Counted from the stretch's first letter, positions 1 to 35,536 are shown. The stretch is 35,536 bases of DNA from Candidatus Muproteobacteria bacterium RIFCSPHIGHO2_12_FULL_60_33 (GCA_001785195.1 MFTB01000010.1:1-35536), one strand, 5' to 3'. Notes: a model not told the origin generated them from the letters alone. A program made the numbers and translations.

Positions 1-879
1 CCGCATGAACCGGCCGTCGGTCAACCTCGGGATGATTTTCGGCGCGATACCGCCGGCGATATAAACGCCGCCCGTGGCTCCCGCGGTCAAAGCCAGATTA
101 CCTGCCTGCGCGCCATAGATGTCGACGAACAAATCCAACGTCTGGTTAGCGAGCGGATCGTTACGTTCCAGCGCGGCCTGCGTGATAGCCGCGGCCGGAT
201 CGTCGGCCTGCATGGCCTTGGCGACCGCCGGGGATTCCGGCACCCCCCCGCGCGCTTTCAGAAAATCATAAAGCTGCACCAGACCGTGACCGGACAGAAC
301 CAGTTCCCAGGAAGTTCGGCCGACGGTTTTCAAAAGATGGCGCGTGAGCTCGAGCTGCAATTCATTCGTCGGGGCGAAATTCGCGTGCCCACCCTCGGTG
401 GCAACCGGCACGTAATGATCTTTGTTCCAGATCAGTATTCCCTGCCCCAAACCGGTGCCGGCGCCGATCACGGCGCGCGGGCCGTGTTCTACCGGCTCGC
501 CCGGCTGCAACACAACCAGATCTTTCGCGCCGAGCGCTTCGATGCCGTAGCCGACGGCCTGAAAATCGTTGATGAGGCGAAGTTGGGGAAATTTGAAACG
601 GCGTTTGAGTTCCTGACTGTGTATCTCCCAAGGCAGATTGGTGACCTTGACGCTTTGGCCTCTCGCCGTTGTCTTGACCGGCCCGGCGATGCCGAAACAG
701 ACGGCCGTGATTTTTTTATTTTTCTCCTGCTTAAGGAATTCGTGGATGATGGATGACAGGCTGTCATAAGACGCGCTGTCGAATCGCTGCTCGCGGACAG
801 CACGACACCGCCCGGCCTTGCCTTCCGCGATTTGCAGCAGTGTCTTGGTCCCGCCGATGTCACCCGCCAGCACGCGCAT
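1..879 (-). CDS. glk: Glucokinase (partial, 3' end beyond the window)
   Basis: ATP-dependent phosphorylation of glucose to glucose-6-phosphate in the cytoplasm. Reading the minus strand from ATG at 879 gives 293 residues without a stop up to the window edge, so about 25-40 C-terminal residues are missing compared with the usual 320-335. The phosphate-binding motif GDIGGTKT is at residues 6-13, the catalytic aspartate is in INDF (about D105), GAGTGLG is at about 139-145 and the glucose-contacting EGGHANFAP lies at 162-170. This is the Glk (PF02685) layout, not an ROK-family kinase, because the zinc-binding cysteine motif of ROK proteins is not seen. The gene is divergent from tRNA-Leu, with 79 bp between them. 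Confidence 0.93.
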   Translation of the reverse strand, partial: MRVLAGDIGGTKTLLQIAEGKAGRCRAVREQRFDSASYDSLSSIIHEFLKQEKNKKITAVCFGIAGPVKTTARGQSVKVTNLPWEIHSQELKRRFKFPQLRLINDFQAVGYGIEALGAKDLVVLQPGEPVEHGPRAVIGAGTGLGQGILIWNKDHYVPVATEGGHANFAPTNELQLELTRHLLKTVGRTSWELVLSGHGLVQLYDFLKARGGVPESPAVAKAMQADDPAAAITQAALERNDPLANQTLDLFVDIYGAQAGNLALTAGATGGVYIAGGIAPKIIPRLTDGRFMR

Positions 880-916
880 CTCAATTCATCCCCATTGTCA
901 TGAACAGGACATCACA

Positions 917-946
917 TTGTGGGGATGATGGCAAGATTGTTATACT
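917..946 (+). promoter_or_regulatory. Promoter of tRNA-Leu
   Basis: A TTGTGG -35 box (917-922), an 18-bp spacer and a TATACT -10 box (941-946) lie just before the tRNA. Transcription would begin near 953, leaving a 5' leader of only about six bases before the mature tRNA at 959. The assignment rests on consensus match and position only. Confidence 0.6.
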
Positions 947-958
947 GGCCGGCATCAA

Positions 959-1045
959 GCCGGGGTGGCGGAACTGGTAGACGCACCAGACTCAAAATTT
1001 GGTGGGAGCGATCCCGTGTCGGTTCGATTCCGACCCTCGGTACCA
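959..1045 (+). tRNA. tRNA-Leu (anticodon CAA)
   Basis: An 87-nt type II tRNA. The acceptor arm GCCGGGG pairs with CCTCGGT, followed by discriminator A and an encoded CCA (1043-1045). The anticodon stem CCAGA/TTTGG encloses loop CTCAAAA, giving anticodon CAA, which reads UUG. The T arm is GTCGG-TTCGATT-CCGAC, and the long variable arm with GGGA/TCCC is the hallmark of Leu, Ser or Tyr tRNAs. The disrupted toxin-antitoxin genes that follow directly fit the common use of tRNA 3' ends as integration sites, although no second att copy was found in the window. Confidence 0.96.
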
Positions 1046-1050
1046 ATCAG

Positions 1051-1599
1051 ATGAAGGGGCTACAGCGATGTGGCCCTTTTGATTTTTGGTCCCGTTTTCT
1101 GCTTGTGCCAGATTTGTGCCACAGTTATCCACAACACGCGGCTTCGCCAGCTTCTCGGCGTACTCCGCCCGACCGACCGTCTCGTGAAGGCACCAGGGCC
1201 TACTTCAAGGCGGAAACCCGTTCTCCGGTGTTCCCGGAACTGCGGCAGCTTTTCGAGAAGACCGCGGGACTTATCCCGATCTTGGAGCAGATGCTGAGGC
1301 CATTCGGGAACAAGATTCATTGTGCCTTTGTCTACGGTTCCGTGGCGCGAGGCCAGGAACATGCCATGAGTGACGTGGATTTGATGATTATCGGCAGAGC
1401 GGGCCTTGCTGATCTGTCGCCGGCGCTGCGTAAGGCGGAAGCACGTCTCGGGAGAGAGATCAACGTCACGGCCTATTCCCCACAGGAGTTCCGCGAGAAG
1501 GTCAAGTCGCGCGACCATTTCCTTACGACGGTTCTACGGGGGCGCCAACGGTTTGTGAAAGGAGGCCGGAATGACCTGGACGAAGCTGTTGGCAAGTAA
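1051..1599 (+). CDS. MNT-type nucleotidyltransferase, N-terminally truncated (putative antitoxin)
   Basis: The recognisable part starts at about 1183 (SREGTRAYFKAE, the wing strand of a winged-helix domain). It continues through a linker to a minimal nucleotidyltransferase core with the catalytic signature GSVARGQEH...SDVDLMI (GS followed by D-x-D). Relatives usually carry a complete winged-helix DNA-binding domain of about 80 residues in front of the core. Here only its last strand is present, and upstream sequence in the same open frame is tRNA terminator and non-homologous DNA. The frame is open from the ATG at 1051, but that codon lies inside the terminator, so the true start is unclear. 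The gene overlaps the following HEPN gene by 29 bp. In MNT-HEPN modules the MNT protein is the antitoxin and modifies the HEPN toxin. I read this copy as a 5'-truncated remnant whose catalytic core is still intact. Confidence 0.6.
   Translation: MKGLQRCGPFDFWSRFLLVPDLCHSYPQHAASPASRRTPPDRPSREGTRAYFKAETRSPVFPELRQLFEKTAGLIPILEQMLRPFGNKIHCAFVYGSVARGQEHAMSDVDLMIIGRAGLADLSPALRKAEARLGREINVTAYSPQEFREKVKSRDHFLTTVLRGRQRFVKGGRNDLDEAVGK
1054..1086 (+). terminator. Rho-independent terminator after tRNA-Leu
   Basis: A hairpin (AAGGGGCTAC with GTGGCCCTTT, one G-T pair, six-base loop) begins nine bases after the CCA end, and a TTTTGATTTTT tract follows. It should end the tRNA-Leu transcript. Confidence 0.65.
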
Positions 1600-1840
1600 G
1601 GACGCCCAAAGGCACAAGACCTCCAGGAAAGAGCTGGACAACATGCGGGCTCTGATCGCTCGCGACTTGGGCGACGCCGCCATTGCGGGTCTGTCCGCGG
1701 ATCGGAGGTTCGCCACCGCTTACAACACCGCACTCCAGGCGGCCAACATGGCCATTGCGTGCGCCGGATATCGGATCGCCAGCAAGATTGGACATCACCG
1801 TCGCTGGCGCGGGTCGTTTCAGATATCCATGGCGGCGTGA
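1571..1840 (+). CDS. HEPN-domain protein, short (partner of the MNT gene)
   Basis: The 89-residue product begins MTWTKLLASK and contains the conserved block ELDNMRALIARDLGDAA followed by LSADRRFATAYNTALQ. This is typical of the HEPN proteins encoded directly after winged-helix MNT genes. A strong ribosome-binding site (AAAGGAGG, 1557-1564) precedes the ATG. Family members usually reach 120-140 residues and carry the R-x4-6-H RNase motif near the C-terminus. This frame ends shortly after GYRIASKIGHH in a sequence unlike the family, so the 3' end appears lost or shifted and the RNase motif is not visible. Toxin activity is therefore doubtful. Confidence 0.6.
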   Translation: MTWTKLLASKDAQRHKTSRKELDNMRALIARDLGDAAIAGLSADRRFATAYNTALQAANMAIACAGYRIASKIGHHRRWRGSFQISMAA

Positions 1841-1908
1841 TTTGGAGTTCGCCATGTACACCTGTCGCAGCGTGACCGATAGTTCGCCGGGGACAGGCAA
1901 AAACGTGT

Positions 1909-2283
1909 CTATGCGGCGCGAGCTTTTTTCGATTGCCGGATCAGGCACTCGGCCGGGATGCCCAATCTTTTGTGCAGGGCCCAGATCATCTTTAACGTCA
2001 ATGGTCGCTTGCGGCCGAGAATCTCATACACGCGGTTGGAGCGGCCGATCATCGGTTCGAGGTCTTTCACGGATAATCCTTTGCTTTCCATCGTGTACTT
2101 GATCGCTTCGACGGGATCGGGCAGGTCGAGCGGGTAGTGTCTGGCCTCGTACGCCTCCACCAGCGTGACCAGCACCTCCAGCCGATCGCCCTCGCGCGTA
2201 CGCGGCTTGGCATGCATCAAGGCTTCGATTTCCTTGAGCGCCGCTCGGTAATCGGTCTTGGTCTTGATGGGTTTGATGTCCAT
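1909..2283 (-). CDS. higA: HigA-type antitoxin with HTH domain
   Basis: A 124-residue protein starting MDIKPIKTKTDYRAAL. Its N-terminal helices (residues 1-60, ALKEIEALMHAKP and GDRLEVLVTLVEAYE) are the usual toxin-binding region of this family. A C-terminal helix-turn-helix follows (about 70-118, SVKDLEPMIGRSNRVYEILGRKRPL). The start at 2283 is chosen over in-frame codons upstream because GGAGA lies at good spacing and the homologous N-terminus begins there. It sits 13 bp after the toxin gene, the toxin-first order typical of HigBA. The protein is expected to neutralise HigB and, with it, repress the promoter at 2607-2635. Confidence 0.88.
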   Translation of the reverse strand: MDIKPIKTKTDYRAALKEIEALMHAKPRTREGDRLEVLVTLVEAYEARHYPLDLPDPVEAIKYTMESKGLSVKDLEPMIGRSNRVYEILGRKRPLTLKMIWALHKRLGIPAECLIRQSKKARAA

Positions 2284-2296
2284 CGTCGTGTCTCCG

Positions 2297-2599
2297 TCAA
2301 ATGGTTTGCGCGTCGATCCGGTCGTACTGGGCATGGGTCACGATGAATCGGACATACACCACGCGGTAGGCGTAGTTGATCCAGACCACGATGCGGTATT
2401 TGTTGCCGGCGATATTGAACACGGCGCGCCCGTCCTTGAGGATACTGGCGGTTCGGACATCGCGCTTCACTTCCGCCGGCGATCCCCAGTCGGCCCTGAG
2501 CGTGTGCCGGTACCATGCGAGCGTGGGTTCCTTGGCGTCCCGATGGGCCGGATTTCGTTCCCAGAACGCCTTCAAAGTGCCCAGCGCGATCACCCGCAT
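2297..2599 (-). CDS. higB: HigB-type toxin, RelE-superfamily mRNA interferase
   Basis: A 100-residue protein of the HigB_toxin type (PF09907-like): MRVIALGTLKAFWER at the start, LAWYRHTLRADW in the first helices, then the beta-strands AVFNIAGNKYRIVVWINYAYRVVYVRFIVTHAQYD that form the RelE-like fold, ending YDRIDAQTI. The family cuts mRNA at the ribosome. The ATG at 2599 is preferred over a TTG six bases upstream. No Shine-Dalgarno is seen. The predicted promoter places the transcription start at or within a few bases of the ATG, so the mRNA may be leaderless. It forms an operon with higA. Confidence 0.88.
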   Translation of the reverse strand: MRVIALGTLKAFWERNPAHRDAKEPTLAWYRHTLRADWGSPAEVKRDVRTASILKDGRAVFNIAGNKYRIVVWINYAYRVVYVRFIVTHAQYDRIDAQTI

Positions 2600-2606
2600 G
2601 GACAAG

Positions 2607-2635
2607 ATGATAGTCCCAATATGGGACTACTGCAA
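2607..2635 (-). promoter_or_regulatory. higBA promoter with palindromic operator in the spacer
   Basis: On the minus strand TTGCAG (2630-2635) and TATCAT (2607-2612) are separated by exactly 17 bp. The spacer and adjoining bases form a perfect palindrome, TAGTCCCA-ATA-TGGGACTA (2611-2629), with 8-bp arms. A repressor bound there would block RNA polymerase, as expected for HigA autoregulation. The -10 box ends seven bases before the ATG of higB. Confidence 0.72.
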
Positions 2636-2685
2636 GGGGTCATGACAACGCGACCGGGCCCCTTCTCTTTGCGGGCCCTGAAACT

Positions 2686-3336
2686 TTACTGTGTCGAACA
2701 GGCGAGCCGCAGAGGTTCACCGCGCGCGGCGCCGGCCGGCACGGAGACGGCGTAGACCGTCGCGCCGGCTCCGCATTTCCACTCGGCGGTGAAATTCTTG
2801 GCGCAGTTCGGCGCCGGATCTTCCAGCGCAGCAGGGTCGATTTTATATTCGCACAGGGCTTGTCCATCGCAGGCACGCGACACCTGGGCCGTGGCGTTAC
2901 CGGGCTTGGCGCCGCAATTGTTTCCATAGCTGCCGGATATCACCTTGATCGTTGATTTGAGATTTTCCAGTTTTCCACTCGCGCCCGTCTTGTCCGCCGG
3001 TACGGCTCCACCCGGAGTTGTCATGGCGAGCCTTACCATCGGACCATCCGGGGTATCGCCCGATGCCTGCGCGAGCATGGATGGCGGGGTACCCATGGTT
3101 TCACGCAGCTTGTCCCGCAGATCTCCCGCCTCGTTAAAGTGCATCGCCAGACCCGCGCTCAAGAGAATCGCGCCCACGATGGTCGCGCCGATCCGGCCGA
3201 TTTTTCCGGGCTCGATTTTGCCCTCGATCTTGCCGAGCACCGCAAGCAGGAGAAAAATAATCGAGGCAAGCACGAACATGCGCGCCAACGGGACGTCTAC
3301 CAGCCTCAACATGATGTCTTGCATATATTTCGTCAT
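2686..3336 (-). CDS. Two-TM membrane protein with a six-cysteine lectin-like C-terminal domain
   Basis: A 216-residue protein of unknown function. Two hydrophobic segments (about 20-35 and 48-65) are joined by a short charged loop, followed by a low-complexity linker (80-125). A C-terminal domain (about 128-214) contains six cysteines (141, 156, 162, 178, 188, 213). The pattern IKVISGSYG...C...ACDGQALCEYKI...DPAPNCAK...WKC resembles SUEL-type galactose-binding lectin domains (YG near the start, C-x-G-x3-C, DPC-x-K). The two TM segments would place this disulfide-rich domain in the periplasm. Start: ATG at 3336, but AAAGGA overlaps it and could serve the in-frame ATG at 3324. It is flanked by higBA and panD and appears monocistronic. 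The lectin match is by eye only. Confidence 0.6.
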   Translation of the reverse strand: MTKYMQDIMLRLVDVPLARMFVLASIIFLLLAVLGKIEGKIEPGKIGRIGATIVGAILLSAGLAMHFNEAGDLRDKLRETMGTPPSMLAQASGDTPDGPMVRLAMTTPGGAVPADKTGASGKLENLKSTIKVISGSYGNNCGAKPGNATAQVSRACDGQALCEYKIDPAALEDPAPNCAKNFTAEWKCGAGATVYAVSVPAGAARGEPLRLACSTQ

Positions 3337-3473
3337 CCTTTGTTACCCTGGAATTGCCATGGACCCCATAGTGAAGATAGTAGATAGAGTTCCGGCATGC
3401 CATCCGGCCAATGATCCGTCTAGGTTCGCCGCTGGTCGCGGTTTGTGACGAAAAAAAGCAGGGGATGAAACGG

Positions 3474-3494
3474 AAAAAAGCCCGGGATTGCCCG
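3474..3494 (-). terminator. Rho-independent terminator after panD
   Basis: Downstream of the panD stop, on the minus strand, CCGGG-CAAT-CCCGG is followed by GC and six T residues. It closes the pcnB-folK-dNK-panBCD transcription unit. Confidence 0.75.
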
Positions 3495-3504
3495 GATCCG
3501 GCGG

Positions 3505-3885
3505 CTAGGCAACCTGGACCGGGATGGAATTGCGCGTGTGGGTGATGTGGTTGCGACTGTTGACGTACACCAGGCGCGGCTTGAAGGTGGCAAGCTCCTT
3601 CTCCTCGAACTCCGCGTAGGCACAGATGATGACGATATCGCCGGGCTGGGCCTTGTGCGAGGCGGCGCCGTTGACGGAAACGATGCCGGAACCTTCCTCG
3701 GCGCGGATGGCGTAGGTCGAGAAGCGCTCGCCGTTTTTGAGGTTATAGACCTCGATGCGCTCGTATTCGCGGATGTCAGCGGCATCCAGCAGACGGCCGT
3801 CGACCGCCACCGATCCCTCGTAATCAGGCTCGGAATGCGTGACGGTCACGCGGTGCAGCTTGGATTTGAGCATAATGCGGCGCAT
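3505..3885 (-). CDS. panD: Aspartate 1-decarboxylase (pyruvoyl enzyme precursor)
   Basis: Makes beta-alanine from L-aspartate for pantothenate synthesis. The 126-residue proenzyme begins [17 protein letters not shown] and contains the self-processing site Gly24-Ser25 in DYEGSVAV; cleavage there produces the pyruvoyl cofactor. Y58 (FSTYAIRAE) and the GAASH segment are also conserved. Length matches the E. coli enzyme. GGAGG lies five bases before the ATG, and an AT-rich stretch (AATATAAA) sits just upstream, so a private promoter in the 52-bp gap after panC is possible. It is the last gene of the panBCD group, followed by a terminator. Confidence 0.96.
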
Positions 3886-3937
3886 GGAACCTCCGTCGAA
3901 TGTTTATATTATCGGGTCTAAATAGCGCGTTTTCAAA

Positions 3938-4792
3938 TCACGATTTCAGCTCGAATTCAACGTTGTCGATGAGTCGTGTCTGCCCCAGCCATGCCGCCGC
4001 CAGCGCCACCAGTTGACGATCATCCGGGCCCGGCTTTTGCAGGTCTTGCTGGCGGCGAACGCTGACATAATCGGGCCGGAACCCGTCCGCCTCCAGTTCC
4101 ATGATGGCGTTTTCCTCCACCGTCTCCAGCGCCAGACCCTTGTCCCGAAAACGATCACGCAAAGTACCCAGCGCCTCGTACAGGTGAGGAGCAACTTTGC
4201 GTTCGTCGGGTGACAGATAATTGTTGCGTGAACTCAAGGCGAGTCCGTCCGGTTCACGCACCGTGTCCACGCCAATAATTTCCACCGGCAAACCAAGATC
4301 GGCCGTCATGAGGCGGACAAGCAACCATTGCTGATAATCCTTTTTGCCGAAGACGGCGACGTCGGGTGTCACCAGGTTGAACAGACGGTTCACCACCGTG
4401 GTGACACCGCGAAAATGTCCGGGACGGAACGCACCACAAAGCTCATCGCTCAGGCCCGGCACTTCGACGACGGTCTGGGCCGCGCGTCCGTGCGGATACA
4501 TCTCGGATTCCGCCGGCCTGAACAGCAGGTCCACGCCGGCGGAGAGCAATGCCACCTTGTCATGCGACGGCGTGCGCGGATAGGAATCAAAATCCTCGTT
4601 CTGCCCGAATTGCAGCGGATTGACGTAAATGCTCGCTACCACCGCCTGCGCGTGATGCCGTGCCTCCTGCATCAGGCGCATGTGCCCGGCATGCAGATTG
4701 CCCAAGGTCGGAACGAAAGCAATGCGCTTGTCGCTTTGTCGCAACCGCGCGATCTGTTCCCTGAGACTGACGACGGTTTCAACCGTAATCAT
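3938..4792 (-). CDS. panC: Pantothenate synthetase (pantoate-beta-alanine ligase)
   Basis: Joins pantoate and beta-alanine with ATP. A 284-residue protein of the nucleotidylyltransferase superfamily. The HIGH-type motif is at residues 32-37 (NLHAGH, H34 and H37), [19 protein letters not shown] binds pantoate, FGKKDYQQW contains the ATP-site lysines, and LSSRNNYLS is the KMSKS-equivalent loop. PTLG replaces the commoner PTMG before the HIGH motif, a mild change. The start codon overlaps the panB stop by 4 bp (ATGA), so the two are probably translationally coupled. Confidence 0.96.
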
Positions 4793-5595
4793 GACGACTG
4801 GAAGCTGTGCTCCGGACCCGGGAACGCGCCGGATTTGACGGCGGCGATGTAGGATTTGACCGCCGCTTCGATGCTGGTAGCGCCTTGCATGAAATTTCTG
4901 GAGAACTTGGGGCTTGGCCGCGGGTAAATGCCGAGCATGTCATGCAACACCAGTACTTGACCGTCGCAGTCCTTGCCGGCACCGATGCCGATGGTCGGAA
5001 TCTCAAGTTCGGAGGTAATCGTTTTCGCCAATTCCGATGGTACCGCTTCGAGCACCAGCAGGGACGCGCCGGCCTCTTGCAGAATTCTGGCGTCGTGACG
5101 AATCCGTTCCGCGGAGGTCACCTCGCGTCCCTGCACGCGGTAACCGCCCAGTTGATGCACCGATTGCGGCGTCAGGCCCAGATGCGCGCACACCGGAATG
5201 CCGCGCTCGACCAGAAACCGCACGGTCGCGGCCATCGGCTCGCCGCCCTCCAGCTTCACCACCTGCGCCCCGCCTTTCTGCATCAGGCGTCCCGCCGAGG
5301 CGAAGGCATGCGCCGGGCTTTGCTGATAGCTCATGAAAGGCATGTCCACGATGATCAGGGCGCGTTTCACCCCGCGCGCCACGCAACGGCTGTGATACAC
5401 CATGTCGGCGACACTGACGGGAAGCGTGGTGTCGTGACCCTGCATGACCATGCCGAGGGAGTCCCCGACCATGACCATGTCAACACCGGCGTTATCGAGC
5501 AGGCTCGCGAAACTGTAGTCGTAGGCGGTCAGGCAGGCGATCTTCTCGCCCCGGCGCTTCATTTCCTTGAGCGTGGTGAGCGTGACCGGCTTCAC
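4789..5595 (-). CDS. panB: 3-methyl-2-oxobutanoate hydroxymethyltransferase
   Basis: Makes ketopantoate from alpha-ketoisovalerate and 5,10-methylene-tetrahydrofolate, the first committed step toward pantothenate. The 268-residue TIM-barrel protein shows the metal-binding VGDSLG (D45), VDMPFMSY (second metal ligand near D84), VKLEGG and the general base in LEAVPSE (about E181). IGIGAG and the C-terminal [12 protein letters not shown] are conserved. It overlaps the upstream kinase gene and the downstream panC by 4 bp each, indicating tight co-translation. Confidence 0.96.
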
Positions 5596-6242
5596 AGATT
5601 GGCGGCGAGAGGATTGAAGAAATGGCGGCCGCTGCGAATCTTGCGGATGTGGGAGAGCAGTGTCTGGAAATCCGCCTCGCGGTCCACGATATTGATCCGC
5701 TCCGCGTTGACGACCAGCAAGGGCGCCGCCGTGTAGTGGTGAAAGAACTGGGTATAAGCGTCCACCAGGGTTTGCAGGTAATCGCGCTCGATGAGGCGCT
5801 CATACTCGACGCCGCGGCGGCGCACGCGCTCGTGCAGGACGTCCACCGGCGCTTGCAGGTAAATCACAAGGTCCGGCACCGGCAGGTTCAGGCTCATCTG
5901 GGCATATACCTGCTCATATAGTCGCAACTCATCGTCATCCAGGTTGGCACGCGCGAACAGCTTGTCCTTGTCGAGCAGGAAATCGGAAACATAACCGCTG
6001 CTGAACATGTCGCTCTGCTTGATCTGCTCGATCTGGCGCGCGCGTTGGAACAGAAAAAACAACTGGGTCGGCAGCGCAAACGACTTGCGCGACTGGTAAA
6101 ACCGTTCGAGAAAGGGATTCTCCTCCGGATGCTCGAGCAAGGGCTTGGCGCCGAAGACTTCCGACAGACGCATGGCGAGGCTGGTCTTGCCGACGCCGAT
6201 CGGCCCTTCGACAACGACATATCCTGGATTATTTATATTCAT
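5592..6242 (-). CDS. Deoxynucleoside kinase (dGK/dCK type)
   Basis: A 216-residue kinase of the deoxynucleoside kinase family (PF01712), which phosphorylates deoxynucleosides for salvage. The P-loop is GPIGVGKTS (13-21), followed by the substrate-site segment [14 protein letters not shown], a [12 protein letters not shown] helix, [22 protein letters not shown] (the DRS/LID region with the arginine-rich lid) and an [16 protein letters not shown] helix. Genes of this type between folK and panB are common in gammaproteobacteria. The specific nucleoside cannot be read from sequence. A 104-bp gap with a large palindrome separates it from folK; it overlaps panB by 4 bp. Confidence 0.88.
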
Positions 6243-6253
6243 ATTACTTTTGG

Positions 6254-6334
6254 AACCGCAGATGAACGCAGATCATGAATAAATAAAAACAGTACTTTGT
6301 CTTTATCCGCGTTAATCAGCGTTCATCTGCGGTT
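6254..6334. repeat. Palindromic element with 10-bp internal period (folK-dNK gap)
   Basis: Arms AACCGCAGATGAACGC (6254-6269) and its exact inverse (6319-6334) are perfect for 16 bp, or 20 bp with one mismatch. The right side consists of three consecutive 10-mers (ATCCGCGTTA, ATCAGCGTTC, ATCTGCGGTT, 6305-6334), so the arm is itself a tandem repeat. The central loop is AT-rich. The element fills most of the gap between folK and the dNK gene inside the operon and could modulate distal expression or mRNA decay. Confidence 0.85.
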
Positions 6335-6346
6335 TCTAAATTATTA

Positions 6347-6853
6347 TCAATCTTTTAGTCTTTCCACTCGTTGTCCCGTGCAAACCTTCAGTAATTCACG
6401 CAGCGCGCCGCGTCCCGGGACGATCAGATCGGGCTCGATTTCGTGCAAAGGATACAGGACGAAGGCACGTTCGTGGAGTCGCGGATGCGGAATGCTCAGC
6501 TCCTCCGTTTTTATCACCTGGTCGTCGTACAGTAACAGGTCGAGATCCAGCGTGCGCGGACCGCCCCTGTCCCCCTGCCGCACGCGTCCGTGCACGCGCT
6601 CGATTTCAAGCAGGTTCCGCATGAGTGCCGCTGGAATCAACCCGGTGCGTACACGGCAGACGGCATTGACGAAATCCGGCTGGTCACGCCATCCGACTGG
6701 CGCGGTACGATAAAGCGACGAACACACTTCGACGTGTGTCCGATTCAAGCGCGTCAGCGCCGTGACACCGGAACGTACCTGCGCCACGGGATCATCCAGG
6801 TTGCTGCCCAGACCGATATAGGCGCGCGCTGTATTTTCCAGTGGCTCACTCAT
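6347..6853 (-). CDS. folK: 2-amino-4-hydroxy-6-hydroxymethyldihydropteridine pyrophosphokinase
   Basis: Transfers pyrophosphate from ATP to the pterin in folate synthesis. The 168-residue protein starts MSEPLENTARAYIGLGSNL. GLGSNL (14-19), SSLYRTAPVG (45-54), QPDFVNAV (58-65) and the family signature RTLDLDLLLYD (100-110, with the two magnesium-binding aspartates) are present, followed by IPHPRLHERAFVLYPL. The start at 6853 was chosen from the family N-terminus; the open frame upstream is a shadow of pcnB. It overlaps the pcnB stop by 8 bp. Confidence 0.95.
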   Translation of the reverse strand: MSEPLENTARAYIGLGSNLDDPVAQVRSGVTALTRLNRTHVEVCSSLYRTAPVGWRDQPDFVNAVCRVRTGLIPAALMRNLLEIERVHGRVRQGDRGGPRTLDLDLLLYDDQVIKTEELSIPHPRLHERAFVLYPLHEIEPDLIVPGRGALRELLKVCTGQRVERLKD

Positions 6854-8192
6854 GCCTTGACGCTTGGGATGATGATGGCTTGCGTCGACGACGGCGACGT
6901 CGCTTGCCGCCACCACCGGACGTGGCGAATTCCGCCACCATGACACCGCGCTCATTCTCACCCACGCTCTGAAAACGCGTCCACCAATCGGCCAGGGCCT
7001 GGTCGGCCTCGCCGGTTTCGGCGCGCAGCAGCAGAAAATCGTAGGCCGCGCGGAATCGCTTGCTCTCCAGCAGGCGAAACGCCTGCTGCCCGGCGCGCCG
7101 TTCAAGGCGGCCTTGCATGCTCCAGATTTCGCGCATCGGCACGCTGAACCGCTTGGGGATGGTGACGTGCCGCAACTGCTCGCGCAGCACATGTTCCGCG
7201 GCGCGGAACATGGCGTCATGACCGTTCATGCCGCGCATAATGTGTTCACCCATCTGCTCGCGCACCGGCTCCCACAGCAGGGCGGCAAAAAGAAACGCCG
7301 GTGTCACCGGCTTGTCCTCGTTCACGCGCGCATCGGTGTTGGCCAGCGCGCGCGGCACCAGCGTCACGGGGAAACCCCCTTCCTCGTGCTCGAGACTTTT
7401 TTCCGTCAACGGAAACAAATACTGGAACAGCCCGTAATGGCGCAATAACTCGTAGGTTTCGAGCGCGTAGCCGCCATGAAACAGCTTCAGCACTTCCTCG
7501 AACATCCGTGCCGGCGGCACGGAAGCCAGCAACGGCGCGAGGTCGCAGATGGGCGCGGCGGTCTTTTCCTCAAGCTTGAAACCCAGCTTGGCGGCGAAAC
7601 GCACCGCGCGCAGCATGCGCACCGGATCCTCGCGGTAGCGCGTCTCGGGATCGCCGATCACGCGCAGAATGCCGGCCTTGAGATCCGGAACTCCCCCGAC
7701 ATAGTCGATGACGCTGAAGTCATGGATGTCGTAATACAGCGCATTGACGGTGAAATCGCGCCGGACGGCGTCTTCTTCCTGGGAACCAAAAACATTGTGA
7801 TCCAACGCACCCGCCGGGGAATCGTGTTCGACATCCTCCCCTTCCGTTTCTTCCTCCGTAGAAAGGGGCTCCTCGGAAATGTCGCGGGGAATGGCGCGAA
7901 AAGTGGCGACTTCGATGATGTCCCAGCCGAAACGCACGTGCACCAGGCGAAAACGCCGGCCGATGATCCGTGCGTTGTGGAACAGCTTGCGGATTTGCTC
8001 GGGGCGCGCGTCGGTCACGACGTCGAAATCCTTGGGTTCGCGTCCCAGCATGAGATCGCGCACGCACCCGCCTACCAGCAGGCTGGCGTAGCCGGCGTCT
8101 TTCAGACGGTGCAGGACCTTGAGGGCGTTTTCGCTGATCTGCGTGCGCGTGATGATGTGTTGCGCACGCGCAATGATGACCGGTTTGTTAAT
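6846..8192 (-). CDS. pcnB: Poly(A) polymerase I, apparent AUU start
   Basis: Adds 3' poly(A) tails that target RNA for degradation. The 448-residue protein includes the nucleotidyltransferase signature LLVGGCVRDLMLGREPKDFDVVT, the second acidic block RRDFTVNALYYD, the RNA-binding RYREDPVRMLRAVRFAAKLG and a basic C-terminus (GGGGKRRRRRRRKPSSS). The conserved region extends upstream of the first ATG (8063) through HIITRTQISENALKVLHRL. In that stretch there is no ATG, GTG or TTG before the GTG inside the catalytic motif, and a TAG stop lies just upstream. An AGGTGG Shine-Dalgarno is placed seven bases before ATT at 8190-8192, which I take as the start. E. coli pcnB is also known to use AUU. It heads the operon and overlaps folK by 8 bp. 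Confidence 0.92.
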   Translation of the reverse strand: MNKPVIIARAQHIITRTQISENALKVLHRLKDAGYASLLVGGCVRDLMLGREPKDFDVVTDARPEQIRKLFHNARIIGRRFRLVHVRFGWDIIEVATFRAIPRDISEEPLSTEEETEGEDVEHDSPAGALDHNVFGSQEEDAVRRDFTVNALYYDIHDFSVIDYVGGVPDLKAGILRVIGDPETRYREDPVRMLRAVRFAAKLGFKLEEKTAAPICDLAPLLASVPPARMFEEVLKLFHGGYALETYELLRHYGLFQYLFPLTEKSLEHEEGGFPVTLVPRALANTDARVNEDKPVTPAFLFAALLWEPVREQMGEHIMRGMNGHDAMFRAAEHVLREQLRHVTIPKRFSVPMREIWSMQGRLERRAGQQAFRLLESKRFRAAYDFLLLRAETGEADQALADWWTRFQSVGENERGVMVAEFATSGGGGKRRRRRRRKPSSSQASRHE

Positions 8193-8235
8193 CGTTATTC
8201 CACCTGTCCGCTACAAAGCCTATGGTCGGTGTACG

Positions 8236-8273
8236 TATAATCTGTTGGTGCTTTGTCGGCCGGTACGTATAAT
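8236..8273 (+). promoter_or_regulatory. Tandem promoter region of tRNA-Glu
   Basis: Two perfect TATAAT boxes (8236-8241 and 8268-8273) lie in repeated copies of GTACGTATAAT spaced 32 bp apart. The downstream one has a TTGGTG -35 box at 8245-8250 with a 17-bp spacer; the upstream one has only a weak -35. A GC-rich discriminator-like stretch follows, as is usual for stringently controlled stable RNA promoters. Transcription from the downstream box would start near 8280. Confidence 0.65.
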
Positions 8274-8310
8274 ACCACCGCTTTCGGCGCTACGCGCGCT
8301 ATCCCCCAAT

Positions 8311-8386
8311 GCTCCCATCGTCTAGTGGCCCAGGACGCTGGCCTCTCACGCCGGTAACAGGGGTTCGAATCCCCTTGGGAGCGCCA
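8311..8386 (+). tRNA. tRNA-Glu (anticodon CTC)
   Basis: A 76-nt tRNA with acceptor arm GCTCCCA/TGGGAGC, discriminator G and encoded CCA. The anticodon stem CTGGC/GCCGG encloses CTCTCAC, giving anticodon CTC, which reads GAG. The T arm is CAGGG-GTTCGAAT-CCCTT-like with the standard TTCGAAT loop. A second tRNA-Glu with UUC should exist elsewhere in the genome. Confidence 0.96.
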
Positions 8387-8426
8387 AAACCAAAGAGGGC
8401 CCATAAAGGGCCCTCTTTGGTTTTGG
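8384..8426. terminator. Long perfect palindrome acting as bidirectional terminator
   Basis: Arms of 19 bp (8384-8402 and 8408-8426) match without error around the loop ATAAA. The left arm starts on the CCA of tRNA-Glu. Reading + strand, GGGCCCTCTTTGGTTTTGG ends in a T-rich stretch; reading minus, the same is true. It can therefore end both the tRNA-Glu transcript and the ankyrin gene transcript coming from the other side. Confidence 0.8.
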
Positions 8427-8439
8427 CTGACGCACCGAT

Positions 8440-9102
8440 CTATTGTGCTTTCGTGCTTGTACCGCGACCGCCCTTTTTCAACAAATCCACGATACGCGTA
8501 TAGCCACCGCGTTCGGCGATCTTTTCCGCCGTGTCACCGCGTCCGTCCTTGGGGATCACGTCCGCGCCGTTGTCGAGCAGCATCTGGACGATATCGCTAT
8601 AACCTTTATATGCCGCCGCCATCAACGGCGTCTTGCCGCTCACGGTGCGCACATTCACGTTCACGCCCTGGCTCAACAATGACTGCACCACGGCAATGCG
8701 TCCCTTGAGTATGGCCGTGAACAGTGCGGCCGCGCCGTGCGCAGTTTTGGAACGGCCGCTTCTCTCGAGACCGGTCGGCAACTTCAGCAGGCGATTGCTG
8801 AGAGAAATTACGATCATGGCCACCAGCCCGAGAAGACTGACCTGCGGATCGATACCGAATTCCTTGGCGATGTCCGCGGGCACGTTGGCGCCGGCGGCAA
8901 GAACCACGATAACCACGATAAGGGTGAATTTAAGATATCGGACCAGCGCGACCGCGATAACGGCGATCAAACCGCCGAGCAGATAGCGGCGATCGAAGCT
9001 GATCCAATCCGTCCATGCGGCTGGCAGATTGGCTCCGATACTGAGCAGCACGACAACGGCGACGAGACCCCAATCCCGCGGCGATTCTTTTAATATGACC
9101 AC
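8440..9102 (-). CDS. Membrane protein with C-terminal ankyrin repeats
   Basis: A 220-residue protein. Four hydrophobic segments (about 12-30, 41-56, 58-74 and 88-104) form an N-terminal membrane domain. The C-terminal part (122-210) holds about three ankyrin repeats: ALFTAILKGRIAVVQSLLSQGVNVN, then GKTPLMAAAYKGYSDIVQMLLDNGAD, then GDTAEKIAERGGYTRIVDLLKK. The repeats would face the cytoplasm and bind a protein partner that cannot be named. A GTG start at 9102 is preceded by AGGAGAGG. No obvious operon partner: tRNA-Glu and its terminator are downstream and the esterase gene is 172 bp upstream in the same direction. Confidence 0.8.
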   Translation of the reverse strand: MVILKESPRDWGLVAVVVLLSIGANLPAAWTDWISFDRRYLLGGLIAVIAVALVRYLKFTLIVVIVVLAAGANVPADIAKEFGIDPQVSLLGLVAMIVISLSNRLLKLPTGLERSGRSKTAHGAAALFTAILKGRIAVVQSLLSQGVNVNVRTVSGKTPLMAAAYKGYSDIVQMLLDNGADVIPKDGRGDTAEKIAERGGYTRIVDLLKKGGRGTSTKAQ

Positions 9103-9274
9103 AAAGCCTCTCCTCTGTTTCCTGTCAGACCGTCGCCGCCACTACCCCTGTTGCGACACTTAGCCCTAAGTCTAGATGCATTTTCCGCCCTGTGAAGTCG
9201 GCAGGAATGCGAAAACCTGGTGCAGAATACCAGAAAACTCCGGGCATTCCGGGTAATAACCGCTGGCGACCGAT

Positions 9275-9964
9275 TCATCCGCCCTTGTTCCCGAGAACAC
9301 GCGCCAGCCAGCGGGCGATGTCCTGGATTTCGTCCAGCACCACGGTGTGCCCCATGGCATAGGTATGCCACTCAAGATGAAGCCCGCGCGCTTCCATCTG
9401 TCCATGTGCCTGCTGCGCCAGGTCGAACGGAATCATGCGATCGTCCGTGCCATGCGCCATGAAAACCGGGATCGTGGCGTTGGCCGGATCGACCTCAGCC
9501 ATCAGGCTCTCGGCAAAAGGCACGGGTGCGGACAAGGACATAATTCCAGCCAGTGACTTGGAATAACGCAGACCGGTATGCAGCGCAATCGCCCCGCCCT
9601 GGGAAAATCCCGCGAGTACGATGCGCTCACAGGCGATCCCGCGCTGGATTTCATTCTCAATCAGGCCTTGCAGGATTCTTTTGGATTCGCGGATATGTTC
9701 GAGGTTCTGCTCAAGTCCGCGTTCGGACATGGCGATATCGTACCAGGCGCGCATGATATAACCGCCATTGATGGTCACCGGTCTGTAGGGCGCGTGCGGA
9801 AACACAAAGCGCAGCACAGGCTGTGTCGGCAACCGCAGTTCGGGAATGATGACTTCAAAATCCTGGCCATCGGCGCCCAATCCATGCAACCAGATGACGC
9901 TGGCGGAAGGCCCAGAGCCCGTTTCGACTTCAATGGCAGGTTCGTCGCGCGGCCGGGCATCCAT
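9275..9964 (-). CDS. Phospholipase/carboxylesterase-family alpha/beta hydrolase
   Basis: A 229-residue serine hydrolase of the PF02230 type (EstB/YpfH-like). WLHGLGADGQDF near residue 25 forms the oxyanion region, the nucleophile is S121 in GFSQGG, D174 or D175 in HGTDDRMIP is the acid, and H206 in MGHTV is the base. No signal peptide is seen, so it should be cytoplasmic. It probably cleaves small carboxyl esters; the physiological substrate is not evident. It follows queD by only 6 bp and is likely co-transcribed with it. Confidence 0.9.
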   Translation of the reverse strand: MDARPRDEPAIEVETGSGPSASVIWLHGLGADGQDFEVIIPELRLPTQPVLRFVFPHAPYRPVTINGGYIMRAWYDIAMSERGLEQNLEHIRESKRILQGLIENEIQRGIACERIVLAGFSQGGAIALHTGLRYSKSLAGIMSLSAPVPFAESLMAEVDPANATIPVFMAHGTDDRMIPFDLAQQAHGQMEARGLHLEWHTYAMGHTVVLDEIQDIARWLARVLGNKGG

Positions 9965-9970
9965 GCGTAT

Positions 9971-10330
9971 TCAGTCTTCCCCGCGATAGACACAACCGGC
10001 CGTGCAAGTCTCGCGCACAATGACTTTGGAAAGCACGGGCAATGCGGGCTTGAGCTGGCGCCAGATCCAGCGAGCGAGGTGTTCGCTGGTGGGGTTTTGC
10101 AGACCTTCAATCTCGTTTAAATAATGATGGTCGAGCTGTTCATAAATCGGTTGGAAGGCACGGGACAGGTCGGCAAAGTCCATGATCCAGCCGGACGGCT
10201 CCTGCACCGGTCCGGCAACGTGAATCTCGATCCGGAACGAATGGCCGTGCAGCCGACGGCATTTGTGGTTTTCCGGCACGTTCGGCAAGTGGTGCGCCGC
10301 TTCGAGGGTAAAAATCTTGAATATTTCCAC
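9971..10330 (-). CDS. queD: 6-carboxy-5,6,7,8-tetrahydropterin synthase
   Basis: Second step of queuosine/7-deazaguanine synthesis, converting 7,8-dihydroneopterin triphosphate to CPH4. The 119-residue protein shows the zinc histidines EAAHHL and LHGHSF, the catalytic cysteine in [19 protein letters not shown] and the C-terminal [11 protein letters not shown], closely matching the E. coli QueD pattern. A GTG start at 10330 fits the family length; an in-frame TTG at 10363 would add 11 hydrophobic residues without family support. Neither has a strong Shine-Dalgarno. No preQ1 riboswitch was recognised upstream. Confidence 0.92.
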
Positions 10331-10472
10331 GGGAATAACCGGACAGAAAAAATGAATAAACAAGTTTAACGACTTTCGCGCGCGCCGGAAACCAAAGGCC
10401 GTACTCGCGGGAGTCCCGGCACGGCGCTAGAATACCCTCGCCTTCCAGCCTGGACTGATTCATCCCTTAATA

Positions 10473-10612
10473 TTGAAGGAAGCTCTGAATGAAATTGACC
10501 GCCAGGACGCCAGGAACGCCAGGTATGAGAATGCCCAAGAATCATTTTTCCTGGCGACCCTGGCGTCCTGGCGGTTCAGAATCATATTCATTTTGTTACA
10601 AGCTTTTCTTAA
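10473..10612. repeat. Palindromic element with 8-9-bp internal units (queD-sseA gap)
   Basis: The core arms 10498-10523 and 10550-10575 are 26 bp with two mismatches, and each is a tandem of GCCAGGAC/GCCAGGAAC-type units. The outer flanks are also related in inverse: TTGAAGGAAGCTCTGAA on the left and, on the opposite strand, TTAAGAAAAGCTTGTAA on the right. The same terminal motif (AAGGAA-NN-TCTGA) and the junction TTGAC before the arms recur in the element at 14874-15003. It lies between divergent genes, so it may affect both promoters. Confidence 0.85.
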
Positions 10613-10621
10613 GAGTATTTT
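10593..10621 (+). promoter_or_regulatory. Possible sseA promoter at the edge of the repeat
   Basis: TTGTTA (10593-10598), a 17-bp spacer and TATTTT (10616-10621). The predicted start near 10628 would leave a leader of only about five bases before the ATG at 10633. The -35 box and much of the spacer lie inside the right flank of the palindromic element. Consensus match only. Confidence 0.4.
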
Positions 10622-10632
10622 AAAGAGAAATC

Positions 10633-11448
10633 ATGACCCAACCTCTTGTGCGGCTGGTCGTGGAGCCGGCGGAGCTGGAAAAACATCTCGGCGCGGAAAA
10701 TCTCCTGATCGTGGACCTGTGCCGGCCCGAAACCTACGCGCAGGCCCACGTGCCCGGCGCGGTGCATCTGGATTACGCGCAAATCGTGGCCGCGCGGCCA
10801 CCCGCCATGGGCATGTTGCCGGATGCCGCGCCATTGAGCGACGTGCTCAGTTCCATCGGCATGACACCGGACCGTCATGTCGTGGCCTATGACGATGAGG
10901 GCGGTGGGCGTGCCTCGCGCCTGCTGTGGACGCTGGATGCCCTCGGCCATTCGCGTTATTCACTGCTGAACGGCGGCCTCCATGCCTGGCTCAATGACCG
11001 GCATGGGGTTAGCAACGAGCCCGTCAAGAAAGTACGGAGCGATTATACGGTGAAGTTTGACAACAAGGTCGTGGCCGACAAGAACTACATCATGAAACAC
11101 CTGCGCGACGCGGGAGTGATTATCGTGGACACCCGCACACCAGCGGAATATCGCGGCGAAACCCGGCGCGCGGAACGCACCGGCCATATCCCCGGGGCGG
11201 TCAACTTCGACTGGATGAACTCCATCGATCAGGCACGCAGCGTGCGTCTGAAACCGGCGGATGAGTTAAAACGGGTCCTGACCGGACTTGGCGTGACTCC
11301 CGACAAGGAGGTGATTACATACTGCCAGACACATCACCGCTCGGCACATACTTATATAGTGTTGAAAAGCCTGGGCTACCCGCGGGTGCGGGGCTATCCA
11401 GGCTCGTGGTCGGAATGGGGCAACAGCCCCGAGACGCCTATCGAATGA
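10633..11448 (+). CDS. Two-domain sulfurtransferase (rhodanese family)
   Basis: A 271-residue thiosulfate/3-mercaptopyruvate sulfurtransferase. The N-terminal inactive rhodanese domain (about 5-125) has D-x-C-x-P-E-x-Y (DLCRPETYAQAHVPGAVH) and YDDEGGGRASRLLWTLDALGH. The C-terminal catalytic domain (about 140-265) has DTRTPAEYRGE, GHIPGAVNFDW and the persulfide-forming C231 in the loop CQTHHRSA. This loop differs from both the TST form (CRKGVTA) and the MST form (CGSGVTA), so the preferred donor cannot be inferred. It ends YPGSWSEWGNSPETPIE as the family does. No signal peptide, so probably cytoplasmic. It is convergent with a small gene, overlapping by 11 bp. Confidence 0.9.
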   Translation: MTQPLVRLVVEPAELEKHLGAENLLIVDLCRPETYAQAHVPGAVHLDYAQIVAARPPAMGMLPDAAPLSDVLSSIGMTPDRHVVAYDDEGGGRASRLLWTLDALGHSRYSLLNGGLHAWLNDRHGVSNEPVKKVRSDYTVKFDNKVVADKNYIMKHLRDAGVIIVDTRTPAEYRGETRRAERTGHIPGAVNFDWMNSIDQARSVRLKPADELKRVLTGLGVTPDKEVITYCQTHHRSAHTYIVLKSLGYPRVRGYPGSWSEWGNSPETPIE

Positions 11449-11650
11449 AGGGCCAACCGGCGTCGCGGCGATAATCCTGTCTGTGGTTATCGGCCTGCGC
11501 CAACCGGCGCGCGGCACGATCGCGCAACAGCACGGCGTAGATATCCCCGACGTAAACCATCGCGGCCGTCTCCTGCCATCCGGCGTCATCCGTCTTGGCG
11601 GATGTCAGCGCCGACATTCTCGATTTAATGTTATTCAGCCACTTCTTCAT
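11438..11650 (-). CDS. Small hypothetical protein (70 aa)
   Basis: Starts MKKWLNNIKSRMSALTSA and is rich in basic and amphipathic helices, with ETAAMVYVGDIYAVLLRDRAARRL in the middle. I do not recognise a family. The start at 11650 is supported by a very strong Shine-Dalgarno (GGAGGGGGAGAA) directly before the ATG. The 3' end overlaps that of the sulfurtransferase gene by 11 bp tail to tail, which would allow antisense interaction of the two transcripts. Confidence 0.55.
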   Translation of the reverse strand: MKKWLNNIKSRMSALTSAKTDDAGWQETAAMVYVGDIYAVLLRDRAARRLAQADNHRQDYRRDAGWPFIR

Positions 11651-11741
11651 TTCTCCCCCTCCCCTCCACGCCGGTAATTCGGGCATCGCCATCATAATAA
11701 ATGGCAATTCCCGTGCCACTCACGGCGTAGATGAGAAATAA

Positions 11742-11888
11742 TCAACGAAACATGCTGATTTGAAAATTATTTCCTGAATAAAAATCCCACAGCGGCGAAT
11801 CACATGACCGGGATGAACGGTCGTAGTGTAAGATTCCGCTTACAGATTCATGCTGGCAATAATATCTCCTGCACAGGAATTTCCTCAT
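11742..11888 (-). CDS. Possible small ORF (48 aa)
   Basis: Begins MRKFLCRRYYC after a good ribosome-binding site (GAAGGAG, six bases before the ATG). The remainder has no recognisable motif, and amino-acid composition (C, Y, S, R) is not clearly protein-like. The 380-bp stretch 11651-12033 otherwise holds only AT-rich intergenic DNA. Kept mainly for the strong Shine-Dalgarno. Confidence 0.25.
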   Translation of the reverse strand: MRKFLCRRYYCQHESVSGILHYDRSSRSCDSPLWDFYSGNNFQISMFR

Positions 11889-12033
11889 CGCCACTCCTTC
11901 AGAAAAAATCTTGCTGCGATCAATCAAGGATTTAGCGCGTGCGTTGGGAATGATGCACGATTATCGCCACATCCGGTAAGATGTAAAAAGTCCCGACGAA
12001 ACATCATCAGATCAGAGCCGGGGTACTCTTATG

Positions 12034-12477
12034 ATGAATAACATCTGGATTCTGGGGGCCCATCGGGGGGTGCACGGCTTTTTGAAAACAAAGGACCCGG
12101 CAAGGGCCTGAACCTGCTGCATGACATCCCCCATCCCGCAGGCCGGCTGAAAAACAAGGACATCGGCGCCGACAAGCCCGGACGCAGCTTCGACAGCCGT
12201 GGACAGGCGCGCCATGCCCTGAGCTCCGAACAGGAACCCACGGAGCATGTGGCGGAACAGTTCGCCAGGCAACTGAGTTCGATGCTGGATGACGGACGCC
12301 ACCCGCAGCGCTACGGGAAACTCGTGCTGGTTGCCGAACAGCGCTTTCCGGGAAACCTGCGCGCTGCCTTAAGCCCGCCGACCGCCGCGCTCGTCACGGC
12401 AGCCGTGGACAAGGACCTGGGGGGGCGTGGACCCGCACCACGTGCCTAAATACCTGGGTGGCGTCATCCGGCTCTAA
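12034..12477 (+). pseudogene. Host-attachment-family protein (PF10116-like), two frameshifts in G tracts
   Basis: Joining three frames gives a normal-length family member of about 148 residues. MNNIWILGAHRG (first frame) continues as ARLFENKGPGKGLNLLHDIP, KPGRSFDSRGQARHAL, FARQLSSMLDDG and LVLVAEQRFPGNLRAALSP (second frame). It ends VDPHHVPKYLGGVIRL back in the first frame, with stop 12475-12477. The breaks are at a run of six G (12065-12070), which lacks one base, and a run of seven G (12419-12425), which has one too many. The family is annotated as needed for attachment to host cells, but its molecular role is not known. Sequencing error in homopolymers, phase variation or true decay all fit. 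Confidence 0.7.
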
Positions 12478-12489
12478 GCCGGATCCCAG
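12454..12489. repeat. REP-like palindrome after the host-attachment gene
   Basis: ATCCGGCT-CTA... paired with AGCCGGAT (12466-12473 and 12477-12484), with outer CTGGG/CCCAG. The GTCATCCGGC...GCCGGATCCCAG layout is like the short REP sequences found in many gammaproteobacteria. It overlaps the stop codon of the preceding gene and may act as a transcription terminator or mRNA stabiliser. Confidence 0.6.
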
Positions 12490-12630
12490 CGTTTACTGTT
12501 TCACCCGCCCTCCCGCCCGAACCGCCGCGACCGGGTGGTCCCTCCGTACCTGCCATAGAGCGATTCCCACCGCTAAAACCAAACTACACTTAGGCTAAAG
12601 CCTCAGCAGACGGGGCGGTGTCGAAATCTC

Positions 12631-14877
12631 ATGGATCAGCGGCAACTACGCGCGGAGGATCTCCTGCTTCTTCGGGAGAAAGCCTCGAAATACGCTCTGT
12701 ATGGTGTGTATATCGCCAGTACCAGTGTCGTCATCGCGACACTGCTGGTGAGTTACGTAATGCAAGGCGATATCACCCTCGATAGCATCATTCTCGCCCA
12801 AACCTCCAACATCGCCCTGTGGACCGTGGATGCCATGCCCTTCCTGTTCGCCATGTGGGGACAATACGCGTCCTACCGCATGGCGCGCGAAGCCGACGAA
12901 TTTGTGCAAACCAGAACCCAGTCGCTGCGCGAGGCGCTCACTCGCGCCGATTTCACCAGCAAGGCCAAAAGCGATTTCTTCGCCAAAATGAGCCACGAGC
13001 TGCGCACACCCATCAACAGCATTATCGGGATGAGCGACTTGGTGCTTGAGACAAAACTGACCAGGGAACAGCACCGTCACGTCGACATCATCAAATCCTC
13101 GGCCAGCGGCTTGCTCACCCTGATTAACGATTTGCTGGATTTCTCCAAGATAGAAGCGGGAAAGCTTGAGCTGGAAGAAATCGAATTCGACTTGCGCGAT
13201 TGCGTCGAAAAATCCGCCGCGCTGCTCGCACAACAGGCGCATGCCAAGGGACTCTCGCTCACCAATCTGATCCAGAACGACGTGCCCAGCCGCCTGCTCG
13301 GCGATCCTGGGCGCTTGCGGCAGATCATTATTAACCTGCTCGGCAACGCCATCAAATTCACCCCTACCGGCGAGGTTGTCCTGAGCGTCAAAAAGCTTCC
13401 CGACGAATCCAAGGGTCGAGTGCGGCTGCACGTGGAAGTCGCCGACACCGGCATAGGGCTCTCGGCAAAAGATCAGGCAAAACTGTTTCAGCCCTACAAT
13501 CAGGCGGGTACCTCAACGTCGCGTCGCTACGGCGGCACCGGTCTTGGTCTCACGATCAGCAAGGAACTGGTGGAAGCCATGGGCGGACAAATCGGCGTGA
13601 AGAGCCAGGAAGGCAAGGGCAGTGTTTTCTGGTTCACTGCCGATTTCCGCAAGCCTGCCGCGATGAGCGTTGTCCCTTCGCCCATGCGGATTGACCTCAA
13701 AGGATTGCGCGTACTGGTGGCTGACGGCAATTTCCCGGCGCGCGTGGGGCTGGTGGACCAGCTGAAAGCGCTGGGCCTGGAAGTGCAGTCCATCGGTAAT
13801 GGCAACGCGGCACTGCAAATGATTCGTTCCGCCGCCGGATCGGACTTCCACTTCGATCTGGTGCTGGTGGATATGTTCCTGCCCAACCTGAGCGGCGAAG
13901 AACTCGGGTGCGAAATCAAGTCACAGCCGGAAACACGCGATACCGTTCTGGTCATCCTGACCTCGGCGGGCGTGCGCGGCGATGCACAGCGACTGAACCA
14001 ACTCGGCTTTGCCGGTTACTTCGGCAAACCCATCCCTCCGGAAGACCTGCAAGATGCGTTGAAAGCTGTCATGGCGACCCGGTCCATGGATGAACAGGAA
14101 CGCCAGCGGACAGGCCTGGTCACCAAATACACGTTGTCCGGGATGCGCAAAAAACTCGCGCGCCTGCTGCTTGTGGAGGACAGCGACATCAATCAGGAAA
14201 TCATGCTGAAAATGTTGTCCAGATTGGGCTACTCGGCCGATATCGCGGAAAACGGACGTGTAGCCATCCACGCAGCGACGCACGAGGATTACGGCCTGAT
14301 TCTCATGGATCTGCATCTTCCGGATATCAGCGGAATTGAAACCGTCGAGGCCATCCGCGCCCTGCCTGGCGTGCGCGCCAAGGTTACGGTCGTTGTGCTC
14401 ACGGCGGGCGCATCGGATGAGGAAATAGCGCGCTGCCGCGCGCTGAAGGTCAATGATTTCCTGACCAAACCCATAGACAGCAACGTACTTGCCGACACCT
14501 TGAAACGCTACCAGATATCTCCGGTCTCCGCCGCGGAGGAAGCGCCGCCTTCAGACGGACCAGTTATTGCATCAGCCATGGAAAAAAGCGCCGTAGCAGA
14601 CTCTAAACTGGCTGAAATCTTCGTCAAGGAAGCCACGCAGAGACTGAGTTCACTGCATGAAGCGCTGGCCTCCAACGACGCCCTGCGCGCCGCGCGCGAG
14701 GCACATACCCTTAAAAGCTCAAGCGCCTACTTCCAGGCTGATGCCATGCATGACGCGGCGGCACGACTCGAGGAAATGGCGGACAGCGGGCAGCTCGGCA
14801 AAGCGAAACCGGTGCTGGAAAAACTCGAGGAAGCCTACGCCCGGCTGCGTGACAATCTGACAAGGAATAAAAATTAA
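12631..14877 (+). CDS. Hybrid sensor histidine kinase (TM-HisKA-HATPase-REC-REC-Hpt)
   Basis: A 748-residue multi-step phosphorelay kinase. Two membrane segments (about 22-43 and 57-77) enclose only a short periplasmic loop, so the signal is probably sensed in or near the membrane. HisKA has H122 in FFAKMSHELRTPINS; the ATPase domain has N239 (NLLGNAIKFT), DTGIG (272-276) and GGTGLGL (301-307). REC1 (about 359-480) keeps phosphoacceptor D414 and K466, but its acidic pair reads ADG instead of DD or ED. REC2 (about 511-627) is complete with E516, D517, D560 and K613. The Hpt domain (650-745) has H692 in HTLKSSS. No cognate regulator is adjacent; the REC-GGDEF-like protein at 19196 is a distant possibility. 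No strong Shine-Dalgarno precedes the ATG. Confidence 0.93.
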   Translation: MDQRQLRAEDLLLLREKASKYALYGVYIASTSVVIATLLVSYVMQGDITLDSIILAQTSNIALWTVDAMPFLFAMWGQYASYRMAREADEFVQTRTQSLREALTRADFTSKAKSDFFAKMSHELRTPINSIIGMSDLVLETKLTREQHRHVDIIKSSASGLLTLINDLLDFSKIEAGKLELEEIEFDLRDCVEKSAALLAQQAHAKGLSLTNLIQNDVPSRLLGDPGRLRQIIINLLGNAIKFTPTGEVVLSVKKLPDESKGRVRLHVEVADTGIGLSAKDQAKLFQPYNQAGTSTSRRYGGTGLGLTISKELVEAMGGQIGVKSQEGKGSVFWFTADFRKPAAMSVVPSPMRIDLKGLRVLVADGNFPARVGLVDQLKALGLEVQSIGNGNAALQMIRSAAGSDFHFDLVLVDMFLPNLSGEELGCEIKSQPETRDTVLVILTSAGVRGDAQRLNQLGFAGYFGKPIPPEDLQDALKAVMATRSMDEQERQRTGLVTKYTLSGMRKKLARLLLVEDSDINQEIMLKMLSRLGYSADIAENGRVAIHAATHEDYGLILMDLHLPDISGIETVEAIRALPGVRAKVTVVVLTAGASDEEIARCRALKVNDFLTKPIDSNVLADTLKRYQISPVSAAEEAPPSDGPVIASAMEKSAVADSKLAEIFVKEATQRLSSLHEALASNDALRAAREAHTLKSSSAYFQADAMHDAAARLEEMADSGQLGKAKPVLEKLEEAYARLRDNLTRNKN

Positions 14878-15003
14878 GGAAGGTCTGATTAATTATGATT
14901 ATTTGACGCCAAGGCGCAAAGAAAAAGCTCGGAAAAATAACTGAAAAAATCTTTGCGTCTTTGCGTCTCTGCGTTGAAAACTAATAAATCAGAGTTTCCT
15001 TAA
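14874..15003. repeat. Palindromic element with 8-bp internal period between convergent genes
   Basis: The outer arms (14874-14895 and 14982-15003, 22 bp, three mismatches) both begin with TTAAGGAA read inward. The inner arms (GACGCCAAGGCGCAAAGA, and TCTTTGCG-TCTTTGCG-TCTCTGCG on the right) are built from an 8-bp unit. The stop codons of the histidine kinase (TAA 14875-14877) and the aminotransferase (15000-15002) both fall inside the terminal TTAA. Terminal motif and TTGACGCC junction are shared with the element at 10473-10612. Confidence 0.88.
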
Positions 15004-16148
15004 AGATAATTCCGCAAACGCGACACGCCCTCGCGCAGATTCTCGAGCGTGTTGGCGTAGGAAAAGCGCACATGCTGCGCCGCCCGATGACTCCCGAAGT
15101 CGAGGCCCGGCGTGATGGCCACCCCGGTTTGCTCCAGCAGCCCGAGAGCAAAGGCCTGGCTGTCAGCGGTAAACCGCGAGCAATCCGCATATAAATAGAA
15201 GGCGCCTTGTGGGACCAGCGGGATCTCAAAACCCAGCTCACGCAAGGCCGGCAGAAGAAAGTCGCGCCTTTCACGAAAAACATCCCGACGGTTCTGCAAT
15301 TCCTGCTGCACCACGGCCTCGAAAGCGGCCAGCGCAGCGTATTGCGCCGGCGTGCTGGCGGCGAGAAAAATATTCTGGGCCAGTTTGTCGATGGCAGGGA
15401 CGTAAGAGATTGGCGCCACCATCCACCCCAGCCGCCAGCCGGTCATGCCGTAATATTTGGAGAAACTGTTCACCACGAACAGATTCTGCGAATGCGACAA
15501 CGCTGTCACCGCCTCTTCCCCGTAAACGAGACCGTGATAGATCTCATCCACGATCAATACTCCGCCCCGTTCTTCCACGGCCCGGACTATCTCGGCCATC
15601 CCATCCGGCGGAATAAGGGTGCCCGTGGGATTGGACGGTGAGGCCAGCAGCACGGCCACCGTGCGCCTGGTCCAGCGTCGGCGAACCAGATCGGCATTCA
15701 ACTGATATCCGGTCGAGGCATCCACCGGGATGGTCAGTGGCTCACCCTCGAACAGACTGACAAAATGGCGATTGCAGGGATAGCCAGGGTCGGCCATGAG
15801 CACCTGATCGCCCGGATTGATCAATGCGGCAAATATCAGTTGCAAGGCGCCGGAGGCGCCGGGCGTGACCACCACCCTGCCGGCATCCGGCCGAACATGG
15901 GCCGGATAGCTCGAGGCGATGGCGGCGCGCAGTTCCGGCAGGCCGAGCGCGGGGGTGTAATGCGTGTGCCCAGCCTGGAGCGCCGCGATGCCCGCCTGAA
16001 CGATCGCTGGCGCCGTGGGAAAATCCGGCTCGCCGATTTCCATGTGGATCACGGAGCGGCCCTGCAACTCCATGGCACGGGCACGGGCAAGAATATCCAT
16101 GACATGGAACGGTTCGATCTTCGAGAGACGCGCAGCGGTTGGGTTCAT
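15000..16148 (-). CDS. PLP-dependent aminotransferase, class I/II (fold type I)
   Basis: A 382-residue aminotransferase. MEIGEPDFPT is the N-terminal substrate loop, TPGASGALQL binds the cofactor phosphate, SNPTG is at 172-176, D201 in VDEIYHGL contacts the pyridine nitrogen, and K231 in NSFSKYYGMTGWRLGW forms the Schiff base. FSYAN near the end carries the substrate-carboxylate arginine region (HVRFSYAN). It belongs to the broad aspartate/alanine/aromatic aminotransferase group; the substrate is not determinable from sequence. The start overlaps the stop of the upstream phosphatase gene by 4 bp. Confidence 0.9.
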   Translation of the reverse strand: MNPTAARLSKIEPFHVMDILARARAMELQGRSVIHMEIGEPDFPTAPAIVQAGIAALQAGHTHYTPALGLPELRAAIASSYPAHVRPDAGRVVVTPGASGALQLIFAALINPGDQVLMADPGYPCNRHFVSLFEGEPLTIPVDASTGYQLNADLVRRRWTRRTVAVLLASPSNPTGTLIPPDGMAEIVRAVEERGGVLIVDEIYHGLVYGEEAVTALSHSQNLFVVNSFSKYYGMTGWRLGWMVAPISYVPAIDKLAQNIFLAASTPAQYAALAAFEAVVQQELQNRRDVFRERRDFLLPALRELGFEIPLVPQGAFYLYADCSRFTADSQAFALGLLEQTGVAITPGLDFGSHRAAQHVRFSYANTLENLREGVSRLRNYL

Positions 16149-16909
16149 GGATCGGACAGCAATTGCCTGATCAATGTGAGATCGAGAATTCTCGAGCCGT
16201 TCGCCGGCGGCCCGGACAGAACCTGAAACGCCCGGCCGGGTTCTCCGAAATGATTCAGCACGATTGTCGCGCCGCGGAAATCATGTTGACGTGTATAGTC
16301 GTTGACGGTGATGACGGTCTTCAGTCCCGCCGCGTGCGCCGAGCACAGGCCATTTTCGGAATCCTCGAAGGCCATGCATTGCGCGGGCGGAAGTTTGAGC
16401 TGTTCCAGAACATGATGATAGATATCAGGCGCCGGCTTCTTTGCCGGCACCACGTCACCCGCGCCAATCGCTTCAAACCACGACTCGGCATCGGGCGAGA
16501 CGGTATGCTGTAACAAGGCGCGGACATTGGCCGGCGTGGTGGTCGTGGCGATCGCGAGGCGAATCCCTGCCTGGCGCGCCTCATCGAGCAGGCGCCGCAC
16601 ACCCGGTCGAAGCGGAATACCACCACGTTCCAGCAGGTCGGTGTAATGACGCGTCTTGGCGGCGTGCAAACGTTTTACCAGTGCGTCGAAATTGGCGGGT
16701 TTTCGATAATCCGGACGATAGCGTTCCACATAATGGCGCATGCGTTCCTTGCCGCCAGTCACCGTCAGGAGTTCGCCGTACAGACCGACATTCCACGCCC
16801 AGTCCAGCCCCGCCTCGGCGAATGCCTGATTGAAGGCCAGCCGGTGCCCGTCACGCTCGGTATCGGCCAGCGTCCCGTCAACATCGAAGATCAATGCCTT
16901 GAGTGTCAT
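16145..16909 (-). CDS. HAD-superfamily phosphatase, CbbY-like
   Basis: A 254-residue HAD hydrolase starting MTLKALIFDVDGTLADTERDGHRLAFN. The nucleophile and acid aspartates are in DVDGTLAD; motif II is ATTTTPANV; motif III is the lysine in PAKKPAPDIY; motif IV is FEDSENGL. The cap is helical (C1). Length and the DGTLADTE...H-R-AFN pattern match CbbY, which dephosphorylates xylulose-1,5-bisphosphate in Calvin-cycle organisms, and related beta-phosphoglucomutase-like enzymes. No RuBisCO genes are in the window, so the substrate is open. ATG at 16909 is preferred over a GTG four codons upstream. It probably forms an operon with the aminotransferase gene. Confidence 0.85.
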   Translation of the reverse strand: MTLKALIFDVDGTLADTERDGHRLAFNQAFAEAGLDWAWNVGLYGELLTVTGGKERMRHYVERYRPDYRKPANFDALVKRLHAAKTRHYTDLLERGGIPLRPGVRRLLDEARQAGIRLAIATTTTPANVRALLQHTVSPDAESWFEAIGAGDVVPAKKPAPDIYHHVLEQLKLPPAQCMAFEDSENGLCSAHAAGLKTVITVNDYTRQHDFRGATIVLNHFGEPGRAFQVLSGPPANGSRILDLTLIRQLLSDP

Positions 16910-17069
16910 GAAATTATCCACAAAAACAGGTCAAATTCGCTGTTACGGCAATACGTGTTGGCGGCATCTATACTCTTTGGTTGCGGCTCCGGAAGCTTTC
17001 TGATATAGATTCGCGCTTATTTTTTTACCCCCCACCCTTCAGGGGCAACATTATTGCAGGAGTTGAGGC

Positions 17070-17519
17070 ATGCCGGCCAGAAAAAAGAAGGAAAAGGAAC
17101 AATCCATCTCGCCTGTCATGGGCATCAAACCCTACGCGGCGAAAAAGGGCGAGAAGTACATGAACAAGAAACAGCAGGAACATTTCCGTGCTGTGCTGAA
17201 CGCGTGGAAAAGCGAACTGGAAGACGAGATCGCCCGCACCGTGCAACAGATGCGCGATGTGCCGGAAAATCCGCCTGACCCGAACGATCGCGCGAGCCAG
17301 GAAACCGACATGTCCCTCGAGCTGCGTTCACGCGACCGCGAACGCAAGCTCATCAAGAAAATCGACGAGGCGATCGAACGCATCGAGACCAGCGACTACG
17401 GCTACTGCGAAGTCTGCGGTGTCGAGATCGGTGTGGAGCGTCTTGAAGCCAGGCCCACCGCGGAACTTTGCATCGACTGTAAAACACTCGATGAGATCCG
17501 CGAAAAACAGATGGGTTGA
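17070..17519 (+). CDS. dksA: RNA polymerase-binding transcription factor DksA
   Basis: Binds the RNA polymerase secondary channel and, with ppGpp, adjusts rRNA and amino-acid promoters. The 149-residue protein has a lysine-rich N-terminus (1-30), a coiled coil (about 32-110) with the acidic tip PPDPNDRASQE (D70, D73, A75, equivalent to E. coli D71/D74/A76), and a zinc finger C113-x2-C116-x17-C134-x2-C137. The C-terminus IREKQMG is canonical. AGGAG precedes the ATG with good spacing. The gene stands alone, with uppP 140 bp downstream. Confidence 0.97.
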   Translation: MPARKKKEKEQSISPVMGIKPYAAKKGEKYMNKKQQEHFRAVLNAWKSELEDEIARTVQQMRDVPENPPDPNDRASQETDMSLELRSRDRERKLIKKIDEAIERIETSDYGYCEVCGVEIGVERLEARPTAELCIDCKTLDEIREKQMG

Positions 17520-17562
17520 AGTCGTCTTTCCAGCGAAATTCCCGTCATCATTTCCGTGAGAA

Positions 17563-17582
17563 CACCTGTCGACAGACAGGTG
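17563..17582. other. Perfect hairpin between dksA and uppP
   Basis: CACCTGTC-GACA-GACAGGTG, 8-bp arms, no T tract. It could act as a weak attenuator or mRNA 3' end; the function is not clear. Confidence 0.4.
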
Positions 17583-17659
17583 GCGTGGCCGCGAACAAGT
17601 CCGACATCGCGCGCATGAATGCCTGCTATCATTCACATAACGAGCTGATTGGCTGACTC

Positions 17660-18454
17660 ATGGAACTTCCACTGCTGATCAAGGCACTGATTCTCGGCAT
17701 CATCGAGGGATTGACCGAGTTTCTGCCGGTATCTTCCACGGGACATCTGATCATCGTGGGTGATCTGCTCGACTTCAACGACGACAAAGGAAAGGTGTTC
17801 GAAATCGTCATCCAGCTCGGCGCCATACTTGGCGTGGTCTGGGATTATCGGGCACGTGTCGGCCGCCTGATCACGGGATTGAACACAAAGCACGAGCAGC
17901 GTTTTCTGCTGAACCTGTTCATTGCGTTCCTTCCCGCCGCGGTGGCGGGCCTGTTGCTGCACCAGCAGATCAAGACGTACTTATTCAATCCCATAACCGT
18001 GGCGTGGGCGCTCATCGTCGGCGGGTTCGTGATCCTGTGGATCGAACGGCTGCCTCTACGTGTGCGCGTCACCAGCATGGAAAATCTCGGTCCGGTGGAC
18101 GCCTTGAAAATTGGCATCGCCCAGACATTTTCGCTCTTCCCCGGCGTGTCGCGCGCCGGCGCCACCATCATGGGCGGGTTGCTCGCCGGCCTGTCGCGCA
18201 CCGCCGCCACCGAGTTTTCCTTTCTGCTGGCGATGCCGATCATGTTCGCGGCCACGTTTTTCGAGCTGATAAAAAACCATGCCCTGTTCGAGGCCGCCGA
18301 TGTCCCGATCTTCGCCACCGGGTTTGTGGCTTCCTTCCTGTCCGCGCTCATTGTGGTCAAGATTTTTCTGCGCTTCGTTTCAAATCACAATTTCACGTCA
18401 TTCGCGATTTATCGCATTGTTTTCGGCGTGCTGGTCTTGTGGTATTTCCGGTAG
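17660..18454 (+). CDS. uppP: Undecaprenyl-diphosphate phosphatase
   Basis: Recycles the lipid carrier for peptidoglycan and other envelope polymers and gives bacitracin resistance. The 264-residue multi-spanning membrane protein (about eight hydrophobic segments) has the conserved EGLTEFLPVSSTGHL (16-30, with E16/E20 and H29) and PGVSRAGAT (161-169, catalytic arginine R165). Length and motifs match the BacA/UppP family. It is followed after 9 bp by a DedA-family gene, likely in the same transcript. Confidence 0.96.
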   Translation: MELPLLIKALILGIIEGLTEFLPVSSTGHLIIVGDLLDFNDDKGKVFEIVIQLGAILGVVWDYRARVGRLITGLNTKHEQRFLLNLFIAFLPAAVAGLLLHQQIKTYLFNPITVAWALIVGGFVILWIERLPLRVRVTSMENLGPVDALKIGIAQTFSLFPGVSRAGATIMGGLLAGLSRTAATEFSFLLAMPIMFAATFFELIKNHALFEAADVPIFATGFVASFLSALIVVKIFLRFVSNHNFTSFAIYRIVFGVLVLWYFR

Positions 18455-18463
18455 CCAACTGTC

Positions 18464-19099
18464 ATGGAGATCATCGCGCAGGTTATTGACATCTTTCTGC
18501 ACCTCGACCATTACCTGGGCGCATTCGTCCGCGAGTACGGTTCGTGGATTTATTTGCTTCTCTTCCTGATCGTTTTCGCCGAGACCGGTCTTGTGATCAT
18601 GCCGCTGCTGCCCGGCGATTCCCTGCTGTTTGTCACTGGAACGCTGGCGGCGGCGGGTGGCATGGACGTGACGTGGATCATCGTTATCCTCATCAGCGCG
18701 GCAATCTGCGGTGACAACACCAATTACTGGGTCGGCCACCACCTGGGCCCCAAGGTGTTCCGCCGTCACGATGCACGATTCCTCAACCCCCGGCATCTGG
18801 AACGCGCACAGGAATTTTACGCGCGTCATGGCGCCAAGGCCGTGATGATCGGGCGGTTTCTTCCCATCATCCGCACCTTCGTGCCGTTCGTGGCGGGCAT
18901 CGGCCGCATGCCCTACCTCCGGTTTTTTTCCTTCAGTATCCTCGGCACGCTGCTGTGGGTCCTGTCGTTCGTGCTGGCCGGTTATTTCTTCGGCAACATC
19001 CCGGTCGTGAAACGCAACCTCACCTTCATGATCCTCGCCATCATCGTGGTTTCGCTCCTGCCCGGCGCGATCGGGTACTGGCGCAGCCGCCGCGCCTAG
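18464..19099 (+). CDS. DedA-family membrane protein
   Basis: A 211-residue inner-membrane protein. Family hallmarks are the early FAETGLVIMPLLPGDSLLFVTGTLAAAG, then GDNTNYWVGHHLGP, the FYARHGAKAVMIGRFLPIIRTFVPFVAGIGRM block with essential arginines, and a C-terminal pair of membrane helices. Some DedA proteins act as undecaprenyl-phosphate flippases, which would suit the adjacent uppP: one dephosphorylates the carrier and the other returns it across the membrane. That pairing is inferred from context and family knowledge. Confidence 0.93.
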   Translation: MEIIAQVIDIFLHLDHYLGAFVREYGSWIYLLLFLIVFAETGLVIMPLLPGDSLLFVTGTLAAAGGMDVTWIIVILISAAICGDNTNYWVGHHLGPKVFRRHDARFLNPRHLERAQEFYARHGAKAVMIGRFLPIIRTFVPFVAGIGRMPYLRFFSFSILGTLLWVLSFVLAGYFFGNIPVVKRNLTFMILAIIVVSLLPGAIGYWRSRRA

Positions 19100-19105
19100 C
19101 GTTAC

Positions 19106-19120
19106 GCCGGTTTCACCGGC
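19106..19120. repeat. Short REP-like hairpin after the dedA gene
   Basis: GCCGGT-TTC-ACCGGC just after the stop codon, with no T run. It may stabilise or terminate the uppP-dedA message. Confidence 0.45.
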
Positions 19121-19195
19121 ATAAACGCCGCCATCGCCTCATTCGGTCTGATATTCAAGCCTATTCAAGACTTTGAATGTGCCCATGGCTGCGCT

Positions 19196-20446
19196 ATGGT
19201 TAATCGAATGGACACAGAAACACCCGGCGCCGGCAAAGCCATGCAGGATGCCAACATCCATGCCGGTCATGGAATGAGCAGGATACCGGAACCCCCCGCG
19301 CCCGCGGCCGAGAAGGTGCGGGTGCTGGTGGCGGACGACTCGCGCATCATTCACAAGGCCATCAGCAAGATCCTGAGCAGCGAATTTGAACTCATCGAGG
19401 CCGAGGACGGCGAAACTGCCTGGGAACAGCTGCTGAAGGATGATTCCATCCAGGTTCTGGTTTCCGACATCCAGATGCCCAAGCTCGACGGCTACTCACT
19501 CATCTGCCGTATTCGTGCCACCGACACCGAGCGTGTTCGCAGTATCCCCATCATTGTCATTACCGGTGCGGATGACGAGCTGACACGCGAGCGTGCGTTC
19601 GCCTGCGGCGCCACCGACTTCATCATCAAACCCATTGACGGCGTACAGTTACTGGCACGAACCCGCGCGCACGCCAAGCTCGACCAGACTGCGCGCAAGC
19701 TGGAGGAAACCACCACCGCACTCGAAGAGCAGACGGCGGTCGATCCGCTCACGCAACTCCACAGCCGGCGTTATCTCATCCAGCACGGGGTGCAGGACCT
19801 GGCCTACTCCAGACGCCATAATATCGATCTGTCGGTTATACGCGTTGATATTGATGATTTCCGCACCATCTACAAAAAGCACGGTGACCAGGTCAGCGAT
19901 CGGATTCTGGTCTGGCTCGCCAAGATTCTGGCGGCCACCAGCCGCACCGAAGATACCGTGGCACGCATCGACAGCAGTGAGTTTGCCATCCTGGCACCGT
20001 CTTCCGGGCGCATGGAAGCCGCCGTGCTCTGCGAACGGGCACGCACGGCGGCAGCCGCCGAGCCTTTCAAGAATGAAAGTGTATCCATCCCGCTGACGAT
20101 CAGCCTGGGCTTGTCCACGCTCGGCCGCGACCCCGGTGAAACCATCGAGGAACTGCTCGCGCTCGCCGAGCAGCGTATGACACTCGCCAAGGCGGCCGGT
20201 GGCAATCGCCTCGGCGTCAGCTATCAGGAGGAGGCCCCGAAACCCGAAGAGGCCGTCATCGAACAACCCGACCTCGAAACCGCGCTCAAGATGCTCGGCG
20301 CCAACGAAGGCGGCAAGCTGGTGCCGTTTCTGCCGGATCTGATCAATCGTTGCCTGCCCCTGCTGGAATTCTGCAACAAGAAGCTCGACCTCGGATTGGG
20401 CTTCGCCATTGAGTCGCTTAAGGACAAGCTCTCCGATATGCGATAA
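19196..20446 (+). CDS. Response regulator with degenerate GGDEF domain
   Basis: A 416-residue protein. The REC domain (about 41-160) has acidic pair D47/D48, phosphoacceptor D91 (LVSDIQMPKLDG), T123 and K145. A coiled coil (160-182) leads to a GGDEF-like domain that begins with the canonical VDPLTQLHSRRYL and keeps VDIDDF at the metal site. The signature, however, reads DSSEF (259-263) instead of GGDEF/GGEEF. Diguanylate cyclase activity is therefore unlikely; the domain could bind GTP or act as a protein interface. A C-terminal tail of about 60 residues (365-416) is unassigned. Start: ATG 19196, alternatively 19208; neither has a clear Shine-Dalgarno. Confidence 0.88.
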   Translation: MVNRMDTETPGAGKAMQDANIHAGHGMSRIPEPPAPAAEKVRVLVADDSRIIHKAISKILSSEFELIEAEDGETAWEQLLKDDSIQVLVSDIQMPKLDGYSLICRIRATDTERVRSIPIIVITGADDELTRERAFACGATDFIIKPIDGVQLLARTRAHAKLDQTARKLEETTTALEEQTAVDPLTQLHSRRYLIQHGVQDLAYSRRHNIDLSVIRVDIDDFRTIYKKHGDQVSDRILVWLAKILAATSRTEDTVARIDSSEFAILAPSSGRMEAAVLCERARTAAAAEPFKNESVSIPLTISLGLSTLGRDPGETIEELLALAEQRMTLAKAAGGNRLGVSYQEEAPKPEEAVIEQPDLETALKMLGANEGGKLVPFLPDLINRCLPLLEFCNKKLDLGLGFAIESLKDKLSDMR

Positions 20447-20475
20447 TGGCTCCATCAGCCCGATCGGTAGGGACC

Positions 20476-20943
20476 ATGAACAGCCGTGACGCGTTTTACA
20501 AAGCCTTTCGTGGAAATTTCAGCAGCCTGCTGAGTTGGCAACAACTCGACGAATTCTGGAAAGTGGTGCGCGGCAAGGCCGATGCCGGCTGGTACATCTA
20601 CGCCATCGGCACACCGGTTCCCACCCAAATATCCTCAACCGAGGATGTTGTGAAATTCATCAACGAAGTGGATGCGCTCCTGCGCAAAGAGCACTATGAG
20701 GATTACTGCGGAATTGTGTACGCGGACAGCAAACAAGATCCCGCGCTGATCAAAATCTTCGATCCCGACAATCTTGGGGTCTCCTGCGGTTTCAGCAACA
20801 ATCCACCGCTGCCCGGCTGGGTACTGAGCCTGATACCCCCGCAACCGTTGGAAGCCAAACGCCCGTTACCCGCCGGCCGCCTGCGCTGGTGGCAGACGAT
20901 CTGGGCCCGATACCTGACCATGCCAGTAAGACCCATAAAATGA
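20476..20943 (+). CDS. Conserved-looking hypothetical protein
   Basis: A 155-residue soluble protein starting MNSRDAFYKAFRGNFSSLLSW. It contains LDEFWKVVRGKADAGWYIYAIG, VVKFINEVDALLRKEHYEDYCGIVYAD and a tryptophan-rich C-terminus (GRLRWWQTIWARYL). I do not recognise a named family; the pattern looks like a small alpha/beta protein. The start at 20476 has AGGG at suitable spacing; the ATG at 20446 overlaps the stop of the upstream regulator gene and would add ten residues. It probably shares a transcript with that regulator. Confidence 0.7.
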   Translation: MNSRDAFYKAFRGNFSSLLSWQQLDEFWKVVRGKADAGWYIYAIGTPVPTQISSTEDVVKFINEVDALLRKEHYEDYCGIVYADSKQDPALIKIFDPDNLGVSCGFSNNPPLPGWVLSLIPPQPLEAKRPLPAGRLRWWQTIWARYLTMPVRPIK

Positions 20944-21038
20944 AAAAAACGGGCCACAGAGGTCACAGAGTGAAAGCCTTTTTTTCCTATCTCTGTGTAC
21001 TCTGTGACCTCCGTGGCTAAAATCCTGGCTTTCATTTT
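20937..21038. repeat. Palindromic element with 9-bp internal units after the hypothetical gene
   Basis: Arms 20953-20971 and 20999-21017 are 19 bp with one mismatch (GCCACAGAGGTCACAGAGT). The right side is a tandem of CTCTGTGTA, CTCTGTGAC and CTCCGTGGC. Outer 9-bp arms AAAATGAAA/TTTCATTTT (20937-20945, 21030-21038) extend it; the left one contains the stop codon of the preceding gene. Same architecture as the other period-repeat palindromes but a different sequence. Confidence 0.85.
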
Positions 21039-21057
21039 GATATAAAAAATCTCCTCC

Positions 21058-22011
21058 ATGGATGGATGCTTTCAGCCCGCGTGGTGGTGCCGCGGTCCGC
21101 ATGCGCAGACCCTGTGGGCGCGTCTGGTGCGGCAGGCACCGGAAATCCGCTTCTGGCGCGAACGTCTGGAACTGCCCGACGGCGATTTCATCGACCTTGA
21201 CTGGTCTGAACATGGCAGCGGGCCGATCGTGATCGTTCTGCACGGTCTGGAGGGATCATCCGACTCGCCCTATGCCCGCGGAATCATGCAGGCGATCGAG
21301 CGCCGCGGTTGGCGTGGTGTGATCATGCACTTCCGTGGTTGCAGCAGCGAGCCCAATCGCCTGGCGCGCAGCTATCATTCCGGCGACACCGGTGATCTTT
21401 CCCATTTTATAAATACGCTCCGCCGCCGCGAACCGCGCACGCCGCTGGCCACGGTCGGTTTCTCGCTGGGAGGAAACGTTCTGCTCAAATGGCTGGGCAA
21501 GGCCGGCGGCGCGGCGCCGTTGCGCGCGGCCGTCGCGGTGTCGGTGCCCTATGTGCTGCGCGGCGCCGCGGAGCGGTTGAATCACGGCTTCTCGCGACTG
21601 TACCAATGGCAACTCTTACGCTCCCTGCGCGGCACCGTTGTCGAGAAACGCCGCCGTATCAAGCTGCCGCTCAACATCCAGGATCTGTCGACGCTGAAAA
21701 GTTTCCGCGATTTCGATGAGTACGTCACCGCCCCCCTGCACGGTTTTGACGGCGCTGACCATTACTACACCGTGTCGAGTTCGCGCCAATACCTCAAGGG
21801 GATTACCGTTCCCACGCTCCTGTTGCACGCGCGCGATGACCCGTTCATGACCGAAAAAGCCATCCCGGGACAAAATGAACTTTCTGAATCCGTGGTCCTG
21901 GAGGTCTCGACACACGGCGGCCATGTGGGCTTTGTAGCGGGCGCGTGGCCGTGGCGAGCGCGTTATTGGCTGGAAGAGCGCATCCCGGCCTATCTTGGTC
22001 AGTATCTATAA
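21058..22011 (+). CDS. YheT-type alpha/beta hydrolase
   Basis: A 317-residue hydrolase of the AB-hydrolase EMB8/YheT group. The characteristic N-terminus GPHAQTLWARLVR is followed by VLHGLEGSSDSPYARG (oxyanion region), MHFRGCSSEPN, the nucleophile serine in GFSLGGNVLLKWLG, the acid in LLHARDDPFM and the base in STHGGHVGFV. No signal peptide. Physiological substrates of this group are poorly known. The gene starts 41 bp after a palindromic element and has no obvious Shine-Dalgarno. It is convergent with the membrane protein gene at 22022. Confidence 0.92.
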   Translation: MDGCFQPAWWCRGPHAQTLWARLVRQAPEIRFWRERLELPDGDFIDLDWSEHGSGPIVIVLHGLEGSSDSPYARGIMQAIERRGWRGVIMHFRGCSSEPNRLARSYHSGDTGDLSHFINTLRRREPRTPLATVGFSLGGNVLLKWLGKAGGAAPLRAAVAVSVPYVLRGAAERLNHGFSRLYQWQLLRSLRGTVVEKRRRIKLPLNIQDLSTLKSFRDFDEYVTAPLHGFDGADHYYTVSSSRQYLKGITVPTLLLHARDDPFMTEKAIPGQNELSESVVLEVSTHGGHVGFVAGAWPWRARYWLEERIPAYLGQYL

Positions 22012-22032
22012 CGGGTAGCGATCACCCGTTAT
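22008..22032. terminator. Bidirectional terminator hairpin
   Basis: ATAACGGGT and ACCCGTTAT are perfect 9-bp arms around a seven-base loop. The hairpin overlaps the stop codons of both convergent genes, so it likely ends both transcripts. No long T tract follows. Confidence 0.6.
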
Positions 22033-22486
22033 CCTTGAAGTAATCACGTCGCCACCAGGTGTATAGCGCGAAACCCCACCAGCAAAGGACTACTACCACC
22101 GCCATCAACACAATCGCCTGCGTAATAAGAGTTTCATCAATGCCTTGCGATTGCAGTTGGCTCTCGAACCCGCTCATCCGGGCCTTGATGAATGTCTCCA
22201 GCGCCATGCGATCCAGTATCAACTGCAATTTGTCCAAGGTATAAAGAGCGGTCGTCACGAACACCAGCGTGTAGCCCCACCTTCTCGCGCTCCACAAGCC
22301 AATCCCCAGCCCCAGAAAAAGCGCGGCATAAACGAGATGGGAGATACCGGCGCTGATGCCGCCACGAATCTCTCCAAACAGGGGCACTTCGGAAGTGATC
22401 GAAAGCAACTCCCACGCGGCCGAGGCCATCAACAGCACAGCGGCGGTGCGGAACGTGAAATGACCCTTTTTTCTATCCGTTGCCAT
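22022..22486 (-). CDS. Small integral membrane protein, unknown function
   Basis: A 154-residue protein starting MATDRKKGHFTFRT, with four hydrophobic segments (about 12-30, 45-65, 68-85 and 125-145). It has conserved-looking GISHLVYAALFLGLGIGLWSARRWGYTL, reminiscent of DUF2127-like membrane proteins, but I cannot assign it firmly. The start at 22486 is supported by AAGGAGG eight bases upstream. It lies 54 bp after the DNA glycosylase gene on the same strand, at the end of the chromate cluster. Confidence 0.7.
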   Translation of the reverse strand: MATDRKKGHFTFRTAAVLLMASAAWELLSITSEVPLFGEIRGGISAGISHLVYAALFLGLGIGLWSARRWGYTLVFVTTALYTLDKLQLILDRMALETFIKARMSGFESQLQSQGIDETLITQAIVLMAVVVVLCWWGFALYTWWRRDYFKDNG

Positions 22487-22540
22487 GGGCAAATCCTCCT
22501 TGCAGTTGGCGCCGTCAATGTACCTATGCTGGGGTCAGTG

Positions 22541-23212
22541 TCAATCTCTCGCAGATTTATGTGGCGCCACGGAGGGACATGCTTCGGCCAAGGAACAGTT
22601 TCCGCATAATGGCCGTTTTTTGCAGACATCCTTGCCATGGGCAACGATCAGGGCGTGATATTCATTGAATAGTGGCGCTGAAAATTCGAGCTCGCTCTCA
22701 AACAAGCCACGCAATGCCTCGTAATGTTCATCGCCGGCAATCAGTCCCAGGCGCGCAAAAATGCGCCGTGTATACGCATCAATCACAAACACCGGACGGT
22801 TGAAGGCGTAAAGCAGGATATCATCGGCGGTTTCAGGTCCGATGCCATGAACATCCAGAAGCGCATGACGGAGTTGATCCGTGGAAAGCCTTGCAAGCTT
22901 TTTGACGCCGCCCTGCTCCATCACCCAGCGGCACAGGGCTTTCAGGCGTTTGGCCTTGATGTTGAAATAGCCGGAGGGCCTGAGCCAGGCGGCGAGACGA
23001 CGGGGATGCGCCCTGACGATCACCTCGGGTGACAGCGCTTTAGCTTGTATTAAATTGGAAATCGCCCTTTCCACGTTGGTCCAGGCGGTATTCTGCGTCA
23101 GCACGGCGCCAACCATGATTTCGAAAGTGGAATCCCCCGGCCACCAGCGCTGATGACCGTTGGCGGCGAAGAGCCATTCGTAAACTTCGCGAATACGATG
23201 GCGTGCCCTCAT
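22541..23212 (-). CDS. HhH-GPD DNA glycosylase, MagIII-like, with Fe-S motif
   Basis: A 223-residue base-excision repair protein. WWPGDSTFEIMVGAVLTQNTAW (23-44) and RPSGYFNIKAKRL (78-90) are typical of the MagIII branch (3-methyladenine glycosylase). The helix-hairpin-helix is HGIGPETADDIL and the catalytic aspartate is D145 in FVIDAYTRR. Where EndoIII has its lyase lysine in the hairpin, this protein has glutamate (E127), so it should be a monofunctional glycosylase. C197-x5-C203-x2-C206-x5-C212 is a 4Fe-4S-like loop, one residue shorter in the first gap than in EndoIII. The start at 23212 sits right after GGGAGAGGGA, which is also the arm of a hairpin. Confidence 0.88.
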   Translation of the reverse strand: MRARHRIREVYEWLFAANGHQRWWPGDSTFEIMVGAVLTQNTAWTNVERAISNLIQAKALSPEVIVRAHPRRLAAWLRPSGYFNIKAKRLKALCRWVMEQGGVKKLARLSTDQLRHALLDVHGIGPETADDILLYAFNRPVFVIDAYTRRIFARLGLIAGDEHYEALRGLFESELEFSAPLFNEYHALIVAHGKDVCKKRPLCGNCSLAEACPSVAPHKSARD

Positions 23213-23235
23213 TCCCTCTCCCGGAGGGAGAGGGA
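23213..23235. repeat. Palindrome holding the ribosome-binding site of the glycosylase gene
   Basis: Perfect 10-bp arms TCCCTCTCCC and GGGAGAGGGA around GGA. On the mRNA (minus strand) the arm GGGAGAGGGA next to the ATG is the Shine-Dalgarno, so folding would hide it. This CCCTCTCCC-type palindrome is a sequence I have seen as a recurrent intergenic repeat in proteobacteria (recollection, not a search). Confidence 0.7.
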
Positions 23236-23267
23236 GACGAGCCGTTGCGCGCTGCGCGCGCGTCTCT

Positions 23268-23717
23268 TTACCCGGGCGGCCAGCCGTGCGTTTCTTTCTG
23301 GCAGTCGCGGCACCACGCATAGAGCGCATCATACATCACCATGCCGTGGCACAGCATTTCATGGTCGTCCGGGAACACGCGCGACAGACCGAGCGACAGC
23401 GCCATGAGGCCTGGGGCCTGCGGCGCCAGATCGAGCCGGGCCGTGTCGGCGCCACGCACGATGACGGCGAGCTGATGCAGCGCGGGATCGGTCAGTTTGT
23501 ATTTCTTGAGAAAGGCATCGAAGCTGCACAACTCACCGTCGTGGGACATCTCGACGCCGGGAATGTCGTAGGGAATCGCGCCGGTTTCGCGCGCAACCTG
23601 AAGCACATTCTCCGCCGGCACATAAAGAAATTCGGGTGCTTTGTCGATAAACCGCGCGATCAACCACGGACAGGCGACGCGGTCTATTTTCGGACGTTCC
23701 CGGGTGACCCATTTCAT
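23268..23717 (-). CDS. ChrB-type C-terminal domain protein (chromate cluster)
   Basis: A 149-residue protein that corresponds to the C-terminal half of ChrB (PF09828-like): MKWVTRERPKIDRVACPWLIARFIDKAPEFLYVP at the start, FDAFLKKY, LHQLAVIVRGADTARLD and LSRVFPDDHEMLCHGMVMYDALYAW. The same R-x2-IDR-x-A-W-LI-R-FID pattern occurs in the full ChrB at 26297. It lacks the N-terminal DNA-binding part, so it is probably not a repressor itself. It follows chrE after a 280-bp stretch of stacked hairpins. Similar single-domain genes accompany chr operons in other proteobacteria, but the exact role is not known to me. Confidence 0.85.
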   Translation of the reverse strand: MKWVTRERPKIDRVACPWLIARFIDKAPEFLYVPAENVLQVARETGAIPYDIPGVEMSHDGELCSFDAFLKKYKLTDPALHQLAVIVRGADTARLDLAPQAPGLMALSLGLSRVFPDDHEMLCHGMVMYDALYAWCRDCQKETHGWPPG

Positions 23718-23765
23718 GACATGTCTGCGCTATTTTCCGACAACATCGCCTCCGGCACCCTTGAG

Positions 23766-23964
23766 GGCCGCCTTCCCTGGCGGCCGCCCCTTTGCATCCT
23801 CAGCTCCGCAAACGGCACATCCATGTGCCGCTCCTGGGGCGCGTTTCAGCGCGCCCACAAAATTGTCGGGGACAATTTTGGACAGCCGGAGGCTGGCCCG
23901 AGCAGTTCTACCGCGAGGGCGAGCCCCATGGATGGGGCAAGCAATTTTGCTCCCGGCAAAATTG
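23766..23964. repeat. Cluster of consecutive hairpins between chrE and the chrB-like gene
   Basis: Perfect palindromes follow one another: GGCCGCC/GGCGGCC (23766-23785), CGGCACAT/ATGTGCCG (23813-23830), GGGCGCG/CGCGCCC (23837-23856), CAAAATTGTC/GACAATTTTG (23858-23880), CAGCC/GGCTG (23883-23895), GCCCCAT/ATGGGGC (23923-23938) and CAATTTTGC/GCAAAATTG (23942-23964). CAAAATTGTC recurs at 23957-23966, so long-range pairing with 23871-23880 is also possible. No credible coding frame is present in 23718-23997. Confidence 0.85.
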
Positions 23965-23997
23965 TCCACGCCTCTATAACTTGAAACGCACATCGCT

Positions 23998-24321
23998 TCA
24001 TTTACTAGCTGTCTCTCCACCGCTGGATTTCCAAGCCTCGAAACCGCCTTCAATGTATCGCGCCTTGACGCCCTTCGCCTGCAACTGATCCACCACCGAA
24101 TTGCTCACCGAACCACCGCGCGCGCAATAGACCACGATATCCCGGTCGAGCGGCAGCGCCGTGCTCCACTGCGCGAGCTTGTCCGGATCAAGCCAGGCGG
24201 CGCCGGAAATTTTCTGGCTGTCGGTCTGGTAATCGCTTTTGCGGCGCACGTCCAGAACGAGAACGTTCTTGCGCAGATAAAGAAGCTGCTTGAGGTCATC
24301 AGGCGATATGGTTCGGTTCAC
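23998..24321 (-). CDS. chrE: Single-domain rhodanese of the chromate operon
   Basis: A 107-residue rhodanese: NVLVLDVRRKSDYQTDSQKISGAAWLD, then the active-site cysteine C66 in VVYCARGGSVSNSV, then GVKARYIEGGFEAWKSSGG. The GTG start at 24321 is preceded by GGGAG and overlaps the TGA of the superoxide dismutase gene as GTGA, indicating translational coupling. In Cupriavidus metallidurans the chr operon encodes a rhodanese-type ChrE beside the superoxide dismutase ChrC; the same neighbours here support the name. It may handle sulfane sulfur or glutathione-linked chromium, which is an inference. Confidence 0.82.
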   Translation of the reverse strand: MNRTISPDDLKQLLYLRKNVLVLDVRRKSDYQTDSQKISGAAWLDPDKLAQWSTALPLDRDIVVYCARGGSVSNSVVDQLQAKGVKARYIEGGFEAWKSSGGETASK

Positions 24322-24913
24322 GACAAACACTCCCGGTAAAGACGAATAACATTGGCCCAGTTGATATTTTGCATGAACGCATCGACATAAGCAGCCGCTT
24401 TCGCGCCATAGTCAATATGGTACGAATGCTCATACATGTCGAGCGCCAAAATGGGCACGCCCCGTGCAAGATGACAGGGGTATGATCGGCGGCCCACTGG
24501 TTGACGAGCCTGTTGTCGCGCGCCGAATACACCAGCGGCACCCAGCCGGAACCCCCTCCCTGCGCCTTGCCCATGGCACTGAACTCCGCTTGCCAGCGCT
24601 CGATGCCCCCAAAATCGCGCATAAGGGCGTCTTTGAGCGCGCCCGGCGGACCCCCTGCTCTCGCCGAGACCGTCAAAATAAAGCTCGTGCAGGATCATCG
24701 AGTTGGTCGCGATCAGCTCCTCGCGCTTGAATCCGTTGATCGTGAACACCGGCGCCCTGGCGAAATCGAGCGCCGCGAGCTGCTCGGTGATGGCATTGAG
24801 CCGCTTCACCGCGCCACCGTAGTTGTTCTCGTAGTGACTGACGATCAGTTTCTCGGACAGTCCCTTGAGACGCGCGGGATCGCAGGACAGCGGTTTGATC
24901 TGGTATAAGGCAT
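24318..24913 (-). pseudogene. chrC: Fe/Mn superoxide dismutase (ChrC-like), three frameshifts
   Basis: The start ATG at 24913 has GAGGAG six bases before it, but the frame must shift by two bases at ATG-CCT-TATAC to reach YQIKPLSCDPARLKGLSEKL. That frame continues through SHYENNYGGAVKRLN (metal histidine) and NSMILHELYFDGLGE. One extra base near 24658 moves the next part (GGPPGALKDALMRDFG, SGWVPLVYSARDNRLVNQWAADHT) to another frame. A missing base near 24470 returns it for GVPILALDMYEHSYHIDYGAKAAAYVDAFMQNINW, which holds the Asp and His metal ligands. All ligands are still encoded, so decay is recent or the indels are sequencing errors. It lies between chrA and chrE. Confidence 0.85.
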
Positions 24914-24922
24914 GTGGACTCC

Positions 24923-26278
24923 TCAAGTGACAAGGTAGGTGTAGGCAAGGCCCAGCAGGGCGCACACGCCGATGACCTGCATGATGTCGGCCTTATATTT
25001 CCAAAGGGCGATGCAAGCGGCGATGGCGACGATGACGGGGAACCACTCGAAGCTGCCGGCAAACGGCGCGGCTTCCGTGGCCGTGGGCCAGAAGGTATGC
25101 CAGGCGAAAAACACCGCCAGGTTGAGAATGACGCCAACCACGGCCGCCGTGATGGCGGTCAGCGGCGCGGTGAATTTGAGCTCGCCGCGTGTCGCCTCGA
25201 CCAGCGGCCCGCCCGCCAGAATGAACAGGAAGGACGGCAGGAAAGTAAAAAAGGTCGCGACGCTCGCGCCGGCAATACCGGCGGCGACCGGGTTGGCAAA
25301 CACTTCCTTGGTGATGCCGCCGAGATAGCCTACCCAGGTCACCACCATGATGAGCGGCCCCGGCGTGGTTTCGCCCAGCGCCAGGCCATCCATCATCTGC
25401 GGACCGGTGAGCCAGCCGAAGTGCTCCACCGCGCCCTGGTAAACATAGGGCAGCACGGCATACGCCCCGCCGATGGTCAGAAACGCCGCCTTGGTAAAGA
25501 ACTCGCCCATGTTGTAGAGATCGGGCATCCCGTGTATCGCCGCCATGGCAATCACCCAGATCAGCACGAACACCGCCACCGTGGCGGCCAACCTGCCCCA
25601 GGAGAAACGCGCATGAGCCGGCGGCGGGGTGTCGTCGTCAATCAGCGCGGGGCCGTACTGCTTATGGGAGGCGCCATGCCCGCCGCCCGCCTTGAACTTG
25701 GCCGGCATGATTTTCCCACCGATCGCGCCGAGCACGGCGGCCGCCAGCACGATCCATGGAAAGTCGATCTTGAAGACGAAGATGCCGACAAAGGCCAGCG
25801 CGGCGATGGCCCAGAGGATTTCATTCTTCAGCGCGCGCGAGCCGATGCGCCAGGCGGCGAACAGCACCACCGCCACCACCGCGGGTTTGATACCGTAAAA
25901 GACACCCTGCACCGTGGGCACGTCGCCAAAGGCGAGATAGATCCCTGCCAGCAGCGACAGCAGCACGAAAGCCGGCAGGAAGAACAGCACGCCCGCGATC
26001 ACCGCGCCGCGCACGCCATGCAGCAGCCAGCTGATGTAGATCGCGAGCTGGGTCGCCTCCGGTCCCGGCAGCAGCATGCAATAGTTGAGCGCGTGCAGAT
26101 AGCGGTGTTCGGAAATCCAGCGACGCTTCTCCACCAGCTCCTGGTGCATTATGCTGATCTGTCCGGCGGGACCGCCGAAGCTGATGAAACCCAGCTTCAG
26201 CCAGTAGATAAAAGCCTCGCCGAAAGAAACCTCGGCGGGCGGTCTGGTGGTATCGTGAGCTTTTGATGCGGTCGGCAC
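24923..26278 (-). CDS. chrA: Chromate efflux transporter, two-domain CHR family
   Basis: Exports chromate from the cytoplasm. The 451-residue membrane protein consists of two homologous CHR halves. The first half has FGEAFIYWLKLGFISFGGPAGQISIMHQELVEKRRW and LNYCMLLPGPEATQLAIY; the second has FFTKAAFLTIGGAYAVLPYVYQGAV and DGLALGETTPGPLIMVVTWVGYLGG. About 10-12 hydrophobic segments are present with a charged central loop (HGASHKQYGPALIDDDTPPP). The GTG start at 26278 follows GGAG at six bases; a TTG four codons upstream is less likely. The gene starts 18 bp after chrB and ends 9 bp before the chrC start. Confidence 0.95.
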   Translation of the reverse strand: MPTASKAHDTTRPPAEVSFGEAFIYWLKLGFISFGGPAGQISIMHQELVEKRRWISEHRYLHALNYCMLLPGPEATQLAIYISWLLHGVRGAVIAGVLFFLPAFVLLSLLAGIYLAFGDVPTVQGVFYGIKPAVVAVVLFAAWRIGSRALKNEILWAIAALAFVGIFVFKIDFPWIVLAAAVLGAIGGKIMPAKFKAGGGHGASHKQYGPALIDDDTPPPAHARFSWGRLAATVAVFVLIWVIAMAAIHGMPDLYNMGEFFTKAAFLTIGGAYAVLPYVYQGAVEHFGWLTGPQMMDGLALGETTPGPLIMVVTWVGYLGGITKEVFANPVAAGIAGASVATFFTFLPSFLFILAGGPLVEATRGELKFTAPLTAITAAVVGVILNLAVFFAWHTFWPTATEAAPFAGSFEWFPVIVAIAACIALWKYKADIMQVIGVCALLGLAYTYLVT

Positions 26279-26296
26279 GATTGTCTCCAATATTGA

Positions 26297-27253
26297 TTAT
26301 TCTTTGGCGTAGGACATGTAAAGGAAATCGAAAGTCTTGTTCGCTTCCTTGAGCAATTTATCGTCATCAACGAATTGTTGGCGCGCTCCGTTCAAAATCA
26401 TCTCGATCCCGGCCGCTTCCGCTGCCGGCACGCCACCCACGTCGAGATAATGCACCAGCGCACCCATGCGCGTGAGCGCCGCGTTTTCTTCCAGGCCAAA
26501 GCTGGTGAGCAGCACTTCAAATGTAACGCGCGCACCGATATGCGTGAATGTCGCGTTGTCAAAATCGAACCCGAGCGCATCGGCCGGACAATTTTTCGGA
26601 TCCTTCAACCAGGCAAAACGCGCCTTGGGGTCGATGAAGCGCCGGATCAGCCAGGCCGAGGCCAGACGATCCACCCAGGGACGGGTGCGCGTGGCCCAGA
26701 CCCGGTTCTGATAATCCGCCATGCGGAGACGGTGAATTTCACCCGCCAGCGGTTGTGGCTCGCCGGGTGAAAGAAACCCCGCGACCACGGTTTCTGTTTG
26801 GGACAACACTTGTTGCGCCTGGTCCTTCGCCGGCCCCGGAAAATAATCAGCGGCCGCTAACGCTTCAAACTCGCGCCGGATTTTTTTCAAATGGCGCGAC
26901 ACCGACACCGCGCGACGCCGGGTGAGGCTGACCTTGAGTTTTCGGATTGCCTCGATCAGTCGCGCATAGTCGGCGGTGCGGTCAAACAGCCCGCGAAAAT
27001 GCTCCGCCTGTGGCTGATCATTGCTGCTGAACGTGAGCACATGGGCGTCGCCGCCGGAAGCAATCACCGCCTGCGCTTGCTCCTGCAGCGCCCTGGCGGC
27101 CGATTCGCTGTGAGGCAGCAGATAGACGCCATCTCGCAGCACCACCGCGCCCAGCCCTTTTAGCGCCCGCCAGACCCGCATGCGTGGTGTGGTGCTACGG
27201 CCGGGAAGGCTGATCACCAGCATGGACCATAGAGGTTTGGCAGGCATATCCAT
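26297..27253 (-). CDS. chrB: Chromate-sensing regulator ChrB
   Basis: A 318-residue protein with an N-terminal part (1-150) resembling the DNA-binding/PadR- or PaaX-like region of ChrB (WSMLVISLPGRSTTPRMRVWRALKGLGAVVLRDGVYLLP) and a C-terminal ChrB domain (about 185-318, VWATRTRPWVDRLASAWLIRRFIDPKARFAW, FDFDNATFTHIGARVTFEVLL). ChrB proteins respond to chromate and control chrA transcription. It is first in the operon and divergent from the MBL-fold gene, with an 81-bp intergenic region that holds a palindrome at 27264-27277. No clear Shine-Dalgarno precedes the ATG. Confidence 0.92.
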   Translation of the reverse strand: MDMPAKPLWSMLVISLPGRSTTPRMRVWRALKGLGAVVLRDGVYLLPHSESAARALQEQAQAVIASGGDAHVLTFSSNDQPQAEHFRGLFDRTADYARLIEAIRKLKVSLTRRRAVSVSRHLKKIRREFEALAAADYFPGPAKDQAQQVLSQTETVVAGFLSPGEPQPLAGEIHRLRMADYQNRVWATRTRPWVDRLASAWLIRRFIDPKARFAWLKDPKNCPADALGFDFDNATFTHIGARVTFEVLLTSFGLEENAALTRMGALVHYLDVGGVPAAEAAGIEMILNGARQQFVDDDKLLKEANKTFDFLYMSYAKE

Positions 27254-27263
27254 GTGGAATATT

Positions 27264-27277
27264 CTACATTACTGTAG
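27264..27277. promoter_or_regulatory. Candidate ChrB operator in the divergent promoter region
   Basis: CTACA-TTAC-TGTAG, 5-bp perfect arms, between the starts of chrB and the MBL gene. It adjoins a TAGAAT -10-like box on the minus strand (27261-27266). A regulator binding here could control both directions. It is inferred from position and symmetry. Confidence 0.45.
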
Positions 27278-27334
27278 CGTCCATTACATCATTAACAATG
27301 CTTGAATACTGGCAGCTTCTAAGGGGAATATTAA

Positions 27335-28258
27335 ATGCGCGCATTTGCCATGGTTACCAGCCTGTTCCTTGGCTTTCAGGTTCAGGCGGCCGATTTGACG
27401 CTGCACCCCGTCAAAATCGCTCCGAATATCTATGCCGTGATTGGCGACCTGGGCGGGCAAAGCTACGAAAACGACGGGCTGAACAACAACCTTGGCTTCA
27501 TCGTGTCCGACGCCGGCGTGCTGGTAATCAACACCGGTCCGAGCACGCGCGTGGCCAGGGCGCTGCACACGGCGATTAAAAAAATCACACCCCAGCCCGT
27601 AAAATGGGTGGTCAACGTCAACAGCCAGAACCATAACTGGCTGGGCAACGGTTATTTCAAATCCATCGGCGCGCTGATTCTGGCGCACAAGCAAGCCGAC
27701 CGGGCCATGCGCGATGTGGGCGAAACCCAGATCGCGGCCAATAAAACACTGCTCAAGGAAAAGGCGGCAGGCACGGCGCTCGCCTACCCGGATGAATGGG
27801 TGGATGACAAACGCGAAATAAAGCTGGGCAACACCGTCGTGCAACTTCTGCACTTCGGACACGCCCACACACCGGGCGATATGGTCGTCTGGCTTCCGCA
27901 ACACAAGATAATCTATACCGGTGACATCGTTTATACCGAGCGTATGCCGGGGGTACTCCCGGTCAGCCACTCCGGAGGTTGGGTGCAGGCCTTCGACAGG
28001 ATGTCGCCGCTCGGCCCGAAAACAATCATTCCCGGCCACGGTCATGCGGCCGATCTCGCGCGGGCACGCAAGGAAACGCGCGATTATCTGGTTTACCTGC
28101 GTGAGGAAGTCAAGAAATCACTCGACAGGGGCGATACGCTCCAAGACGCCGTGGAAACGATTGATCAATCCGGATTCAAACATCTGGCCAATTTCGATCA
28201 ACTGGCCGGGCGCAATGCCAACCAGGTCTATCTTGAAATGGAGAAAGACGCGTTTTAA
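27335..28258 (+). CDS. Exported MBL-fold protein with altered metal motif
   Basis: A 307-residue metallo-beta-lactamase-fold protein with a short N-terminal signal peptide (about 1-18, ending QVQA-AD). It resembles SoxH/quinoprotein-relay type periplasmic hydrolases: NNNLGFIVSDAGVLVINTGPS, HFGHAHTPGDMVVWLPQHKIIYTGDIVY and IPGHGHAAD are all present. The first metal motif, normally HxHxDH, reads N-S-Q-N-H-N (96-101), although the flanking WVVNVN...WLGNGYF is preserved. Zinc binding at site 1 is therefore doubtful. AAGGGG precedes the ATG. Divergent from chrB; its stop codon overlaps that of rluB in a shared TTAA. Confidence 0.82.
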   Translation: MRAFAMVTSLFLGFQVQAADLTLHPVKIAPNIYAVIGDLGGQSYENDGLNNNLGFIVSDAGVLVINTGPSTRVARALHTAIKKITPQPVKWVVNVNSQNHNWLGNGYFKSIGALILAHKQADRAMRDVGETQIAANKTLLKEKAAGTALAYPDEWVDDKREIKLGNTVVQLLHFGHAHTPGDMVVWLPQHKIIYTGDIVYTERMPGVLPVSHSGGWVQAFDRMSPLGPKTIIPGHGHAADLARARKETRDYLVYLREEVKKSLDRGDTLQDAVETIDQSGFKHLANFDQLAGRNANQVYLEMEKDAF

Positions 28259-29262
28259 GGCCGGCGTGTGTTTCTTTTGCGCCGCGCACCCGAACCGGCC
28301 GGCGAAATCTTCGAATCACGGCGCTTGTGCGTTTTGCCGTGCGGCTTGCGCGGCTCGCGCAAATTATTTTTAGGAGAGGCTGGCTGCTTCAGGCCAACGA
28401 GATCGTATAATGCGGCGGCCGCTGCTTCATCCAGTTCGATCGAACGCCCGGCATGGAAACGCGGCGGCAGCTGAACCGGACCGAAACGAACCCGGATCAG
28501 CCGGCTGACCTTCGCACCCACGGTCTCCCACAATCGGCGCACCTCGCGGTTGCGCCCTTCCTTGAGCACCACGTGATACCAGTGATTGGCGCCGGTGCCG
28601 CCGGCATCCACGATCGAATCGAAACTGGCCGGGCCGTCCTCCAGCATCACGCCTTGCTTCAATCGCGCCAGCATCTCGTCGCTGACCTTGCCCAGCACGC
28701 GCACGGCGTATTCGCGTTCGATTTCGTGCGACGGATGCATCAGGCGATTGGCCAGTTCGCCATCGGTGGTAAACAGCAGCAGGCCCGAGGTGCTGAAATC
28801 CAGCCGGCCGACGGCGATCCAGCGCGCACCGCGCAGAGAAGGCAATTTATCGAACACGGTGGGACGGCCCTGCGGGTCCGAACGCGTGCTCACTTCGCCT
28901 TCGAGCTTGTGGTAGATCAGGATACGCGGTTTGGGCTGAAAGACATGCGTCGGGACGATGCGTCCATCCACGCGCAGCGTCTGACCGGGGTTAACGCGCA
29001 CGCCCAAGGTAGCGGGCGCGCCATTTATCGTGATGCGGCCTTCTTCAATCCAGCGTTCGATTTGCCGCCGTGAACCCAGGCCGGCGCGGGCCAACACCTT
29101 TTGTAGCCGTTCACCTACCACAGCTTTTGTGATGCACAGGGATGTGCGAACGTCGCGGGAGGGCCGCTCCTGCGCATCCTGCGCCCGCGGCATTTGTGCG
29201 TCCCTGCACATCACAGATGCCGAGAGCGACCAGTTTTTCCCCGGCAGGGGCATGACGCTCAC
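28255..29262 (-). CDS. rluB: 23S rRNA pseudouridine(2605) synthase
   Basis: Makes pseudouridine in helix 89-93 region of 23S rRNA. The core starts at about residue 49 (VGERLQKVLARAGLGSRRQIERWIEEGRITING, the S4 RNA-binding domain). The catalytic domain follows with the aspartate in GRLDFSTSGLLLFTTDGELANRLMHPSH, then EYAVRV, EGRNREVRRLWE and IRVRFG. A basic C-terminal tail (HGKTHKRRDSK..ARRKRNTRRP) ends the protein. The GTG at 29262 overlaps the scpB stop (GTGA), but the first 47 residues are largely encoded by a palindromic repeat (29128-29215) and are unlike the family; a GTG at 29121 would give a 288-residue protein but lacks a Shine-Dalgarno. Confidence 0.9.
   Translation of the reverse strand: MSVMPLPGKNWSLSASVMCRDAQMPRAQDAQERPSRDVRTSLCITKAVVGERLQKVLARAGLGSRRQIERWIEEGRITINGAPATLGVRVNPGQTLRVDGRIVPTHVFQPKPRILIYHKLEGEVSTRSDPQGRPTVFDKLPSLRGARWIAVGRLDFSTSGLLLFTTDGELANRLMHPSHEIEREYAVRVLGKVSDEMLARLKQGVMLEDGPASFDSIVDAGGTGANHWYHVVLKEGRNREVRRLWETVGAKVSRLIRVRFGPVQLPPRFHAGRSIELDEAAAAALYDLVGLKQPASPKNNLREPRKPHGKTHKRRDSKISPAGSGARRKRNTRRP
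29128..29215. repeat. Palindromic element at the 5' end of rluB
   Basis: Arms of 21 bp (29128-29148 and 29195-29215, TGTGATGCACAGGGATG against TCCCTGCACATCACA). Six positions differ; as + strand RNA four of them are G-U pairs and two remain mismatched. The middle (29149-29194) forms a second GC-rich hairpin with GCGCATCCTGCGC. The element lies between scpB and the conserved core of rluB and is open in the rluB frame. Confidence 0.8.
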
Positions 29263-29951
29263 TCACGCTGGGCCGTTTGGGCCTCGGACATGGTCGCCGG
29301 TTCCTGCGCTTCTTCCAGACCGCCGTGTGATTCTTCCCCGGGGGCGGCAACGCCGGGGAGAGTTGTGTCCGCGCCCTGTTCCAGATCCAGGCGCAGGTTC
29401 AATTCGTTGCTGATGACATCCAGATCGCGCAGCGCCGAGAGCGGCGGCAGCTCTTCCAGATTCTTGAGATTGAAATGTTCCAGAAATTCACGCGTGGTGC
29501 CGTACAGGGCGGGACGGCCCGGGACATTGCGCACGCCGACCTGGCGTATCCACTCGCGCCCGAGCAGTGTCTTGATGATATCGGTGCTGACGGAAACACC
29601 GCGTATATTTTCAATATCGCCGCGCGTTACCGGCTGGCGGTAGGCGATGATGGCGAGTGTCTCGAGCAGCGCCCGCGAGTAGCGCACCGGGCGCTCCTCG
29701 GCCAGCCGGGTGATCCAGGGCGCGTACTTCTCGCGGGTCTGGAAACGCCAGGCGCGGTCGATCTGCTTCAATGCCACCACGCGGTTGGCGTACTCCTCCT
29801 CGAGCCACTCCAGCACGGCGCGGACTTCCTCACGCGCGGGCGGTGATTCGGAGGGAAACATCGTCAGCAACTTTTCGATGGTGAGCGGCTGGCCGGCAAC
29901 CAGCAACGCCGCTTCGATGATGTTTTTCAGTTCGGCGTTGGGTTCGCTCAT
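29259..29951 (-). CDS. scpB: Segregation and condensation protein B
   Basis: Kleisin-associated winged-helix protein of the SMC-ScpAB complex. The 230-residue protein has NIIEAALLVAGQPLTIEKLLTMFP, then LLETLAIIAYRQPVTRGDIENIRGVSVSTDIIKTLLGREWI and GRPALYGTTREFLEHFNLKNLEELPPL, the family landmarks. The start overlaps the scpA stop by one base (TGATG). The end overlaps the possible rluB start by 4 bp. The C-terminal tail (about 195-230) is acidic and low complexity. Confidence 0.95.
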   Translation of the reverse strand: MSEPNAELKNIIEAALLVAGQPLTIEKLLTMFPSESPPAREEVRAVLEWLEEEYANRVVALKQIDRAWRFQTREKYAPWITRLAEERPVRYSRALLETLAIIAYRQPVTRGDIENIRGVSVSTDIIKTLLGREWIRQVGVRNVPGRPALYGTTREFLEHFNLKNLEELPPLSALRDLDVISNELNLRLDLEQGADTTLPGVAAPGEESHGGLEEAQEPATMSEAQTAQRE

Positions 29952-30739
29952 CAGGCCGCTGCCTTGAGATGGATGGGGGCGAAAGGTTCCTGCTGAACCA
30001 CCACGACCAGCGACTCCTTCAGCAGCTCGAGAATGGCGATGAAGGTCACCACCAGGCCCCGGCGGCCTTCGTTCAGGTCGAACATGTCCTCAAAAGACAC
30101 AAACGCCTCACTGTTGATCCTCGCCAGAATCCGGGTCATGCGCTCGCGTACCGACAGTGGCTCCAACTGCACATGATGATGCCGGTAAAGTTCGGCGCGC
30201 ACAAGCACCTCCTTGAAGGCATCCATCAGCTCGAACAGGCTGACGTTCGGCTCGATCCGCTTGACTGGCGGCTGGTCGTTCTCGATGACGACCAGGTGCA
30301 CCTCGCGCCCCACGCGCGGCAGCCGGTCCAGCGACTCGGCGGCGGTCCGGTAACGCTCGTATTCCCGCAAGCGCCGCACCAGCTCGGCGCGCGGATCGGC
30401 TTCCTCTTCCTCGCCGGCCGGACGCGGCAGCAGCATGCGGGATTTTATTTCCGCCAGCATCGCGGCCATGACCAGATATTCCGCCGCGAGCTCGAGCTTG
30501 ACGGCCTGCATCAGCTCCACGTAGCCCATGTACTGGCGCGTGACTTCGGCGATCGGGATATCGAGAATATCGAGGTTCTGCTTGCGAATCAGATAAAGCA
30601 GCAGGTCGAGCGGGCCCGAGAAGGTTTCGAGAAAAACCTCCAGCGCGTCCGGCGGGATGTATAAATCCTCCGGCAGTCGGGTGAGAGTCTCGCCGCGAAC
30701 GACGGCCACGGGCGCTTCGTTGTCGGTCGGCGTGTTCAT
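29951..30739 (-). CDS. scpA: Segregation and condensation protein A
   Basis: Kleisin subunit that bridges SMC heads in chromosome condensation. The 262-residue protein has the N-terminal FSGPLDLLLYLIRKQNLDILDIPIAEVTRQYMGYVE, LAAEYLVMAAMLAEIKSRMLLPRP in the middle and a C-terminal winged-helix region (FVSFEDMFDLNEGRRGLVVTFIAILELLKESLV). Start and stop each overlap the neighbour gene by one base (TGATG), so trpS, scpA and scpB are probably translated in a coupled way. Confidence 0.96.
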   Translation of the reverse strand: MNTPTDNEAPVAVVRGETLTRLPEDLYIPPDALEVFLETFSGPLDLLLYLIRKQNLDILDIPIAEVTRQYMGYVELMQAVKLELAAEYLVMAAMLAEIKSRMLLPRPAGEEEEADPRAELVRRLREYERYRTAAESLDRLPRVGREVHLVVIENDQPPVKRIEPNVSLFELMDAFKEVLVRAELYRHHHVQLEPLSVRERMTRILARINSEAFVSFEDMFDLNEGRRGLVVTFIAILELLKESLVVVVQQEPFAPIHLKAAA

Positions 30740-31959
30740 CAGCTATAGCCCAATCCGATGGCGGCGCGCACTTCCACCAGCGTCGCTTCCGCCGCGTCCT
30801 GCGCGCGCTTGCAGCCGTCGGCGATGATGTTCCTGACCAGCAGCGGATCGCGGGAGAATTCCACGGCACGCTCCTGCATCGGCTTCAATTCCGCCAGCAC
30901 GGCGTCAATGACGGTCTGTTTGCATTCAAGGCAACCTATTTTCGCCGAACGGCAACCCTTTTGCACCCAGTCCTTGCGCTCCTCGTCCGAATAGATCAGG
31001 TGAAAATCCCACACCGGGCATTTGTCCGGATTGCCCGCGTCGGTCCGATGCACGCGTGCCGGGTCGGTGGGCATGGTGCGGAGTTTTTTCTCCACCTCCG
31101 CCGGCGGGTCGCGCAGGCTGATCACATTATCGTAGGACTTGGACATCTTGCGGCCGTCGAGTCCGGGCATCTTGGGCGCCTGCGTCAACATCGCCTGTGG
31201 TTCGGGGAGAATGATTCTCCCGCCGCCTTCCAGAAAGCCGAACAGCCTTTCCTTGTCGCCGAGCGTGATGTTCTTCTGCCGCTCCAGCAGCGCGCGCGCT
31301 GTTTCCAGCGCCTCGCGATCGCCCTGCTCCAGATAGGCCGTGCGCAGATCGCGATAGAGTTTGGCGTTTTTCTTGCCCATCTTCTTGATCGCCTCCTCGG
31401 CCCGGGTCTCGTAACCCGGTTCGCGCCCGTAAAGGTGGTTGAAGCGGCGCGCCACCTCGCGCGTCAGCTCCACATGGGCCACCTGATCCTCTCCCACCGG
31501 CACCAGACCCGCCCGGTAAACCAGGATATCGGCGCTTTGCAGCAGCGGATAACCGAGAAAACCGTAGGTCGAGAGGTCGCGCTCCTTGAGCTGGAGCTGC
31601 TGATCCTTGTAGGACGGCACGCGTTCCAGCCACGAAAGCGGCGTGATCATGGACAGCAGCACGTTCAATTCGGCGTGCGCCGGGATGCGGGACTGGATGA
31701 ACAGAGTGGCGTTATTCGGATCGACCCCGGCGGCCAGCCAGTCCACCACCATGTCCCACACGCTCTCCTCGATGATATGGGGTTCTTCGTAATGGGTGGT
31801 CAGGGCGTGCCAGTCGGCCACGAAAAAGAAGCAATCGTATTCGGCCTGAAGCTTGACCCAACTCTTGAGAACCCCGTGATAATGCCCCAGGTGCAACTGG
31901 CCGGTCGGGCGCATGCCCGACAGGACCCGCATCGGTTGGCCGGGCAGGACGCTACTCAT
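30739..31959 (-). CDS. trpS: Tryptophanyl-tRNA synthetase with four-cysteine Fe-S-like motif
   Basis: Charges tRNA-Trp. The 406-residue class I enzyme has the HIGH-type motif HLGHYHG (23-29), the VPVGEDQVAHVELTRE substrate region and KMSKS at 271-275. It is about 70 residues longer than E. coli TrpRS. In the C-terminal half C314, C336, C343 and C346 are spaced C-x21-C-x6-C-x2-C, nearly the C-x22-C-x6-C-x2-C that binds a 4Fe-4S cluster in Thermotoga maritima TrpRS. Such a cluster is thought to lie near the anticodon-binding region. It overlaps the M50 protease gene by 4 bp and scpA by one base. Confidence 0.95.
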   Translation of the reverse strand: MSSVLPGQPMRVLSGMRPTGQLHLGHYHGVLKSWVKLQAEYDCFFFVADWHALTTHYEEPHIIEESVWDMVVDWLAAGVDPNNATLFIQSRIPAHAELNVLLSMITPLSWLERVPSYKDQQLQLKERDLSTYGFLGYPLLQSADILVYRAGLVPVGEDQVAHVELTREVARRFNHLYGREPGYETRAEEAIKKMGKKNAKLYRDLRTAYLEQGDREALETARALLERQKNITLGDKERLFGFLEGGGRIILPEPQAMLTQAPKMPGLDGRKMSKSYDNVISLRDPPAEVEKKLRTMPTDPARVHRTDAGNPDKCPVWDFHLIYSDEERKDWVQKGCRSAKIGCLECKQTVIDAVLAELKPMQERAVEFSRDPLLVRNIIADGCKRAQDAAEATLVEVRAAIGLGYS

Positions 31960-32609
31960 GGCAGCCCCACGATCGAGGTCACGAGGCGCTCGAACCCGTG
32001 AATGGGTGGCCCAATCAGGATGCTCAAGGTACCGGTCGCCAGCAGTGCCAGCAGAATAAAGAAACCAAAGGGCTCAACACGTGCCAAGCGCCATGCCCAA
32101 GGACCCGGCAACAGGCCCACGGCGACCCTTCCCCCATCCAGCGGTGGCAGAGGAATCAGGTTAAGAATCATTAATACTGCATTTATTTGTATACCAAATA
32201 AACCCATGTATTGCATCGGAAGCCCGGCCCATGAGCTGGCCCCTAACACGCTGCCAATCTTGGCAATCAGTGCCCAGAAAAAAGCCATGAGCAGGTTCGC
32301 CCCCGGCCCCGCCGCCGCCACAATGGCCATGTCACGTTTGGGGTGACGCAGATTTTCCCAGGTCACCGGCACCGGTTTGGCCCAACCGAAAATGAATCCA
32401 CCCAGAATGAGCAGTAAGGCAGGCACCAAGACGGTACCGATAGGGTCGATATGTTTCAGGGGGTTGAGGGTCAGACGGCCAAGGCGCTGGGCCGTGGGAT
32501 CGCCATACAGCTTGGCCACCCAGCCGTGAGCAACCTCATGGACGGTGATGGCAAACAGCAGGGGCAGGATGGCTACCGCAAAAAACTGGGGCAGGCTTAG
32601 GTTGGGCAT
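31956..32609 (-). CDS. Site-2-protease-like M50 family metalloprotease
   Basis: A 217-residue integral membrane protease. The zinc motif HEVAH is at 24-28 in the first membrane helix, and the third ligand is D158 in NLIPLPPLDGG. About six hydrophobic segments are seen; there is no PDZ domain, so it belongs to the compact rhomboid-size YwhC/Rip3-like S2P group rather than RseP. Substrate unknown. It overlaps trpS by 4 bp, the typical gammaproteobacterial order. yciO lies 78 bp upstream. Confidence 0.92.
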   Translation of the reverse strand: MPNLSLPQFFAVAILPLLFAITVHEVAHGWVAKLYGDPTAQRLGRLTLNPLKHIDPIGTVLVPALLLILGGFIFGWAKPVPVTWENLRHPKRDMAIVAAAGPGANLLMAFFWALIAKIGSVLGASSWAGLPMQYMGLFGIQINAVLMILNLIPLPPLDGGRVAVGLLPGPWAWRLARVEPFGFFILLALLATGTLSILIGPPIHGFERLVTSIVGLP

Positions 32610-32687
32610 TGGCCGCGGAGTATATCAGGACCCTTCACTGACATGAAAGCCGGAATATGACCTTATCCCCTTGATTTTCAGAAAGAT

Positions 32688-33311
32688 TTACGTGGCAAAT
32701 CGCGCGGTGTCGCCTTTGCCTTTGCGCACCAGAGTCACCACGCCGTCTTCCAGTTCGATAACGGTCGTGGGGTCCAATCCGCAGAAACCACCATCGATCA
32801 CCAGATCCAGTTCATGTTCCAAACGGGTCCGGATCTCCTCCGGGTCGCTCAGGGGCAGATCATCCCCCGGCAGAATAAGGGTCGAGCTCATCAGCGGCTC
32901 GTTCAGTTCAGTCAGCAGGGACTGCGCGATGACATGGTCCGGCACGCGCAGGCCGATGGTCTTGCGCTTGGGATGCTGCAGGCGGCGTGGCACCTCGCGC
33001 GTGGCCGGCAGGATGAACGTGTACGGGCCCGGGGTATTGGCCCGCAGCAGACGGTAATCGGCATTTCCCACCCGCGCATATTGCGAGACCTCGGAAAGGT
33101 CACGGCAGACCAACGTGAAATTATGGGCGTCATCCACGCGGCGAATACGCCGGATACGCTCCATCGCCTGCTTGTCGCCGATGTGGCAGCCGAGCGCATA
33201 GCTCGAATCGGTGGGATACGCGATCACACCCCCGGCGCGCACGATATCCACCGCGCGCTTGATCAGGCGCGGTTGCGGGTTTACCGGATGGATTTGAAAG
33301 TATTGAGCCAT
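32688..33311 (-). CDS. yciO: YciO/TsaC-family (Sua5-YciO) protein
   Basis: A 207-residue member of the Sua5/YciO/YrdC family. GGVIAYPTDSSYALGCHIG is the nucleotide-binding start; RIRRVDDAHNFTLVCRDLSEVSQYARV and NTPGPYTFILPATREVPRRL..KRKTIGLRVPDH are the YciO-type sequences, followed by NEPLMSSTLILPGDDL. TsaC proteins make threonylcarbamoyl-AMP for tRNA t6A; the YciO branch lacks the KRP-type active-site variant and its role in t6A is uncertain. The start at 33311 is six bases after the stop of the PHP gene and lacks a Shine-Dalgarno, so translation likely depends on coupling. Confidence 0.93.
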   Translation of the reverse strand: MAQYFQIHPVNPQPRLIKRAVDIVRAGGVIAYPTDSSYALGCHIGDKQAMERIRRIRRVDDAHNFTLVCRDLSEVSQYARVGNADYRLLRANTPGPYTFILPATREVPRRLQHPKRKTIGLRVPDHVIAQSLLTELNEPLMSSTLILPGDDLPLSDPEEIRTRLEHELDLVIDGGFCGLDPTTVIELEDGVVTLVRKGKGDTARFAT

Positions 33312-33316
33312 GAAGT

Positions 33317-34228
33317 TTAGGACTGAGGACTCAGGACTAAGTCCTCAGCCCTTAGTCCTGAGCGCTCCCAATCTTGCCACACGGGGACACAACCGTCCGG
33401 CAACGCAGGGAGCCTTCCCAGATCCATCCAGGTTTTCTGCGGGCCATGATAATCCGATCCCGCCGAGGCCAGGAAACCGTGTTCCCGGGCGATGCCGGCA
33501 AAATGACGGTTGGCATCGGGCGTGTGGCTGCCGGAAATCACCTCAATCGCCGCGCCGCCGCATTCGCGGAACTCGCCCAGCAATTGACGCAATTTCCCGG
33601 CGCTCAGCTTGTAGCGCGCCGGATGCGCCACCACCGCCCGCCCGCCCGCGGAAACTATCCATTGCACCGCTTCTTCGAGCGCGGCCCAGCGGCCCGGTAC
33701 GTGGCCGGCTTGGCCGCGCGCGAGAAACTGCCGGAAGGCCTGTTGCGGACCCCGCACATAACCCTGATCGACGAGGAAACGCGCAAAATGCGTGCGCGAA
33801 ATGATCGTTCCCCGGGCCAGACGTGCCGCTCCTTCGTAGGCGCCTTCGATCCTTTTTTTCCGCAGGCGGCGGCCAATTTCCTCGGCGCGCCACTGCCGAA
33901 ATTCGCGCAGGCGGGCCAAGCCCTGCTGCAACTCGGACCGGTCCGGGCTGATGTTGAGGCCGACGATATGCAGCGTCTGGCTCTGCCACGTGACGGAGAC
34001 TTCGACACCCGCGATCAGTCTTATCCCGAGCCGGCACGCGGCAACCTGCGCCTCGGCGATACCGTCGGTGACGTCATGATCGGTCAGCGCCAACACCCTG
34101 ACACCGGCGGCGTACGCCCGCTGAACCAGCTCCGACGGCGTGAGCGTTCCATCCGAACGCAAACTGTGCGTGTGCATATCGTAGCCATGCGACGGGATCG
34201 ATACGGGAACAAAATTGGAATCGCTCAT
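33317..34228 (-). CDS. rnm: PHP-domain phosphoesterase (RNase AM/YciV type)
   Basis: A 303-residue PHP-family protein. YDMHTHSLRSDGTLTP (H19, H21, D26) opens the metal site; further ligands are in ALTDHD (about 48-53), GVEVSV (E75), VVAHPARY and GSDYHGP. E. coli RNase AM (YciV/TrpH) acts as a 5'-3' exonuclease maturing rRNA 5' ends and also releases 5'-nucleotides from 3',5'-bisphosphates. The last 14 residues or so are encoded by a period-7 palindromic repeat (33319-33362) and are probably not conserved. Likely co-transcribed with yciO. Confidence 0.93.
   Translation of the reverse strand: MSDSNFVPVSIPSHGYDMHTHSLRSDGTLTPSELVQRAYAAGVRVLALTDHDVTDGIAEAQVAACRLGIRLIAGVEVSVTWQSQTLHIVGLNISPDRSELQQGLARLREFRQWRAEEIGRRLRKKRIEGAYEGAARLARGTIISRTHFARFLVDQGYVRGPQQAFRQFLARGQAGHVPGRWAALEEAVQWIVSAGGRAVVAHPARYKLSAGKLRQLLGEFRECGGAAIEVISGSHTPDANRHFAGIAREHGFLASAGSDYHGPQKTWMDLGRLPALPDGCVPVWQDWERSGLRAEDLVLSPQS
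33319..33362. repeat. Palindromic element with 7-bp internal period at the rnm 3' end
   Basis: Six consecutive 7-mers: AGGACTG, AGGACTC, AGGACTA, then AGTCCTC, AGCCCTT, AGTCCTG. The first three and the last three are inverses, giving 19-bp arms with three mismatches and a tiny loop. It encodes the C-terminus and stop of the PHP protein and ends seven bases before the yciO start codon, so its RNA hairpin would sit at the gene junction. Confidence 0.88.
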
Positions 34229-34243
34229 ATCAAACAGGGTATC

Positions 34244-35029
34244 ATGAACACTCGATTATTTCGTGACGGCAGCTATATATTACCCATGGCCACCAGCACA
34301 TTGCCTCCCACTCTTGCCGAAGCGGCGCTGCGATTCAAGCACGCGGCGGCGGAGATCAATGAAACTTACGAGGCGAGGCGGCCGGACATAACCAACCAGA
34401 TCACCCCGGGACAACTGACGGAAGCCATCGAACAGTTCCTGAGCATCATCGAGCGCATTGACCGCGAAGAAGGCAAAATCGGCCCCATCGCCAAGGATGA
34501 CGCCACGCAACTGGGCGACTACGGCATGACACTCATCGCCGATCTCTCCGCCTGGGCCGGCCAGCTCAACCTGCCCGTCCCGCGACAGGACCTGGAAATC
34601 GTAACACTTGCCGCCGCCGACTGGCTCGTGCGTCACGACGGCCAGATTCGCACGCTCGAACCGGTGGTCAATGCACTCGCCAACTTCGCCAACCGCGCGC
34701 AAGATCCCGCGTCACTGGAACCGCTGATCACGCTGATGGGGCGCGTGGCCCAGGCCGCCGCCAATCTCATCAAGCAGGATCTGGAGAAGAACAATCCCGG
34801 CCGGCCGTGGCGGGTGTTGCATCTGAATCGCGGCATCGTGGCCACGCGTACGCACAATCCGGAGCTCATGGAAAAGGTTTTCGACGATCTGGTGCGCTAC
34901 CTTCCGGAGGATGCGGCCGCGTTTTTCGCCGAAGGCATGCAGCAGATGGAGGAACTCGATTACCCTCCGCACGTCCGCCAGGTCATGCACCGCTATTTCG
35001 ACCGCTGGACACGCCCGCGGATGCACTAA
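34244..35029 (+). CDS. Hypothetical protein, helical, soluble
   Basis: A 261-residue, mostly alpha-helical protein without membrane segments or a recognisable catalytic motif. LAEAALRFKHAAAEINETYEARRPDITNQI, IEQFLSIIERIDREEGKI and the C-terminal FFAEGMQQMEELDYPPHVRQVMHRYFDRW look well conserved. The last part resembles helical repeats, but I cannot name the family. ATG at 34244 has AGGG five bases away, but it is only 15 bp from the divergent rnm start; ATG at 34286 (MATSTLPP) would leave more room for a promoter. The long open frame upstream of 34244 is antisense to rnm and is not part of the gene. Confidence 0.75.
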   Translation: MNTRLFRDGSYILPMATSTLPPTLAEAALRFKHAAAEINETYEARRPDITNQITPGQLTEAIEQFLSIIERIDREEGKIGPIAKDDATQLGDYGMTLIADLSAWAGQLNLPVPRQDLEIVTLAAADWLVRHDGQIRTLEPVVNALANFANRAQDPASLEPLITLMGRVAQAAANLIKQDLEKNNPGRPWRVLHLNRGIVATRTHNPELMEKVFDDLVRYLPEDAAAFFAEGMQQMEELDYPPHVRQVMHRYFDRWTRPRMH

Positions 35030-35072
35030 GCCGGAGAACATCGCGAAAAACGGGAATTTTCCAGCAATGTTC

Positions 35073-35101
35073 TTGCCGCCCCGCCGGGCTGGTGCCAAAA
35101 T
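35073..35101 (+). promoter_or_regulatory. Possible yciB promoter
   Basis: TTGCCG (35073-35078), a 17-bp spacer and CAAAAT (35096-35101), 27 bp before the yciB start codon. A moderate consensus match in the 99-bp gap after the hypothetical gene. Confidence 0.4.
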
Positions 35102-35128
35102 AGCGCTCCTTTTGTCACCGCTTTCACG

Positions 35129-35536
35129 ATGAAATTCCTTTACGATCTGTTTCCGCTGCTGCTGTTTTTCGCGGCCTTCAAGTCATACGACATCTATGTC
35201 GCCACGGCGGTGGCCATTGCCGCGTCGTTCGTACAGGTGGGTCTTTTCTGGTTCAAGCACCGCCGCTTCGAAACCATGCAGGTGGTAACACTCGCCGTCA
35301 TCGCGGTCTTCGGCGGCATGACACTGCTGCTGCACGACGACACCTTCATCAAATGGAAACCCACGCTGGTGTACTGGATTCTGTCCGCGCTCGTGCTTGC
35401 CAGCCGGTGGTTCGGCGGCAAAACCGTCATTGAGCGCATGCTGTCGTCGCAAGTCGCGCTGCCCGCGACGGTCTGGAAACGTCTCAATCTGAGCTGGGGC
35501 ATTTTCTTTGCCGTGCTCGGGGCAGTGAACATCTAC
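35129..35536 (+). CDS. yciB: Septation protein A / inner-membrane protein YciB (partial)
   Basis: The window ends after 136 residues of a protein usually about 180 long. MKFLYDLFPLLLFFAAFKSYDIYVATAVAIAASFVQV is the family N-terminus, followed by MQVVTLAVIAVFGGMTLLLHDDTFIKWKPTLVYWILSALVLASRWFGGKTVIERML and WKRLNLSWGIFFAVLGAVNIY. Four to five hydrophobic segments are visible. The protein is implicated in cell envelope and septum formation, interacting with division proteins. The 3' end is cut by the window edge, not truncated in the genome. yciA and yciI-type neighbours may lie beyond. Confidence 0.95.
   Translation, partial: MKFLYDLFPLLLFFAAFKSYDIYVATAVAIAASFVQVGLFWFKHRRFETMQVVTLAVIAVFGGMTLLLHDDTFIKWKPTLVYWILSALVLASRWFGGKTVIERMLSSQVALPATVWKRLNLSWGIFFAVLGAVNIY

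Follow-up and report, generated by a model that had tools for sequence, protein, structure and literature searches.

Palindromic elements of a Candidatus Muproteobacteria genome as probable IS5-type MITEs with exchangeable cores

The contig of Candidatus Muproteobacteria bacterium RIFCSPHIGHO2_12_FULL_60_33 analyzed here (MFTB01000010.1, 35,536 nucleotides, hereafter the window) harbors two palindromic elements, at about 10473-10612 (element 1) and 14874-15003 (element 2). What kind of elements are they, and by what means would they have reached their sites? A preliminary description, made from the sequence alone, proposed that both share terminal motifs and that conserved ends around variable centres designate a non-autonomous mobile element. 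Both elements are present at these positions and element 2 is exactly as described, while element 1 departs from the description at its far end, as detailed below.

Element 2 measures 122 bp plus a TTAA duplication and sits between two convergent genes. Its components and neighbors are the following.

12631-14877, plus strand: hybrid histidine-kinase gene, flanking, upstream of element 2 (ORF)
14874-14877: left TTAA of the target duplication, which supplies the stop codon (TAA) of the histidine-kinase gene (sequence, ORF, duplication statistics)
14878-14893, plus strand: left terminal inverted repeat, GGAAGGTCTGATTAAT (pattern match)
14894-14983: core, made of AT-rich shoulders and an imperfect palindrome of CGCAAAG/GACGC units (sequence, hairpin z -4.4)
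14984-14999, minus strand: right terminal inverted repeat, GGAAACTCTGATTTAT on that strand (pattern match)
15000-15003: right copy of the TTAA duplication, also the minus-strand stop codon of the aminotransferase gene (ORF, pattern match, duplication statistics)
15000-16148, minus strand: aminotransferase gene, flanking, convergent with the histidine-kinase gene (ORF)

The ends read TTAAGGAAGGTCTGATTAAT at 14874-14893 and, as the inverted partner, TTAAGGAAACTCTGATTTAT at 15003-14984, which gives the layout TTAA-GGAAGGTCTGATTAAT ... ATAAATCAGAGTTTCC-TTAA. No ORF is confined to the element, and its hairpin folds far better than those of shuffled sequences.

The end motif is widely dispersed. AAGGAANNTCTGA occurs in 46 exact copies in the host genome, as compared to 1 for the reversed control, and these copies pair as facing ends with a spacing of about 100-300 bp. 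The window alone exhibits no enrichment: only three exact matches are found, and allowing 2 mismatches yields 6 matches for 5.4 expected. Among 369 sampled genomes of the class, 68 contain the 20-bp form of the end, the reversed control returning 0 matches in all of them, and the same ends occur in MAGs that bear the labels Deltaproteobacteria and Nitrospira. A contig labelled Candidatus Nitrosotalea, an archaeon (L203), also carries two such elements, a case of either inter-domain transfer or a contaminating contig.

The full end is YTAR-GGAANNTCTGATTWAT, the GGAANNTCTGATTWAT part being 16 bp long. In the host genome, all 23 pairs with both ends intact are bordered by identical 4-bp target duplications (13 TTAA, 7 TTAG, 2 CTAA and 1 CTAG), whereas 42% agreement is expected per pair and a score of 23/23 was reached by 0 of 1e5 permutations. 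Some copies exactly duplicate unusual tetranucleotides (TTGA/TTGA, CTGG/CTGG, TTGG/TTGG, TAAA/TAAA), which base preference alone would not yield. Among further elements, 23 of 40 display identical duplications, the discrepancies in the others being attributed to age. The 4-bp YTAR duplication is a known feature of the IS5 group of the IS5 family. A 2-bp TA duplication of the IS630/mariner type was considered and discarded, since all intact pairs agree over the 4 bp of YTAR. Besides these standard pairs, eight loci (L113, L179, L182, L204, L208, L219, L255 and L263) present ends that abut or nearly so, forming end-to-end palindromes of 34-35 bp that often make up the left portion of longer GCGGCAC-type elements. 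At L038 (480-804), a nested pair is observed, in which one element has inserted into the end of another.

Empty orthologous sites, which the preliminary description had called for in close relatives together with duplicated targets, were found in five congeners for each element. In the case of element 2 these are G007, G001, G002, G006 and G008, and their sites lack both the ends and the core. The empty site of G007 (L064) reads TTAGCTAA and is four bases longer than that of G001; the extra bases may have been left by an excision, or may just be ancestral. Other palindromes occupy the same site in G003 (L063) and G005 (L065), so that three congeners carry three different palindromes in one convergent gap; that of G003 may be a relative of element 2 that has decayed.

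The insertion site deserves attention: each TTAA copy of element 2 provides the stop codon of one of the flanking convergent genes. In congener G001 these genes share the tetranucleotide CTAA, in which their stops overlap. Where convergent genes ending in TAA or TAG overlap by 4 bp at their stop codons, the overlap reads exactly YTAR; insertion at such a site would thus spare both proteins. In 20 of 80 elements the duplication forms the stop of a 100-codon frame, whereas 12% of the YTAR sites in intergenic DNA do so (p 0.003); in 4 elements this holds on both sides, compared to 0.8% of these sites (p 0.01). Such a bias towards gene ends, together with the three palindromes that three congeners place in one convergent gap, would also fit the view that the elements are bidirectional transcription terminators maintained by the host and spread by vertical descent and gene conversion, and not transposons. 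This is extremely improbable, however, given that most congeners have empty sites, that target duplications border the elements and that near-identical units reside at unrelated sites. A role in termination may be secondary. Elsewhere in the window, a perfect 20-bp inverted repeat with a 5-nt loop (8383-8427), located just past a tRNA-like 3' end, is likely a terminator.

A scan of genome contigs for complete elements with the same ends identified autonomous partners. One is a 1179-bp element from Nitrospira (L227), flanked by CTAG/CTAG and bounded by the same GGAANNTCTGATTWAT ends, whose ORF encodes a 323-amino-acid transposase with DUF772 and DDE_Tnp_1 domains that matches the IS5-family model NF033581 at 1e-110. 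Two others, L262 (1178 bp) and L193 (1195 bp, CTAG/CTAG), possess GGAANNTCTGATTWAT ends and comparable full-length ORFs; intact IS5-family elements of 1.18-1.20 kb with the same ends and duplications are present in Nitrospira and other MAGs. Closer to the window, its order contains 1.19-kb IS5 elements that have YTAR duplications and whose ends differ slightly (GGMANNTCTGATYTAR), and in the same genus G003 retains a shortened copy of 429 bp, bounded by the same ends, in which an internal deletion has left an N-terminal fragment of the transposase (67% identical). The window's own genome (G000, an assembly 79% complete) yielded no intact transposase with these ends, and a PF01609 profile search in the genus returned no match flanked by them; the present absence of an intact partner from G000 is compatible with mobilization in the past. 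The view that these are non-autonomous mobile elements whose centres vary between conserved ends is borne out by the copies, the duplications, the empty sites and the autonomous partner. Element 2 shows several features of an IS5-family MITE: ends matching those of an autonomous element of the family, a 4-bp YTAR duplication, a short length without a transposase gene, dispersed copies and empty sites.

The diversity of the cores was unexpected. One and the same type of end encloses no fewer than a dozen palindromes that are unrelated to one another, in Gammaproteobacteria as well as outside this class. They include the CGCAAAG/GACGC units of element 2, GCCAAGA units, CGTC-REP dimers (GTCATTCC...GGAATCCAG), and the CCGTTCGTCCTGAGCTTGTCGAAGG, GTCATTCCGACCGAAGCGGAGGAATCT, CCCTCTCCC and GTAGGGTGCGTCC types, among others. 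Clustering of the cores at 55% coverage divided 135 elements into 51 groups; nested insertions inflate this number, but at least a dozen of the groups are plainly unrelated. When the ends are removed and the cores are compared to shuffled sequences, 82% have a z below -2 and 53% a z below -4. In six loci (L023, L025, L027, L033, L034 and L038), a second palindrome (GGAGCGGTACAGGGATGTACCGGTTGCGGAGC) is lodged inside one arm and adds about 41-50 bp, producing a hairpin within a hairpin. A structural-RNA explanation was dropped, as no Rfam structural-RNA family scored above threshold.

Could these be ordinary deletion-type IS5 MITEs, whose cores have simply diverged from the IS sequence? Deletion forms do exist, namely the 429-bp copy of G003 and the 106-bp forms of Nitrospira, the latter being among the non-palindromic exceptions. 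For the palindromic cores, this explanation is already contradicted: they are related neither to the IS interior nor to one another, they are palindromic in the proportion given above, and several are dispersed repeat families themselves (see also PMC3733652). As an account of the elements as a whole, it is unlikely.

Conversely, the cores might be the mobile entities, moved like REPs by another enzyme such as a RAYT, the GGAANNTCTGA ends being a preferred landing site. That GCCAGG/GCCAAG cores, the group to which element 1 belongs, occur with the other end type GAACCYCTAACAAAA as well as with GGAANNTCTGA ends (L094, L095; G381, G165) would fit such a scheme, as would the CGTC REPs known without such ends (PMC3733652). 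Yet the GGAANNTCTGA ends are enclosed by the target duplications, which already disfavors it; the empty sites lack both ends and core, the near-identical copies take in the ends, and a transposase gene is found between the same ends. The near-identical copies are particularly informative. Six CGTC-REP-core copies in G314 are at least 99% identical, and seven GCCAAG-core copies in G381 at least 98% identical, all at unrelated sites, with flanks about 47% identical, that is, random; copies with either core carry matching target duplications. Near-identical ends-plus-core copies in unrelated flanks indicate that ends and core move as one unit. The GTAG or CGTC tag on a palindrome of 20-40 bp that would assign the window's cores to the REP/RAYT type is lacking, CGTC cores being observed only in other genomes. 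Independent movement of the cores is very unlikely.

Taken together, element 2 is very probably a gene-less IS5-type MITE with an exchangeable palindromic core, mobilized in trans by an IS5 transposase, and element 1 a representative of a sister end type. The latter is organized as follows.

10476-10488, plus strand: left end of element 1, AAGGAAGCTCTGA (exact motif match)
10498-10575: core palindrome, formed by ACCGCCAGGACGCCAGGAACGCCAGG with its complement and representing a dispersed repeat family of its own (hairpin z -9.9; further copies elsewhere)
10591-10612, minus strand: right end, reading TTAAGAAAAGCTTGTAACAAAA on that strand, of a divergent GAACCYCTAACAAAA type (comparison with L158-L163)
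10633-11448, plus strand: rhodanese/sulfurtransferase-like gene, flanking, downstream of element 1 (ORF; orthologous region used for the empty sites)

The inverted pair of element 1 spans 10498-10523 and 10550-10575, and its hairpin also folds far better than shuffled sequences. The left motif is present as described, but the far end (10591-10612, TTTTGTTACAAGCTTTTCTTAA) holds no exact inverted copy of it. With the motif on the left only and a right end of GAACCYCTAACAAAA type, element 1 falls outside the GGAANNTCTGATTWAT end subfamily. Among the other aligned copies of its GCCAGGACG palindrome, most are devoid of AAGGAANNTCTGA and the fullest end in TTAA-GAACCYCTAACAAAA. The target duplication of element 1 is not clean, and its site is empty in congeners G007, G008, G002, G003 and G001. 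Element 1 belongs to the MITEs of the sister end type (GAACCYCTAACAAAA), as a recent insertion with another core. The two window elements have a common layout and a similar end type, but they fall into two end subfamilies. Two more palindromes of the window, at 6237-6351 and 20953-21017, are built of short repeated units (CGCAGATGAA and CACAGAGG types, respectively) with different outer ends; they probably represent other end subfamilies of the same layout.

As for the mechanism, an IS5 transposase would most likely act in trans on the two 16-bp GGAANNTCTGATTWAT ends and insert the element at a YTAR tetranucleotide, duplicating these 4 bp. The palindromic body would be swapped for unrelated palindromes while the ends stay unchanged, either by two ends capturing a palindromic repeat that already existed or through recombinational replacement, both routes being possible. 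The palindromic core may bring together ends that are 90-170 bp apart, and/or may make insertions tolerable to neighboring genes. A hint of the former role comes from the lengths of the elements, which cluster near 89, 110, 121, 130, 141, 151, 159 and 171 bp. Periodicity is strong on raw counts (best periods 10.2 and 9.85). It is moderate, though still significant, if a given length enters only once for each core cluster or each genome (p 0.0005 and 0.002). With cluster medians it is not significant (p 0.10), and it is absent if only the distinct lengths are considered (p 0.95). Steps of about one helical turn are only suggested by these data, as relatedness may explain the signal. In a wider and more tentative reading, to which we give somewhat less than even credence, IS5-type ends would be a general vehicle for orphan palindromic repeats (CGTC/dRS3-like dimers and the CCGTTCGTCCTGAGC..., ACCGCCAAG, CGCAAAG and CCCTCTCCC types): palindromes of suitable length would be captured and spread as a unit, with lengths limited to steps of about one turn, since the ends of so short a molecule would have to meet in phase.

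How do these elements compare to known systems? With IS5-family insertion sequences of the IS5 group (NCBIfam NF033581; Pfam PF05598 and PF01609), they share the ends, the YTAR target and the 4-bp duplication of the autonomous copies described here, whereas the window elements contain no gene and their core is palindromic and unrelated. Under the classification of PMC10969869, the element counts as a type II MITE. Type II bacterial MITEs (PMC10969869; Chunjie of Geobacter, and QMITE1/QMITE2 of Coxiella, PMC5896051) are likewise short, gene-less, intergenic and IS-related in their terminal repeats only. In the published descriptions, each such family has a single core in its species, whereas here one end sequence is associated with many unrelated cores, class-wide and beyond. 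MITEs with REPs are known, since QMITE2 of Coxiella contains a GTAG REP (PMC5896051). As to the CGTC-tagged REPs and neisserial dRS3 (PMC3733652), the CGTC-REP dimer is one core type in other genomes, the window's own cores being different. The same paper mentions longer palindromes of A. variabilis and H. neapolitanus that contain REP dimers, and concludes that a dedicated transposase is lacking for the CGTC REPs (PMC3733652), whereas the dimers observed here are framed by IS5 ends and target duplications. The open-access literature returned no description of this element by end sequence, inner units or IS5/YTAR MITEs, which is weak evidence as short strings match mostly primers, nor any report of one IS5-type end pair with many unrelated palindromic cores. 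Elements of this kind are already known. What may be new is how modular the core is in many bacteria, together with the connection to orphan palindromic repeats.

Small palindromic repeats are common in bacterial genomes and, for several families, their spreading route is not known. CGTC-type repeats framed by IS5-type ends, with duplications and recent near-identical copies, provide a concrete and testable route of movement. If this holds true, the hairpin would be unfit for naming such elements, and it is their ends that would have to be read.
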